DNA of 50,816 nt from Tissierellaceae bacterium (GTDB lineage: Bacteria; Bacillota; Clostridia; Tissierellales; Tissierellaceae), in the NCBI GenBank assembly GCA_029257065.1, contig JARIDA010000118.1, positions 1 to 50,816 on the forward strand, written 5' to 3'. Below are positions 1-50,816 of this stretch, in pieces (the first letter of the stretch is position 1; every line of letters begins with the position of its first letter). The position numbers and the translations under genes are program-made. A model generated the notes under the pieces. It was not told the DNA's origin, ran no database searches, and saw nothing but the letters and a program-made list of their open reading frames with translations.

Positions 1-561
1 TTAGTGGATTATGATATAATTGATATAAGTAATATAAATAGACAAATTCATGCTACAATAGAAACGATTGGTATGAATAAAACAGAGGTTATGAAATCAA
101 GATTGTTGGAAATAAATCCTGAATTACAGGTTACTATACATGAAGAGAAATATTTACCAGAAAATAAAGAAATATTTTTCTTCAATCAGTACGACTATGT
201 GGTAGATGCTATAGATATGATAACAGGAAAAATATCCTTAGTAGAGGAGTGTAATTCTAAAAACATTCCAATTATTAGCGCAATGGGAGCAGGCAATAAA
301 TTAGATCCGACTAGATTAAAAGTAGGAGATATTTATGAAACGCAAGAATGTCCACTGGCTAGAGTTATGAGAAGAGAACTCAGAAAGAGAAATATAGAAG
401 AATTAAAAGTTGTATGGTCAGATGAAAAACCTAAGCCAGTAAATATAGAATCTGAAGATGTTAGAAAAGCCATTCCAGCTAGTGTTGGTTTCTTAACATC
501 TGTAATGGGAATAATAATAGCATCTGAAGTTATAAAGGATATTGTTGGATTGGAGGAGTAA
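1..561 (+). CDS. tcdA: TcdA-like E1-type tRNA threonylcarbamoyladenosine dehydratase, 5' truncated by the window edge
   Basis: Partial gene: the frame is open from base 1, and the first in-frame GTG (base 4) lies inside the conserved core, so the true start is upstream. Visible are the ThiF/MoeB/HesA-family stretch with the DxxDxSNINRQxHA signature (about residues 2-17), the INPE segment, the DAID motif near residue 68 and the MGAGNKLDPT and CPLARVMRRELRKR blocks typical of the TcdA/CsdL (YgdL) branch. The family uses ATP to cyclise t6A at position 37 of ANN-decoding tRNAs to ct6A. The N-terminal nucleotide-binding glycine loop is missing with the upstream sequence. The stop is followed two bases later by the rseC-like gene, so the two are probably co-transcribed. 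ThiF and MoeB are less likely because the GAGNK..CPLARV block is TcdA-like. Confidence 0.88.
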   Translation, partial: LVDYDIIDISNINRQIHATIETIGMNKTEVMKSRLLEINPELQVTIHEEKYLPENKEIFFFNQYDYVVDAIDMITGKISLVEECNSKNIPIISAMGAGNKLDPTRLKVGDIYETQECPLARVMRRELRKRNIEELKVVWSDEKPKPVNIESEDVRKAIPASVGFLTSVMGIIIASEVIKDIVGLEE

Positions 562-563
562 TT

Positions 564-989
564 ATGGATCAAATAGGATTTGTAAAGAGTATATCAGGAA
601 ACAGGGTTGAAGTTGAAGTTACTAGAATGTCGGGTTGTGGGGAAAGTTGTGGATCTTGTAGTGGATGTGATATGGGGCACTCCTTATTGCTTAAAAATAA
701 TATTAATGCAAAAGTAGGAGACACAGTTTTGATTACAGGTGAAGCAAAAGATATACTAAAATATACCATGCTTATGTATATTTTTCCACTAGCATCATTG
801 ATATTAGGTATTTTTGCAGGATCACAATTTTTAGAGCCTAGAGGAGTAGAAAATCATGAGTTAATTGGATTTGCACTAGGAATAATACTCATGGGAATAT
901 CATATTTTTTAGTGAGAAAATATGATAATAAATTAGAAAGTAAAGATGATGATGCTATAAGGATTACAGAAATATTAGAGCAGGAGTGA
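564..989 (+). CDS. RseC/MucC-like membrane protein with an N-terminal cysteine cluster
   Basis: A 141-residue protein. Its small N-terminal domain carries four closely spaced cysteines (C25, C29, C32, C35; pattern CX3CX2CX2C). Two membrane segments follow (roughly residues 66-85 and 98-118), then a charged tail. This is the architecture of the SoxR-reducing system protein RseC/MucC family, found in many Clostridia; RseC in E. coli is linked to reduction of the SoxR iron-sulfur regulator and to sigma-E control. A role in thiol or electron transfer at the membrane is inferred from the family; no partner Rnf or SoxR gene lies in the window. The stop codon overlaps the GTG at 986 and the next gene's Shine-Dalgarno, so it is tightly coupled to the CsoR-family repressor. 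Confidence 0.8.
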   Translation: MDQIGFVKSISGNRVEVEVTRMSGCGESCGSCSGCDMGHSLLLKNNINAKVGDTVLITGEAKDILKYTMLMYIFPLASLILGIFAGSQFLEPRGVENHELIGFALGIILMGISYFLVRKYDNKLESKDDDAIRITEILEQE

Positions 990-994
990 TTATA

Positions 995-1255
995 GTGTCA
1001 GATACAGATGCAATATTGAAAAGACTTAGAAGAATAGAAGGACAGATTAAGGGTATCCAAAAAATGATTGGAACAGAACAATTCTGTGGTGATATATTGG
1101 TTCAAGTATCAGCAGCAAGATCAGCATTGAACAATGTAGGCGGATTAGTTCTTGAAAATTATATGAATAATTGCTTAAAAGCATATATGGATGGAGAAAC
1201 TAGTGAAGAGGAATTGGATGAACTTATTAAAGTAATGTTACAATACACTAAATAG
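995..1255 (+). CDS. CsoR/FrmR-family transcriptional repressor, CstR-like cysteine pair
   Basis: An 86-residue all-helical repressor of the DUF156 family (RLRRIEGQIKGIQKMI near the N-terminus, CGDILVQVSAARSAL core). I choose GTG 995 over GTG 986, because AGGAG at 982-986 sits 8 bases before 995 but overlaps 986. In copper-sensing CsoR the ligands are Cys-His-Cys. Here the two cysteines are kept (C31 and C60), but the His four residues before the second Cys is Tyr (Y56). CstR, the persulfide sensor of this family, likewise has the cysteine pair without the His. The likely input is therefore reactive sulfur or another thiol reagent rather than Cu(I); this is inference. It follows tcdA and the rseC-like gene with overlapping ends and probably regulates its own operon or a distant one. 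Confidence 0.85.
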   Translation: MSDTDAILKRLRRIEGQIKGIQKMIGTEQFCGDILVQVSAARSALNNVGGLVLENYMNNCLKAYMDGETSEEELDELIKVMLQYTK

Positions 1256-1309
1256 TGAGTATATAAAAAATACTATGCATGAATATTTTGTAAAAAGGAG
1301 ACTGATAAA

Positions 1310-2521
1310 ATGGAAAAGATTGATAAAACTATGTATGATTTAATAGAAGAAGAGAAAAAAAGACAGAAAAATCATATTGAATTAATAGCATCAGAAAACT
1401 TTGTTAGTGAAGCGGTTATGGAAGCTGCTGGAAGTGTTCTTACAAATAAATATGCAGAAGGATATCCAGGAAGAAGATATTATGGTGGCTGTGAAGTAGT
1501 TGATAAAGTTGAACAATTAGCAATAGACCGTTTGAAAGATTTATTTGGAGCAGACCATGCTAATGTACAGCCACATTCAGGGTCAAATGCAAATTTAGGC
1601 GTTTATTTCGCAATGTTAAAACCTGGAGACAAGGTATTAGGAATGAACTTATCAGAAGGTGGACATTTAACTCACGGAAGTCCTGTTAACATATCTGGAA
1701 GTTATTATGACTTCATAGATTATGGAGTTGATAGAGATACAGAAGAAATAGACTATGATGTGGTTAGAGATATAGCTATAAAGGAAAAGCCAAAGATGAT
1801 AATAGCTGGAACAAGTGCCTATGCAAGAAAAATTGATTTTAAAAAATTTAGAGAAATAGCAGATGAAGTGGGAGCATATTTAATGGTTGATATGGCTCAT
1901 ATTGCAGGACTTATAGCAGCAGGATTACATCAAAGTCCAATAGAGTATGCAGATTTTGTTACAACAACAACTCATAAAACATTAAGAGGTCCTAGAGGAG
2001 GAGCCATTCTTTGTAAGGAGAAATATGCAAAGAAAATAGACAAGGCTATTTTCCCAGGAATACAGGGTGGACCACTTATGCATATAATAGCAGCAAAGGG
2101 AGTTGCCTTTAAAGAAGCATCTGGAGATGAGTTTAAAAAATATCAAGAGCAAACAATAAAGAATGCAAAAGCATTGGCAGAAGGATTAAAAGACGAAGGA
2201 TTTAGAATAGTTTCAGGTGGAACTGATACTCATTTAATGTTAATCGACTTAAGAGACAAAAATATGACAGGAAAAAAAGCTGAAGAACTATTAGAGAATA
2301 TGGGATTAGCAACAAATAAAAATACAATTCCAAATGACCCAGAATCTCCTTTTGTAACAAGTGGTTTAAGACTAGGAACACCAGCTGTTACGACAAGAGG
2401 AATGAAGGAAGAAGATATGAAGACAATAGCAAAAATTATTAATCTTACTTTAGAGGAGAAAGATGAAGAAGAAATAAAAAAATTAGTTGAAGAGCTATGT
2501 ACAAAATATCCTTTATACTAA
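1310..2521 (+). CDS. glyA: Serine hydroxymethyltransferase
   Basis: A 403-residue PLP enzyme that interconverts serine plus tetrahydrofolate with glycine plus 5,10-methylene-THF, the main one-carbon source of the cytosol. The whole family pattern is present: [11 protein letters not shown] near residue 24, [15 protein letters not shown] near 46-60, VDMAHIAGL near 193-201 and the PLP-lysine motif [14 protein letters not shown], where K223 forms the Schiff base. Length is close to the usual 410-420, with a slightly short C-terminus. A good ribosome binding site (AAGGAG) lies about 8 bases before the ATG. It is separated from the repressor gene by 54 bases and followed by a terminator hairpin at 2542-2569, so it may be the last gene of the upstream unit or a single-gene unit. 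Confidence 0.97.
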
Positions 2522-2541
2522 AATAATTATTAAATTAGACT

Positions 2542-2569
2542 ATTAAGCCTACATTAATGTAGGCTTAAT
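2542..2569 (+). terminator. Rho-independent terminator after glyA
   Basis: A perfect 28-base palindrome (ATTAAGCCTACATT and its complement) begins 20 bases after the glyA stop. A T-rich run, GTATTTTTAT, follows the 3' arm. It closes the first transcription unit. Confidence 0.8.
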
Positions 2570-2586
2570 GTATTTTTATCTATATA

Positions 2587-2595
2587 TGTTATAAT
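2587..2595 (+). promoter_or_regulatory. Extended -10 promoter for the der operon
   Basis: TGTTATAAT at 2587-2595 is an ideal extended -10 element (TGnTATAAT). No good -35 is seen at the right spacing, which extended -10 promoters tolerate. It lies between the glyA terminator and the der start, 42 bases before the ATG. Confidence 0.6.
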
Positions 2596-2637
2596 AGTAA
2601 GGAATAGAGAAGTTTAAGAATATAAAGAGGTGAGATT

Positions 2638-3960
2638 ATGAATAGAGCAGTAGTTTGTATAGTTGGAAGACCAAATGTTGGAAAGTCTACACTTTTCAAT
2701 AAACTTACAGAGACACGTACAGCAATAACAGAGGATACTCCAGGTGTAACAAGAGATAGGATTTATGGAGAAGGAGAATGGTTAGGAAAATATTATACCC
2801 TAATTGATACAGGTGGAATAGATCCAGATAAAGATGATTTAATGATGAGAAATGTAAAGATGCAAGCAGAGTTAGCAATAGATACAGCAGATGTAATTTT
2901 ATTTGTAGTAGATGGTAGAGAAGGTTTAACTACAACTGATGTAGAAATAAGCAATATATTGAGAATGTCAAAAAAAGAAGTTATCTTGGTCTGTAATAAA
3001 GTGGATGGAAGAGAAACACCAGATGAGTTATTCGAGTTTTACGAACTGGGTTTAGGAAATCCAATTCCAATTTCTGCAGAATCCAGTTTAGGTTTAGGAG
3101 ATTTATTGGATGAAGTTGTTGAAAGATTTCCAATAGATAGTGATACTGAATATGATGAGGATATTATAAGAGTCTCGCTTATAGGAAAACCAAATGTTGG
3201 AAAGTCTTCACTAATTAATAATATTTTAGGAGAAGAGCGAGTTATAGTAACAGATATTCCTGGAACTACTAGAGATGCGGTGGATACACATTTCAATTAT
3301 GGAGAAGACAGATATGTGTTTATAGACACGGCAGGACTTAGAAGAAAGAGAAGTATTGAGGAAGGAATTGAAAGATATTCTGTAATAAGAACTCTTTCAG
3401 CAGTGGATAGATCCAATGTGTGTGTCTTAGTAATAGATGCAGAAGAGGGAGTAAGTGAACAAGATACAAAAATAGCAGGTTATGCACATGAACAGGGCAA
3501 GGGAATAATAATAGCAGTTAACAAATGGGACTTAATAAAAAAAGATAATCAAACCATGAAGCAATTCGAAAATGATATAAGATTTATGCTTGGTTTTATA
3601 AGCTATGCACCAATAATATTTATATCAGCTAAAACAGGACAAAGAGTAGATAAGTTATTAAAAATGATAAATATAGTTAATAATAATTATAATATGAGAA
3701 TAAGTACAGGGGTTCTTAATGAAATATTAGATGAGGCTATTATGATGAATCAACCACCAAGTGATAAGGGAAGACAGGCAAATATTTATTATGGGACTCA
3801 AGTATCATCAAGACCACCTCAATTCTTAATATTTATGAAAAATAAAGATCTTATGCATTTTTCATATGTAAGATACCTGGAAAATCAAATAAGATCACAT
3901 TTTGGATTTGATGGAGTTCCAATAAAGATAGATTTTAAAGAACGATCAAAGGGAGAATAA
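2638..3960 (+). CDS. der: Ribosome assembly GTPase Der (EngA)
   Basis: A 440-residue protein with two tandem GTPase domains and a C-terminal KH-like domain, the unique Der/EngA layout. The first domain has P-loop GRPNVGKS (10-17), DTGG and NKVD (120-123). The second has GKPNVGKS (183-190), DTAG and NKWD (295-298). The remaining roughly 100 residues form the KH-like domain that contacts 23S rRNA. Der is essential for 50S subunit maturation. The ATG at 2638 has the Shine-Dalgarno AGAGGTGA. The stop is followed two bases later by plsY, giving a der-plsY-gpsA run that is conserved across Firmicutes. Confidence 0.98.
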   Translation: MNRAVVCIVGRPNVGKSTLFNKLTETRTAITEDTPGVTRDRIYGEGEWLGKYYTLIDTGGIDPDKDDLMMRNVKMQAELAIDTADVILFVVDGREGLTTTDVEISNILRMSKKEVILVCNKVDGRETPDELFEFYELGLGNPIPISAESSLGLGDLLDEVVERFPIDSDTEYDEDIIRVSLIGKPNVGKSSLINNILGEERVIVTDIPGTTRDAVDTHFNYGEDRYVFIDTAGLRRKRSIEEGIERYSVIRTLSAVDRSNVCVLVIDAEEGVSEQDTKIAGYAHEQGKGIIIAVNKWDLIKKDNQTMKQFENDIRFMLGFISYAPIIFISAKTGQRVDKLLKMINIVNNNYNMRISTGVLNEILDEAIMMNQPPSDKGRQANIYYGTQVSSRPPQFLIFMKNKDLMHFSYVRYLENQIRSHFGFDGVPIKIDFKERSKGE

Positions 3961-3962
3961 TT

Positions 3963-4547
3963 ATGAAAATCTTATTATTAGTTTTAGGATCTTATCTTAT
4001 AGGATCATTTTCATCATCATATATACTTGGAAAAATGATAAGAGATTTAGATATAAGAGAACATGGAAGTGGTAATGCTGGTGCAACAAATGCTCTAAGG
4101 GTTATGGGAGTAAAAATAGCAGCGATAACCTTTGTAATGGATGCATTTAAGGGTTTTATAGCAATACAGTTAGGTAATTATCTAATTGGATTTGATGGTG
4201 CTCTTATAGCTAGTGTCTTTGTAGTTATAGGGCATAATTATCCTATATTTTTAAATTTCAAAGGTGGAAAGGGTATAGCTACTTCCTTAGGAATAATATT
4301 AACTTTAAATTGGAAAGTAGCGTTGATGTGTTTAGCTGTTTGGATTTTAATAACTTTAATCACTAAATATGTTTCATTAGCTTCAATAATGGGGGTTGTA
4401 ACTGCACCTATAGCTTTAAATCTATTGTATTATCCAGTAGATTTAAAGTTGAATTTAACAATTATGTTTTTAGTTTTATCAGCAGTATACAGACATAAGG
4501 AAAATATATCCAGACTATTAAATGGAACTGAGAGTAAAATTTTTTAA
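3963..4547 (+). CDS. plsY: Acyl-phosphate:glycerol-3-phosphate acyltransferase PlsY
   Basis: A 194-residue polytopic membrane enzyme that makes lysophosphatidic acid from acyl-phosphate (the PlsX or FakA product) and glycerol-3-phosphate, the first committed step of phospholipid synthesis. The three cytosolic family motifs are visible: GSGNAGATNALR near residue 36, the GGKGIAT phosphate-binding loop near 100, and HKENISRLLNGTE at the C-terminus. Several hydrophobic helices lie between them. It sits just after der and before gpsA, which supplies its glycerol-3-phosphate. plsX and fakA lie later in this window. Confidence 0.96.
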   Translation: MKILLLVLGSYLIGSFSSSYILGKMIRDLDIREHGSGNAGATNALRVMGVKIAAITFVMDAFKGFIAIQLGNYLIGFDGALIASVFVVIGHNYPIFLNFKGGKGIATSLGIILTLNWKVALMCLAVWILITLITKYVSLASIMGVVTAPIALNLLYYPVDLKLNLTIMFLVLSAVYRHKENISRLLNGTESKIF

Positions 4548-4561
4548 TGGAGTTGATTTGA

Positions 4562-5569
4562 TTGAAAAATAGAATAGGAATATTAGGTGGAGGCAGTTGG
4601 GGAACAGCATTAGGTATATTATTGGCCAAAAAGGATAATGAAGTAGATATCTGGATAAGAGATAAAAATCAATATGAACAGATAAAAAGAGATAGAATCA
4701 ATAAAAAATATTTACCAAATATTAATTTTCCAGAAAAATTAAATCCTAGCAATAACATAATAGATTCAATTAGAGACAAAGATTTAATTATCCTAGCAAT
4801 TCCAACACATAGCATAAGAGAAAATTTAATAAGTATAAAAGATTATATAGAACCAAAACAAATAATATTAAATGTGTCAAAAGGCATTGAAAATGAAAGT
4901 TTACAATGTATATCGGGGATTGTGAAAGAAATAATACCTAATAATAAATATGCAGTATTATCAGGACCATCTCATGCTGAGGAAGTAGGATTAGATATGC
5001 CAACTACGGTTATTGTAGCTTCAGAGGATGAGAATATAGCGAAATTAGTTCAAGATATATTTATGACAATTAATTTTAGAGTCTATACCCATTCAGATGT
5101 TATTGGAGTAGAATTAGGTGGAGCACTTAAAAATGTAATTGCCTTAGGTGCAGGAATTTCAAGTGGATTAGGTTATGGAGACAATGCTAATGCTGCCATA
5201 ATTAATAGGGGAATATTTGAGATATCTAGATTAGGTGAAGCTATGGGAGGAAATAGAGTTACATTTTCAGGACTGTCTGGAATAGGAGATTTAATTGTAA
5301 CCTGTACCAGTGCTCACAGTAGAAATAGAAAAGCAGGATTATTAATTGGACAAGGGTTTAAAGTAGATGAAGCTATAGAAAAAACGGGAATGATAGTTGA
5401 AGGAATAAAAACTACTAAATCAGTTTATGATTTAGCAAAAAAATATAATGTAGAAATGCCTATATCAGAAGAAATATATAATATAATATATAAAAATAAG
5501 AATGTGAAAATAGCAACAGAATCTCTTATGGGAAGAGATAAAAAAATTGAAATGTATGATTTAATATAA
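4562..5569 (+). CDS. gpsA: NAD(P)-dependent glycerol-3-phosphate dehydrogenase
   Basis: A 335-residue cytosolic enzyme reducing dihydroxyacetone phosphate to sn-glycerol-3-phosphate for lipid synthesis. It shows the Rossmann loop GILGGGSWGTALG at residues 7-19, the SGPSHAEEV motif, and ELGGALKNVIALGAG, whose lysine is the catalytic residue of the family. It starts with TTG at 4562, preceded by TGGAGTTGA; no nearby ATG would keep the glycine-rich loop. It is the third gene of der-plsY-gpsA. Many spore-forming Firmicutes have spoIVA soon after gpsA; here two unrelated membrane-protein genes follow instead. Confidence 0.97.
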   Translation: MKNRIGILGGGSWGTALGILLAKKDNEVDIWIRDKNQYEQIKRDRINKKYLPNINFPEKLNPSNNIIDSIRDKDLIILAIPTHSIRENLISIKDYIEPKQIILNVSKGIENESLQCISGIVKEIIPNNKYAVLSGPSHAEEVGLDMPTTVIVASEDENIAKLVQDIFMTINFRVYTHSDVIGVELGGALKNVIALGAGISSGLGYGDNANAAIINRGIFEISRLGEAMGGNRVTFSGLSGIGDLIVTCTSAHSRNRKAGLLIGQGFKVDEAIEKTGMIVEGIKTTKSVYDLAKKYNVEMPISEEIYNIIYKNKNVKIATESLMGRDKKIEMYDLI

Positions 5570-5623
5570 CGGTTTTAAAATAAAGAAAATTATGATATAC
5601 TTGTGTGTATATTGGAGGTAATT

Positions 5624-5998
5624 ATGCTATATTATATAAAAATAATATTAATCACAAGTTTAGTAATTAGCTTAATGGGATTTCTCTTTGCAACAATAAG
5701 AGAAAAATATTATTTGAAAAATAATATAATAATAATTGATAATAATTCTCTAACAGAAGATGTTTTTGAAGATATAGATATAAATCAAATGTTTTTCAAA
5801 GGTTTAAAAATAAAAACAGGAGATGAATTAAAAATAAAAACAAAGGATAGGACTTATAAGGGAATATTATTAGGAGGTAAATTTAAAGAAGGTGTAATAA
5901 AAATCTTAATAAATTCTGAAGAATTGATTGAGTTGGAAGTAAAAAATATAATAGAGGTAAAATTATTAAGAGAATATGGTAAATTCTTTACTCTATAA
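5624..5998 (+). CDS. Small single-span membrane protein of unknown function
   Basis: I do not recognise this 124-residue protein. Residues 4-25 are one hydrophobic helix, and the rest is a charged, probably cytoplasmic domain. Its C-terminal part (FKGLKIKTGDELKIKTKDRTYKG and what follows) looks like a small beta-barrel with alternating hydrophobic residues. The ATG at 5624 is chosen because GGAGG at 5614-5618 precedes it by 5 bases; the upstream GTG at 5603 has no such site. It lies between gpsA and the HlyD-like gene, 22 bases ahead of the latter, and is likely co-transcribed with it. An Sm- or SH3-like fold is only a guess. Confidence 0.7.
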   Translation: MLYYIKIILITSLVISLMGFLFATIREKYYLKNNIIIIDNNSLTEDVFEDIDINQMFFKGLKIKTGDELKIKTKDRTYKGILLGGKFKEGVIKILINSEELIELEVKNIIEVKLLREYGKFFTL

Positions 5999-6020
5999 TA
6001 ATTAAGATAGGTGAGATGAT

Positions 6021-7307
6021 ATGAGTTTAAATAGGAATAATAAACCCAAAAGACTTAAAATACCAATGAAATTTTTTTTAGGAGTAGTTTTAACATATTT
6101 AATAATTAGAGCTATTCCATATTCTTATTCTAGTTCAAATACATTATTACCAAAAAAAGAAAATTTATTGGAGACTATAGAAACAAAAGGAATATTAATA
6201 AAAAAAGAAACCACTTATAATGCTAGTGACAATGGAATGGTAGAAATATTTGTTGAAGAAGGCAATAGAATAAAAGCTGGAACTAAAATAGCAACTTTAA
6301 AAAGCTCTGAAGATAGCTCTATGATAGAAGGAGAATTATTTCAGGTTGAAGAATCTTTAAGAGAATTAAGAGATTCGAAAATAGAATTAGATGTTTCGAA
6401 CAAAAAACTATCTGATGAAGAGTTAGAAAAAAAAGTGATTATGGATATTCAATCCAGTATAAAAAATGATAAATTAGAAAGAATATATATATATAAAGAT
6501 CAACTGTCTAATATTGGAGTAGAAGGTCAATCATCAGAAAAAGATTTGGAAAGTGATGCCATATCTATATTGGAGGATAAAAGAGATCGTTTAACAGCTG
6601 ATATGAATGAAAAATTAAAACAATACTATTCTGAAACTGGTGGATTAGTTTCGTATAAAATAGATCTATATGAGGAAGAATACATACCTAAAGATTTTGA
6701 AAAATATAACTATGACAGATTAAAAGCAGATATGAGTCAATTGGATCAAAAAATTGAAAGAAATACAACTCAATTTGAGATTGAAATTAATAGCCCAATA
6801 TATAAGATTATAGATAATTTTGAATGGCATTTAGCTATATTAGTTGATGATTTAAAAGAGATTGAAGAAATTAAAAATGATAATACTGTAACAATAAAAA
6901 TAGATGAAGATGATAAAAATATAACTGGAAAAGTTGTTATGATAAATGAATTTAAGAATAATGGAGTAATAATATTAAGATTTACTGATAGGCTTCATGA
7001 TTACTATGATTCTAGAATTATGGATATTAGCATATTAAAATCAAATAAAATTGGATATAAGATGCCAAAAGATGCTATAATAGATAAAGAAGGAGAAATA
7101 GGACTTTATATAAAAGATTTAAGTGGAGTTATTAGATTTAGACCTGTATCAATAATAGGAGAAGATAATAAAAATTACTATCTAGAAGCAGGTGATGATA
7201 GTGGAAACTTAAGATTAAATGATGATAAAGTTATAAAAACTATAACCAACTTTGATGAGGTTTTTCTAAAACCTGAAAACTTAAGAGAAGGTAGTATAAT
7301 AAAATAA
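6021..7307 (+). CDS. HlyD-like membrane-anchored protein in the division cluster
   Basis: A 428-residue protein with a short basic N-terminus, one membrane helix (about residues 17-33), then a large extracytoplasmic part. After the helix come a beta-strand segment resembling a biotinyl-lipoyl half-motif (GMVEIFVEEGNRIKAGTKIATL, split around about residue 75), charged helices of coiled-coil character (about 95-250) and a C-terminal beta-rich domain. That is the HlyD/RND adaptor order. No ABC or RND transporter gene is near. The next gene is sepF, 65 bases on, so a division or envelope role is possible, but that is inference from position alone. ATG at 6021 is preceded by AGGTGAGATG. The sequence is very Lys/Ile/Asn rich, like its neighbours. 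Confidence 0.72.
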   Translation: MSLNRNNKPKRLKIPMKFFLGVVLTYLIIRAIPYSYSSSNTLLPKKENLLETIETKGILIKKETTYNASDNGMVEIFVEEGNRIKAGTKIATLKSSEDSSMIEGELFQVEESLRELRDSKIELDVSNKKLSDEELEKKVIMDIQSSIKNDKLERIYIYKDQLSNIGVEGQSSEKDLESDAISILEDKRDRLTADMNEKLKQYYSETGGLVSYKIDLYEEEYIPKDFEKYNYDRLKADMSQLDQKIERNTTQFEIEINSPIYKIIDNFEWHLAILVDDLKEIEEIKNDNTVTIKIDEDDKNITGKVVMINEFKNNGVIILRFTDRLHDYYDSRIMDISILKSNKIGYKMPKDAIIDKEGEIGLYIKDLSGVIRFRPVSIIGEDNKNYYLEAGDDSGNLRLNDDKVIKTITNFDEVFLKPENLREGSIIK

Positions 7308-7372
7308 GTTAATAATAGCAAAAGCTATATTATAGATAAGTTAGAAAACAAAAATTAATAGGAGGGATTAAT

Positions 7373-7813
7373 TTGAGTAATTTTGTAGAGAAAATGAAAT
7401 TTTTTATAGGAATTGGCGATGAGGAATATGAAGAGGAATATGAACAATATGATAATTATACAGATAATTATGATCAACCAAAAGAAACAACTAAGACAAA
7501 AAGAGTAAATAATAATGTGGTTAATCTACATACGAATAGTAATATGAAAATAGTAGTTCATGAACCTTTAAATTATGAAGAGGCTCCAACTATAGTTAAT
7601 GATCTTAAATTGAGAAAAACAGTTGTTGTAAATTTAGAACAATTGGACTCAGAAGTAAAAAGACAAATCTTTGACTTCATTAATGGAGGGTTATATTCAC
7701 TAGAAGGAAATATACAAAAAGTTACTACTGATATTTTTGTTTTAGCACCTAATAATGTTGAAATAGATGGATTGAAAGATGATTTAAAAAATAAGGGAAT
7801 TTTTTCTTGGTAG
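7373..7813 (+). CDS. sepF: Cell division protein SepF
   Basis: A 146-residue cytoplasmic protein that binds FtsZ filaments and tethers them to the membrane in Gram-positive bacteria lacking or supplementing FtsA. The N-terminal stretch MSNFVEKMKFFIGIG is the expected amphipathic membrane anchor, followed by an acidic, Tyr/Asn-rich linker (about residues 18-50). The C-terminal SepF core (about 57-143) contains VHEPLNYEEAPTIVNDLKLRK and FINGGLYSLEGNIQKV, typical of the family. It starts at TTG 7373 with GGAGGG seven to twelve bases upstream. It heads the sepF-yggT-ylmH-divIVA cluster. Confidence 0.95.
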   Translation: MSNFVEKMKFFIGIGDEEYEEEYEQYDNYTDNYDQPKETTKTKRVNNNVVNLHTNSNMKIVVHEPLNYEEAPTIVNDLKLRKTVVVNLEQLDSEVKRQIFDFINGGLYSLEGNIQKVTTDIFVLAPNNVEIDGLKDDLKNKGIFSW

Positions 7814-7831
7814 AAAAGGAAAGGTTTTAAT

Positions 7832-8098
7832 ATGATTCTATTTTATCGTGCTGTGGGAAAACTTATTGAAATTATTGAACTGGCCATTCTGATTAGGGTA
7901 TTTATATCCTTTATAGGTATTGAAAGTAAAAATGTAATTACGGATTTAATATATCAGATTACTGAGCCAATAATGAGTTTTTCTAGAAATTTAATAATAA
8001 AAACAAAAATAAACACTGGTTATTTAGATTTCTCACCTATTGTAGCATTTATAATAATGAGAGTTTTCTATAGTTTGTTAGGGAGAGTATTGTTTTAA
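7832..8098 (+). CDS. YggT family integral membrane protein
   Basis: An 88-residue protein with two hydrophobic helices (about residues 14-32 and 64-85) joined by a loop that contains the YQITEPIMSFSRNLI family signature. YggT/YlmG proteins sit in the sepF-divIVA cluster of most Firmicutes and in chloroplasts; the molecular role is unsettled, with links to division and osmotic tolerance. The TAA stop at 8096-8098 is directly followed by the ylmH ATG at 8099, implying translational coupling. Confidence 0.9.
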   Translation: MILFYRAVGKLIEIIELAILIRVFISFIGIESKNVITDLIYQITEPIMSFSRNLIIKTKINTGYLDFSPIVAFIIMRVFYSLLGRVLF

Positions 8099-8896
8099 AT
8101 GGGAAATAATTTTAATGTTGATAGAGAAGAGTATATATCACATATTCATGATATTGAAGAAATAGCTGATATGAGGAGAGTTTTAGATAAAATAGAGATA
8201 GTGCTTAGAACTTATGGTATAGAGTCAACAGATTTTTTAAGTCCATATACAAGGAAATTAGCTAAATCTATTTTAAATAGATTTTTAGAGATTTCCTATA
8301 GTGAAATAGGTGGTCTTGAGGATGCGGAGAGACAATCCATATTGATCTATCCTGAGTATCATTATTTAACTGATGATGACTATCCTGTATCAGCTATTAG
8401 ATTAAAAGGAGATATGGAAGGATTATCTCATAGAGATTTTTTAGGAGCAGTTTTAAATATAGGTATAACAAGAGATAAAATAGGAGATATATTGGTTCAC
8501 GATAATTATGCAGATATAATAGTAAAGACTGAAATAAGAAATTTTATATTAATTAATATTGATAAAATAGGGAATAATAAATTCAAATCAAGTGAAATTT
8601 CTTTTCATGAATTAGAAGAAGTAGAAGATGAATTTAGAGAAATAAACCAAACCTTATCATCAGCTAGATTAGATGTGTATTTAAGTGCTGCTTATAATTT
8701 TTCTAGGAAAGTGAGTCAAGGATTAATAGAATCTGGAAAAGTAAAAGTGAATTGGGAACCAGTTGATAAAACTTTTATAGAAGTTCAAGAGGGGGATATG
8801 GTCTCAACTCGTGGATATGGAAGATCTAAACTATATTCTATTGATGGGTTGAGTAGGAAAGACAGATTAAAGGTGAGAATAAGAATATTATTATAA
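8099..8896 (+). CDS. YlmH-type S4-domain RNA-binding protein
   Basis: A 265-residue cytoplasmic protein with a YlmH N-terminal domain and a C-terminal S4 RNA-binding domain (about residues 185-250; LSSARLDVYLSAAYNFSRKVSQGLIESGKVKVN). It is the family encoded next to sepF and divIVA in Gram-positives. Bacillus YlmH has been tied to ribosome quality control, acting on peptidyl-tRNA in stalled 50S subunits. That fits the presence of rqcH later in this window, though the link here is inference. The ATG abuts the yggT stop with no gap, and the Shine-Dalgarno (GGGAGAG) lies inside yggT. Confidence 0.9.
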   Translation: MGNNFNVDREEYISHIHDIEEIADMRRVLDKIEIVLRTYGIESTDFLSPYTRKLAKSILNRFLEISYSEIGGLEDAERQSILIYPEYHYLTDDDYPVSAIRLKGDMEGLSHRDFLGAVLNIGITRDKIGDILVHDNYADIIVKTEIRNFILINIDKIGNNKFKSSEISFHELEEVEDEFREINQTLSSARLDVYLSAAYNFSRKVSQGLIESGKVKVNWEPVDKTFIEVQEGDMVSTRGYGRSKLYSIDGLSRKDRLKVRIRILL

Positions 8897-8908
8897 TGGA
8901 GTGGAAAT

Positions 8909-9373
8909 ATGATTACACCCTTAGAAATTCAAAATAAAATCTTTAAAAAATCTTTTAAAGGTTATAACAAGCAAGAAGTAGATAGTTTTTTAGAGGATAT
9001 TTTAAAAAGTTATGAAAATATATATAAAGAAAATATTGAGTTTAAGGATAAAATTGGATCATTATCAGAACAAGTAAGCAAATATAATAATTTGGAAGAA
9101 ACTCTTAAAGACACTTTAGTATTAGCTCAAAGTACTGCAGATGAAGTAACAAAATCAGCAAGAAAAAAATCAGAGTTAATTATTGAAGAGGCAGAGATAA
9201 AAGCTAAGGAAGAGTTGTGGAAATCAGAACTTAGAGTAGAAAAAGTAAATAATGAATATGAAGAGTTAAAAAAAGAAATGATAGTATTTAAAAATAATTA
9301 TTTATATTTTTTAAAAGCTCAAATGGATTCCATTGGAGAATTTGCAAAGATAGAAGAATTGGAAAAAGATTAG
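8909..9373 (+). CDS. divIVA: DivIVA-like cell pole and division site protein
   Basis: A 154-residue coiled-coil protein. The N-terminal lipid-binding DivIVA domain is clear (MITPLEIQNKIFKKSFKGYN, then QEVDSFLEDILKSYE), and residues about 30-150 are almost all heptad-like charged helix. DivIVA senses membrane curvature at septum and poles and recruits division or wall-synthesis partners. It closes the sepF-yggT-ylmH-divIVA cluster, 12 bases after ylmH, and a terminator lies 33 bases past its stop. Its length matches the usual 150-180 of clostridial homologues. Confidence 0.94.
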   Translation: MITPLEIQNKIFKKSFKGYNKQEVDSFLEDILKSYENIYKENIEFKDKIGSLSEQVSKYNNLEETLKDTLVLAQSTADEVTKSARKKSELIIEEAEIKAKEELWKSELRVEKVNNEYEELKKEMIVFKNNYLYFLKAQMDSIGEFAKIEELEKD

Positions 9374-9406
9374 AGTTAAAATTAAATAGATGAACCCAAT
9401 TTATTC

Positions 9407-9430
9407 AGAGGCTTAGTGCCTCTTTTTTAT
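9407..9430 (+). terminator. Rho-independent terminator after divIVA
   Basis: Stem AGAGGC (9407-9412) with GCCTCT (9418-9423), loop TTAGT, then a T run at 9424-9428. It ends the division cluster and lies 28 bases before the DAHP synthase start codon. Confidence 0.8.
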
Positions 9431-9457
9431 TATAAAAAAGGGTTTTGGAGGTAGTAA

Positions 9458-10219
9458 ATGAGTAGAATAGTAAAAATAAACAAAGAGTTAAAAATTGGAG
9501 ACGGTGGCTTTATTACAATAGCTGGACCATGTTCTATTGAGAACTTAGATCATATGATAGAAACTGTTGAATTTCTATCTAAACAGGGAATAAAATTAAT
9601 CCGAGGTGGAATTTTTAAACCTAGGACGGATCCAGACTCTTTTCAAGGTATAGGCGAAGAGGGTTTTAAAATATTTAAACAGATAAAAGCAGATTATGCA
9701 GTAAGTATAATATCTGAAATAATGGATCCTAGAGATGTAGAAGAAGCTATGGATTATATAGATATTATCCAAATAGGTGCTAGAAATATGCAAAATTATA
9801 GTCTCTTAAAAGAAATTGGACGAACAAATAAACCAGTAATGCTAAAAAGAGGAATGAGTGCTACGATAAATGAATGGATAAATGCAGCTAGATATATTGA
9901 AAAAGAAGGAAATCCAAATATAATATTATGTGAAAGAGGAATAAGAACCTTTGAAACATATACAAGAAATATACTTGATTTAATGAGTATCCCAATTATA
10001 AAAAATGAAACGGATTATCCTATTATAATTGATCCTTCCCATGGGACAGGAAGAAGAGAATTGATAATACCTGCTTCAAAGGCGGCAAAAATATTAGATG
10101 CAGATGGAATAATGGTTGAAGTTCATCCTAATCCAGAAAAAGCACTATCAGATGGAGAACAATCACTTGATTTTAAAGAATTTCAAGAATTAAATAAAGA
10201 GATAAATAAATTGGATTAG
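9458..10219 (+). CDS. 3-deoxy-7-phosphoheptulonate (DAHP) synthase, type I-beta catalytic domain only
   Basis: A 253-residue TIM-barrel enzyme that condenses phosphoenolpyruvate and erythrose-4-phosphate, the first step of the shikimate pathway. The I-beta/KdsA-like motifs are present: AGPCSIEN near residue 22, RGGIFKPRTDP near 49-59, the IGARNMQNYSLL block, LKRGM near 130, CERGIRTFE, DPSHGTGRR and VEVHPNPEKALSDG. Many I-beta enzymes carry an N-terminal ACT-like or C-terminal chorismate mutase domain for feedback control. Neither is present, so this enzyme is probably not allosterically inhibited by the usual route. KDO-8-P synthase is unlikely in a Gram-positive. No other aro gene is in the window; the stop is followed closely by lspA. 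Confidence 0.92.
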   Translation: MSRIVKINKELKIGDGGFITIAGPCSIENLDHMIETVEFLSKQGIKLIRGGIFKPRTDPDSFQGIGEEGFKIFKQIKADYAVSIISEIMDPRDVEEAMDYIDIIQIGARNMQNYSLLKEIGRTNKPVMLKRGMSATINEWINAARYIEKEGNPNIILCERGIRTFETYTRNILDLMSIPIIKNETDYPIIIDPSHGTGRRELIIPASKAAKILDADGIMVEVHPNPEKALSDGEQSLDFKEFQELNKEINKLD

Positions 10220-10233
10220 AGGTGAAAGGGAAG

Positions 10234-10686
10234 ATGTTAGTATGGTCTGCTTTTATAATAATATTGGATCAAATTACAAAATATTATGCAACAAGATATT
10301 TAAAGGGAATGGACGCAAAATCTGTAATAGGTGATTTCTTTCAACTATCATATGTGGAAAATAGAGGAGCAGCATTTGGGATATTACAAGATAAAAAGAT
10401 TTTTTTTATTATAATAACATTGATAGTAGTTTCAGTTTTAATATGGACAATGAAAAAATATTCAAGTAAGATGAACATTTTTTTTAAGTTATCTATGGTA
10501 ATGCTATTAGGAGGAACAATAGGAAATTTTATAGATAGATTGAAACAAGGTTATGTAGTTGATTTTTTAAGTTTCAATTTTGGAAATTATAGTTTTCCTG
10601 TTTTTAATCTAGCTGATATTTGTATAGTATTAGGAACTATTCTTCTTATGGGAATTATAACCTTAGACAAAGATGATATATTTTAG
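10234..10686 (+). CDS. lspA: Lipoprotein signal peptidase (signal peptidase II)
   Basis: A 150-residue membrane aspartic protease that removes the signal peptide of diacylglyceryl-modified prolipoproteins. It has four hydrophobic helices and the motifs LDQITK (near residue 11), VENRGAAFGI (41-50), GNFIDRL...GYVVDF and FNLADI. D110 and D128 are the predicted catalytic pair. I take ATG 10234, because AGAGGTGA at 10218-10225 is 8 bases upstream and the protein then begins just before LDQ as in homologues. GTG 10222, four codons earlier, is the alternative. rluD follows nine bases later, as in many Firmicutes. Confidence 0.95.
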   Translation: MLVWSAFIIILDQITKYYATRYLKGMDAKSVIGDFFQLSYVENRGAAFGILQDKKIFFIIITLIVVSVLIWTMKKYSSKMNIFFKLSMVMLLGGTIGNFIDRLKQGYVVDFLSFNFGNYSFPVFNLADICIVLGTILLMGIITLDKDDIF

Positions 10687-10694
10687 GAGGAATT

Positions 10695-11624
10695 ATGGAG
10701 ACTATTACTTTTAAAGTGGATGAAGATTATTTAGAGAGATTAGATATATATATAAGTGATATGATGAATGAATTATCAAGAAATGAAATACAAAATCTAA
10801 TAAAGAAAAAATTAGTATTAGTAAATGATAAGGCAGAGAAGCAAAGTTATTCTGTAAAAAAAAATGATTCTATACAAATAAATATTCCTGTAAAAGAAGA
10901 GCTAAAATTGATTAAAGAAGATATAGATTTAAATATTATATATGAAGATTCTGATATAGCCATAGTAAATAAGCCAAAGGGAATGGTTGTTCATCCTTCA
11001 CCAGGACATAAAACTGGTACTTTAGCCAATGGGTTACTATATCACCTAGATAGTTTATCTGATCATAATGGAGATTTAAGGCCAGGAATAGTTCATAGAT
11101 TGGATAAAGACACTTCAGGAATATTAGTAGTAGCAAAAAATAATATGGCACATGAAAAGCTAGCAGAGCAATTTAAGGCAAGATCTGTAATTAGAAAATA
11201 TAATACATTAGTGCATGGAATAGTATCGAATAAAAAAGGTATAATAAATGCACCTATAGGTAGGCATCCTGTAGATAGGAAAAAGATGGCAGTTGTAGAT
11301 GTAAATGGAAAAGAAGCAATTAGTGAATATGTGATACTAGAAAAATTCGATAAATACACTTTTCTAGAAGTAGAGCTTAAAACTGGAAGAACTCATCAAA
11401 TAAGGGTTCATATGAATTATTTGAATCATCCAATAGTAGGGGATCAAGTTTATTCAAATGGTAGAAATGAATTTGGGCTTAAAAATCAATATTTGCATGC
11501 TAGAGAATTATCTTTTATTCATCCCAGAACAGAAAATATAGTTAGATTTGAAGCAGAGCTGCCAGAAGAAAATAATAGAATATTGGAAGGTCTTATTAAT
11601 AGGAGGGATAGTAGATGTCTTTAA
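10695..11624 (+). CDS. RluD-family 23S rRNA/tRNA pseudouridine synthase
   Basis: A 309-residue RluA/RluD-type enzyme. An N-terminal S4 domain (about residues 10-70) precedes the catalytic domain with [19 protein letters not shown], in which D137 is the catalytic aspartate, and the [14 protein letters not shown] motif. The family isomerises specific uridines in 23S rRNA (1911/1915/1917 in E. coli RluD), but the exact target cannot be read from sequence. ATG 10695 has AGGAGG directly upstream, inside the end of lspA. The last 10 bases overlap pyrR, so the lspA-rluD-pyrR order is a tight operon, as in Bacillus. Confidence 0.93.
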
Positions 11625-12157
11625 AATCTAAAATATTAGATGATAAAGCTATTTCAAGAGCAATAACTAGAATAGCATATGAGATAATAGAGAGAAATAA
11701 GGGTGTGGAAGATCTGATATTGATTGGAATAAAAACAAGAGGTTATCCCTTAGCAGAAAGATTATCAAATAGAATTAGGGAAATAGAAAATATAGACATT
11801 CCATTTTATCCATTAGATATAACTTTCTATAGAGACGATTTAAGTCTAGTTGAAGAAAATCCTATAGTTGAAGAAAATATTTCAATTGAGAATATTAATG
11901 ATAAAAAAGTAGTATTAGTAGATGACGTTATATATACAGGCAGAACTATAAGAGCAGCACTAGACGCATTGATTCAAATAGGAAGACCATCTAAAGTTCA
12001 ATTAGCAGTATTAATAGATAGAGGTCATAGAGAGCTTCCTATAAGAGCAGATTATGTTGGAAAGAATACACCTACATCTAAATTTGAAAATATTAAGGTT
12101 AATTTAGAAGAAATAGATGGCAAAGATGAAATAAATATAATAAAAAGAAAAAACTGA
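11615..12157 (+). CDS. pyrR: PyrR bifunctional pyrimidine attenuation regulator / uracil phosphoribosyltransferase
   Basis: A 180-residue type I phosphoribosyltransferase fold: [14 protein letters not shown] near residue 34 and the PRPP loop [21 protein letters not shown] near residues 99-119. PyrR binds a conserved RNA loop in pyr mRNA leaders when UMP is high and promotes termination; it also has UPRT activity. No pyr biosynthesis gene or PyrR-binding leader was seen in this window, so any regulated target is elsewhere. It overlaps rluD by 10 bases; the start has AGGAGGG upstream. A terminator stem begins inside its last codons. Confidence 0.95.
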
Positions 12158-12184
12158 CTATCTAAAAGTATAGTCAGTTTTTTC
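12151..12184 (+). terminator. Rho-independent terminator overlapping the pyrR stop
   Basis: Stem AAACTGACTAT (12151-12161) with ATAGTCAGTTT (12170-12180), loop of 8 bases, then more T. The TGA stop of pyrR (12155-12157) lies within the 5' arm. Confidence 0.88.
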
Positions 12185-12213
12185 TTGAATAATATACATC
12201 TATTTGATAACAT
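12185..12213 (+). promoter_or_regulatory. Candidate sigma-A promoter for the lytic transglycosylase gene
   Basis: TTGAAT at 12185-12190, 17-base spacer, TAACAT at 12208-12213. It begins right after the pyrR terminator and is 52 bases upstream of the chosen start codon. Read from sequence only. Confidence 0.45.
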
Positions 12214-12265
12214 GAATATGTATTTAGTAAAAAAGTCTTATTACCGTAAAAATAAAGGAGAATTT

Positions 12266-12856
12266 ATGTTTGAAAAATCAAAGAAAAAAATATTATTTTT
12301 AATAATAGCTTTAACCATATTGTCAGGATCAACTTCCATATATGCTCAATCAAAATCACCTATTTCAGATGAACCGATTGAAGGTGAAAAAATTGCAACT
12401 AAATATTCTAAGAAAGAATTAATGTCTTCTAAAATACCAATGGATTTAGCACATCAAGATTATTTATATTTAATGTGTGAAAAAAGAGATTTAGATTATA
12501 TTAAAACTTTGGCAATTATAAGACACGAGAGTACATTTAATCCTAATGTAAGAAGTGGATCTAATTATGGATATATGCAGATACATAGCATGAGGCATAA
12601 GAAACTTAGTGAACAATTAAAAACAGCAAATGCACCATATAATCCCTATATAAATATAAACTGGGGTACTAAAATTTTATCTGATCTTTACAAGACTTTT
12701 GAAAAAGAAGGATATAGTGGAAATGAGTTAGATAGAGCAGTTTGGTCTTCTTATAATAAGGGTGAATATGGTTTTAGGAGAACTGGTCAAGCTACAGCAT
12801 ATATAAATAGAAACTATACTCATATTAAATGGATTAAAGAAAAATTGGATTTATAA
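12266..12856 (+). CDS. Secreted lytic transglycosylase (SLT/goose-lysozyme-like domain)
   Basis: A 196-residue exported wall enzyme. ATG 12266 with AAAGGAG nine bases upstream gives a classic signal peptide (KSKKKILFLIIALTILSG, cleavage near YAQ-SK at about residue 28). An in-frame ATG at 12185 would put 27 charged residues before it and has no ribosome site. The transglycosylase core has the catalytic glutamate E88 in AIIRHESTFNPN, then GSNYGYMQI, and the late SSYNKGEYGFRRTG and YINR motifs. The family cleaves peptidoglycan glycan strands to 1,6-anhydro-muramyl ends without hydrolysis, for remodelling or insertion of envelope machines. No wall-binding domain is present. It forms a single-gene unit between two terminators. 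Confidence 0.9.
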   Translation: MFEKSKKKILFLIIALTILSGSTSIYAQSKSPISDEPIEGEKIATKYSKKELMSSKIPMDLAHQDYLYLMCEKRDLDYIKTLAIIRHESTFNPNVRSGSNYGYMQIHSMRHKKLSEQLKTANAPYNPYININWGTKILSDLYKTFEKEGYSGNELDRAVWSSYNKGEYGFRRTGQATAYINRNYTHIKWIKEKLDL

Positions 12857-12894
12857 ATAAAAACTATCTATGATATCATAGATAGTTTTTATTT
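12855..12894. terminator. Bidirectional terminator between the transglycosylase gene and rqcH
   Basis: A 40-base perfect palindrome centred on GATATC at 12872-12877, with A runs on its left and T runs on its right, so it has a U-tract in both directions. It overlaps the stop codon of the plus-strand gene (12854-12856) and touches the stop of the minus-strand gene (12894-12896). Confidence 0.9.
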
Positions 12895-14669
12895 TAGTTT
12901 TCTTTTTTAAAATTATTAATTGTTTTTCTATTAGGAGTTACAAAAATTGTGTTAAAATCTTCGTATATAGCAAGTCCTGCTTTAGCGCCTCTAGGTTTTC
13001 TAACATTTTTCCTTTCAGTATAGTCAACAGGAACATTATTAGATTCACGAGCACTACTATAAAAGGCTGCTAAAATAGCTGCTTCTTCCAAGGTTTTCTC
13101 AGATACGGATTTACCTGCATTTCTTATTACCACATGAGAACCAGGCATTTTTTGAACATGTAGCCATATATCCTCTCTATGAGAAGTCTTAAATGTTAAA
13201 TTATCGTTTTGTCTATTATTTTTACCTACAAAAATACTCATTCCATCACTAGATATATAATGATGTGGTCTTGATTTTATATTTCTTTGTTTTTTATCAT
13301 TTACTTTACCTTTTATATATCCTTCTTTAATCAATTCTTCTCTAGTTTCATCTAGGTTTTCTACATCACTAGAATTTTCAATTCCTATCATAATATTTTC
13401 TAAATATAAAATTTCATCTTTGGTTCTAGGAATTTGTCTTCTTAGTAGAGAAGAGGCACTTTTGAGTTTTGAATATTTTTTATAATATCTTTGAGCATTA
13501 ATAGGAGCAGATAACTTCTCATCAAGCGGAATAGTTATCATTTCCAAATCTTCATCATAAAAATTTTGCACTTTAACTTCTTTGGATCCAGTTTTTATTC
13601 TGTGTATATTAGCAGAAATTAAATCTGCATAGATTTTATATTTCTCTCTATCCAAACTTTCTCTGTATTCGAGTCTTTGATATTTAAGTTTATTAATAGC
13701 TCTATCTAAATGAATTTTAGTAGTTCTCCTAAGGGATTGTGCCTTTTGACCTATTCTATCTAGTAGATCTTTTTCATAAAAATAATTATCTAATAAATCA
13801 GAGATAGAATCATATTTATCTATTACTCCATTAACCTTCTCATATTGTTTAATTGGTAAGGCATGAAAAGCTAAAATATTATCTTCTTGTTCATTTAAAA
13901 TTATATTAGGACTAAAATCATTATTTTGTACTCTAGCCATAGATTCTTTAAAACTTTTATATAAAATATTTATTTCATCATTAGTTAATTCTGATATTTT
14001 TTTTCTACTATCAAGATCAGCCTGGTAACAGAACTCCCTACTTATTAAGGGACTTAATCCATGATAATTAAAATAGAAGAATCTAAAGATTTGAGTACTG
14101 TCTTTTTCAGCATCAATTAATTCTAAGAATCTTTCTTTATTAGTATCTAAGGGATTGTCCTTATCTTGTAATGGTGGAAGATTGTATTTTAAACCAGGAA
14201 ATACCTGTCTTACCCTACTCATATCTTCAGATACTCTAGTAATTGAATCTATTATTTTATTTGTCTCTTTATCTATAATAATAATATTACTATGTCTTCC
14301 CATTATTTCTAAAACTATTCTTTTTTCACTATCAATGCCCAACTCATCTCTAGATGCTATATCTAGGAAGACAATTCTATCCATTAAAAATTGTTCAATA
14401 TTTAATATTGTAGAACCAATTAAATATTTTCTTAATATCATACAAAACATTGGTGGTTCCATTGGATTTTTTTTATTTTGATCGGTTAGATGAAATCTAG
14501 GATTATTATTACTAGCTGAGATTAAAAACTTGTAATTGTTTCCTTTTGATCTAATTTGAATTACTATTTCATCTTTTTCCGGCTGATACACGCGATCAAT
14601 TCTTCCGCCTACTATATTATTGTTTAATTCACTTACAATTGATCTTGTTACTATTCCATCAAATGCCAT
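12894..14669 (-). CDS. rqcH: RqcH (Rqc2/NFACT homologue), ribosome quality control factor
   Basis: A 591-residue NFACT protein, formerly annotated as fibronectin-binding protein FbpA. It binds obstructed 50S subunits carrying peptidyl-tRNA and recruits tRNA-Ala to add C-terminal alanine tails that mark nascent chains for degradation. I choose ATG 14669 (MAFDGIVTRS): GGAGG lies about 11 bases upstream, while the TTG at 14687 overlaps that site. With this start the tRNA-contact pair falls at D97-R98 (FLMDRIV), the numbering known for Bacillus RqcH. The N-terminal NFACT-N domain is followed by helical and coiled-coil regions (about 280-420) and the NFACT-R domain with EDIWLHVQKMPGSHVVIRN. It is transcribed divergently from yicC. 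Confidence 0.96.
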   Translation of the reverse strand: MAFDGIVTRSIVSELNNNIVGGRIDRVYQPEKDEIVIQIRSKGNNYKFLISASNNNPRFHLTDQNKKNPMEPPMFCMILRKYLIGSTILNIEQFLMDRIVFLDIASRDELGIDSEKRIVLEIMGRHSNIIIIDKETNKIIDSITRVSEDMSRVRQVFPGLKYNLPPLQDKDNPLDTNKERFLELIDAEKDSTQIFRFFYFNYHGLSPLISREFCYQADLDSRKKISELTNDEINILYKSFKESMARVQNNDFSPNIILNEQEDNILAFHALPIKQYEKVNGVIDKYDSISDLLDNYFYEKDLLDRIGQKAQSLRRTTKIHLDRAINKLKYQRLEYRESLDREKYKIYADLISANIHRIKTGSKEVKVQNFYDEDLEMITIPLDEKLSAPINAQRYYKKYSKLKSASSLLRRQIPRTKDEILYLENIMIGIENSSDVENLDETREELIKEGYIKGKVNDKKQRNIKSRPHHYISSDGMSIFVGKNNRQNDNLTFKTSHREDIWLHVQKMPGSHVVIRNAGKSVSEKTLEEAAILAAFYSSARESNNVPVDYTERKNVRKPRGAKAGLAIYEDFNTIFVTPNRKTINNFKKEN

Positions 14670-14707
14670 AATTATATATACCTCCAATATATTAACTTCT
14701 ATATATG

Positions 14708-14736
14708 ATTATATCATTATTTGCTTTAAATATGAA
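14708..14736 (-). promoter_or_regulatory. Candidate promoter for rqcH
   Basis: On the minus strand a perfect TATAAT reads from 14713 to 14708. A weak -35-like TTCATA lies 17 bases upstream (14736-14731). It sits 39 bases before the rqcH ATG in the divergent region. Confidence 0.45.
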
Positions 14737-14781
14737 ATTATCAATAAATCATTGAAAAAGACAAGTATTAACAATAAAAGG

Positions 14782-14810
14782 TGGAAAAAATTTTGAATAA
14801 CTAATATAAT
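14782..14810 (+). promoter_or_regulatory. Candidate promoter for the yicC-remA-gmk-rpoZ-coaBC unit
   Basis: TGGAAA at 14782-14787, a 17-base spacer and TATAAT at 14805-14810. Transcription would begin near 14817, after the ATG at 14814, which supports the TTG start at 14838 for yicC. Confidence 0.5.
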
Positions 14811-14837
14811 GTTATGGAGGGAATAAGAGGTGATAAT

Positions 14838-15719
14838 TTGATAAAAAGTATGACGGGATTTGGAAGAGGAGAATATTTAGGAGATAGTTATAATTTCAAA
14901 ATTGAAATTAAAGCCGTAAATAATAGATATAGTGATATATCCATTAGGATGCCTAGATATATGAATTTTTTAGAAGATAAAATAAAAAAAGAGATAAAAG
15001 ATGAAATAGGTCGTGGAAGAGTGGATGTCTATATAAATTTAGAATATATAGATGAATCCTCATTAAATATCCAAGTGGATTTGCCTTTAGCTAAAAAATC
15101 AATGGAAGCTTTGGAAAATTTAACAGAAGAATTGGATTTAAAAGAAAATATTCGTATAAGTGAATTGATGAATGTTTCTGATTTGATAAAAATAGAGAGA
15201 AAAATACTTGATGAGGATGAATTATGGGAATCTTTGAAAAAAGCTTTAAGAGAGGCTGTAGATGATATAGTTCAAATGAAAAAAGTAGAAGGTAATGCAC
15301 TAAAGATTGATATGTTAAATAGATTAGAGCTTATAGAGTCAACTATTTTTGAAATAGAAAAAAGAGCTTATTTTGTAGTTGATGAGTATAAGGATAAATT
15401 AGAGGAGAGAATTGAAGATCTATTGGGTAGTGAAATTAAAATAGATGATGAGAGATTAGCTAATGAAATAGTAATATATGCAGATAAATCTGATGTAAGT
15501 GAAGAATTAACTAGATTAAAATCACATATAGATCAATTTAGAAATATTACAAAAGAAGATGAACCTGTAGGTAGAAAACTAGATTTTTTAATACAAGAGC
15601 TAAATAGAGAAACCAATACAATAGGTTCTAAATCTAGTGATATAGAAATAACACAGAATGTGGTAGAGATAAAATCAGAAATAGAAAAAATTAGAGAACA
15701 GGTACAAAACGTAGAATAA
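14838..15719 (+). CDS. YicC/YloC family endoribonuclease
   Basis: A 293-residue protein with the N-terminal YicC-like domain (IKSMTGFGRGEY at residues 2-13) and the C-terminal DUF1732 domain (EITQNVVEIKSEIEKIREQVQNVE). YicC of E. coli has been shown to be an endoribonuclease that affects small-RNA turnover; the substrate here is unknown. I choose TTG 14838 because AAGAGGTGAT precedes it by about 5 bases and family members start with IKSMTGFGR. The ATG at 14814 would add 8 unusual residues and probably lies ahead of the transcript start. The yicC-remA-gmk-rpoZ-coaBC order is conserved in Firmicutes. Confidence 0.92.
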   Translation: MIKSMTGFGRGEYLGDSYNFKIEIKAVNNRYSDISIRMPRYMNFLEDKIKKEIKDEIGRGRVDVYINLEYIDESSLNIQVDLPLAKKSMEALENLTEELDLKENIRISELMNVSDLIKIERKILDEDELWESLKKALREAVDDIVQMKKVEGNALKIDMLNRLELIESTIFEIEKRAYFVVDEYKDKLEERIEDLLGSEIKIDDERLANEIVIYADKSDVSEELTRLKSHIDQFRNITKEDEPVGRKLDFLIQELNRETNTIGSKSSDIEITQNVVEIKSEIEKIREQVQNVE

Positions 15720-15748
15720 GGGTATAAGAATAGGTAGGGATAATGATT

Positions 15749-15988
15749 ATGAGTTTAATCAATATAGGTTTTGGAAATATGGCTTCTATCAATAGAATTA
15801 TAGCAGTAGTGGCTCCTGATTCAGCACCAATCAAGAGACTTATTCAAGAAACGAGAGATAAAGGATATCTTATAGATGCAACCCAGGGAAGAAAAACAAG
15901 AGGTGTGATTATAATGGATAGCAATCATATTATATTAACAGCTATCCAACCAGAAACTATAGGTGAACGAACTAAAAATAATAAATAA
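15749..15988 (+). CDS. remA: RemA family DNA-binding regulator (DUF370)
   Basis: A 79-residue protein with the full DUF370 pattern: [33 protein letters not shown] and [21 protein letters not shown]. In Bacillus subtilis RemA is a ring-forming DNA-binding protein that activates biofilm matrix and osmoprotection genes. In Clostridia, where those targets are often absent, it is conserved next to gmk and its regulon is not clear. ATG 15749 is preferred over ATG 15743 because AGGTAGGGA ends 8 bases before it; the difference is two residues. Confidence 0.93.
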
Positions 15989-16000
15989 GGATGATGAGTA

Positions 16001-16615
16001 ATGAAGGAAGGTTTTTTATTAGTAATATCTGGACCAGCAGGGACAGGGAAAGGGACAGTTTGTAATGCTCTTTTAGAAAAAGATAAAGATATTATGTTTT
16101 CGGTTTCATCTACTACTAGACTTCCAAGAGAAGGGGAAGTAGATGGAGTTAATTATAATTTTATAACTAAGGAAATATTTGAAAAGATGGTAGAAGCGGA
16201 TAAGTTCTTAGAACATGCTTATGTTCATACTAATTATTATGGTACATCTGAAGAATCTGTTATGAAAGGTGTCGCTGATGGAAAGGTAGTCTTACTTGAA
16301 ATAGATGTTCAAGGTGCACTACAGGTAAAAGAAAAACACCCAGAAGTTGTTACTATATTTTTATTACCCCCATCCATGGAAGAGTTAGAAAGAAGAATTG
16401 TTGATAGAAATACAGAAACCGAAGAAGAGATAAATAAAAGAATGGAAAATGCTTATAAAGAGATTTCACTAGTAAGTAAATATGATTACTATGTCGTTAA
16501 TGATGATTTAGATATTGCAATTAATGAGATTGAATCAATTGTAAAAGCAGAAAAATTAAGAGTGAAAAGAAATCCTAAAATAGAAGATTATATATTGGAA
16601 AAGGGAGGAAATTAA
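16001..16615 (+). CDS. gmk: Guanylate kinase
   Basis: A 204-residue cytosolic kinase converting GMP or dGMP plus ATP to GDP or dGDP. It shows the P-loop SGPAGTGKGT near residue 9, the GMP-binding STTRLPREGEVDGVNYNF block, HAYVHTNYYGTS, and LLEIDVQGALQVK. The usual serine of the loop (GPSG) is alanine (GPAG), a common variant. It is 12 bases after remA and its stop directly abuts the rpoZ ATG. A steady gmk-rpoZ pairing links GTP pools to transcription in most bacteria. Confidence 0.97.
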   Translation: MKEGFLLVISGPAGTGKGTVCNALLEKDKDIMFSVSSTTRLPREGEVDGVNYNFITKEIFEKMVEADKFLEHAYVHTNYYGTSEESVMKGVADGKVVLLEIDVQGALQVKEKHPEVVTIFLLPPSMEELERRIVDRNTETEEEINKRMENAYKEISLVSKYDYYVVNDDLDIAINEIESIVKAEKLRVKRNPKIEDYILEKGGN

Positions 16616-16825
16616 ATGTTAAACCCATCGTTTAAAGAATTATCAGAAAAAGGTGATAGTAGATACACCTTGTCAATGTTGGTTGCAAAGAGAGCAAGAA
16701 AAATGGTTGATGGTTCCAAGCCGTTAGTTGAAACAGAGTCTAAAAAAGCAGTTACAATTGCACTAGAAGAAGTATTATCAGGAGAAATCACTTATAAAAG
16801 ACCACCAAGTGAAGAAATAAAATAA
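16616..16825 (+). CDS. rpoZ: RNA polymerase omega subunit
   Basis: A 69-residue protein with the omega core SRYTLSMLVAKRARKMVDG (from about residue 15) and KAVTIALEEVLSGEITYKRP. Omega wraps the C-terminal end of the beta-prime subunit and aids polymerase assembly. The ATG immediately follows the gmk stop; the ribosome site GGGAGG lies within the last gmk codons, so translation is coupled. coaBC begins 12 bases after its stop. Confidence 0.95.
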   Translation: MLNPSFKELSEKGDSRYTLSMLVAKRARKMVDGSKPLVETESKKAVTIALEEVLSGEITYKRPPSEEIK

Positions 16826-16837
16826 GGAGTGGATTAG

Positions 16838-18031
16838 GTGTTAACAGGTAAGACAATTTTATTAGGAGTAACAGGTGGAATTGCTGTATACAAATCAGCT
16901 GATTTAGTAAGTAGACTTAGAAAAGAAAATGCAAATGTAGAAGTAGTTATGACAGAAGGAGCTAAAGAGTTTATAACTCCTTTAACTTTTCAAACAATGT
17001 CAAATAATATGGTACACCATAAAATGTTTAATGAAATAACTTCTTATGATGTGGAGCATATATCTTTAGCTAAAAAGGCAGATATGATTGTAATTGCTCC
17101 AGCAACAGCAAATACAATTGGGAAAATAGCTAATGGAATAGCGGATAATCTATTGACAACTGTGGTTATGGCCTCAAAAGCAAAGGTGTTAATAGCACCT
17201 GCTATGAATACTGTGATGTATGATAATTATATGACCCAAGAAAATATGAAGAAGTTAAAAGGACTGGGCTATGAATTTATAAATCCAGGATCAGGTTTAT
17301 TGGCCTGTGGAGATATTGGAAGAGGTAAGATGGCAGAACCGGTTGACATAGTTGAATATATAAAGAGTAGTTTTGTAAAAAAGGATTTAAAAGGGAAAAA
17401 TATAACTATAACAGCAGGACCTACAATAGAGTCCTTGGATCCGGTAAGATATATAACCAATCACTCCTCTGGAAAGACAGGATATTATTTAGCTAAAAAC
17501 GCTGTAGATAGAGGAGCTCAAGTAAACTTAATTAGTGGTCCTACAAATTTAACACCACCTAAAGATGTGAACTTTGTAGAAGTTAAAACAACTCAAGATA
17601 TGTTTGATGCAGTAGGAGATTATTTTGATAAAACAGATGTTTTAATAAAATCAGCTGCTCCATCAGATTTTCGTCCAGAAAAATCTAGTGAATTAAAAAT
17701 AAAAAAACAAAAAGATATTAAAAAAATGACTATTGATTATGTTGAAAATCCAGATATAGTAGCATATTATGGATCTAAAAAGAAGAATCAAATAATAGTA
17801 GGATTCGCAGCAGAAACCAATGATCTTTATGAGAATGCTAACAAAAAGATAAAGAGTAAAAATTTAGATTTTATAGTAGCTAATGATATAACTCAAGAAG
17901 GTGCAGGTTTCCAAGTTGAAACTAATATAATAACTATAATAGATAATATGGGTAATAAAGAATCTTATCCTAAAATAAGTAAAGAAGAAGTTGCAATAGA
18001 GATTTTAAATAAAGTTAAGAATATGTTGTAA
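16838..18031 (+). CDS. coaBC: Bifunctional phosphopantothenoylcysteine decarboxylase / phosphopantothenate-cysteine ligase
   Basis: A 397-residue fusion catalysing two middle steps of coenzyme A synthesis. The CoaC flavoprotein half (about 1-180) shows GVTGGIAVYKSADL, the histidine in the VEHISLAKKAD region, APATANTIGKIANGIADNL, APAMNTVMYDN and the cysteine-bearing GLLACGDIGRGKM. The CoaB ligase half (about 185-397) shows ITAGPTIESLDPVRYITNHSSGKTG. It starts with GTG at 16838, with AAGGAG about 10 bases upstream. The last codons and stop are copied once more just downstream in a 35-base tandem duplication; the protein is unaffected. coaD is also in this window, in a different unit. Confidence 0.96.
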   Translation: MLTGKTILLGVTGGIAVYKSADLVSRLRKENANVEVVMTEGAKEFITPLTFQTMSNNMVHHKMFNEITSYDVEHISLAKKADMIVIAPATANTIGKIANGIADNLLTTVVMASKAKVLIAPAMNTVMYDNYMTQENMKKLKGLGYEFINPGSGLLACGDIGRGKMAEPVDIVEYIKSSFVKKDLKGKNITITAGPTIESLDPVRYITNHSSGKTGYYLAKNAVDRGAQVNLISGPTNLTPPKDVNFVEVKTTQDMFDAVGDYFDKTDVLIKSAAPSDFRPEKSSELKIKKQKDIKKMTIDYVENPDIVAYYGSKKKNQIIVGFAAETNDLYENANKKIKSKNLDFIVANDITQEGAGFQVETNIITIIDNMGNKESYPKISKEEVAIEILNKVKNML

Positions 18032-18064
18032 TAGAGATTTTAAATAAAGTTAAGAATATGTTGT
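17995..18064 (+). repeat. Tandem duplication, two copies of 35 bases, at the 3' end of coaBC
   Basis: The 35 bases from 17995 to 18029 recur exactly at 18030-18064. The unit holds the last codons of coaBC. The first copy ends in the used stop TAA (18029-18031). The second copy is untranslated and ends in a relic stop (18064-18066). Identity between copies is complete as read, which suggests a recent slippage event. Confidence 0.95.
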
Positions 18065-18104
18065 AAATTAAAAGCTAGATAATTATCTAGCTTTTAATTT
18101 TATG
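18065..18104 (+). terminator. Rho-independent terminator after coaBC
   Basis: A 36-base perfect palindrome (18065-18100; arm ends in AGCTAGATAA, then TTATCTAGCT) with a T-rich 3' arm. It overlaps the relic stop codon of the duplicated coaBC end and lies 17 bases before the priA start. Confidence 0.82.
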
Positions 18105-18117
18105 AAAAGGATTGATT

Positions 18118-20580
18118 ATGTTGACAAGCGTCGCAGAAATAATAGTTGATAATAGAGCAGTTCAGACAGATAGACCCTTTACCTATGCTATAAATCCAAA
18201 GATGGAAAATCTTATAAAGGAAGGTATGCGTGTAATAGTACCTTTTGGTAGAGGCAATAGAAATATAAAGGGAATAGTTATTAATATATTAGATGAATTT
18301 TCAGGAGATTATAAATTAAAAGAGATTATAGATGTACTTGATGATAAACCTTTGATTTCTAAAGAATTATTAAGTTTAAGTAAATGGATGAAGGAATATT
18401 ATTTATCATCCTATTTAGATTCTTTGCAAACTGTTTTACCTCCAGGAGATTTTAAAGAGATAGAAACATTTGTTTCTTTAGAGAATGAGCTGGAATTAGA
18501 ATCTGAAGAGGAAGAAATTATAGTAGAATATCTTAAAGATAAAAAAATGGAATTATTAAGTAAATTAAAAACAGATTTGAATTTGACAGGGATAAATCAA
18601 ATATTAGAAAAGCTAGAGAATCAGAAAATAATAAAAACCACTATAGATATTTCTACTCGTATTAGTAAAAAGACTGAAAGATGGGTAGAAATATTAAATA
18701 GAGAACTTACATTAGAAGAGAGCAGAGAAAGGATTGGAACTAGGGCAAATAAACAACTAGAGATAATGGAATATATTTTCAAAGAAAAATCCTCATCTCT
18801 TGAACAAGTCTTAAAGGCAGTTAGTACTACTGATGCAACTGTAAAGGCCTTGGAAAAAAAAGAACTGATTAAAATAACTTATAGAGAGGTTCAAAGAGAT
18901 CCAATTAAAAGGGAAATAGCGGATTATAAAAAGCATGAGTTAAATAAAGAACAAAAACTGGTTTTTACTGACATGGTGGAAAAAGTCAATGAAGGAGAAA
19001 GTAATAGATTTCTGTTACATGGTGTAACTGGTAGTGGTAAAACAGAAATATATTTGCAATTAGTGGAAAAGATGATTGAAGATGGAAAGGATAGTATAAT
19101 ATTAGTACCAGAAATATCCTTAACCCCACAAACCATAGATAGATTTGTTGGAAGATTTCAAGATGATGTTGCAGTTCTTCATAGTGGGCTATCCCATGGA
19201 GAAAGATTTGATCAATGGAGAATGATAAAAGAAGGTAAAGTTAAAATTGTGGTAGGAGCTAGATCAGCAGTATTTGCACCATTTAATAATTTAGGATTAA
19301 TAGTAATAGATGAAGAACACGAAACAACATATAAGTCTTCTAATAATCCGAAATATGATACAATAGAAGTAGCTTCAAAGCGTATAGAGCTTGAAGGAGC
19401 ATCACTATTACTAGGCTCAGCAACACCTTCCATAGAGACTTACTATAAAGCAAGTAAAGGTGAAATACTCTTATATGAATTAAATCATAGAGTAAATAAA
19501 GATGCACTTCCAAATATAGATGTTATTGATATGAGAGAAGAGTTAAATTTAGGAAATAGATCTATATTTAGTAGAAATTTATATAAAAGTATAGAGGAGA
19601 ATTTAAAAAGCGAAAAACAAACCATATTATTTTTAAATAGAAGAGGATTTTCTACATTTGTATCTTGTAGATCTTGTGGTTATGTTGTAAAATGTGATGA
19701 TTGTGAAGTTTCTATGACTTATCATCATAATATTAACAGGGTTAAATGTCATTATTGTGGTAAAACAGAAATAAGTCCTGTTAAATGTCCAGAATGTGGA
19801 AGTGAATATATAAGATATTTTGGGATAGGTACAGAAAGAGTAGAGGAAATGACAAGAAAATATTTTCCTGAAGCTAGAGTAGCCAGAATGGATGCTGATA
19901 CTATGGGAAAAAAGGGAAGTTATGAAAAAACTTTGGGAATGATGAAAGAGGGAAAGATAGATATCTTAATAGGGACTCAAATGATTTCTAAAGGATTAGA
20001 TTTTAAAAATGTAACCTTAGTTGGTATAATAGCAGCAGATACAACTTTAAATTTGCCTGATTTTAGATCCCCTGAAAGAGCTTTTCAATTAGTGACACAG
20101 GTAGCGGGTAGAGCAGGTAGAGGAGAATATAAAGGCAATGTTATTTTACAAACCTATGACCCAGATCACTATAGTATTAAATGTTCTAAAGAGCATGACT
20201 TTAATAAATTTTATAAGGAAGAAATTAAAATAAGAGAAGAGTTTGAATATCCACCCTATACAAATTTAATAAGTATATTACTTTATGGACGGAATAATAT
20301 TAGAGTATCTGAATCTATAAATAAGATGGGAAGATTATTAAAAGAAAATATTCACTGGTTGGATCTTGAAGAAATAAATAATATCATGAGTGGTCCTTAT
20401 CCAGCACCACTTGAAAAGATAAGGAATCAATTTAGATGGCAGATAATATTAAAAATAGAAGATAAATATATGAATCTTATGAAAGAAACTATTAAAAAAA
20501 TTTGTTTAGAAAATGAATATAATATTAATATGAAGGATATTAAAATGAGTATAGATATAAATCCAAATTCAATATTATAA
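18118..20580 (+). CDS. priA: Primosomal protein N' (replication restart helicase PriA)
   Basis: An 820-residue superfamily 2 helicase that recognises abandoned forks and reloads the replisome. The N-terminal DNA-binding and winged-helix regions (about 1-270) precede the helicase core: Walker A HGVTGSGKTE near 301-310, DEEH near 398, LLGSATPS near 430. Between the helicase lobes is a zinc-binding insert with eight cysteines in CXXC pairs (CRSCG, CDDC, CHYCG, CPECG; about 515-565). Later come GTERVEE, GTQMISKGLDF and QVAGRAGRG. ATG 18118 follows AAAAGGA by 6 bases; TTG 18112 is the alternative. It starts a new unit, priA-def-fmt. Confidence 0.97.
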   Translation: MLTSVAEIIVDNRAVQTDRPFTYAINPKMENLIKEGMRVIVPFGRGNRNIKGIVINILDEFSGDYKLKEIIDVLDDKPLISKELLSLSKWMKEYYLSSYLDSLQTVLPPGDFKEIETFVSLENELELESEEEEIIVEYLKDKKMELLSKLKTDLNLTGINQILEKLENQKIIKTTIDISTRISKKTERWVEILNRELTLEESRERIGTRANKQLEIMEYIFKEKSSSLEQVLKAVSTTDATVKALEKKELIKITYREVQRDPIKREIADYKKHELNKEQKLVFTDMVEKVNEGESNRFLLHGVTGSGKTEIYLQLVEKMIEDGKDSIILVPEISLTPQTIDRFVGRFQDDVAVLHSGLSHGERFDQWRMIKEGKVKIVVGARSAVFAPFNNLGLIVIDEEHETTYKSSNNPKYDTIEVASKRIELEGASLLLGSATPSIETYYKASKGEILLYELNHRVNKDALPNIDVIDMREELNLGNRSIFSRNLYKSIEENLKSEKQTILFLNRRGFSTFVSCRSCGYVVKCDDCEVSMTYHHNINRVKCHYCGKTEISPVKCPECGSEYIRYFGIGTERVEEMTRKYFPEARVARMDADTMGKKGSYEKTLGMMKEGKIDILIGTQMISKGLDFKNVTLVGIIAADTTLNLPDFRSPERAFQLVTQVAGRAGRGEYKGNVILQTYDPDHYSIKCSKEHDFNKFYKEEIKIREEFEYPPYTNLISILLYGRNNIRVSESINKMGRLLKENIHWLDLEEINNIMSGPYPAPLEKIRNQFRWQIILKIEDKYMNLMKETIKKICLENEYNINMKDIKMSIDINPNSIL

Positions 20581-20612
20581 ATTAAGTCGGAAATAAAATA
20601 GGAGGAGATTAT

Positions 20613-21092
20613 ATGGCATTAAGAGAGTTGAGAATAGATGGAGATCCAATATTAAGAAAGAAATCTAGAGAAGTTGAGAATATTACAGATAGAATAAGGG
20701 TTACTTTAGATGATATGTTAGAGACTATGTATCATACAGATGGAGTAGGTCTAGCAGGTCCACAAATAGGAGTATTAAGAAGAATAATAGTTGTAGATGA
20801 TAGAGAAGAAGATGGTCCTGGACCACTTAAAATGATTAATCCAGTTATACTAAATAGAGAAGGAAGCTGTTTAGATATAGAGGGTTGTTTGTCTGTTCCA
20901 AATAGAACTGGAATGGTAGAAAGACCAGAATCACTAACTGTAGAGTATTTAGATGAAAATGGAGAAGAAAAATCTATAGAGGCAGAAGGATTATTAGCGA
21001 GAATTATTTGTCATGAAGTGGACCACTTAGATGGAATATTATATGTAGATATAATGGAAGAGGAAATTTTCCCAGAAGAAGGTGAAGATTAA
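20613..21092 (+). CDS. def: Peptide deformylase
   Basis: A 159-residue metalloenzyme (Fe2+/Zn2+) that removes the formyl group from nascent N-termini. The three family motifs are intact: GVGLAGPQIG (44-53), EGCLSVP (C92) and HEVDH (134-138), with E135 catalytic and C92, H134 and H138 the metal ligands. AGGAGG precedes the ATG. Its last base is the A of the fmt start codon (TAATG), the classic coupled def-fmt pair that handles opposite ends of the formyl-Met cycle. Confidence 0.97.
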   Translation: MALRELRIDGDPILRKKSREVENITDRIRVTLDDMLETMYHTDGVGLAGPQIGVLRRIIVVDDREEDGPGPLKMINPVILNREGSCLDIEGCLSVPNRTGMVERPESLTVEYLDENGEEKSIEAEGLLARIICHEVDHLDGILYVDIMEEEIFPEEGED

Positions 21093-22030
21093 TGAAGATT
21101 GTATTTATGGGAACTCCAGAATTTGCAGTTCCAACATTGGAAGCTTTATATAATGCAGGTCATTCAATAGACTTAGTAATTAGTCAGGAAGATTCAAGAA
21201 GGGGCAGGGGAAAAAAACTACTACCAACAGAGGTCAAGGCTAAGGCTATTGAATTAGGTCTACAGGTCTATCAACCAAAAAATGTAAATTCGGAAGAAGC
21301 TATTGAGAGAATAAAAGATTGTGAACCTGATTTCATAGTGGTTGTTGCCTATGGACAAATAATTAAGAAACCAATTTTAGAAATACCAAAGTATGATATT
21401 ATTAATGTTCATGCATCATTGCTTCCAAAATATAGAGGAGCAGCACCAATACATTGGTCTATTGTAAATGGCGAAACAGAAACAGGAGTAACGATAATGC
21501 AGGTAGAAGAAGGACTAGATACTGGCGATATGATATTAAAAGAATCTATTAAAATAGGGAAAGACGATGATGCATCAATAATTCATGATAAATTATCAGA
21601 ATTAGGTGGTAAAATGATAAATACAGCTATTTCTGGAATTGTAGATGGAAGTTTAAAAAGAGAAAAACAGGATGATAGTCTATCCAGCTATGCATCTAAA
21701 ATAAATAGGGATTCAGGGGACATTGATTGGAATAAGAATGCACAGGATATAAAAAATTTAATAAGAGGATTTAAACCTTGGCCATCAGCATATACTAAAT
21801 ATAAAGATGAAATAATGAAGATACACAGAGCAAATGCAATAGAGAAAGTTTATGAAGGTGAAACCGGTGAAATAGTACACATAACAGATAAAGCTATATA
21901 TGTAAAAGCATTGGATAGTACAGTGGAAATACTAGAATTACAGTTTCCAGGGAATAGAAAAATGTCGGTGGAAGATTATTTAAGAGGAAATACAATGGAA
22001 AAAGGAGTCATACTAAAGCAATCTAATTAG
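21092..22030 (+). CDS. fmt: Methionyl-tRNA formyltransferase
   Basis: A 312-residue enzyme that formylates initiator Met-tRNA using 10-formyl-THF. The catalytic formyltransferase domain has the NVHASLLPKYRGAAPIHW signature near residues 108-125, preceded by VVAYGQIIKKPIL. After it comes ETGVTIMQVEEGLDTGDM, containing the conserved aspartate. The C-terminal domain (about 205-312) binds tRNA. It overlaps the def stop by one base. The enzyme's folate cofactor pool is linked to glyA at the start of the window. Confidence 0.97.
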   Translation: MKIVFMGTPEFAVPTLEALYNAGHSIDLVISQEDSRRGRGKKLLPTEVKAKAIELGLQVYQPKNVNSEEAIERIKDCEPDFIVVVAYGQIIKKPILEIPKYDIINVHASLLPKYRGAAPIHWSIVNGETETGVTIMQVEEGLDTGDMILKESIKIGKDDDASIIHDKLSELGGKMINTAISGIVDGSLKREKQDDSLSSYASKINRDSGDIDWNKNAQDIKNLIRGFKPWPSAYTKYKDEIMKIHRANAIEKVYEGETGEIVHITDKAIYVKALDSTVEILELQFPGNRKMSVEDYLRGNTMEKGVILKQSN

Positions 22031-22046
22031 AAAGAAGGAGATAAGT

Positions 22047-22748
22047 ATGAGAGGATTATATTATGGAATGGAGTATTATAGCTCATGGATTACTTTTGTA
22101 CTACCTTTTTTATTATTAGCTTTTTATGCACAATATAAAATAAAAAGCACTTATAATAAATTTTCAAAAGTATCAAGTGGTACTGTAAACTCAGGGGCAG
22201 ATATAGCTAGAATAATATTAGATAGAAATGGTCTTAGAAATGTTAGAGTTAATCAAGTAGGAGGAACATTATCAGATCACTATGATCCTAGAACCAAAAC
22301 AGTGAATTTATCTAGAGATGTGTACAGAGGTAATAGTATATCATCTGTTAGTATAGCAGCTCACGAGGTTGGACATGCATTACAAGATGCAGAGGAATAT
22401 ATACCTTTGAAAATTAGAAGTGCTATTGTACCAATAGCAAATTTAGGATCTAGATTTGTTTGGCCAATGATATTTTTAGGAGTTGCAATTGCACCATTTT
22501 TTATTGAATTAGGAATAGCTCTATTTCTAGGTGTTATATTATTTCAAGTAGTAACACTACCTGTAGAGTTTAATGCAAGTAGTCGTGCAATAGCTCAATT
22601 AGAGAATGGAATTATTGAGATGGATCAAATTAATGGTTCGAAGAAAGTATTAAGGGCAGCAGCTTTAACATATGTAACTGCAGCTCTGGTTTCAGTAGGA
22701 GAATTATTTAGAATATTGTCAATGACAGAAAATAGAAGAAGAAACTGA
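22047..22748 (+). CDS. YugP-like membrane zinc metallopeptidase
   Basis: A 233-residue protein with an N-terminal membrane segment (about residues 11-28), a cytosol- or surface-facing peptidase domain with the zincin motif AAHEVGHALQDAEEY (about 105-119) and two more hydrophobic helices (about 127-175). It matches the zinc peptidase family 2 (YugP-like) of Firmicutes. Its substrate is not known. It lies between fmt and rsmB, a position kept in many Clostridia, which hints at co-expression rather than function. AGAAGGAGAT precedes the ATG. A strong hairpin overlaps the stop codon. Confidence 0.87.
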   Translation: MRGLYYGMEYYSSWITFVLPFLLLAFYAQYKIKSTYNKFSKVSSGTVNSGADIARIILDRNGLRNVRVNQVGGTLSDHYDPRTKTVNLSRDVYRGNSISSVSIAAHEVGHALQDAEEYIPLKIRSAIVPIANLGSRFVWPMIFLGVAIAPFFIELGIALFLGVILFQVVTLPVEFNASSRAIAQLENGIIEMDQINGSKKVLRAAALTYVTAALVSVGELFRILSMTENRRRN

Positions 22749-22773
22749 TAAATAGGGGTCACCCCTATTTATC
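22747..22773 (+). other. Perfect stem-loop overlapping the stop of the zinc peptidase gene, weak U-tract
   Basis: Thirteen-base arms (GATAAATAGGGGT and ACCCCTATTTATC) around one central base, overlapping the TGA stop at 22746-22748. It is followed by TTATTATAGG rather than a real T run. It could be a weak terminator or an mRNA processing or stabilising element between this gene and rsmB. Confidence 0.75.
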
Positions 22774-22791
22774 TTATTATAGGAGGATAAT

Positions 22792-24114
22792 ATGATAGCA
22801 TCAAGAGAAGTGGCATTTAAAGTATTACTTGATATATGGGAAAATGGAGCATATTCTAATTTAAGTTTAAATAAACATATAAGAGAATTTGATGCTTATT
22901 CAGATGAAAATTTTATTAGAGAAATAGTTTATGGTGTTTTAGAAAATGAAATATATATAGATTATATAATAGAAAAAATGTCTAAAATAGGATTAAAAAG
23001 AATACACAAACATATATTTATATTACTTAGAATGGGAATCTATCAAATGGTTTTTATGGATGGAGTTCCAGATAGAGCAGCAGTTCATGAATCTGTAGAA
23101 TTATCAAAGAAATATGGAAATAAGGGCTCAAGGGGCTTTGTTAATGGAATGCTTAGGAATTTTTCCAGAAATAAAGAAGATTTATCAAAAATCAGAGTTA
23201 AAGATAAAGCAAAAAAAATATCTATAAAATACTCCCATCCAATGTGGATGGTAAATTATTTTATAGAGGAATTTGGATATGAATTTACTGAATCATTGTG
23301 CAAAGCAAACAATGAAACTCCTAATTTTACAATAAGAGTAAATGAAATAGTGACAAATAAGAATGATTTAAAAAAGAGATTAATAGATCGAAATTTTGAA
23401 GTTAAAGATTCAATTTATTCTAAATCATCAATAATAATTAAAAACCCTAAAAATATAACAGATTTAAGTGAATATAAAGATGGACTATTTAGTATTCAAG
23501 ATGTTAGTAGTAGTTTGGTAGGAGAGGTGATTAATCCAGAACCATATAGCAAATTATTAGATTTATGTGCAGCACCAGGTGGTAAAACTATGCATCTTGC
23601 AGAAATTATGAATAATAAGGGAGATATAATAGCAACAGATATACATCCACATAGAGTGGAGTTAATAGAAAAAAATGCAAAAAGATTAAATATAAATATA
23701 GTAAAATCATCTGTAGAAGATGGGATGAAATTCAATGAAAGTTATAAAAATAAATTTGATTATTGTCTGATAGATGCACCTTGCTCAGGATTGGGAACAA
23801 TAAGAAGAAATCCAGAGATAAAACTATCAAAAAATGCTCAAGATATTGATAGTTTAGTAAAAATACAGAAAAAAATATTAGAAAATGCAAAAAAATATAT
23901 TAAAAAGGATGGCTTTTTAATATATAGTACATGCACTATAGGTAGCAAAGAAAATGATAATGTTGTAAGTCATTTTTTGAAAAATAATAAGAACTTTGAA
24001 TTAGTTGATATAAAATTAAAAAATATAGAAACAAAAGATAAATTTTTAAAGCTTTATCCTAATATACATGGAACGGATGGATTTTTTATAGCTAAAATGA
24101 TTAGAAAAAACTAG
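22792..24114 (+). CDS. rsmB: 16S rRNA m5C967 methyltransferase
   Basis: A 440-residue RsmB (Sun) protein. The N-terminal NusB-like RNA-binding domain (about 1-140; SREVAFKVLLDI, RMGIYQMVFMD, GNKGSRGFVNGMLRN) joins a SAM-dependent methyltransferase domain with LDLCAAPGGKTMHLAE near 257-272, the DAPCSGLGTIRRNPE motif and the STCTIGSKENDNV motif; cysteines in the last two are the catalytic pair. It methylates C967 of 16S rRNA (E. coli numbering). It begins the conserved rsmB-rlmN-prpC-prkC-rsgA-rpe run. Confidence 0.96.
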   Translation: MIASREVAFKVLLDIWENGAYSNLSLNKHIREFDAYSDENFIREIVYGVLENEIYIDYIIEKMSKIGLKRIHKHIFILLRMGIYQMVFMDGVPDRAAVHESVELSKKYGNKGSRGFVNGMLRNFSRNKEDLSKIRVKDKAKKISIKYSHPMWMVNYFIEEFGYEFTESLCKANNETPNFTIRVNEIVTNKNDLKKRLIDRNFEVKDSIYSKSSIIIKNPKNITDLSEYKDGLFSIQDVSSSLVGEVINPEPYSKLLDLCAAPGGKTMHLAEIMNNKGDIIATDIHPHRVELIEKNAKRLNINIVKSSVEDGMKFNESYKNKFDYCLIDAPCSGLGTIRRNPEIKLSKNAQDIDSLVKIQKKILENAKKYIKKDGFLIYSTCTIGSKENDNVVSHFLKNNKNFELVDIKLKNIETKDKFLKLYPNIHGTDGFFIAKMIRKN

Positions 24115-24133
24115 GTGAAGATGGAGTGGTTAT

Positions 24134-25171
24134 TTGAAAAATAAAGAAATTAATGGAATGAGATTAGAAGAATTAAAAGAATATATGTCTGAATTAGGAG
24201 AACAAGCTTTTCGTGGAGAACAAGTCTTCAATTTTTTTCATGCAAATAGAGGAGTAAATATAGAAGATGCAAATACTCTTTCAAAAAAGTTACGAGAAAA
24301 AATTATAAAAGAATCCAATATAAATAAAATTAAAATATATAAAAAATATGAATCTAAAATAGATAATACAAAAAAATATTTATTCCAATTAGAGGATGAA
24401 AATATAATAGAATCAGTTTTAATGGAATATAAACATGGTAGATCTGTATGTATATCAACACAAGTTGGTTGTAAAATGGGATGTTCTTTCTGTGCCTCAA
24501 CTAAAGGTGGTTTAATAAGAGATTTGACAACTGCAGAAATGTTAAATCAAGTTTATGAAATTGAAAGGGATATAAACTCAGAAATTTCAAATATAGTTTT
24601 AATGGGAAGTGGAGAACCATTAGATAATTATGAAGAGACTTTGAATTTTATAAAAATTATAACAGATGAAAAGGGACATAATTTAAGCATGAGAAATATA
24701 ACACTTTCAACTTGTGGAGTTGTTCCTATGATAGATAAATTAGCAGAAGAAGAATTATCAATAACTCTAGCTATTTCATTGCATTCTGCTTTTGATGAAA
24801 AAAGGCAGGAAATTATGCCAATTGCAAAAAAATATAGTATAGATGAATTAATCCAAGCTTGTAGACGGTATGTTGAAAAAACAGGTAGAAGAATAACGTT
24901 TGAATATACTTTGATAGAAGGTGTTAATGACAGTGTAGAAGATGCAGAAAAATTAAGTGAATTATTTAAAGGACTTAATATGCATCTAAATTTAATTCCA
25001 TTAAATCCAATTAAAGAGTATAATGGAGAGGTAGCTAGTATTAGAAATATAGAAAAATTTAAAAAAATACTAGATAATAAAAATATTAGAACTACTATTC
25101 GTAGAGAAATGGGACAGGATATAAGTGCATCTTGTGGCCAGTTAAGAAGATCAGTACTAGGAGATAATTAA
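24134..25171 (+). CDS. rlmN: Dual-specificity 23S rRNA / tRNA adenine C2-methyltransferase RlmN
   Basis: A 345-residue radical SAM enzyme that makes m2A2503 in 23S rRNA and m2A37 in some tRNAs by a ping-pong mechanism. The iron-sulfur cluster motif is CKMGCSFC (C113, C117, C120). The two further mechanistic cysteines are C106, seven residues before the cluster, and C334 in SASCGQLR near the C-terminus. MGSGEPLDNY and ISLHSAFDEKR are also typical. It begins at TTG 24134 with TGGAG upstream; the spacing is acceptable and no better start keeps the N-terminus. It follows rsmB by 19 bases. Confidence 0.96.
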   Translation: MKNKEINGMRLEELKEYMSELGEQAFRGEQVFNFFHANRGVNIEDANTLSKKLREKIIKESNINKIKIYKKYESKIDNTKKYLFQLEDENIIESVLMEYKHGRSVCISTQVGCKMGCSFCASTKGGLIRDLTTAEMLNQVYEIERDINSEISNIVLMGSGEPLDNYEETLNFIKIITDEKGHNLSMRNITLSTCGVVPMIDKLAEEELSITLAISLHSAFDEKRQEIMPIAKKYSIDELIQACRRYVEKTGRRITFEYTLIEGVNDSVEDAEKLSELFKGLNMHLNLIPLNPIKEYNGEVASIRNIEKFKKILDNKNIRTTIRREMGQDISASCGQLRRSVLGDN

Positions 25172-25190
25172 TCTATTATGAGGTGATAAA

Positions 25191-25937
25191 ATGGAAATTG
25201 GATCTTTAACGGATATTGGAATGAAAAGAAAGGCAAATCAAGATAATATCTATGCATCAAAAGATTCAAATATGCCTTTGTTTTTGGTAGCAGATGGTAT
25301 GGGGGGACATAAGGCTGGAGAGATAGCCAGTAAAATGGCAAAAGATATAATAATTAATAATTTCAAGCTAAGAGAGAATTCATTAAAAGATAAATTAGAT
25401 ATAACTAGATTTATAAAGTCATCAATAGAGGAGACAAATACAAAAATATACTTAAAAGCCTCTAGAAATAAAGAGTATAAAGGTATGGGGACAACTTTAA
25501 CAATGGGCTATATAGAAGAAAATATTATATACTTAGGCCATGTGGGAGATAGTCGTGCTTATATTATAAGGGATGATAAAATTGATCAATTAACAGAAGA
25601 CCATTCCTATGTAAATCAGTTATTGAAAACTGGAACAATTACAAAAGATGAAGCAAAAAATCACCCTAATAAAAATATGATAACTAAGGCAGTGGGAAGT
25701 AGTAGTATATTAGAAGTAGATCTAATAGAGTTTAAATTAAAAGAAAATGATATATTAATCTTATCTACTGATGGACTCACTAATATGGTTTCTGATTTAG
25801 AAATATTGGAATACTTTAAGAAAAACATTCCAATTCAGAAAATATGTGAAGAATTAGTAGAAAGGGCTAACTTTAAGGGTGGTAAGGATAATATAAGTAT
25901 AGTAGCCCTAAAAATCAATAAAGAGGTGAAAGCATGA
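25191..25937 (+). CDS. prpC: PP2C-family protein serine/threonine phosphatase
   Basis: A 248-residue metal-dependent phosphatase with all PPM motifs: RKANQDN near 13-19, VADGMGGHKAGE near 34-45, GMGTTLTMG, LGHVGDSRAYII, TEDHSYVNQL, STDGLTNMV and GGKDNISIVAL. The aspartates in these motifs bind the two or three Mn/Mg ions. It reverses phosphorylation by the kinase encoded immediately downstream, with which it overlaps by 4 bases (ATGA). The pair controls wall metabolism, translation factors and dormancy exit in Gram-positives. GAGGTGATAAA precedes the ATG. Confidence 0.96.
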   Translation: MEIGSLTDIGMKRKANQDNIYASKDSNMPLFLVADGMGGHKAGEIASKMAKDIIINNFKLRENSLKDKLDITRFIKSSIEETNTKIYLKASRNKEYKGMGTTLTMGYIEENIIYLGHVGDSRAYIIRDDKIDQLTEDHSYVNQLLKTGTITKDEAKNHPNKNMITKAVGSSSILEVDLIEFKLKENDILILSTDGLTNMVSDLEILEYFKKNIPIQKICEELVERANFKGGKDNISIVALKINKEVKA

Positions 25938-27892
25938 TAGGAAAGCTTTTGGGTAAAAGATATGAAGTTTTAGAGCAAATTGGAAGTGGTGGAATGGCCA
26001 TAGTATATAAGGCTAAATGTAGGCTGCTTCATAGATTTGTAGCTGTAAAGATATTAAAGGATGAATTTGCTGAGGACCAAGAATTTGTAGAGAAATTTAG
26101 AAGGGAATCCCAAGCTGCAGCATCCTTATCACATCCAAATATAGTGAATATTTTTGATGTAGGTACTGACCAAGATGGGGATAAAATTATTCACTATATA
26201 GTAATGGAATATATTAAAGGGGATACTTTAAAAGAATATATTAATAAAAACAAAAAAATAAATTTAGAAGAAACCATAAACTTTGGATCTCAAATAGCCA
26301 GTGCTATTAAAGATGCACATAAAAATAAAATAATTCATAGAGATATAAAATCACAAAATATTATGATAGATGAAAATCATAGAATTAAGGTCATGGATTT
26401 TGGAATTGCTAGAGCAGCAACAAGTTCAACTATAACAACTACATCAGAAGCTATAGGATCTGTCCATTATTTTTCGCCTGAGCAAGCAAGAGGCGGATAT
26501 ACGGATGAAAAGTCTGATATATATTCTTTTGGTATAGTTATGTATGAGATGGTTACAGGAGAACTACCCTATAAAGGCCAAAGTCCTATCACAGTAGCAC
26601 TTAAACATGTACAAGAAGAGATAGTGAGGCCTAGTGAAATTGAACCTGGAATACCTAAGGAATTAGAGAATTTGATTTTAAAATGTGTTCAAAAAAGACA
26701 AGTAGATAGATATAATTCAATGGATGAAGTTTTGATAGTGTTAAATAAGCTGGCTAAAAGATATAATGTTAACACAGCCGAATCTAATATATCTAAATAT
26801 GAAAGAAATATGGAAGATACTAGTTCTCATACAATGGTTTTACCAAAATTAGGACCTAAAAAATCTTCAGCTAAAAAGAGAAAAGTAAAAAATGATAAGA
26901 GTAAAGAAAATAAAAAAATGATACTTTCAGGAATACTTATGGCATTTATATTTACATCTTTAGTGTTTTTTGGAAAAGATAAAGTAAAAGACATATTTGC
27001 AAGCAAGGAAATATTAATGCCGGATCTGATTGGTATGATGGAAGAAGATGCTAGGGAATTAATAGAAGGTGAAAAGGAATTAGAGTTTAGAGTGTTAAGT
27101 AGGGTTGGCAGTGATGAATATGCTCCAGGACAAATTATTTGGCAAGATGTTCAGGTTGGAGGGAAACTTAAAAAGGGTTATCCAGTCCAAGTCAAAATAA
27201 GTGAAGGTTCAGGTCCAGTTAAAGTTCCTAACTTAATTGGTAAAAATATTTTCGATGCAGAAAAAACATTACTAGCATTAGGATTAGGAATTGGTTCACC
27301 AACATATAAAGTATCAGATCAACAACCGGATATAATATTATCCCAAGATATACCAGAAAATGAAGAGGTAGAAAAAGGTACTAGAATAGGTATTGTTGTT
27401 AGTCGTGGGGTTGTAAATGATAAAATAAAAATGCCTAATATAATAGGAATGTCCTTAGAACAGGCTAAGATAAAATTAAATGAAAACAATTTAATTTTGG
27501 GAAGTTCAAATTCTCAAGATAGTGATAAAGATAAAGGAACAGTAATAAATCAAAAACCTAATTCAGGAGTTGAATTAGACAAGAATACTGTAGTTGATAT
27601 AACTATTAGTTCTGGCAAAGTAGAGGAGAAACCAGAAAAACCAGTTGAAGAACCACCAACTGAGCCAGAAAAACCAAAAAATGAAAATATATCTAGAACA
27701 TTTGCTACAAGAGTTAATGGGGAAAGTGTTCAGGTTAAAGTTATTAGAGTTTATGAAGGAGTGTCAGAAACTGTTTATAATGGTACTCATGGTCAGTCAG
27801 AAGGAGATTTTGATATAACAATAAGTGGGCCTAAAGGTTCAAAATTTGATATATATCACGATGGATCCTATCAAACATCAATAAGTAATTAA
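25934..27892 (+). CDS. prkC: PASTA-domain membrane serine/threonine kinase (PrkC/Stk1 type)
   Basis: A 652-residue one-pass kinase. The cytosolic Hanks-type domain (about 10-270) has GSGGMAIVY (17-25), K39, the HRDIKSQN loop with catalytic D137, DFG (155-157), and a Thr/Ser-rich activation loop (163-172) ahead of the substrate-binding GSVHYFSPEQA segment. A basic juxtamembrane region (309-328) precedes the membrane helix (about 329-347). Outside lie three PASTA repeats (about 361-425, 427-494, 497-561), which bind muropeptides or lipid II in the family. A Pro/Glu linker (562-585) and a further C-terminal beta-rich segment of about 65 residues follow. It overlaps prpC by 4 bases; rsgA, a known kinase target in related bacteria, follows 14 bases later. 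Confidence 0.96.
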   Translation: MIGKLLGKRYEVLEQIGSGGMAIVYKAKCRLLHRFVAVKILKDEFAEDQEFVEKFRRESQAAASLSHPNIVNIFDVGTDQDGDKIIHYIVMEYIKGDTLKEYINKNKKINLEETINFGSQIASAIKDAHKNKIIHRDIKSQNIMIDENHRIKVMDFGIARAATSSTITTTSEAIGSVHYFSPEQARGGYTDEKSDIYSFGIVMYEMVTGELPYKGQSPITVALKHVQEEIVRPSEIEPGIPKELENLILKCVQKRQVDRYNSMDEVLIVLNKLAKRYNVNTAESNISKYERNMEDTSSHTMVLPKLGPKKSSAKKRKVKNDKSKENKKMILSGILMAFIFTSLVFFGKDKVKDIFASKEILMPDLIGMMEEDARELIEGEKELEFRVLSRVGSDEYAPGQIIWQDVQVGGKLKKGYPVQVKISEGSGPVKVPNLIGKNIFDAEKTLLALGLGIGSPTYKVSDQQPDIILSQDIPENEEVEKGTRIGIVVSRGVVNDKIKMPNIIGMSLEQAKIKLNENNLILGSSNSQDSDKDKGTVINQKPNSGVELDKNTVVDITISSGKVEEKPEKPVEEPPTEPEKPKNENISRTFATRVNGESVQVKVIRVYEGVSETVYNGTHGQSEGDFDITISGPKGSKFDIYHDGSYQTSISN

Positions 27893-27906
27893 TAAAGGGG
27901 GATTAA

Positions 27907-28782
27907 ATGAAAGAAGGAGTAATAACTAAGGGAATAGGTGGATTTTATTATGTAATGACAGAAGATGGTATGATAGAAAGTCATGCAAGAGGAGTATTTC
28001 GAGATGATAATATAACACCTGTAATAGGCGATAAAGTTAGACTGAGAGTTGATAGAGAAGAAGGAAAAGGATATATAGAAGAGATTTTCCCAAGAACTAG
28101 CCAATTGGTTAGACCATCAGTTGCAAATGTAACTCAAACAATAGTAGTTATGAGTATAAAAAAACCTAAAATAAATACTTGGCTATTAGATAGATTTATA
28201 ATGATGTCAGAACATGAAAATTTAAAAACAGTTATATGTATAAACAAATCAGATTTAGACTTGGAAGAAGCAAAAGAAGTGATAAATGCATATGAACTTG
28301 CAGGATATGATGTTATAAAAACAAGTGTAAAAGAAAATAAGGGAATAGATGAGCTTAGAGATAAATTATATGGTGAAATATCTGTATTAGCTGGCCCATC
28401 AGGAGTTGGTAAATCTTCTCTGCTAAATTTAATAAGTGAGGAGTTTCGACTAGAAGTAGGAGGAGTTAGTAAGAAAACTGAAAGAGGTAAACATACCACA
28501 AGACATGTTGAACTTTTAATGATAGATGAAAACTCTTATGTACTTGATACACCAGGTTTTAGTTCATTAAATTTAAATTTTTTAAAAGATGAAAGAATAG
28601 TAAGAGATTATTTTAAAGAGATAAGTGAATATGGGTCTGGTTGTAAATTTTTAAGTTGTATGCATAAAAATGAACCTGATTGTAATGTTAAAGCTAAAGT
28701 AGAAGAGGGAAAGATAAGTCGACTTAGATATGAAAATTATTTGAAGTTTTTAGAGGAAGTTAAAAATATTAAAAGATATTAG
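27907..28782 (+). CDS. rsgA: Small ribosomal subunit biogenesis GTPase RsgA
   Basis: A 291-residue circularly permuted GTPase that matures the 30S subunit. The N-terminal OB fold (about 1-70) is followed by the GTPase domain in permuted order, G4 NKSD (113-116) before the P-loop GPSGVGKS (163-170) and G3 DTPGF. A C-terminal zinc knuckle follows (SGCKFLSCMHKNEPDC). AAAGGGG precedes the ATG, and the gene is 14 bases after prkC. The prkC-rsgA-rpe-thiN order is conserved in Firmicutes. Confidence 0.97.
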   Translation: MKEGVITKGIGGFYYVMTEDGMIESHARGVFRDDNITPVIGDKVRLRVDREEGKGYIEEIFPRTSQLVRPSVANVTQTIVVMSIKKPKINTWLLDRFIMMSEHENLKTVICINKSDLDLEEAKEVINAYELAGYDVIKTSVKENKGIDELRDKLYGEISVLAGPSGVGKSSLLNLISEEFRLEVGGVSKKTERGKHTTRHVELLMIDENSYVLDTPGFSSLNLNFLKDERIVRDYFKEISEYGSGCKFLSCMHKNEPDCNVKAKVEEGKISRLRYENYLKFLEEVKNIKRY

Positions 28783-28798
28783 AAATTATATTATTATA

Positions 28799-28807
28799 TG
28801 ATATAAT
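28799..28807 (+). promoter_or_regulatory. Candidate extended -10 promoter before rpe
   Basis: TGATATAAT at 28799-28807 fits the extended -10 consensus TGnTATAAT. The -35 region (TTAGAA at 28779-28784) is poor. It lies 17 bases after the rsgA stop, so rpe may have its own start in addition to read-through. Confidence 0.5.
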
Positions 28808-28848
28808 TAATGGGCAGAGAGGACAAAAAACTATTAGGAGGCAATACT

Positions 28849-29496
28849 ATGGCTAAGATAGCACCATCAGTACTATCAGCAGATTTCTCCAAATTAGGAG
28901 AAGAGATAAAAAAAATCGAAGAAGGTGGAGCTGATTATGTACATTTAGATGTAATGGATGGACATTATGTTCCGAATATTACATTTGGCCCACCTATTAT
29001 AAGGGATATAAGAAAAATTACAAAATTACCTTTTGATGTTCATTTAATGATTGATAAACCTGAGAAATTTATAAGAGAATTTGCAGAAGCAGGATCTGAT
29101 ATAATCACAGTTCATGCAGAGGCAACAACTCATCTTCATAGAACTATTCAGGAAATAAAATCCTTGGGAAAAAAGGCAGGAGTTTCGCTTAATCCAGCAA
29201 CTCCACTGGATGTACTTGACTATATAATAGAAGATTTAGATTTAATATTAATTATGAGTGTGAATCCAGGCTTTGGAGGACAATCTTTTATTCCAGCGAT
29301 TATGGATAAATTAAGAGAGACTAGGGAAATAATAGACAAAAAAAATCCAGATATAATTTTACAAGTAGATGGTGGAATAAAATTAGATAATGCAAAAGAA
29401 GTATTAGATGCAGGTGCAGATTTATTAGTAGTAGGATCAGATATTTTCGGACATGAAGATATTGTGTCTAGAACAAAAAAATTCAAAGAAATTTAA
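28849..29496 (+). CDS. rpe: Ribulose-phosphate 3-epimerase
   Basis: A 215-residue TIM-barrel enzyme that interconverts ribulose-5-phosphate and xylulose-5-phosphate in the pentose phosphate pathway. Motifs: IAPSVLSADFSKLGEE at the N-terminus, HLDVMDGHYVPNITFGP, FDVHLMI, MSVNPGFGGQSF and LQVDGGIKLDN. The metal ligands are the conserved His and Asp residues in these strands. ATG 28849 follows AGGAGG by 7 bases; the in-frame ATG at 28810 adds 13 charged residues with no ribosome site. A TPP riboswitch follows the stop. Confidence 0.96.
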   Translation: MAKIAPSVLSADFSKLGEEIKKIEEGGADYVHLDVMDGHYVPNITFGPPIIRDIRKITKLPFDVHLMIDKPEKFIREFAEAGSDIITVHAEATTHLHRTIQEIKSLGKKAGVSLNPATPLDVLDYIIEDLDLILIMSVNPGFGGQSFIPAIMDKLRETREIIDKKNPDIILQVDGGIKLDNAKEVLDAGADLLVVGSDIFGHEDIVSRTKKFKEI

Positions 29497-29518
29497 AGTT
29501 AGTATTACAATTTAATAG

Positions 29519-29602
29519 AAACACTAGGGGAGCTATTAGCTGAGAGTGGATTTTCCAGACCCTAAAACTTGAACTAGATAATTCTAGCGGAAGAAAGTGT
29601 AT
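29519..29602 (+). promoter_or_regulatory. TPP riboswitch (THI box) upstream of thiT-thiN
   Basis: The conserved blocks are present in order: CTAGGGGAGC (29524-29533), GCTGAGAGTGG (29539-29549), GACCCTAAAACTTGAACTAG (29558-29577) with the ACTTGAACTAGATAATTCTAGCG-type pyrophosphate arm, and GGAAGAAAGTG to 29599. P1 pairs ACACT (29521-29525) with AGTGT (29596-29600). The 3' side AAGAAAGTG (29591-29599) can instead pair with CACTTTCTT (29616-29624) in the terminator region. Ligand binding should therefore favour P1 and termination, turning thiT-thiN off when thiamine pyrophosphate is plentiful. Confidence 0.93.
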
Positions 29603-29604
29603 TT

Positions 29605-29645
29605 AAAATGCTCATCACTTTCTTTTGTGATGAGCATTTTTATTA
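29605..29645 (+). terminator. Riboswitch-controlled terminator upstream of thiT
   Basis: Stem AAAATGCTCATCAC (29605-29618) with GTGATGAGCATTTT (29627-29640), an 8-base loop, then TATTAT. Part of its 5' arm and its loop (CACTTTCTT, 29616-29624) are complementary to the riboswitch 3' strand, giving the alternative antiterminator. It also separates thiT-thiN from rpe read-through. Confidence 0.88.
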
Positions 29646-29657
29646 TGGAGGGATATT

Positions 29658-30206
29658 ATGAAAAAATGGAATACAAGAAAATTAGTAGAAGCAGGTATAA
29701 TGTTAGCCCTATCAATGATATTGAGTCAGATAAAAGTATATAGAGCAATTAATGGAGGATCTGTAACAGCTGGTAGTATGATACCAGTTATGATATTTGC
29801 TATGAGATGGGGTGCCAGCTCAGGTATAATTGTAGGTGCATCTTTTGGAATACTTAAAATGATATTTGGAGGATGGATATATAGCCCAATTCAAGCGATT
29901 TTAGAATATCCTATGGCTTTTGGATTTTTAGGATTAGCTGGTATATTTTCAAATCAGTTGGACCCTAGGGTAAATAGTAATTATTTTAAATTAATAATAT
30001 CTATATTTATGTCTATAGCTGGTAGATTTATTTGTCATTTATTAGCAGGTGTTATATTTTTTGGAGATACATTGCCAGAAGGAATAAATGTCTGGTATTC
30101 ATCAGCCTTATATCAATCCACTTATCTTATACCAGAATTTATAATATCAGTGTTGATATTTGCAATGATTTGGAAGCCATTAACAAGAATAAAAATAGAA
30201 GAATAG
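29658..30206 (+). CDS. thiT: ThiT, thiamine-specific S component of an ECF transporter
   Basis: A 182-residue membrane protein with about six helices. Family features are RKLVEAGIMLALSMILSQIKVYR at the N-terminus (the AxxxA helix that docks the ECF module), GGSVTAGSMIPVMIFAMRWG, and in the second half FFGDTLPEGINVWYSSALYQSTYLIPE, which carries the thiamine-contacting aromatic and acidic residues. It imports thiamine using the shared EcfA/A'/T module, which is not in this window. Control by the TPP riboswitch directly upstream confirms the substrate. thiN follows 12 bases later, so uptake and pyrophosphorylation are co-expressed. Confidence 0.95.
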   Translation: MKKWNTRKLVEAGIMLALSMILSQIKVYRAINGGSVTAGSMIPVMIFAMRWGASSGIIVGASFGILKMIFGGWIYSPIQAILEYPMAFGFLGLAGIFSNQLDPRVNSNYFKLIISIFMSIAGRFICHLLAGVIFFGDTLPEGINVWYSSALYQSTYLIPEFIISVLIFAMIWKPLTRIKIEE

Positions 30207-30218
30207 ATAGGTGGAAAA

Positions 30219-30857
30219 ATGAAAGGTATTTTAGTTGGCAGTGGTAATTATTTCAGTAAAGAAAGATTTTTGGATGAGATAAAAGATTCTGATATTTTAA
30301 TAGCCATAGATGGTGGAATGGAATGGTTTAGTAAGTTAAATATTAATCCAAATATTTTAATTGGTGATTTAGACTCAATATCTAAAAAAACTCTTGAAGA
30401 GTTGAGGAGTGATAAAGGTCTTATTATTAAAAAACATCCAAAAGAAAAAGATTCTACAGATATGGAACTAGGAATAGATTATTTAATTAGTAATAATTGT
30501 AAGGAAATTATTATATTTGGTGGTACAGGTACAAGATTGGATCATACTTTAGCAAATGTTTTTCTGTTAGACAAATTAAACAAAAAAAATATTAAGGGGA
30601 AAATAATCGATAAGAATAATACAATACTAATTATAGATAATAATTATGAAATGAAAAAAGAATTAGGAAAATATATATCTATAATTCCAATAACAGAGCT
30701 AGGTTCTACCATATCTTTAGAAGGTTTTAAATATGATTTGAATAATTATAGTCTTAAATTTGGTTCCACCATGGGAGTTAGTAATGAGATCGTGGATGAA
30801 AAAGCCTATATAAATGTTGTTAAAGGAAAAGTGGTTCTTTTCATATCTAGTGATTAA
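30219..30857 (+). CDS. thiN: Thiamine pyrophosphokinase
   Basis: A 212-residue enzyme converting thiamine plus ATP to thiamine pyrophosphate. The catalytic domain shows AIDGGMEWFSKLNINPNILIGDLDSIS (about 28-54), then HPKEKDSTDMELGIDYL with the conserved acidic residues that bind Mg-ATP, and FGGTGTRLDHTLANVFLL. The smaller C-terminal beta domain (about 125-212) binds thiamine. In Bacillus thiN follows rpe directly. Here thiT with its riboswitch lies between them, so thiN falls under TPP control. A terminator starts 3 bases after its stop. Confidence 0.95.
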   Translation: MKGILVGSGNYFSKERFLDEIKDSDILIAIDGGMEWFSKLNINPNILIGDLDSISKKTLEELRSDKGLIIKKHPKEKDSTDMELGIDYLISNNCKEIIIFGGTGTRLDHTLANVFLLDKLNKKNIKGKIIDKNNTILIIDNNYEMKKELGKYISIIPITELGSTISLEGFKYDLNNYSLKFGSTMGVSNEIVDEKAYINVVKGKVVLFISSD

Positions 30858-30859
30858 TG

Positions 30860-30899
30860 TTAAAAATCCAGCTATCTCATGAGATAGCTGGATTTTTAA
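30860..30899 (+). terminator. Rho-independent terminator after thiN
   Basis: A 40-base perfect palindrome beginning 3 bases after the thiN TAA (core CCAGCTATCTCA with TGAGATAGCTGG), flanked by A5 on the left and T5 on the right, so it can act in both directions. It ends the long unit running from rsmB or priA. Confidence 0.9.
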
Positions 30900-30910
30900 T
30901 TGTATTTTCA

Positions 30911-30941
30911 TAATAAAAAACAAGACTATTATAAGTCTTGT
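30911..30941 (-). terminator. Rho-independent terminator after rpmB (minus strand)
   Basis: On the minus strand ACAAGACT pairs with AGTCTTGT (arms 30934-30941 and 30920-30927; 6-base loop) and is followed by a run of six T (plus-strand A6 at 30914-30919). It is 41 bases past the rpmB stop. Confidence 0.8.
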
Positions 30942-30982
30942 TATATATCTTCTCTATATTTAGAAAATGAGTAAGTACTCAA

Positions 30983-31174
30983 TTATAAAGCTCTTTCAAC
31001 ATATCCAGATCTTAAACATCTTGTACATACTTTAATTCTTTTTGGCGATCCATCTACTATAGCTTTAACTCTTCTAATGTTAGGAGCCCAAGCTTTCCTA
31101 CTCGTTCTATTTGAAAAAGATACTTTGTTACCATATTTATTACCTTTCCCACAAATCTCACAACCTTTAGCCAT
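30983..31174 (-). CDS. rpmB: 50S ribosomal protein L28, zinc-binding form
   Basis: A 63-residue ribosomal protein: AKGCEICGKGNKYGNKVSFSNRTSRKAW, then PNIRRVKAIVDG and KVCTRCLRSGYVERAL. The start at 31174 is set by AAGGAGGTG 8 bases upstream on the minus strand; an in-frame ATG three codons earlier is too close to that site. Two CXXC pairs (C5, C8 and the CTRC near the C-terminus) make it the C-plus type that holds Zn2+. Genomes sometimes carry a cysteine-free paralogue used in zinc starvation, but only this copy is visible. As in many Firmicutes it stands alone and divergent from asp23. Confidence 0.97.
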   Translation of the reverse strand: MAKGCEICGKGNKYGNKVSFSNRTSRKAWAPNIRRVKAIVDGSPKRIKVCTRCLRSGYVERAL

Positions 31175-31251
31175 AAAAGACACCTCCTTAAATTCAATAA
31201 TAAAATATTATAATTCGACAATAAGAACATAACATATATTATCACAATAAG

Positions 31252-31260
31252 TGGTATAAT
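31252..31260 (+). promoter_or_regulatory. Candidate extended -10 element in the rpmB-asp23 intergenic region
   Basis: TGGTATAAT at 31252-31260 matches TGnTATAAT exactly on the plus strand. It is 129 bases upstream of the asp23 ATG and could give a longer leader than the promoter at 31304-31331. On the other strand a TATAAT reads from 31212 to 31207 toward rpmB without a clear -35. Confidence 0.4.
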
Positions 31261-31303
31261 TGCAAGGACTTTATATTTGTAAGTATAACAATGTTTTTAT
31301 CAG

Positions 31304-31331
31304 TTGACTATTTACATACTTAATGTAAAAT
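31304..31331 (+). promoter_or_regulatory. Candidate asp23-fakA promoter with an inverted repeat in its spacer
   Basis: TTGACT at 31304-31309, 16-base spacer, TAAAAT at 31326-31331. TTTACAT (31311-31317) and ATGTAAA (31323-31329) form a perfect inverted repeat separated by 5 bases, lying between the two hexamers and over the -10. That is where a repressor would act. The rest of the roughly 210-base rpmB-asp23 gap shows no gene or riboswitch that I recognise. Confidence 0.45.
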
Positions 31332-31388
31332 ATAAGCTATAGTATAAGTTAGAAAAGTTGTATCAGCTAAATAAGGAGGCGATTTGAA

Positions 31389-31745
31389 ATGCCAGCCAAA
31401 ATGAACACAGAATATGGTGGTATAAATATTGATGAAAATGTAATAGCAACAATAGCGGGCATATCAGCTATGGAATCATACGGGATAGTAGGTATGGCTT
31501 CAAAGAATGCAGCTGATGGATTATTTAAGTTGTTAAAATGGGATAATTTATCTAAAGGTATAGTAGTTAAAACTGAAGGTTCAAATATAGATGTAGAATT
31601 GCATGTAATTCTTGAATATGGAGTTAGAATTTCAGTTGTAGCGAAAAATATAGTGGATAGAGTTAAATTTAATTTAGAAGATTTAACAGGAATTAAAATT
31701 AATAATATAAATGTACATGTAGAAGGAATACGTGTAGGAAAGTAG
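31389..31745 (+). CDS. Asp23/Gls24 family envelope-associated protein
   Basis: A 118-residue protein with the Asp23 pattern: NIDENVIATIAGISAMESYGIVGMASKN, VKTEGSNIDVELHVILEYGVRISVVAKNIVDRVKFNLEDLTG, and VNVHVEGI. This YloU-type member pairs with the fatty acid kinase gene in nearly all Firmicutes. Relatives line the inner membrane or affect wall stress, but the exact role is unsettled. AAGGAGGCG precedes the ATG by about 7 bases. fakA starts 17 bases downstream. Confidence 0.93.
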   Translation: MPAKMNTEYGGINIDENVIATIAGISAMESYGIVGMASKNAADGLFKLLKWDNLSKGIVVKTEGSNIDVELHVILEYGVRISVVAKNIVDRVKFNLEDLTGIKINNINVHVEGIRVGK

Positions 31746-31762
31746 TTTAGGAGGGTCTAATA

Positions 31763-33403
31763 TTGAATAATAGTTATATTGACGGAGCTATGCTTAAAAA
31801 AGCTCTTAAAGGAGCAGCAAAGTATCTGGATAGTAATAAGGAGACTATAAACTCCTTAAATGTTTTTCCTGTTCCAGATGGAGATACTGGTACGAATATG
31901 TCGTTGACAATGCAATCATCCTTAAAAGAAGCAATAAAAGTAGAAGGTAAAAATATATCTAAAGTTGCATTGGCTGCTTCTCATGGTTCACTTATGGGAG
32001 CGAGAGGTAATTCAGGTGTTATTTTGTCTCAACTTTTCAGAGGTTTTGCTTTGGGTTTGGAAGATAAAGAGACAGTAGACATAGATATATTATCTAAAGC
32101 GTTTAAACAGGGTGCAGACACTGCTTATAAAGCTGTTATGAAGCCAACAGAAGGGACCATACTAACTGTTGCTAGAGAGTGTGGAGAATACGCTATAGAG
32201 ATAGCAAATGAAGAAGAAAACACATTAGTGTTTTTGAGTAAGGTTATAAAACATGGTAATGAAATCTTAGAAAAAACTCCAGAAATGTTACCAGTATTAA
32301 AAGAAGCAGGAGTTGTAGATGCTGGTGGAAAAGGTTTAATGGCAGTTTTAATGGGTGCATATAATATATTGACTGGATTAGAAGAGGAGTTGGAAGATTC
32401 TTTAGTGGATCAAGAACAAAAATTCCAAGAGATAATACAACATAAAGATATGGATCATTTAGATGCAGAGGATATCGAGTTTGGATACTGTACAGAATTT
32501 ATAATAAGTGGAGAACTAGAAGATTTAGAAATAGAATTATTTAGAAATACATTGTCCAACCAAGGGGATTCTTTAATGGTAGTTCAAAGTGAAGATATAG
32601 TTAAGGTGCATGTGCATACAAATAATCCAGGCATTGCTTTAGAAGAAGCACTTAAAATGGGAACACTAAGAGATATAAAGATAGATAATATGAGATTACA
32701 ATATGAAACAGTTGAAAAAGATAAAAAGGAAATGGATAAAACTAAGAAAAAATATTCATTTGTATCCATATCTGCAGGAGAAGGCATTGGAGAAATATTT
32801 AAGGGAATGAATGTAGATGTTCTGGTTGAAGGTGGACAGACTATGAATCCTAGCACTGAAGATATAGCAAAAGCTATAGATAATACAAATGGAGAGAATA
32901 TTTTTATATTACCAAATAATAGTAATATAATATTAGCAGCAGAGCAGGCTAGAGATCTAAGTGATAAAAATGTAATAGTTATTCCAACTAGAACAATACC
33001 AGAAGGAATATCAGCTCTATTTGATTTTGATGAATCAGCATCAGTGTCTGAGAATGAAGAAGCGATGTTAGAAGCAATTTCTTATGTTCAAACTGGTCAG
33101 ATTACTTACTCCGTTAGGGATACAGAAATAAATGGTAAAAAAATATTTAAAGATGATATTATTGGACTAACAGATGGGAAAATAACAAATAATGGAAAAG
33201 ATATTAGAATCGTATCTGAAGAATTATTAGAATCAATGATTAAAGAGGATTCTTCCTTAATAACTATACTTTATGGAAAAGATATGGAAGAGGAAGAAGC
33301 TATTAAACTAGAAGAAAAGTTAATATTAAAATATGAAGATATAGATATTGAAATGATATATGGTGGACAGCCAATTTATTATTATATATTTGCAGTAGAA
33401 TAA
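31763..33403 (+). CDS. fakA: Fatty acid kinase catalytic subunit FakA (DAK2/YloV)
   Basis: A 546-residue soluble kinase that phosphorylates fatty acids bound to FakB, giving acyl-phosphate for PlsX or PlsY. The N-terminal DhaL-like domain has NVFPVPDGDTGTNMSLTM (about 34-51; the Asp residues bind two Mg ions) and ASHGSLMGARGNSGVILSQL. The middle and C-terminal domains (about 215-546; HVHTNNPGIALEEAL with the catalytic-region histidines) complete the YloV architecture. TTG 31763 has GGAGGG about 8 bases before it. No fakB is in the window, but plsX, acpP and plsY are, so the exogenous-fatty-acid route can be completed here apart from FakB. A terminator starts 2 bases past the stop. Confidence 0.95.
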   Translation: MNNSYIDGAMLKKALKGAAKYLDSNKETINSLNVFPVPDGDTGTNMSLTMQSSLKEAIKVEGKNISKVALAASHGSLMGARGNSGVILSQLFRGFALGLEDKETVDIDILSKAFKQGADTAYKAVMKPTEGTILTVARECGEYAIEIANEEENTLVFLSKVIKHGNEILEKTPEMLPVLKEAGVVDAGGKGLMAVLMGAYNILTGLEEELEDSLVDQEQKFQEIIQHKDMDHLDAEDIEFGYCTEFIISGELEDLEIELFRNTLSNQGDSLMVVQSEDIVKVHVHTNNPGIALEEALKMGTLRDIKIDNMRLQYETVEKDKKEMDKTKKKYSFVSISAGEGIGEIFKGMNVDVLVEGGQTMNPSTEDIAKAIDNTNGENIFILPNNSNIILAAEQARDLSDKNVIVIPTRTIPEGISALFDFDESASVSENEEAMLEAISYVQTGQITYSVRDTEINGKKIFKDDIIGLTDGKITNNGKDIRIVSEELLESMIKEDSSLITILYGKDMEEEEAIKLEEKLILKYEDIDIEMIYGGQPIYYYIFAVE

Positions 33404-33404
33404 G

Positions 33405-33434
33405 AACTCCCTACCAAATGGTAGGGAGTTTTAT
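33405..33434 (+). terminator. Rho-independent terminator after fakA
   Basis: Stem AACTCCCTACC (33405-33415) with GGTAGGGAGTT (33420-33430), 4-base loop AAAT, then a short T run. It begins 2 bases after the fakA stop and 47 before the recG ATG. Confidence 0.82.
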
Positions 33435-33451
33435 AATAAAGGAGGTGGAAA

Positions 33452-35509
33452 ATGGAATCTTTGCAGATGGATATAAAATTTATAAAAGGAGTAGGTCCGA
33501 AAAGGAAAAAACAACTAAATAAATTGGGGGTGAGAACTTTAGAAGATTTGTTTTACTATATTCCCAGAGAATATGACGATAGGTCATTATTTAAAAAGAT
33601 AAATGACTGTAGTGATGGTGATAAAGCTAGCTTCAAATTAAAAATAATAGATAAACCTATAGTTCTAAGACCTAGAAGAAATATGTCTATTTTAAAAATC
33701 CCTGTAACAGATGGACATACAAATGCTTATCTAACATGGTTTAATCAAGAATATTTAAAAAATCAATTAATTGCTGGGAAAACTTATTTGGTCAATGGAA
33801 TAAAACAAAGAAGAGCTGGAGAAATTCAAATAAGTAATCCTATATTCGAAGAAGAAGGTAGAGGAAATTTAATAGGAAAAATAATGCCAATATACTCACT
33901 GACAGAAGGTTTGACAAATAATATATTGAGCAAGATATTAAAAAAGGCTTTTGAGGATTATGGATATTTATTAGAAGAATTTATACCAAGTAAAATTGTA
34001 GATAAATATGGATTGATGGATATAAAAAAAGCATTGAAAAATATCCATTTTCCAGAGAATTTGGATATTTTTATAAGGGCTAGAAATAGGGTGGTTCTAG
34101 AGGAGTTAATTACTTTGCAATTAGGACTATATACTATTAAAAATAGGAATACATCTGAGAGAGTAGGACTAGTATTTAAAGAGGATAATAGGGTTTTAGA
34201 ATTTATAAAATTATTGCCCTTTCAATTAACCGATGCACAAAAAAGAGTTTATAAAGAAATATCAGAAGATATGAACAATAATAAAAATATGAATAGATTA
34301 ATACAAGGAGATGTAGGTTCGGGAAAGACAGTTATAGCTTTAATGTCAATGCTTAGAGCCATTTCATCAGGTTATCAAGCAACTATGATGGCACCTACAG
34401 AAATACTTGCTAGTCAACACTATGAATCTATAACGAATTTTCTAAAAGGTATGGATATAAGAGTAGATTTACTTGTAGGTAGTTTGAAAAAAAAAGAAAA
34501 AGAAAAAGTTTTAGAAAAATTAAAAAGTGGAGAAACAGATATATTAATAGGTACACATGCTATAATTCAAGAGGGTGTTTATTTTAATAAGTTAGGGATA
34601 GCTGTAACTGATGAACAGCATAGATTTGGGGTTAAACAAAGATCTGCATTATCAGATAAAGGTTTGAATCCAGATGTATTAGTAATGACAGCAACACCAA
34701 TACCAAGGACATTGGCACTTATTCTTTATGGAGATTTAGATATTTCAATAATAGATGAATTACCTCCAGGTAGAAAAGAAATTGAAACATTTTCAGTAGG
34801 ATTTAATATTATGGACAGAATAAATGGATTTATAAAAAAGCAATTAAATGGAGGTAGACAGGCATATATAGTTTGCCCATTGATTGAAGAAAATGAAAAG
34901 ATGTCAATTAACTCTGCAGAAGAGGTTTATAAGAGTTTAAAGGAGAATGAATTCAAAGAGTATAAATTAGGATTATTGCATGGACAAATGAAGACTAAAG
35001 AAAAAGATGAAGTGATGAATGCATTTAAATTAGGAGATTTGGATATCTTAGTATCCACAACAGTTATAGAAGTGGGAGTAGATGTACCTAATTCCAATAC
35101 TATGATTATATATAATGCAGAAAGATTTGGATTGGCACAACTCCATCAATTAAGAGGTAGAGTTGGTAGAGGAGAATATCAATCTTACTGTATTTTACTT
35201 AATGATAGTAATACACAAATTTCTAGGGAGAGGATGAGAATTATGCAAAATTCTTCTGATGGATTTGTAATTTCTGAAAAAGATTTGGAGCTAAGAGGGC
35301 CAGGTGAATTTTTTGGAACAAAACAACATGGTTTACCAGAGCTGAGAGTAGCTAATTTATTTAGAGATATGAAAATATTAAAACTTGCTCAAAAAGAATC
35401 AGATAGAATAATTCAATCTGATCCATTTCTTCAAGATCATGACAATTTGAAGATTAAGAATAAAATAAAGGAGAAATTTAGAACTATAAAAGATATAAGT
35501 TTTAATTAA
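33452..35509 (+). CDS. recG: ATP-dependent DNA helicase RecG
   Basis: A 685-residue branch-migration helicase that regresses stalled forks and processes Holliday junctions. The N-terminal wedge region includes the IKGVGPKRKKQLNKLGVRT helix-hairpin and the IPREYDDRS motif, then an OB-fold. The helicase lobes have GDVGSGKT (286-293), DEQH (387-390), TATPIPRTLAL, STTVIEVGVDVPN and RGRVGRG. The C-terminal TRG-like hook is GELRGPGEFFGTKQHG-type sequence (starting near ELRGPGEFF). AAAGGAGGTG precedes the ATG. rsmD follows 70 bases later. Confidence 0.97.
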   Translation: MESLQMDIKFIKGVGPKRKKQLNKLGVRTLEDLFYYIPREYDDRSLFKKINDCSDGDKASFKLKIIDKPIVLRPRRNMSILKIPVTDGHTNAYLTWFNQEYLKNQLIAGKTYLVNGIKQRRAGEIQISNPIFEEEGRGNLIGKIMPIYSLTEGLTNNILSKILKKAFEDYGYLLEEFIPSKIVDKYGLMDIKKALKNIHFPENLDIFIRARNRVVLEELITLQLGLYTIKNRNTSERVGLVFKEDNRVLEFIKLLPFQLTDAQKRVYKEISEDMNNNKNMNRLIQGDVGSGKTVIALMSMLRAISSGYQATMMAPTEILASQHYESITNFLKGMDIRVDLLVGSLKKKEKEKVLEKLKSGETDILIGTHAIIQEGVYFNKLGIAVTDEQHRFGVKQRSALSDKGLNPDVLVMTATPIPRTLALILYGDLDISIIDELPPGRKEIETFSVGFNIMDRINGFIKKQLNGGRQAYIVCPLIEENEKMSINSAEEVYKSLKENEFKEYKLGLLHGQMKTKEKDEVMNAFKLGDLDILVSTTVIEVGVDVPNSNTMIIYNAERFGLAQLHQLRGRVGRGEYQSYCILLNDSNTQISRERMRIMQNSSDGFVISEKDLELRGPGEFFGTKQHGLPELRVANLFRDMKILKLAQKESDRIIQSDPFLQDHDNLKIKNKIKEKFRTIKDISFN

Positions 35510-35579
35510 TCTAATCTTTATGATAATATATGATTAAAAGAGTAATCTTTTTAAAATAAGAATAATTAGGAGGATGAAT

Positions 35580-36134
35580 TTGAGAGTTATTGCAGGGATA
35601 AGAAAAGGACATGGTTTAAAATCTCCGAAGGGTGATGATGTAAGACCTACAGAGGGAAGAGTAAAAGAATCTCTTTTTAGTATATTAGGACCTATATCAA
35701 CAGAATCAATAGTATTAGACGCTTTTGCAGGAACAGGTGCGATTGGGATTGAATTTTTAAGTCGAGGTGCAAAAAAATGTTATTTTGTTGATAAATCAAA
35801 AGAAAGTATAAAAATAATAAAAGAAAATATAGAGCACACTAAATTTGAAGAGAAATCTAATATAAATAGGATGGATATAAATTCATTTATAAGAAAGGTA
35901 TCTAGTAAAAAAGATAAATTTGACTATATATATATAGATCCACCATTTAATCAATTGGAATTAGTAACAGAAACAGTGCATTCTATAATTGAATATGATA
36001 TATTGACTCAAGAGACACTTATATTGATAGAGCATGTTGGTGAGATAGAAGTGGATAAGATTTTTGACTTAATAGATAGAAGAGAGTATGGGAAAAAATA
36101 TATTTCATTTTATAAACTAAGGAGAGATAAGTAA
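35580..36134 (+). CDS. rsmD: 16S rRNA m2G966 methyltransferase
   Basis: A 184-residue SAM methyltransferase. MRVIAGIRKGHGLKSP and RPTEGRVKESLFSIL form the family N-terminus. VLDAFAGTGAIGIEFLSRGA is the SAM loop and YIDPPFNQ the catalytic DPPY/F motif. TTG 35580 is chosen over ATG 35574, because AGGAGG (35568-35573) touches the ATG directly but is 6 bases from the TTG, and family members begin MRVIAG. It is followed with no gap by coaD, a pairing kept in most Firmicutes. Confidence 0.95.
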   Translation: MRVIAGIRKGHGLKSPKGDDVRPTEGRVKESLFSILGPISTESIVLDAFAGTGAIGIEFLSRGAKKCYFVDKSKESIKIIKENIEHTKFEEKSNINRMDINSFIRKVSSKKDKFDYIYIDPPFNQLELVTETVHSIIEYDILTQETLILIEHVGEIEVDKIFDLIDRREYGKKYISFYKLRRDK

Positions 36135-36641
36135 ATGAATGCAATTTATCCAGGAAGTTTTGATCCAGTTACATATGGACATATAGATATTATCAAGAGA
36201 GCAGCAAAACAAGCAGATAATTTAACTGTATCAATACTTTATAATCCATCAAAAGATAGTTTGTTTAGTTTAGAAGAAAAAAAGTATTTATTAGAAGAAT
36301 CAGTTAAAGACTTAGATAATGTTAAAGTAGATTCTTTTCAAGGATTATTAAGTGATTATGTAAAGCAAACCGGATGTACCACACTTATAAGAGGATTAAG
36401 AGCAGTGACAGATTTTGAATATGAGTTACAAATGGCTCATGTAAATAAAAAATTAAATAAGGATATTGAAACTTTATTTATGGTTACAAGTAATAAGCAT
36501 TCCTATTTAAGTTCTAGTATAGTTAGAGAAATTGCTATGTTTGGGGGAGATGTTTCCTGTTTTGTTCCAGAAATAGTTGAAAAGAGTTTAAAGGAAAAAT
36601 TTGAGGAGGCCTACAATGGAAGTTCTAAAATTAATAGATGA
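36135..36641 (+). CDS. coaD: Phosphopantetheine adenylyltransferase
   Basis: A 168-residue nucleotidyltransferase catalysing the penultimate step of CoA synthesis, from 4'-phosphopantetheine plus ATP to dephospho-CoA. Motifs: IYPGSFDPVTYGH (T13-x-G15-H16 nucleotide signature), IRGLRAVTDFEYELQMAHVNKKL and SYLSSSIVREIAMFGGDVSCFVP. It abuts rsmD. It is a few residues longer than the usual 160, and its last 26 bases overlap the next gene's start. coaBC, for the preceding steps, is also in the window. Confidence 0.97.
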   Translation: MNAIYPGSFDPVTYGHIDIIKRAAKQADNLTVSILYNPSKDSLFSLEEKKYLLEESVKDLDNVKVDSFQGLLSDYVKQTGCTTLIRGLRAVTDFEYELQMAHVNKKLNKDIETLFMVTSNKHSYLSSSIVREIAMFGGDVSCFVPEIVEKSLKEKFEEAYNGSSKINR

Positions 36642-37062
36642 GATTGAAGATATAGTTGAAGCTGCTTCAGGAGTACCATTTACTGGTAAAGTTATGGTTG
36701 ACCAATTTGAGATTTTAGAAATAATAAAAGAAATAAGAATACAACTACCAGATGAAGTAAAACAAGCTGCATATATAAATGATAAAAAACAAAGAATATT
36801 GGCAGAAGCACAAAAAGATGCAGATATGATTATTGATGATGCTGAGAATAGACTAAAAACTTTAATAGATGAGGATGGAATAACTAGAGAAGCAAATCTG
36901 AAGGCAGAGGAAATAGTTACTAGAGCACAAAATAATGCGAAAGAAATAAGACTTGGGGCAATTGAATATACAGACAATCTATTACTTGAGACTCAGGAAA
37001 ATTTAGTGGATGTTATAGATATGATAACAGCTAATAGAAATGAGCTGTCTGGAGATAAATAA
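36616..37062 (+). CDS. Coiled-coil protein of unknown function downstream of coaD
   Basis: A 148-residue protein with no membrane helix. The N-terminus (MEVLKLIDEIEDIVEAASGVPFTGKVMVD) precedes a long Ala/Glu/Lys-rich helix (about 45-125; ILAEAQKDADMIIDDAENRLKTLI) resembling the stalk of ATP synthase subunit b or DivIVA, the reason such genes are often labelled ATPase. No nucleotide-binding motif is present. The ATG is fixed by GAGGAGG at 36603-36609, inside coaD, so the two genes overlap by 26 bases. Clostridial genomes commonly keep this gene between coaD and tmcAL. Function is unknown. Confidence 0.82.
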   Translation: MEVLKLIDEIEDIVEAASGVPFTGKVMVDQFEILEIIKEIRIQLPDEVKQAAYINDKKQRILAEAQKDADMIIDDAENRLKTLIDEDGITREANLKAEEIVTRAQNNAKEIRLGAIEYTDNLLLETQENLVDVIDMITANRNELSGDK

Positions 37063-37090
37063 GATATACAATTGTATATCTTATTTTTTT
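37057..37090. terminator. Bidirectional terminator between the coiled-coil gene and tmcAL
   Basis: A 30-base perfect palindrome (AAATAAGATATACAA and its complement) with T7 on the plus-strand side. It overlaps the plus-strand stop (37060-37062) and the minus-strand stop of tmcAL (37081-37083). Confidence 0.85.
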
Positions 37091-38301
37091 ATATAAGGAG
37101 ATGTTAAAAAGTCCATATTACTTTTTCCAGATAATCCTAAATAAAAAATATCTGTTGATTTTTTATCAAAGGAGATAATTTCATCTATTTTTTTTGAGTT
37201 TAGTCTATTAAAGTTTGAAAACTTAGTTATTATTGGTAGTTTTGAATTGTCTTTTATTTTGTTTAATAACTCTAATCCCTTTCTATTAGCAGCTAAAACT
37301 CGAATGTAATTTGGAAAAAACTCTTCCATTTCTTTAAAGTTTTCACTAGTTAAATTCAATAACAAATGAGTTAAAACTCTCTGTATACGTGTTCGAGTAT
37401 GTATTTTAGAAATTGAGTTTTCAATTATTTCATCTAATGTGTTAAAATTATTAGCATTATTTAAAATTCGATTCCCCAATCCATTATCTGTACCTATCAA
37501 AGCATTTATATTATTATAATTAGTTCTTAAAAGATATAGTAATATATCTTCGTAATTAGAAATTGAATTAAAACTATTATGTTTTCTTTGAAACTCATTT
37601 AAAGTAGAAAATGAATAATCTGGTAAATAGTTTTTTGTAGAATATATACCATTTTTTATAATATTCTCTCTTATACCTGTTGCACTACTAAATTCTCTCC
37701 CTAATTTTTTTGAGGAATAATCTTCACCTATTCTTTTTATAGTATAAGGCTTTATTTTTGAGTTTAATCTCTTTATTGCTTTTAGATATTCTATTGCTAA
37801 AATATTATTTGCCTTATTAACTATATTTAAAACATCTATATTATTATTTAAATAAGTCTCTAAAGCCTTACCCCTAGCAATGGGATAAGAAAGCCCCTTG
37901 TTTAGATAGGATTTTAAAATAATTTTAAATCTATTTGGTTCATCGGCTAATATACTAGAAATAATATTTAAATCTTTTAAATCTCCAGTTTCTGTTCCGA
38001 AAGACACATAATCAACTATATTTAAACTATCTAAAAGTTTAATCCCTCCAAATGAAAATAGTTCTGCAGTTTGTGTAGAATAAATAGTTGGGAGTTCAAT
38101 AATTAAATCTACTCCACCATTAATAGCCATTTCTGCTCGACTCCATTTATCTAAAAAAGCTGGTTCACCTCTTTGAACAAAGGATCCACTCATTACAGAA
38201 ACCACATAATTAGAATTAGTTTTCTTCTTTGATTCTTCTATATGATACTTATGACCTAAATGAAAAGGATTGTATTCAGAGATAATACCTAATATTGACA
38301 T
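37081..38301 (-). CDS. tmcAL: tRNA(Met) cytidine acetate ligase
   Basis: A 406-residue nucleotidyltransferase-like enzyme (YlbM family) that uses acetate and ATP to make N4-acetylcytidine at the wobble base of elongator tRNA-Met. The N-terminus ILGIISEYNPFHLGH has the HxGH nucleotide motif (H14-H17). SVMSGSFVQRGEPAFLDKWSRAEMAINGGVDLIIELP is the family signature, followed by YVSFGTETGD. The C-terminal helical domain binds tRNA. AGGAGG precedes the start on the minus strand. It is divergent from ackA, whose product interconverts acetate and acetyl-phosphate, so both genes deal with acetate; a shared control is only a guess. Confidence 0.94.
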   Translation of the reverse strand: MSILGIISEYNPFHLGHKYHIEESKKKTNSNYVVSVMSGSFVQRGEPAFLDKWSRAEMAINGGVDLIIELPTIYSTQTAELFSFGGIKLLDSLNIVDYVSFGTETGDLKDLNIISSILADEPNRFKIILKSYLNKGLSYPIARGKALETYLNNNIDVLNIVNKANNILAIEYLKAIKRLNSKIKPYTIKRIGEDYSSKKLGREFSSATGIRENIIKNGIYSTKNYLPDYSFSTLNEFQRKHNSFNSISNYEDILLYLLRTNYNNINALIGTDNGLGNRILNNANNFNTLDEIIENSISKIHTRTRIQRVLTHLLLNLTSENFKEMEEFFPNYIRVLAANRKGLELLNKIKDNSKLPIITKFSNFNRLNSKKIDEIISFDKKSTDIFYLGLSGKSNMDFLTSPYIKK

Positions 38302-38338
38302 AAAAACCTCCTATGAGTTAATCTTTAATTATAATCTG

Positions 38339-38367
38339 TTGACCTTTCTTTATAAATATAATACTAT
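38339..38367 (+). promoter_or_regulatory. Candidate ackA promoter
   Basis: TTGACC at 38339-38344, a 17-base spacer and TACTAT at 38362-38367, about 55 bases ahead of the ackA ATG. The -10 lies in the left arm of a large dyad (38357-38394). Confidence 0.5.
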
Positions 38368-38394
38368 AGATTGTAGATAATCAATAGTATTATA
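38357..38394. other. Imperfect dyad (stem-loop) in the ackA promoter/leader
   Basis: TATAATACTAT (38357-38367) and ATAGTATTATA (38384-38394) are perfect 11-base complements. After an A-A mismatch, GATT (38369-38372) pairs with AATC (38379-38382) around a 6-base loop. No T run follows on the plus strand. It could be an operator over the -10, or a 5' stem-loop if transcription starts upstream. Confidence 0.7.
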
Positions 38395-38422
38395 GGTAAA
38401 TTAAAATATTAGGAGGATACAA

Positions 38423-39619
38423 ATGAATATATTAGTAATTAATTGTGGAAGTTCATCTATTAAATATCAATTAATAGATATGAGAGATGAAAAAATAGTA
38501 ACGAAAGGTGTTGTTGATAGGGTAGGATTAGAAGGTTCTGTAATAGAGCAAAAGACTCCAGGAATGGATAAAGTAGTTATTAAAGAGTCTATGGAAGATC
38601 ATAGAGTTGCTTTAAAATATTTACTTAAAGCTTTAGTTGATGAAGAGTATGGTGCTATAAATTCAATGGACGAAATATATGCAGTTGGCCATAGAGTTGT
38701 TCATGGAGGAGAGAAGTTTGCTTCATCAGTAGTTATAGATGAGGAAGTTATGAAAGTAATAGAGGACTGTGTTGAATTAGCTCCACTTCACAATCCACCA
38801 AATATAATGGGAATTGAAGCATGCCAAGAATTAATGCCAGAAACACCAATGGTTGCTGTTTTTGACACTGCATTTCATCAAACAATGACTCCAGAGAGTT
38901 ATATGTATGCTATTCCATATAAATACTATGAAAAGTATGGAATTAGAAGATACGGATTCCATGGTACATCACATAAATATGTTACAGTAAGAACTGCTGA
39001 ATTATTAGAAAAAGATCAAAAAGATTTAAATATAATAAACTGTCATTTAGGAAATGGTTCAAGTTTATGTGGAGTTAAGCATGGTGAGTCCAGAGAGACA
39101 AATATGGGATTCACTCCATTAGCAGGATTACCTATGGGAACTAGATCAGGAAATATAGACCCAGCTATAATCACTTTCCTAATGGAAAAAGAAGATATAA
39201 CTTTTGAAGAAGTTAATCATATATTAAATAAAGAATCAGGTGTTTTAGGAATATCTGGATTAAGTAGTGACTTTAGAGATTTAGAATTAGCTGAAGAAGA
39301 TGGAAATGAAAGAGCAAAACTAGCTTTAGATTTATTTATTAAAGGTGTTAAAAAATATATTGGTGCATATATGGCAACAATGGGAGAAGAAGTAGATGCA
39401 ATAGTATTTACAGCTGGTATAGGAGAAAATTCAGCTTATTTAAGAGAGAGAATTTGTGATGGTTTAGAATCTATGGGAATAGAGTTAGATAAATCTAAAA
39501 ATGATATAAGAGGTAAAGAAGCAATAATAAGTAAGGACACTAGTAAAGTAAAAGTTATGGTAGTTCCAACTAATGAAGAATTGATGATTGCTAGAGATAC
39601 TTTGAAATTAACTAAGTAA
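38423..39619 (+). CDS. ackA: Acetate kinase
   Basis: A 398-residue enzyme of the ASKHA fold that makes ATP from acetyl-phosphate plus ADP in fermentation, or the reverse. Motifs: [14 protein letters not shown] at residues 4-17, [52 protein letters not shown] and [10 protein letters not shown] strong AGGAGGATAC site precedes the ATG. pta is not adjacent in this window. Its presence fits an anaerobic fermentative lifestyle. The coding end is followed almost at once by the promoter of the yceD-rpmF unit, with no clear terminator between. Confidence 0.97.
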
Positions 39620-39622
39620 AAC

Positions 39623-39651
39623 TTGACAATCACTGCCTCTTTTTATATAAT
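39623..39651 (+). promoter_or_regulatory. Consensus sigma-A promoter for yceD-rpmF
   Basis: TTGACA at 39623-39628, a 17-base spacer and TATAAT at 39646-39651: a perfect consensus match, the best in the window. It starts 4 bases after the ackA stop and would initiate near 39658, giving a leader of about 20 bases. It suits a ribosomal protein unit needing high output. Confidence 0.85.
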
Positions 39652-39678
39652 AACTATGTTATACAAGAGGTGAAAATA

Positions 39679-40206
39679 ATGAAAATGAATTTATCAAAGT
39701 TTTTTGATTCAGGTGAAATATATCATGAATTTTCTGGTGAAGTAGATAATACGGGAATTAATTTTCCAGATAGACAAGTTGAAATAATTGATCCAATCGA
39801 ATATGATGGTGAAATCTATGTATTAGAAGATGGTGAGATGAACATTCATATTGATATTAATTTTAAATATGAAGAGCCATGTAGTAGATGTTTGAAAAAA
39901 TCTACTAAAATGATAGAAACTACAATATCAGGAAAACTAATTGAAGGTCAGGAAGAAAATCATGAAGAATCAGATGACGATGAACAAGAAGACATTATAT
40001 TTTTTGAAAATAACGAATTAGATATATCATATTATGTTATATCTGAAGTATATCTTGCATTGCCTATGCAGACACTTTGCAAAAGTGATTGCAAGGGTTT
40101 ATGTAGTAAATGTGGAAATGATTTCAATCTTCAAGATTGTGATTGTACCCATGAGGATATAGATCCAAGGCTAGCAAAATTAAAAGAGTTTTTACCAAAA
40201 GAATAA
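39679..40206 (+). CDS. YceD/DUF177 family protein
   Basis: A 175-residue soluble protein. It shows the family pair of cysteine motifs ([10 protein letters not shown] near residue 72 and [23 protein letters not shown] near 140-162) around a very acidic middle. Bacterial YceD precedes rpmF almost everywhere and is needed for proper 23S rRNA or 50S maturation in E. coli and in plastids. A zinc-bound fold is suggested by the cysteines. ATG 39679 is taken because AGAGGTG ends 6 bases before it; the in-frame GTG at 39670 overlaps that site. Confidence 0.92.
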
Positions 40207-40220
40207 GGAGGTGTTTACAA

Positions 40221-40400
40221 ATGGCAGTACCAAAAAGACGAACGTCGAAAACTAGAAAAAATAAAAGAAGAGCTTCTTCATATAAATTACCTAGAACAAC
40301 GATATCAGAATGTCCACAGTGTCATGAAACAAAATTACCTCACAGAGTTTGTAAATCTTGTGGGTATTACAAAGGAAGAGAAGCTATATCAGTAGAATAG
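40221..40400 (+). CDS. rpmF: 50S ribosomal protein L32, zinc-binding form
   Basis: A 59-residue ribosomal protein: [20 protein letters not shown], the canonical L32 N-terminus, then a zinc ribbon CPQC...CKSC ending in GYYKGREAI. Both CXXC pairs are intact (C-plus form), like L28 in this window. TAAGGAGGTG precedes the ATG by about 9 bases, and the gene follows yceD by 14 bases. A terminator follows its stop directly. Confidence 0.97.
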
Positions 40401-40401
40401 T

Positions 40402-40436
40402 AAAAAAAAGATAGTGTAAATCACTATCTTTTTTTA
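40402..40436 (+). terminator. Rho-independent terminator after rpmF
   Basis: GATAGTG (40410-40416) pairs with CACTATC (40422-40428), extended by A8 on the left against T7 on the right, loop TAAAT. It begins 2 bases after the rpmF stop. Confidence 0.9.
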
Positions 40437-40444
40437 TTTTAATA

Positions 40445-40473
40445 TTGATTTTCGCCTAATGCTAAGATATATT
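40445..40473 (+). promoter_or_regulatory. Candidate plsX promoter
   Basis: TTGATT at 40445-40450, a 17-base spacer and TATATT at 40468-40473, about 40 bases before the plsX ATG and just after the rpmF terminator. No FapR-like operator (TTAGTACCTGGTACTAA type) is seen around it. Confidence 0.5.
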
Positions 40474-40514
40474 TAATATTAATGGGATAATTATGCTAGG
40501 AGGAAGGATAGTAC

Positions 40515-41504
40515 ATGAAGGTTATAGTTGATACTATGGGTAGTGATAAAGGCTCAGATGAGCTAGTTAAAGGTGCCTTGAATGCTATTGAGGAATACGA
40601 TATAGAGGTTATATTGATTGGAAATGAAGAAAAGATTAATAAGAAACTTGAAAAATCTAATTACGACATAAAAAAAGTGGAAGTTATTGGCACATCACAA
40701 GTAATCACAAATGATGACGATCCAGTTCGATCAATAAGAAGTAAAAAGGATGCATCTATGGTAGTCGGAGCAAGATTACTATCAGAAGGAAAAGCTGATG
40801 GAATGATATCAACAGGGAATACAGGAGCACTCCTTGCAGCTGGAACATTTATAATAGGAAGGATTCCTGGCATAGATAGAGCAGCAATATCTGTATTATA
40901 TCCTACCAAGAGTGGTTTCTCCTTATTATTAGATGCTGGGGCTAATGTAGATGCTAGAGCAGATATGTTAGAACAGTTTGCTATAATGGGCTCTATTTAT
41001 ATGGAAAACATTATGGAAAAAAGTTCCCCTACTGTAGGCCTAATAAATATAGGAGTTGAGGAGAGTAAAGGCAATAAGCTTGTGAAAGATACTTATGAAT
41101 TACTTCACAAAGGTGAACTAAATTTTATAGGTAATATAGAAGCCAGGGATTTACCAAAAGGTGAAGTAGATATTTTAGTTTCAGATGGTTTTGTTGGAAA
41201 TATAGTTCTTAAGCTAACTGAAGGAATGGCTATTTCAATTATGGAAATGTTAAAAGAAAAATTTATAAAAAACACGCGAACAAAACTAGCAGCTGGATTC
41301 TTAAAGACAGAGCTAAGAGAGTTAAAAGAATTTATGGATTACAGACAATATGGAGGAGCTCCATTATTGGGGATTAAAAAACCTCTTGTTAAAGCACATG
41401 GGAGTTCAGATAGTTTAGCAGTAAAAAATGGTATTAAACAATTGATAGATTTTAAAAATAGAGATATAATAAATATGATAGAAAAAGAATTGGAAAAAAA
41501 ATAG
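40515..41504 (+). CDS. plsX: Phosphate acyltransferase PlsX
   Basis: A 329-residue peripheral membrane enzyme that converts acyl-ACP plus phosphate to acyl-phosphate for PlsY; it also links FakA products back to ACP. Family motifs: VDTMGSDKGSDELVKGAL at the N-terminus, DDPVRSIRSKKDASMVVGARL, ISTGNTGALLAAG, and VSDGFVGNIVLKLTEG. AGGAGGAAGG precedes the ATG. In many Firmicutes plsX lies behind fapR and ahead of fabH/fabD/fabG; here fapR is absent and acpP follows after only 10 bases. Confidence 0.97.
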   Translation: MKVIVDTMGSDKGSDELVKGALNAIEEYDIEVILIGNEEKINKKLEKSNYDIKKVEVIGTSQVITNDDDPVRSIRSKKDASMVVGARLLSEGKADGMISTGNTGALLAAGTFIIGRIPGIDRAAISVLYPTKSGFSLLLDAGANVDARADMLEQFAIMGSIYMENIMEKSSPTVGLINIGVEESKGNKLVKDTYELLHKGELNFIGNIEARDLPKGEVDILVSDGFVGNIVLKLTEGMAISIMEMLKEKFIKNTRTKLAAGFLKTELRELKEFMDYRQYGGAPLLGIKKPLVKAHGSSDSLAVKNGIKQLIDFKNRDIINMIEKELEKK

Positions 41505-41514
41505 GAGGAATAAA

Positions 41515-41748
41515 ATGTTAGTTTTAAATAAAGTTAAGGAATTAGTTTCAGTACAATTTAATTTAGCAGAAGAAGATTTAGATGAAGATACTTCATTTAT
41601 GGATGATTTGCATGCTGACTCAATAGATTTAGTTCATTTAGCTATGACTTTAGAAGATGAATATGAAATAGAGTTAGAAGATGAAGATATTGAAAATATT
41701 AAAACAATAGGAGATACTGTTGATTATATAGAAAATAAATTAGAATAG
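41515..41748 (+). CDS. acpP: Acyl carrier protein
   Basis: A 77-residue acidic helical protein. The 4'-phosphopantetheine attachment serine is S36 in the motif DLHADSIDLVHL, at the usual position. Only the segment LHADS differs from the common LGADS. It carries growing acyl chains in type II fatty acid synthesis and donates them to PlsX and others. AGGAGG precedes the ATG. It lies directly between plsX and rnc with none of the fab genes that often surround it. A long hairpin overlaps its stop codon. Confidence 0.96.
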   Translation: MLVLNKVKELVSVQFNLAEEDLDEDTSFMDDLHADSIDLVHLAMTLEDEYEIELEDEDIENIKTIGDTVDYIENKLE

Positions 41749-41777
41749 TAAAATTAGTTAACTAATTTTACTATTCT
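41742..41777 (+). other. Perfect 36-base palindrome between acpP and rnc, no U-tract
   Basis: AGAATAGTAAAATTAGTT followed directly by its complement; as RNA about a 16-bp stem with a 4-base loop. It includes the acpP stop (41746-41748) and ends 20 bases before the rnc ATG. The following bases are CTTAAAAATAAGG, so it is not a normal terminator. It may be a processing site for the RNase III encoded just downstream, or a weak attenuator. Confidence 0.75.
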
Positions 41778-41797
41778 CTTAAAAATAAGGAGAAATC

Positions 41798-42499
41798 ATG
41801 GTTAAATATAAATCTAATTTAGAAGATTTAGAGAAAAGTTTGAATTATTCTTTTTCAAACAAGGAATTATTAAAAACAGCGTTAACTCATAGTTCCTATG
41901 CAAATGAAAATAAAATGAAAATAATAGAAAATAATGAAAGAATGGAATTCTTAGGGGACAGCATAATAAGTTTAATTGTGAGTCAATATTTATATAAAAA
42001 GTATCCGAATTATCCAGAGGGAGATCTTACAAAGATAAGAGCCATGGTTGTCTGTGAATCATCACTATCTTATGCTGCTAGGGAAATTAATCTAGGAGAT
42101 TATATATTACTTGGTAAAGGTGAAGACATTACTGGTGGAAGAGATAGAGATTCTATACTAGCAGATACAATAGAATCTGTTGCGGGTGCTATTTATATAG
42201 ATAGTGACTTTAAATCTATAAATAATATTTTACTTAGAAAATTTGAAGATAATATAGTTTATGCAGCAGCTAAAGGTAACCTTTTCATGGATTACAAAAC
42301 AGAATTACAAGAACTTCTTCAAAAGGAAAAAAAATCCGAAATAGATTATAAAGTATACAAAGAAAAGGGACCTGACCATAATAAAGTATTCTTTATAAAA
42401 GTCTTATTTAATGGAAATGAAATTGGAAAAGGAAAAGGTAAGAATAAGAAAGAAGCAGAGCAAATGGCAGCAAAAGATGCTCTAGCTGAAATGAGGTAA
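41798..42499 (+). CDS. rnc: Ribonuclease III
   Basis: A 233-residue double-strand-specific endoribonuclease that processes rRNA precursors and structured mRNAs. The RNase III domain carries the signature NNERMEFLGDSIISLIV (E47, E50 and D54 in the metal-binding set) and ADTIESVAGAIYIDSDF. The C-terminal dsRNA-binding domain (about 160-231) has DYKTELQELLQKEKKSEIDYKV and the KKEAEQMAAKDALAEM helix. AAGGAGAAATC precedes the ATG. The adjacency to acpP and smc is classic. A perfect hairpin lies in its immediate leader. Confidence 0.97.
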   Translation: MVKYKSNLEDLEKSLNYSFSNKELLKTALTHSSYANENKMKIIENNERMEFLGDSIISLIVSQYLYKKYPNYPEGDLTKIRAMVVCESSLSYAAREINLGDYILLGKGEDITGGRDRDSILADTIESVAGAIYIDSDFKSINNILLRKFEDNIVYAAAKGNLFMDYKTELQELLQKEKKSEIDYKVYKEKGPDHNKVFFIKVLFNGNEIGKGKGKNKKEAEQMAAKDALAEMR

Positions 42500-42504
42500 A
42501 ATAA

Positions 42505-43587
42505 ATGACTAAGCAATATACAATTCCAATATTTGTTCCTCACTATGGATGTCCATTCGACTGTGTATTTTGTAATCAAAAAAGAATTACAGGATACTCC
42601 ACAGATGTAAATGAAGATACAGTTAGAGATACAATAGAGGAATATTTAAGTTACTTTGACCGGGAAGCAAGAATAGAAGTGGGTTTTTTTGGTGGTAGCT
42701 TTACTGGAATTGATAAAAAAATACAAATAGAATTATTAAAAGTGGCTAAAGAATATAAATTAGAAGGAAAAATAGATGGTATTAGACTATCCACTAGACC
42801 AGACTTCATCAATCAAGATATATTGTGTCTGTTGAAAGAATATTCAGTTGATACTATAGAATTAGGAGTTCAATCACTAAATGATGAGGTTCTTTTAAAA
42901 AGTGGAAGAGGACATACATCCGAAGATGTTTATAAAGCCATAGAACTAATAAAATCTAATGGAATAAATTTAGGTCTTCAGATGATGACTGGTTTGCCAG
43001 GAGATGATTTTAACAAATCATTAGATACTTGTCTAGAATTTATAAAGATAAATCCCTATTGTGTTAGAATATATCCAACTTTAATAATTAAAGATACTTA
43101 TTTGGAAAGATCTTATTTAGAAGGTAAATATAAGCCATTAGAATTAAAAAAAGCTATAAGAGATGTTGCTATATATTTAATGCTTTTTGAACTTGAGAAT
43201 ATTGAGGTAATAAGGGTTGGTTTACAGGCAACTGATAATATTCAATTGGACAAAGATGTCGTTGCTGGACCATTTCATCCATCATTCAAACAATTAGTTC
43301 AATCATATATATATATGGAAATACTAGAATTACATTTAAGAGATTTACAAACGGAAAACAGTCAGCTTATTATAAATGCTAATAATAAGGAAATTTCTTC
43401 TATAGTAGGACAAAAAGCAATAAATAAAAATGAACTATACAATAAATATAAATTTAAAGATATAAAATTTAATGGGGATTTAGAATTTGCAACTGGAAGT
43501 ATGAAAATTAAAATAGATAATTATTCAAAAATGATTAATTATAAGAAAACCATAGAGTTAATACTAAAAGAAAAATCAATTATTTAA
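42505..43587 (+). CDS. Elp3-like radical SAM protein, no acetyltransferase domain
   Basis: A 360-residue protein with the Elp3/MiaB-like radical SAM core: PIFVPHYGCPFDCVFCNQKRITG with a CX3CX2C cluster (about C16, C20, C23), EVGFFGGSFTGI, LSTRPDFINQDIL, IELGVQSLNDEVL and GLQMMTGLPGDD. The C-terminal GNAT domain of true Elp3 is absent; instead a 100-residue tail of uncertain fold follows. Homologues sit between rnc and smc in many Clostridia. The substrate is not known; tRNA is a reasonable guess from the family. The gene starts 5 bases after rnc, and a terminator overlaps its stop. Confidence 0.88.
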   Translation: MTKQYTIPIFVPHYGCPFDCVFCNQKRITGYSTDVNEDTVRDTIEEYLSYFDREARIEVGFFGGSFTGIDKKIQIELLKVAKEYKLEGKIDGIRLSTRPDFINQDILCLLKEYSVDTIELGVQSLNDEVLLKSGRGHTSEDVYKAIELIKSNGINLGLQMMTGLPGDDFNKSLDTCLEFIKINPYCVRIYPTLIIKDTYLERSYLEGKYKPLELKKAIRDVAIYLMLFELENIEVIRVGLQATDNIQLDKDVVAGPFHPSFKQLVQSYIYMEILELHLRDLQTENSQLIINANNKEISSIVGQKAINKNELYNKYKFKDIKFNGDLEFATGSMKIKIDNYSKMINYKKTIELILKEKSII

Positions 43588-43622
43588 ATAAAAGGTTTCC
43601 TCAGGAAACCTTTTATTTTTGA
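43587..43622 (+). terminator. Rho-independent terminator after the radical SAM gene
   Basis: AATAAAAGGTTTCC (43587-43600) pairs with GGAAACCTTTTATT (43604-43617), 3-base loop, then TTT. The first base is the last base of the stop codon. smc starts 58 bases after the left end. Confidence 0.85.
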
Positions 43623-43644
43623 ATGATTTAAAGAGGTGATAAAT

Positions 43645-46600
43645 TTGAAATTAAAAAAGATAGACTTAAGAGGTTTTAAATCTTTCCCTGATAAAACTAC
43701 AATAAATTTTAAAAGTGGTATAACAGGAGTAGTTGGACCCAATGGAAGTGGGAAAAGTAATATCTCAGATGCTGTTAGATGGGTTTTAGGAGAACAGAGT
43801 GCAAAGACATTAAGAGGGAATAAGATGGAAGATGTTATATTTTCTGGAACAGAGAAACGTAAACCCTTAGGATTTTCTGAAGTAACAATAACTCTGGATA
43901 ATAGTTCTGGGAAAATACCAATTGATTATGAAGAGGTTGGAATAACTCGAAGAGTTTTTAGATCTGGAGAGTCTGAGTATTATATAAATAAAAATGGATG
44001 TAGACTTAGAGATATAAGGGAACTTTTTATGGATACAGGAATAGGTAAAGAGGGATATTCCATTATAGGTCAAGGTAGAATAGATGAAATACTTAGCGAT
44101 AAAGCTGAAGATAGAAGAAGTATATTTGAAGAAGCTGCAGGTATAGTTAAGTATAAGTCTAAAAAGGATGAGTCTAATAGAAAATTAATTAGGACAGAAG
44201 AAAATCTTATTAGAGTAAATGATTTGGTTTCTGAATTAAAAAGTCGAGAGAGAAGTTTAAAAAATCAAGTTGAAAAGGCGAGAAGTTACAAGGATATATA
44301 TTCAAAACTTAAAAAGATAAATATTAACTTGTATTTAAGAGATATAGATGAGTCGGAGAGAATAAATAAAAAAAATTCAGAAAATATAGTAAGTATAAAG
44401 AATGAATTAAAGGAAAACTCTAAAAACAAGGATGAAATTACAGAAATATTAAAAAAATTAAAAACACAATTGGAAGAAAATCAAATAGAATACAATTCTA
44501 AAAATGAAAAGAAATATAATTTGTTACAAAATATAGAGTCTGAAAAAAATAAGATTGAACTATTAGATGAGAAAGAAAGATTTAATTTAAGAGATTTGGA
44601 AAGATTAAAAATAGAAGATGAATCTATTAGTGAGAACATTTCAATAAGAAATCTAGAAAACAAAGATTTGGAAGATGAAATTTCTTTGCTTGAAGTAGAA
44701 TTGGAAGAAAAAAAGAAGATATTTACAGAAAAAGAAATAGAACTTAAAAAAGCTATAGATTTAATAAATCAAGAAGAAAGTGCCTTAGAAGAAAATAAAA
44801 ATAAAGCTATGGAACTTTATAACTCATTATCCGATAGTAGATCTGAACTTAACAGTATTGTATCTTTTAATGAAAATATAAATAAGAGAACAATCCAACT
44901 TGCAGATGGTATAAAAGAGAAAAAAGAAGCTTTAGATGAGGAAATCAGATATATTGAGTCAGATGAAAAATTAAAAGAGAGTTTCAAAAAAAATCTAACG
45001 GATCTTAAATTAAAGGTGGATAGAGATAATGAGGAGTTAATTAAAAATGAAAATGTTCTTACAAAATTAAATCAAGATATAAATAAAATAAATATTGATA
45101 TTCAAACCAATATTTCTAATTATAGAGTTTATAAAAATATGGAGTCCAGCTATGAAGGATATTATAGAGGAGTTAAAGAAGTCTTAAAAGCTGGGGAAAA
45201 ACATAAAGAAATAAATGCTAATTTGATTGGGGTAGTTGCTGAATTAGTTAAAGTTGATGAAAAATACGAAATTGCTATTAGCACTGCTTTAGGAGGAAAT
45301 TCTCAAAATATAGTTACAGGCACACAGTTAGGTGCAAAGTTAATAATAGATTATCTAAGGAGAAATAAATTAGGAAGAGTTACTTGTCTACCTTTAGATA
45401 CTATAAAGGGTAGTGAAATGGGACTTAATGATAAGGACAGAGCAGACTTTAATGTTGTGGGAATAGCATCTGAAATAATAGAGTTTGAAGAAAAGTATAG
45501 GAATATTTTTGAGAATCTATTAGGAAGAACAGTTATAGTAAAAGATATGAATAATGCTATTGGACTTTCTAATAAATATAAAAATAGATTGAGGATAGTT
45601 ACTTTGGAAGGTGATGTAATTAATCCAGGAGGGTCTATGACAGGTGGAAGTCAGGGTAGAAATAATTCTAATATACTAAGTAGAAAAAATAGAATTGAAA
45701 AAATAGAAAAAACTGTTAAAAAATATAGAATCGATAAAGAAAAATTAGAATACAATAAAAAGAATCTAGAATCAGATTTAAATGAGAAAAAAACAGAGTT
45801 ATTTAAAATACAAAATAGCATTCAAGAAAAAGAATACGAGTTAATAAATTTAGAAAATAAAATAAATAACAGAAATGAAAATAAAAAACGATTAGAATTC
45901 TCTATAAATAATGAAAAGTTGGAAATTGATAGTTTGGAAGAAGAAATAGAAAATTATTCTAAGAGAAAAATTCAAATAGAAGATGAAATAGATAAACTAA
46001 ATATAGAATTAGAAGAGATACAGATATCTACTAAAAACTTAAATCTTAGAGTAAAAGAAATGAAGACTGAGAATGAAATATTGACTAACGAGAATATAGA
46101 TGAAAAAATAATAATTAATAAAAAAGAAAATGAATTATCCAATTTAAAAGAGAGACAAAGTGAGAATTCAAAGATTATTAGAAATAACAAATTGGAGATA
46201 TCAGAAAAATTAAAAACAAAAACAATTATAAAAGGCCAGTTACTAGAGATAAAAAAAGATTTTGAAGATACAAATATTAATATAGATATACTTAAAAAAG
46301 ATTTAGAGAATTTAGAAATTAGTATAAAAGAGAGTGGATTAAAAAAAGAAAAGCTAGAATCTCAAATGCTTGAGCAAGATGAGAATTTAGAAGGTGTTTT
46401 ATTGAAAATCGATAAATTAGAAAAAGGATACTCTAAAGAAGAACTTAGGAATGAAAAATTAAGATTGAAAATTCAATCATTGCATGATAAACTTTTTCTT
46501 GAATATGATATAGAATATGAATCTGCTAAAGAGTTTAGAGATTTGTCTTTGGATTTGAACAATGCTAGAGATGAATCCAAGAAATTAACAGATAAAATAA

Positions 46601-47220
46601 AAAAACTTGGGACAGTTAATTTAGCTTCGATTGAAGAGTATGAAGAGCTGTCTGAAAGACTTGGATTTATATTAAGTCAAGAAAAAGATCTTTCAGATGC
46701 TAAAAAAGATCTAGAAGAAATAATAAGTGGAATAGAAAAAGAAATGAATGAAAAATTTATGAATAGTTTTTCAAAGATTAAGAAAAATTTCACTGAAATA
46801 TTCAAGGTTCTATTTAATGGGGGAAATGCAAATTTAATATTGAGTAACAAAGAGGATATATTGAATACAGGAATAGATATAGTAGCCCAACCACCTGGTA
46901 AAAGATTACAAAATTTAAATTCTCTATCAGGGGGAGAGAGATCGTTAACTGCAGTAGCCTTGTTATTTGCAATATTAAAAATGAAGCCTTCTCCATTTTG
47001 TATATTAGATGAGATAGATGCAGCTTTAGATGAAGCTAATATTGGTAGATATACAAAATATTTAAGAGAGATAAGCAATGAAATGCAATTTATTATAATA
47101 ACACATAGAAAAACAACTATGGAAGTTGCAGACACCCTTTATGGTATAACAATGGAAGAAAAAGGGGTTTCTAAGTTACTTTCAATAGAGCTAACAGAAT
47201 ACGAGGAAGAGGTAAGCTAG
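43645..47220 (+). CDS. smc: Chromosome segregation ATPase SMC
   Basis: A 1191-residue condensin subunit. The head has Walker A GPNGSGKS (31-38) and the RWVLGEQSAKTLRG block. Long coiled-coil arms (about 170-500 and 665-1020) flank the hinge (about 505-665; GVVAELVKVDEKYEIAISTALGG and NPGGSMTGGS). The C-terminal head has the signature LSGGERSLTAVALLFA and Walker B FCILDEIDAALDE. SMC with ScpA/B organises and segregates chromosomes. TTG 43645 is chosen because AAGAGGTGAT precedes it by about 6 bases and KLKKIDLRGFKSF is the usual N-terminus; GTG 43636 overlaps the ribosome site. ftsY follows 10 bases later. Confidence 0.97.
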   Translation: MKLKKIDLRGFKSFPDKTTINFKSGITGVVGPNGSGKSNISDAVRWVLGEQSAKTLRGNKMEDVIFSGTEKRKPLGFSEVTITLDNSSGKIPIDYEEVGITRRVFRSGESEYYINKNGCRLRDIRELFMDTGIGKEGYSIIGQGRIDEILSDKAEDRRSIFEEAAGIVKYKSKKDESNRKLIRTEENLIRVNDLVSELKSRERSLKNQVEKARSYKDIYSKLKKININLYLRDIDESERINKKNSENIVSIKNELKENSKNKDEITEILKKLKTQLEENQIEYNSKNEKKYNLLQNIESEKNKIELLDEKERFNLRDLERLKIEDESISENISIRNLENKDLEDEISLLEVELEEKKKIFTEKEIELKKAIDLINQEESALEENKNKAMELYNSLSDSRSELNSIVSFNENINKRTIQLADGIKEKKEALDEEIRYIESDEKLKESFKKNLTDLKLKVDRDNEELIKNENVLTKLNQDINKINIDIQTNISNYRVYKNMESSYEGYYRGVKEVLKAGEKHKEINANLIGVVAELVKVDEKYEIAISTALGGNSQNIVTGTQLGAKLIIDYLRRNKLGRVTCLPLDTIKGSEMGLNDKDRADFNVVGIASEIIEFEEKYRNIFENLLGRTVIVKDMNNAIGLSNKYKNRLRIVTLEGDVINPGGSMTGGSQGRNNSNILSRKNRIEKIEKTVKKYRIDKEKLEYNKKNLESDLNEKKTELFKIQNSIQEKEYELINLENKINNRNENKKRLEFSINNEKLEIDSLEEEIENYSKRKIQIEDEIDKLNIELEEIQISTKNLNLRVKEMKTENEILTNENIDEKIIINKKENELSNLKERQSENSKIIRNNKLEISEKLKTKTIIKGQLLEIKKDFEDTNINIDILKKDLENLEISIKESGLKKEKLESQMLEQDENLEGVLLKIDKLEKGYSKEELRNEKLRLKIQSLHDKLFLEYDIEYESAKEFRDLSLDLNNARDESKKLTDKIKKLGTVNLASIEEYEELSERLGFILSQEKDLSDAKKDLEEIISGIEKEMNEKFMNSFSKIKKNFTEIFKVLFNGGNANLILSNKEDILNTGIDIVAQPPGKRLQNLNSLSGGERSLTAVALLFAILKMKPSPFCILDEIDAALDEANIGRYTKYLREISNEMQFIIITHRKTTMEVADTLYGITMEEKGVSKLLSIELTEYEEEVS

Positions 47221-47230
47221 GGGGAAAGAG

Positions 47231-48394
47231 ATGTTTAAAAAGTTAAAAAGTATTTTTAAAGGAAAAAAAGAAGAAGAAAAATCATCCGAAGAAGAAGTTG
47301 AATTAATAGAAGTTGAAGAAGAATTAAAGGTGCAAGAAGAAGTTAAAGAAGAAATCGTTATAGAGGATAATCAAGAGGAAGAAGTTCAGGAAGTTAAAGA
47401 GATTACTAAAAAAGAAGAAATATCTGAGAATGTTGAAGAAATTGAAACAGTTGAAGAAAAAGAGGAGACTAAGCTTGGTTTTTTTGATAAATTAAAAAAA
47501 GGATTAGAAAAAACTAGGAATAATTTTACGAATCAAATAAATGATATATTAAAATCCTATCATAAAATAGATGAAGATTTATTTGAAGATTTAGAAGAAA
47601 TACTTATTACATCAGATGTAGGAATTGAAACTACTATGATGATAATAGATAATTTAAGAGATAGAGTAAGGGATGATAGAGTAACTGAACCTGGGGATGT
47701 TATGGATTTATTAAAAGATGAGATAAAAAAAATTATGAATGAATCTATTGAGGATAATAAGATTAATATAGATCCATCTCCAGCTGTGGTCTTGGTAGTA
47801 GGCGTAAATGGTGTGGGTAAGACAACTACAATAGGAAAAATGGCTAACACATTCAGAAAAGATGGAAAAAAAGTATTAATAGCAGCAGGAGATACCTTTA
47901 GAGCGGCAGCAATAGAACAGTTAGAAGAATGGGGTAATAGAGCAAATGTAGATATAATATCCCATAAAGAGGGAGCAGATCCAGCAGCTGTTATTTTTGA
48001 TGGAATACAAGCGGCTAAAGCTAGAAAAACAGATATATTAATTTGCGATACAGCAGGTAGACTTCACAATAAATCAAATTTAATGAATGAACTTAACAAG
48101 ATATTTAGAGTTGTTGAAAAAGAATATGGAGAGGCTACAAAAGAAGTACTATTAGTCTTAGATGCTACTACAGGACAAAATGCACTTAGTCAAGCTAAAG
48201 TGTTTAAAGAAGTTGCTAATATAACTGGTATAGCACTAACTAAATTAGATGGAACTGCTAAAGGTGGAGTTGTTATAGCCTTACAATCAGGCATGGGAAT
48301 ACCAATAAAATTAATTGGTGTTGGGGAAGGTATAGATGATTTACAACCTTTTGATACAAATGATTTTGTGGAAGCTATGTTTCAAAGACAATAA
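47231..48394 (+). CDS. ftsY: Signal recognition particle receptor FtsY
   Basis: A 387-residue SRP receptor. The N-terminal A domain (about 13-81) is extremely rich in Glu and Lys, with a basic amphipathic start (MFKKLKSIFKGKK) that can bind membrane. The NG domain follows: P-loop GVNGVGKTTT (191-200), DTFRAAAIEQL, CDTAGRLHNKSNLM, and LTKLDGTAKGG. It docks ribosome-SRP complexes at the SecYEG translocon by forming a GTP-bound heterodimer with Ffh, encoded 0.5 kb downstream. GGGGAAAGAG precedes the ATG. Confidence 0.97.
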   Translation: MFKKLKSIFKGKKEEEKSSEEEVELIEVEEELKVQEEVKEEIVIEDNQEEEVQEVKEITKKEEISENVEEIETVEEKEETKLGFFDKLKKGLEKTRNNFTNQINDILKSYHKIDEDLFEDLEEILITSDVGIETTMMIIDNLRDRVRDDRVTEPGDVMDLLKDEIKKIMNESIEDNKINIDPSPAVVLVVGVNGVGKTTTIGKMANTFRKDGKKVLIAAGDTFRAAAIEQLEEWGNRANVDIISHKEGADPAAVIFDGIQAAKARKTDILICDTAGRLHNKSNLMNELNKIFRVVEKEYGEATKEVLLVLDATTGQNALSQAKVFKEVANITGIALTKLDGTAKGGVVIALQSGMGIPIKLIGVGEGIDDLQPFDTNDFVEAMFQRQ

Positions 48395-48399
48395 AAGGA

Positions 48400-48428
48400 T
48401 TGACAATGTATAAAAATTATAATAAGAT
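48400..48428 (+). promoter_or_regulatory. Promoter-like sequence just after ftsY
   Basis: TTGACA at 48400-48405, 17-base spacer, TAAGAT at 48423-48428. The -10 overlaps the first bases of the ftsY terminator stem, so any transcript would be ended at once. It may be a chance match, or yield a very short RNA. Confidence 0.25.
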
Positions 48429-48466
48429 AAGACTGTCAAGTTTAAAGCTTGACAGTCTTATCTTTA
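48424..48466 (+). terminator. Rho-independent terminator after ftsY
   Basis: AAGATAAGACTGTCAAG (48424-48440) pairs perfectly with its complement at 48448-48464, 17 bp with a 7-base loop. The T run that follows is short (TCTTTAT). Confidence 0.75.
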
Positions 48467-48477
48467 TAGTATATTAT
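48449..48477 (+). promoter_or_regulatory. Candidate sigma-A promoter for ylxM-ffh
   Basis: TTGACA at 48449-48454, exact 17-base spacer, TATTAT at 48472-48477. The -35 lies inside the 3' arm of the ftsY terminator. Transcription would begin near 48484, only about 12 bases before the ylxM ATG. Confidence 0.6.
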
Positions 48478-48495
48478 TATTTATGGTGATTATCC

Positions 48496-48867
48496 ATGAT
48501 TGAAAAGATGGTTGAGATAGGTATATTATTTGATTTTTATGGAAAGCTCTTAACAGACAAACAATATGAAGCAGTGGATTTATACTATATGAATGATTTG
48601 TCTTTAGGAGAAATATCAGAAAAAATAGAAGTTAGTAGACAGGGCATTTTTGATATATTGAAAAGAGCTGAGAAAAACTTATATGAATATGAAAAAAAAT
48701 TAGGATTAGTCAATAAATTTCGAATGAGTTATGATGGACTTAGGGATATAATTATATATTCAGATGAAATATCAGAACTAATTGAAAGTAATAATAGAGA
48801 AGAAATAGAGGATCTATTAATGAAAATTAAAAGTATAGGCAAGGAATTACTTATAGAAGAGAGGTAG
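48496..48867 (+). CDS. YlxM family SRP-associated DNA-binding-like protein
   Basis: A 123-residue helical protein with a sigma-70 region 4-like helix-turn-helix (LTDKQYEAVDLYYMNDLSLGEISEKIEVSRQGIFDILKRAEKNL, about residues 19-63). YlxM is encoded directly before ffh in most Firmicutes. In Streptococcus it has been reported to interact with SRP and modulate its GTPase cycle. The DNA-binding look may be ancestral only. The ATG at 48496 has GGTGAT upstream. ffh starts 10 bases after the stop. Confidence 0.92.
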   Translation: MIEKMVEIGILFDFYGKLLTDKQYEAVDLYYMNDLSLGEISEKIEVSRQGIFDILKRAEKNLYEYEKKLGLVNKFRMSYDGLRDIIIYSDEISELIESNNREEIEDLLMKIKSIGKELLIEER

Positions 48868-48877
48868 GTTGAAAGAT

Positions 48878-50215
48878 ATGCTGGAAAACTTATCGGAAAA
48901 GCTTCAGAATGCTTTAGGCAAGCTAACTGGAAAAGGAAAAGTAAGTGAAAAAGATATAGATGGAGCAATGCGTGAAGTCAGGCTTGCCCTATTAGAAGCA
49001 GATGTTAATTTCAAAGTTGTAAGAAAGTTTACTAAGGATGTAAAGGAAAGAGCCTTAGGTTCAGAAGTAATGGAGAGTTTAACTCCAGGGCAACAGGTAA
49101 TTAAAATAGTTAATGAAGAATTGACTGCTTTAATGGGGGATACTGAATCAAAAATAGAATACTCTTCAAAACCACCTACAGTAATACTAATGTGTGGTTT
49201 GCAGGGAGCAGGAAAGACAACTACAACTGGTAAATTAGCATATAAAATTAAAAAAGAAAATAAAAGACCCCTATTAGTTGCTTGTGACATTTATAGACCA
49301 GCAGCAATAAAACAATTAGAAGTTGTTGGGGAAAGAGCTGAAGTGCCAGTATTTAGTATGGGAGATAAAGTAAGCCCAATAGATATAGCAAAGGCTGGCG
49401 TAGAGCATGCTAAGAGAAATGGAAATGATGTAGTAATAATAGATACTGCTGGTAGATTGCATATAGATGAAGAACTTATGGATGAAATTAAAGGTATACA
49501 TGATGCAACTAATCCAGATGAGATATTATTAGTACTTGATGCAATGACTGGTCAGGATGCCGTTAATGTGGCAGATGCATTTAACGATATATTATCCATA
49601 ACAGGTGTAGTACTTACAAAATTAGATGGTGATGCTCGTGGTGGTGCAGCTTTATCTATCAGAGCAGTTACAGATAAGCCAATTAAATTTGTTGGGGTTG
49701 GAGAAAAATTAGATGAATTACAAGCATTTCATCCAGATAGAATGGCTTCAAGAATTCTTGGTATGGGTGATGTTTTAAGCTTAATAGAAAAAGCTCAAGA
49801 GGGAATTGATTTAGAAAAAGCTAAAGAGTTGGAAGAAAGAATAAGAAGTCAAAAATTTTCTTTTGATGATTTTTTAGGTCAACTAGAGCAAATGAAAAAT
49901 ATGGGTCCATTAGATGAACTTATGAAGATGATTCCAGGAGTAAATTCTAAGATGTTAAGTGGAATAGATGTTGGAGAAAAGGAAATAAATAGAATCCAGG
50001 CTATAATCCAGTCTATGACCATGGAAGAGAGAGAGAATCCTGAGATTATAAATAGTGGCAGAAGAAAGAGAATTGCAGAAGGTAGTGGATCAAATGTTCC
50101 AGAAGTTAATAGACTTTTAAAGCAATTCAGAGAAACTAAAAAGATGATGAAAAAATTTACTGATATGGAGAAGAAAATGAAAAGAGGCGGAGGATTTAAA
50201 ATGCCTTTCTTTTAA
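48878..50215 (+). CDS. ffh: Signal recognition particle protein Ffh (SRP54)
   Basis: A 445-residue GTPase that binds signal peptides and 4.5S/6S scRNA. The N domain starts ENLSEKLQNALGKL. The G domain has GLQGAGKTTTT (from about 107), DIYRPAAIKQL, DTAGRLHIDEELM and TKLDGDARGGAAL. The Met-rich M domain (about 300-445) includes KMIPGVNSKML, GSGRRKRIAEGSG-type RNA-binding sequence (starting NSGRRKRIAEGSGSN) and a lysine- and methionine-rich tail. ATG 48878 gives MLENLSEKL, close to the usual MAFENLSEKL. TTG 48869, three codons earlier, has a slightly better-placed AGAGG, so the start is uncertain. rpsP follows, as usual. Confidence 0.96.
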   Translation: MLENLSEKLQNALGKLTGKGKVSEKDIDGAMREVRLALLEADVNFKVVRKFTKDVKERALGSEVMESLTPGQQVIKIVNEELTALMGDTESKIEYSSKPPTVILMCGLQGAGKTTTTGKLAYKIKKENKRPLLVACDIYRPAAIKQLEVVGERAEVPVFSMGDKVSPIDIAKAGVEHAKRNGNDVVIIDTAGRLHIDEELMDEIKGIHDATNPDEILLVLDAMTGQDAVNVADAFNDILSITGVVLTKLDGDARGGAALSIRAVTDKPIKFVGVGEKLDELQAFHPDRMASRILGMGDVLSLIEKAQEGIDLEKAKELEERIRSQKFSFDDFLGQLEQMKNMGPLDELMKMIPGVNSKMLSGIDVGEKEINRIQAIIQSMTMEERENPEIINSGRRKRIAEGSGSNVPEVNRLLKQFRETKKMMKKFTDMEKKMKRGGGFKMPFF

Positions 50216-50252
50216 ATATTAGTGTATATATTATTTTAAGGAGGTGATATAA

Positions 50253-50510
50253 ATGGCAGTTAAAATTAGATTAAGAAGAATGGGAGCTAAGAAAAACCCT
50301 TTCTACAGAGTTGTTGTAGCTGATTCAAGAAATGCAGTTTCTGGTAGATTCATAGAAGAAATAGGATACTATGATCCATTAACAGAACCAAAAACTATTA
50401 AAATAGATAATGAAAAAGCAATCAAATGGATTTCAAATGGTGCAAAACCAAGTGAAACTGTAGATAGACTATTCAAAGAGAGTGGAGTATATGAAACAGA
50501 TGCAGAGTAA
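50253..50510 (+). CDS. rpsP: 30S ribosomal protein S16
   Basis: An 85-residue ribosomal protein: [68 protein letters not shown], the full S16 pattern. TAAGGAGGTGAT ends about 6 bases before the ATG and is close to a perfect match to the 16S 3' end. It follows ffh by 37 bases and is followed by khpA, the usual ffh-rpsP-khpA-rimM-trmD order. Confidence 0.97.
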
Positions 50511-50544
50511 TAATACTTCGAATAGTATCTAGGAGGTGCTAGAT

Positions 50545-50775
50545 ATGGGAGAATTAGTTGAATTTATAGCAAAATCGCTTGTTGACAACCCAGATCAAGT
50601 AAAGGTCAATGAAGTTGAAGATGAAAAATCTACAATCATTGAGCTAAAAGTAGCAGATGAAGATATGGGAAGAGTAATAGGTAAGCAAGGGAGAATAGCT
50701 AAGGCTATCAGAACTGTTGTTACGGCAGCAGCAATAAAAGACAATAAAAGAGTTGTAGTAGAAATTATACAGTAA
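50545..50775 (+). CDS. khpA: KH-domain RNA-binding protein KhpA (YlqC)
   Basis: A 76-residue single KH-domain protein: MGELVEFIAKSLVDNP, IIELKVADEDMGRVIGKQGRIAKAIRTVVTAAAIKDNKRVVVEII. The GKQG loop is the RNA-contacting GXXG motif. KhpA dimerises, often with KhpB/Jag, and affects division and cell length in streptococci, probably through RNA binding. ATG 50545 follows AGGAGGTG by 6 bases; the in-frame GTG at 50536 lies within that site. A hairpin overlaps its stop. The next gene, expected to be rimM, begins beyond the window (ribosome site GTAGGTGA near 50806). Confidence 0.95.
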   Translation: MGELVEFIAKSLVDNPDQVKVNEVEDEKSTIIELKVADEDMGRVIGKQGRIAKAIRTVVTAAAIKDNKRVVVEIIQ

Positions 50776-50794
50776 GATATTTATATCTTACTGT
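50769..50794 (+). other. Stem-loop overlapping the khpA stop
   Basis: ACAGTAAGATAT (50769-50780) and ATATCTTACTGT (50783-50794) are complementary around a 2-base centre, so a loop of about 4-6 bases. It contains the khpA TAA (50773-50775). TATATTATTGAG follows, which is not a proper T run. It may be a partial terminator or processing element before the next gene. Confidence 0.65.
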
Positions 50795-50816
50795 TATATT
50801 ATTGAGTAGGTGAATA

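Follow-up and report, generated by a model that had tools for sequence, protein, structure and literature searches.

Solved membrane fusion proteins (MFPs) form rings. BesA, a Borrelia MFP that has no hairpin, is part of an RND efflux system in a two-membraned bacterium. MacA, YknX and SpMacA, the adaptors of MacB-type transporters (some of them Gram-positive), have the MFP fold and a single N-terminal span. According to passages of a source on such adaptors, macB homologues are often found in the same operon as their genes, some adaptors come from Gram-positive bacteria that have no outer membrane, and FtsEX shares the architecture of MacB, the related permease that MacA serves (PMC5985334). 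The protein of 428 residues described here shares the fold and the single span with these adaptors, whereas its gene has neither a macB homologue alongside nor any adjacent transporter; the short members of its family resemble BesA in that the hairpin is missing in both.

The genes that surround it belong to another context. In C. difficile, YlmG is found at midcell and SepF is essential, as stated in parts of the study cited here, and a text search for HlyD in the text of that study found no mention (PMC12548448). In passages of another paper, SepF, FtsZ, FtsA, YggT and YggS are named as neighbours of DivIVA, HlyD not being among the names given there (PMC9858780). A linkage of HlyD_2 to sepF was not found in our search of the open-access literature, and it may have been overlooked because no PF12700 match over the cut-off was revealed in Bacillus subtilis in the search of our phylum sample. 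The family itself is already known by profile (PF12700; TIGR02828, “putative membrane fusion protein”), and to our knowledge no function has been assigned to either profile.

Organization of the locus

The window, i.e., the whole analysed stretch of 50,816 nucleotides (contig JARIDA010000118.1 of the Tissierellaceae assembly GCA_029257065.1), contains two genes on the + strand between gpsA (4562-5569) and sepF (7373..7813, +; PF04472, E 1.2e-23). The first (5624..5998, +) comprises 124 codons from the ATG at 5624, its stop codon ending at 5998, and has an RBS-like motif; an alternative GTG start at 5603 would give 131 residues, but GGAGG stands right before 5624. The second (6021..7307, +), which starts at the ATG at 6021 and also has an RBS-like motif, encodes the 428-residue protein of the family PF12700 (HlyD_2), predicted to adopt an MFP fold with one membrane span. 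Downstream of sepF follow yggT (ylmG; 7832..8098, +; PF02325, E 3.4e-14), ylmH (8099..8896, +; PF17774 and an S4 domain) and divIVA (8909..9373, +; PF05103, E 5.4e-42). Thus, the two ORFs and the surroundings given in the preliminary description were confirmed from the ORFs, RBS-like motifs and Pfam matches. A terminator-like stem-loop 3' of divIVA (9407..9423, +) is the sole one in the region and is at chance level (0.7 expected by shuffling), and a promoter-like site 5' of the 124-residue gene (5574-5601) likewise matches at the frequency of shuffled sequence.

The yggS gene of this genome is an intact ORF on another contig (G000:C34:2268-2951; loci L143 and L151), and its product is 57% identical to the copy in locus L025. 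The cluster is also without yggS in a second genome (L002, G002).

It had been noted that no transporter gene lies nearby, and our search agrees with this: eight ORFs around the site were searched and no transporter was among them, and within the window ABC motifs are confined to one SMC-like ORF (43636-47217). The scan that picked up this ORF (Walker A plus signature motif) revealed no complete ABC-ATPase ORF in 151 HlyD_2 loci covering 1.02 Mb. Hence ABC transporter genes as consistent neighbours of HlyD_2, the observation that had been named as speaking against a division role, were not seen in complete form in any of these loci, nor did the ABC-ATPase scan find in them the cognate transporter gene that would be expected in the operon of an exporter adaptor. 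Short fragments resembling the end of an ABC ATPase were recognized by eye at the edges of two loci (L131 and L132), genes cut by locus ends being invisible to the motif scan. MacB-type permeases scored over the cut-off in 56/60 genomes of the order, elsewhere than at the locus, with one match in this genome; MacB_PCD gave no match in G006 or in G032, a single-contig genome with 100% completeness, and both carry HlyD_2.

Family and fold of the 428-residue protein

PF12700 matches residues 8-427 (E 1e-56) with 192.9 bits against a gathering cut-off of 25.1. The protein missed the curated cut-offs of TIGR02828 (61.2 bits vs 154.4) and of RND_mfp, TIGR01730 (18.1 bits vs 94.9), while all 27 aligned HlyD_2 members match TIGR02828 at a best E of 5.8e-33. 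It is the single HlyD_2 match in this genome (91.8% complete), even at E up to 10. A PDB sequence search with the protein gave no match; three helical PDB chains returned by the HlyD_2 profile search (E 0.0026 to 0.085) were taken as chance.

In the predicted structure (pLDDT 81.7, pTM 0.58), one N-terminal span is followed by membrane-proximal, beta-barrel, lipoyl and hairpin domains, as in the MFP fold. The predicted span corresponds to the model helix at residues 13-31 (6057..6113, +), and the tail before it is short and basic in the family (median 8 K/R and 1 D/E in the 120-sequence set), as would be expected for the cytoplasmic side. The top structural match was a TMexCD1 chain (Z 14.4, rmsd 15.3 over 301 residues), a MacA chain of MacAB-TolC gave Z 12.9 (rmsd 15.5 over 298 residues), and the tightest long superposition was obtained with BesA (Z 13.0, rmsd 4.6 over 241 residues), the only one of these adaptor structures for which the rmsd is not large. 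The MFP architecture proposed earlier for this protein is therefore borne out by the Pfam match, the model and the adaptors among its top structural matches.

The alpha-helical hairpin, a coiled coil, comprises residues 96-198 of the model (6306..6614, +), with boundaries set by us. On its 3' side lies the family signature G208-x2-S211-x3-D215-x2-E218 (6642..6674, +), which is among the most conserved columns of the 120 sequences and is found as a loose pattern (G-x2-S-x3-D-x2-E) in 100/120 of them. Conservation is lowest in the hairpin (1.31 bits) and in the N-terminal membrane-proximal strand (1.26 bits), compared with 1.41 to 1.96 bits in the other parts, values that depend on domain boundaries drawn by us and on a sequence set that includes fragments cut at contig ends. 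Furthermore, 5/120 aligned members have only 3-7 residues in place of the hairpin, two of them within the ylm cluster (L136 and L141). Among the 87 phylum members adjacent to sepF, 50 have frames of at most 360 residues and 34 of at least 380; the short ones are called hairpin-less by length, as alignment confirms for the 5 sequences above. Frames of 314 residues occur even in this genome's own family (G009 and G023). The large outside coiled coil, which had been emphasized in the preliminary description, is thus optional in the family, and one would expect the function that the members share to reside in the membrane-near core; the lipoyl, beta-barrel and C-terminal membrane-proximal core is conserved.

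Linkage of the HlyD_2 gene to sepF

HlyD_2 homologues were found in 60/60 genomes of the order (35 genera and 19 families, this genome included), and the small gene stands directly 5' of HlyD_2 in 30/30 fetched order loci, so both genes are more than chance ORFs. SepF was detected in 59/60 of these genomes. In the class sample of 291 genomes, the search with a 27-row profile revealed HlyD_2 in at least 234 and SepF was found in 274; the former number is a lower bound, as G096 went unmatched by the profile, yet carries the gene on direct reading (L147; PF12700, E 1.5e-33), about 0.5 kb ahead of sepF. When only genomes with a completeness of 90% or more and a contamination of 5% or less were counted, HlyD_2 was present in 193/230 with SepF vs 1/7 without it (Fisher p 1.6e-4 for co-occurrence, uncorrected for shared ancestry). 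In the phylum sample, PF12700 matched 168/199 genomes (165 over the cut-off) and SepF 175/199. HlyD_2 is usually a single-copy gene. Of the two order alignments used, A1 comprised 27/30 loci (L007, L010 and L011 excluded) and A2 28/30 (L007 and L011 excluded), some of their rows starting at an internal in-frame codon; the locus sets L001-L059 and L060-L112 overlap in genomes.

HlyD_2 precedes sepF on the same strand, at a distance of at most 2.5 kb, in 104/105 class genomes for which the coordinates of both were among the best-scoring matches listed (150 of the 234 HlyD_2 genomes and 150 of the 274 SepF genomes, 105 being shared). The median gap of 943 bases between the HlyD_2 match and the SepF domain in this sample leaves space for yggS. 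In the phylum sample, the gene is found on the same strand at most 2.6 kb upstream of sepF in 87/91 genomes with both listed among the best-scoring matches (132 of 168 and 142 of 175 genomes, 91 being shared), and in 84/87 outside the class; such best-scoring matches may favour clear cases of adjacency. The survey of Clostridia that had been proposed for this locus therefore revealed both co-occurrence and adjacency of HlyD_2 with sepF.

The collection of GTDB species, which includes genomes of Tissierella, Caloranaerobacter, Thermohalobacter, Lutispora, Acetivibrio, Petrocella and Tepidanaerobacter, gave the same picture: yggS and then sepF follow HlyD_2 in 49/53 loci, and the remaining four loci end at contig edges. 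Within the order, yggS comes after HlyD_2 in 28/30 loci, with sepF next in 27 (L024 ends before sepF), the two loci without it being those of this genome and L002. The nearest upstream ORF of at least 150 residues belongs to 34 different families in 97 loci, the largest accounting for 19, whereas downstream yggS was found in 105/114 fetched loci, followed by sepF in 100/107. Since the upstream families turn over and the downstream genes stay, the linkage exceeds what slow gene shuffling would leave, and the conserved block begins with HlyD_2 or with the small gene that precedes it. Where no yggS adjoins (this genome, L002 and L147), HlyD_2 is still close to sepF. Overall, across genera and families, and with the exceptions given below, the HlyD_2 gene is a conserved member of the SepF/ylm division cluster. 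A 155-residue ORF without a Pfam match (L147:5533-5997, G096) occupies the usual position of yggS between HlyD_2 and sepF in that locus.

The sole exception in the class, G312, has HlyD_2 and sepF on separate contigs (L149 and L150). Two small ORFs that appear toxin-antitoxin-like by eye precede sepF there (L149:521-1134), HlyD_2-yggS being on the other contig. In the phylum sample, the exceptions are G118, G516, G532 and G373. In G118, genes for YbbR and a diadenylate cyclase (DAC) lie upstream of HlyD_2 (L125:1126-4053) and sepF is on another contig. A second recurrent context is represented by L131, L132 and L142, in which a hairpin-less HlyD_2 stands between phoU and a PIN/PhoH gene; in the genome of the last locus, G516, sepF lies about 5 kb downstream of HlyD_2. 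Two further loci come from genomes without a SepF match, L136 with the order YlmD-like gene (Cu-oxidase_4), HlyD_2, yggS, yggT and ylmH, and L133 with HlyD_2, yggS and ylmH; of the 132 phylum genomes in which HlyD_2 was listed, no fewer than 15 lack SepF. Conversely, sepF clusters without HlyD_2 were found in family f55 (L144 and L145), family f75 (L146) and G196 (L148). SepF is thus not an obligate partner of HlyD_2, as either gene occurs alone in some lineages. Loss of the protein in close relatives with an unchanged sepF context had been named as an argument against the proposal; sepF clusters of this kind do exist, as the four loci just mentioned show, but none of them belongs to a close relative.

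The 124-residue protein

The model of the small protein (pLDDT 75.3, pTM 0.52) has an N-terminal helix (residues 2-32) followed by a small beta barrel (about 5786-5971), so that this model and that of the 428-residue protein each show one long N-terminal helix able to cross the membrane. In 28 sequences, the 15 residues after the span contain on average 3.7 K/R vs 0.5 before it, and the C-terminal barrel is therefore, judging from the sequences, probably on the cytoplasmic side, opposite the HlyD_2 domain. The closest structural match of the barrel is the N-terminal domain of GatD (Z 7.9, rmsd 2.9 over 67 residues), from which the membrane span sets the protein apart, and Sm, Hfq and LSm barrels rank just below; a Z under 8 obtained with a model of this pTM could reflect merely a common arrangement. 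The sequence comparisons gave low scores: GatD_N matched 5/28 members (best E 0.00088), no family cut-off was passed, the protein of the window missed the gathering cut-off of GatD_N with 19 bits vs 25.7, and the PDB sequence search gave weak matches only, e.g., ribosomal protein L24 at E 0.022.

The two proteins had been described together as placed directly before sepF. The small one is not a general companion of SepF, since it was found in 6/291 class genomes, namely in 5 of the 13 genomes of the order in that sample, in 0/8 of family f4 and in one other genome. Judging from this distribution, it is a local accessory.

Discussion

Based on the synteny with yggS-sepF, the lack of an exporter alongside and the occurrence counts, we assign the 428-residue protein to the division-and-envelope cluster. 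According to this main reading, to which we give a probability of about 0.5, it is a membrane-anchored component of the ylm/sepF cluster with an MFP fold and not an exporter subunit. A gene that is a nearly fixed neighbour of yggS-sepF across the phylum and has no exporter genes beside it is what one would expect for a component of division or of the envelope and suggests such a role, function being what we infer here from gene order. The preliminary description had likewise favoured the division or envelope machinery over an exporter; the near-fixed position and the absence of exporter genes beside it uphold this preference. The description is supported in part only: the large coiled coil is optional, the small protein is rare in the class, and HlyD_2 and sepF can each occur without the other. 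The midcell position of YlmG and the essentiality of SepF in C. difficile, taken from parts of the study cited above, make the prediction of a division role testable (PMC12548448).

Several other readings have to be weighed against this one. It is rather unlikely, though the most probable among them, that the protein is an adaptor that works with a MacB-type or another transporter encoded elsewhere, its place before sepF giving steady expression only; the pair of YknX and YknYZ would be the model. Its fold and its Pfam family are those of adaptors, and nearly all genomes of the order carry MacB-type permeases, including the single match in this genome. The absence of an adjoining complete ABC-ATPase ORF in all 151 loci, the presence of HlyD_2 in G006 and G032 without a MacB_PCD match and the frequent loss of the hairpin speak against such an adaptor, even though, in the passages cited, Gram-positive adaptors without an outer membrane do exist (PMC5985334). 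A more specific variant, in which the protein would be a septal adaptor of FtsX, a type VII (MacB-like) permease controlling wall hydrolases, appears improbable to us: MacA chains rank high in the structural comparison and, by the same passages, MacA serves the permease MacB, whose architecture FtsEX has (PMC5985334), but no ftsE-like ABC ATPase was found in the fetched loci.

The ylm cluster may also have a general envelope function that is not bound to division, e.g., stress, lipid or wall homeostasis together with yggS and its neighbours. We regard this as slightly less probable than an adaptor of a distant transporter and more probable than a partner of FtsX. The retention of HlyD_2 with yggS, yggT and ylmH (L136) or with yggS and ylmH (L133) despite the loss of sepF fits such a function, as do the phoU-PIN/PhoH and YbbR-DAC surroundings; HlyD_2 nevertheless stays near sepF where yggS is not adjacent, and among nearly complete genomes those lacking SepF have it less often than those with SepF (1/7 vs 193/230). 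Finally, a role in sporulation, at the asymmetric septum or the engulfing membrane, is disfavoured and very improbable. Several relatives carry spoIVA on the same strand, about 1.5 to 10 kb upstream, yet SpoIVA scored over the cut-off in only 39/60 genomes of the order (41 at E 0.001) vs 60/60 for HlyD_2, and had no match in this genome, and we rejected sporulation as the main role. The short gap between gpsA and the small gene (5570-5623 of the window) may reflect the loss of sporulation genes, considering the upstream spoIVA of those relatives.

If the 428-residue protein is indeed a component of the division-and-envelope cluster, it might assemble into a ring at the septum, on the outward-facing side of the membrane. 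The span and the short basic tail of the protein would couple this ring to the side of SepF, FtsZ and DivIVA, and its core may act on, or organize, wall enzymes of the septum or the space that separates membrane and wall. For Tissierellales and their relatives, the 124-residue protein would be an accessory on the cytoplasmic side, beneath the HlyD_2 protein. A bolder version, which we put forward only tentatively and consider clearly less probable than membership of the cluster as such, is that of a core division protein of many Bacillota that has escaped recognition, namely a ring of MFP fold that lost its pump and was recruited to the septum, linking SepF, FtsZ and DivIVA inside to the wall outside. 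The long hairpin, now often deleted, could in this version be left over from an ancestor that spanned the envelope.

Should the main reading be correct, a widespread gene that is automatically annotated as an adaptor for secretion or efflux would encode a factor of division or of the envelope. Moreover, it would represent an extracytoplasmic, membrane-anchored candidate linked to SepF by gene order in bacteria that mostly have no FtsA over the cut-off: FtsA scored over the curated cut-off in 60/291 class genomes, so that most members of the class may lean on SepF for anchoring of the Z-ring. A direct link between HlyD_2 and FtsA was considered and rejected, as HlyD_2 was unmatched in 14/60 genomes with FtsA vs 43/231 others (p 0.47, no association); one of these 14, G096, carries the gene on direct reading (L147). 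In this genome, an FtsA-like protein with an open frame of 622 residues (G000:C93:8090-9199) scored under the FtsA cut-off. Such long FtsA-like frames, of about 580-790 residues, are recurrent across the class.
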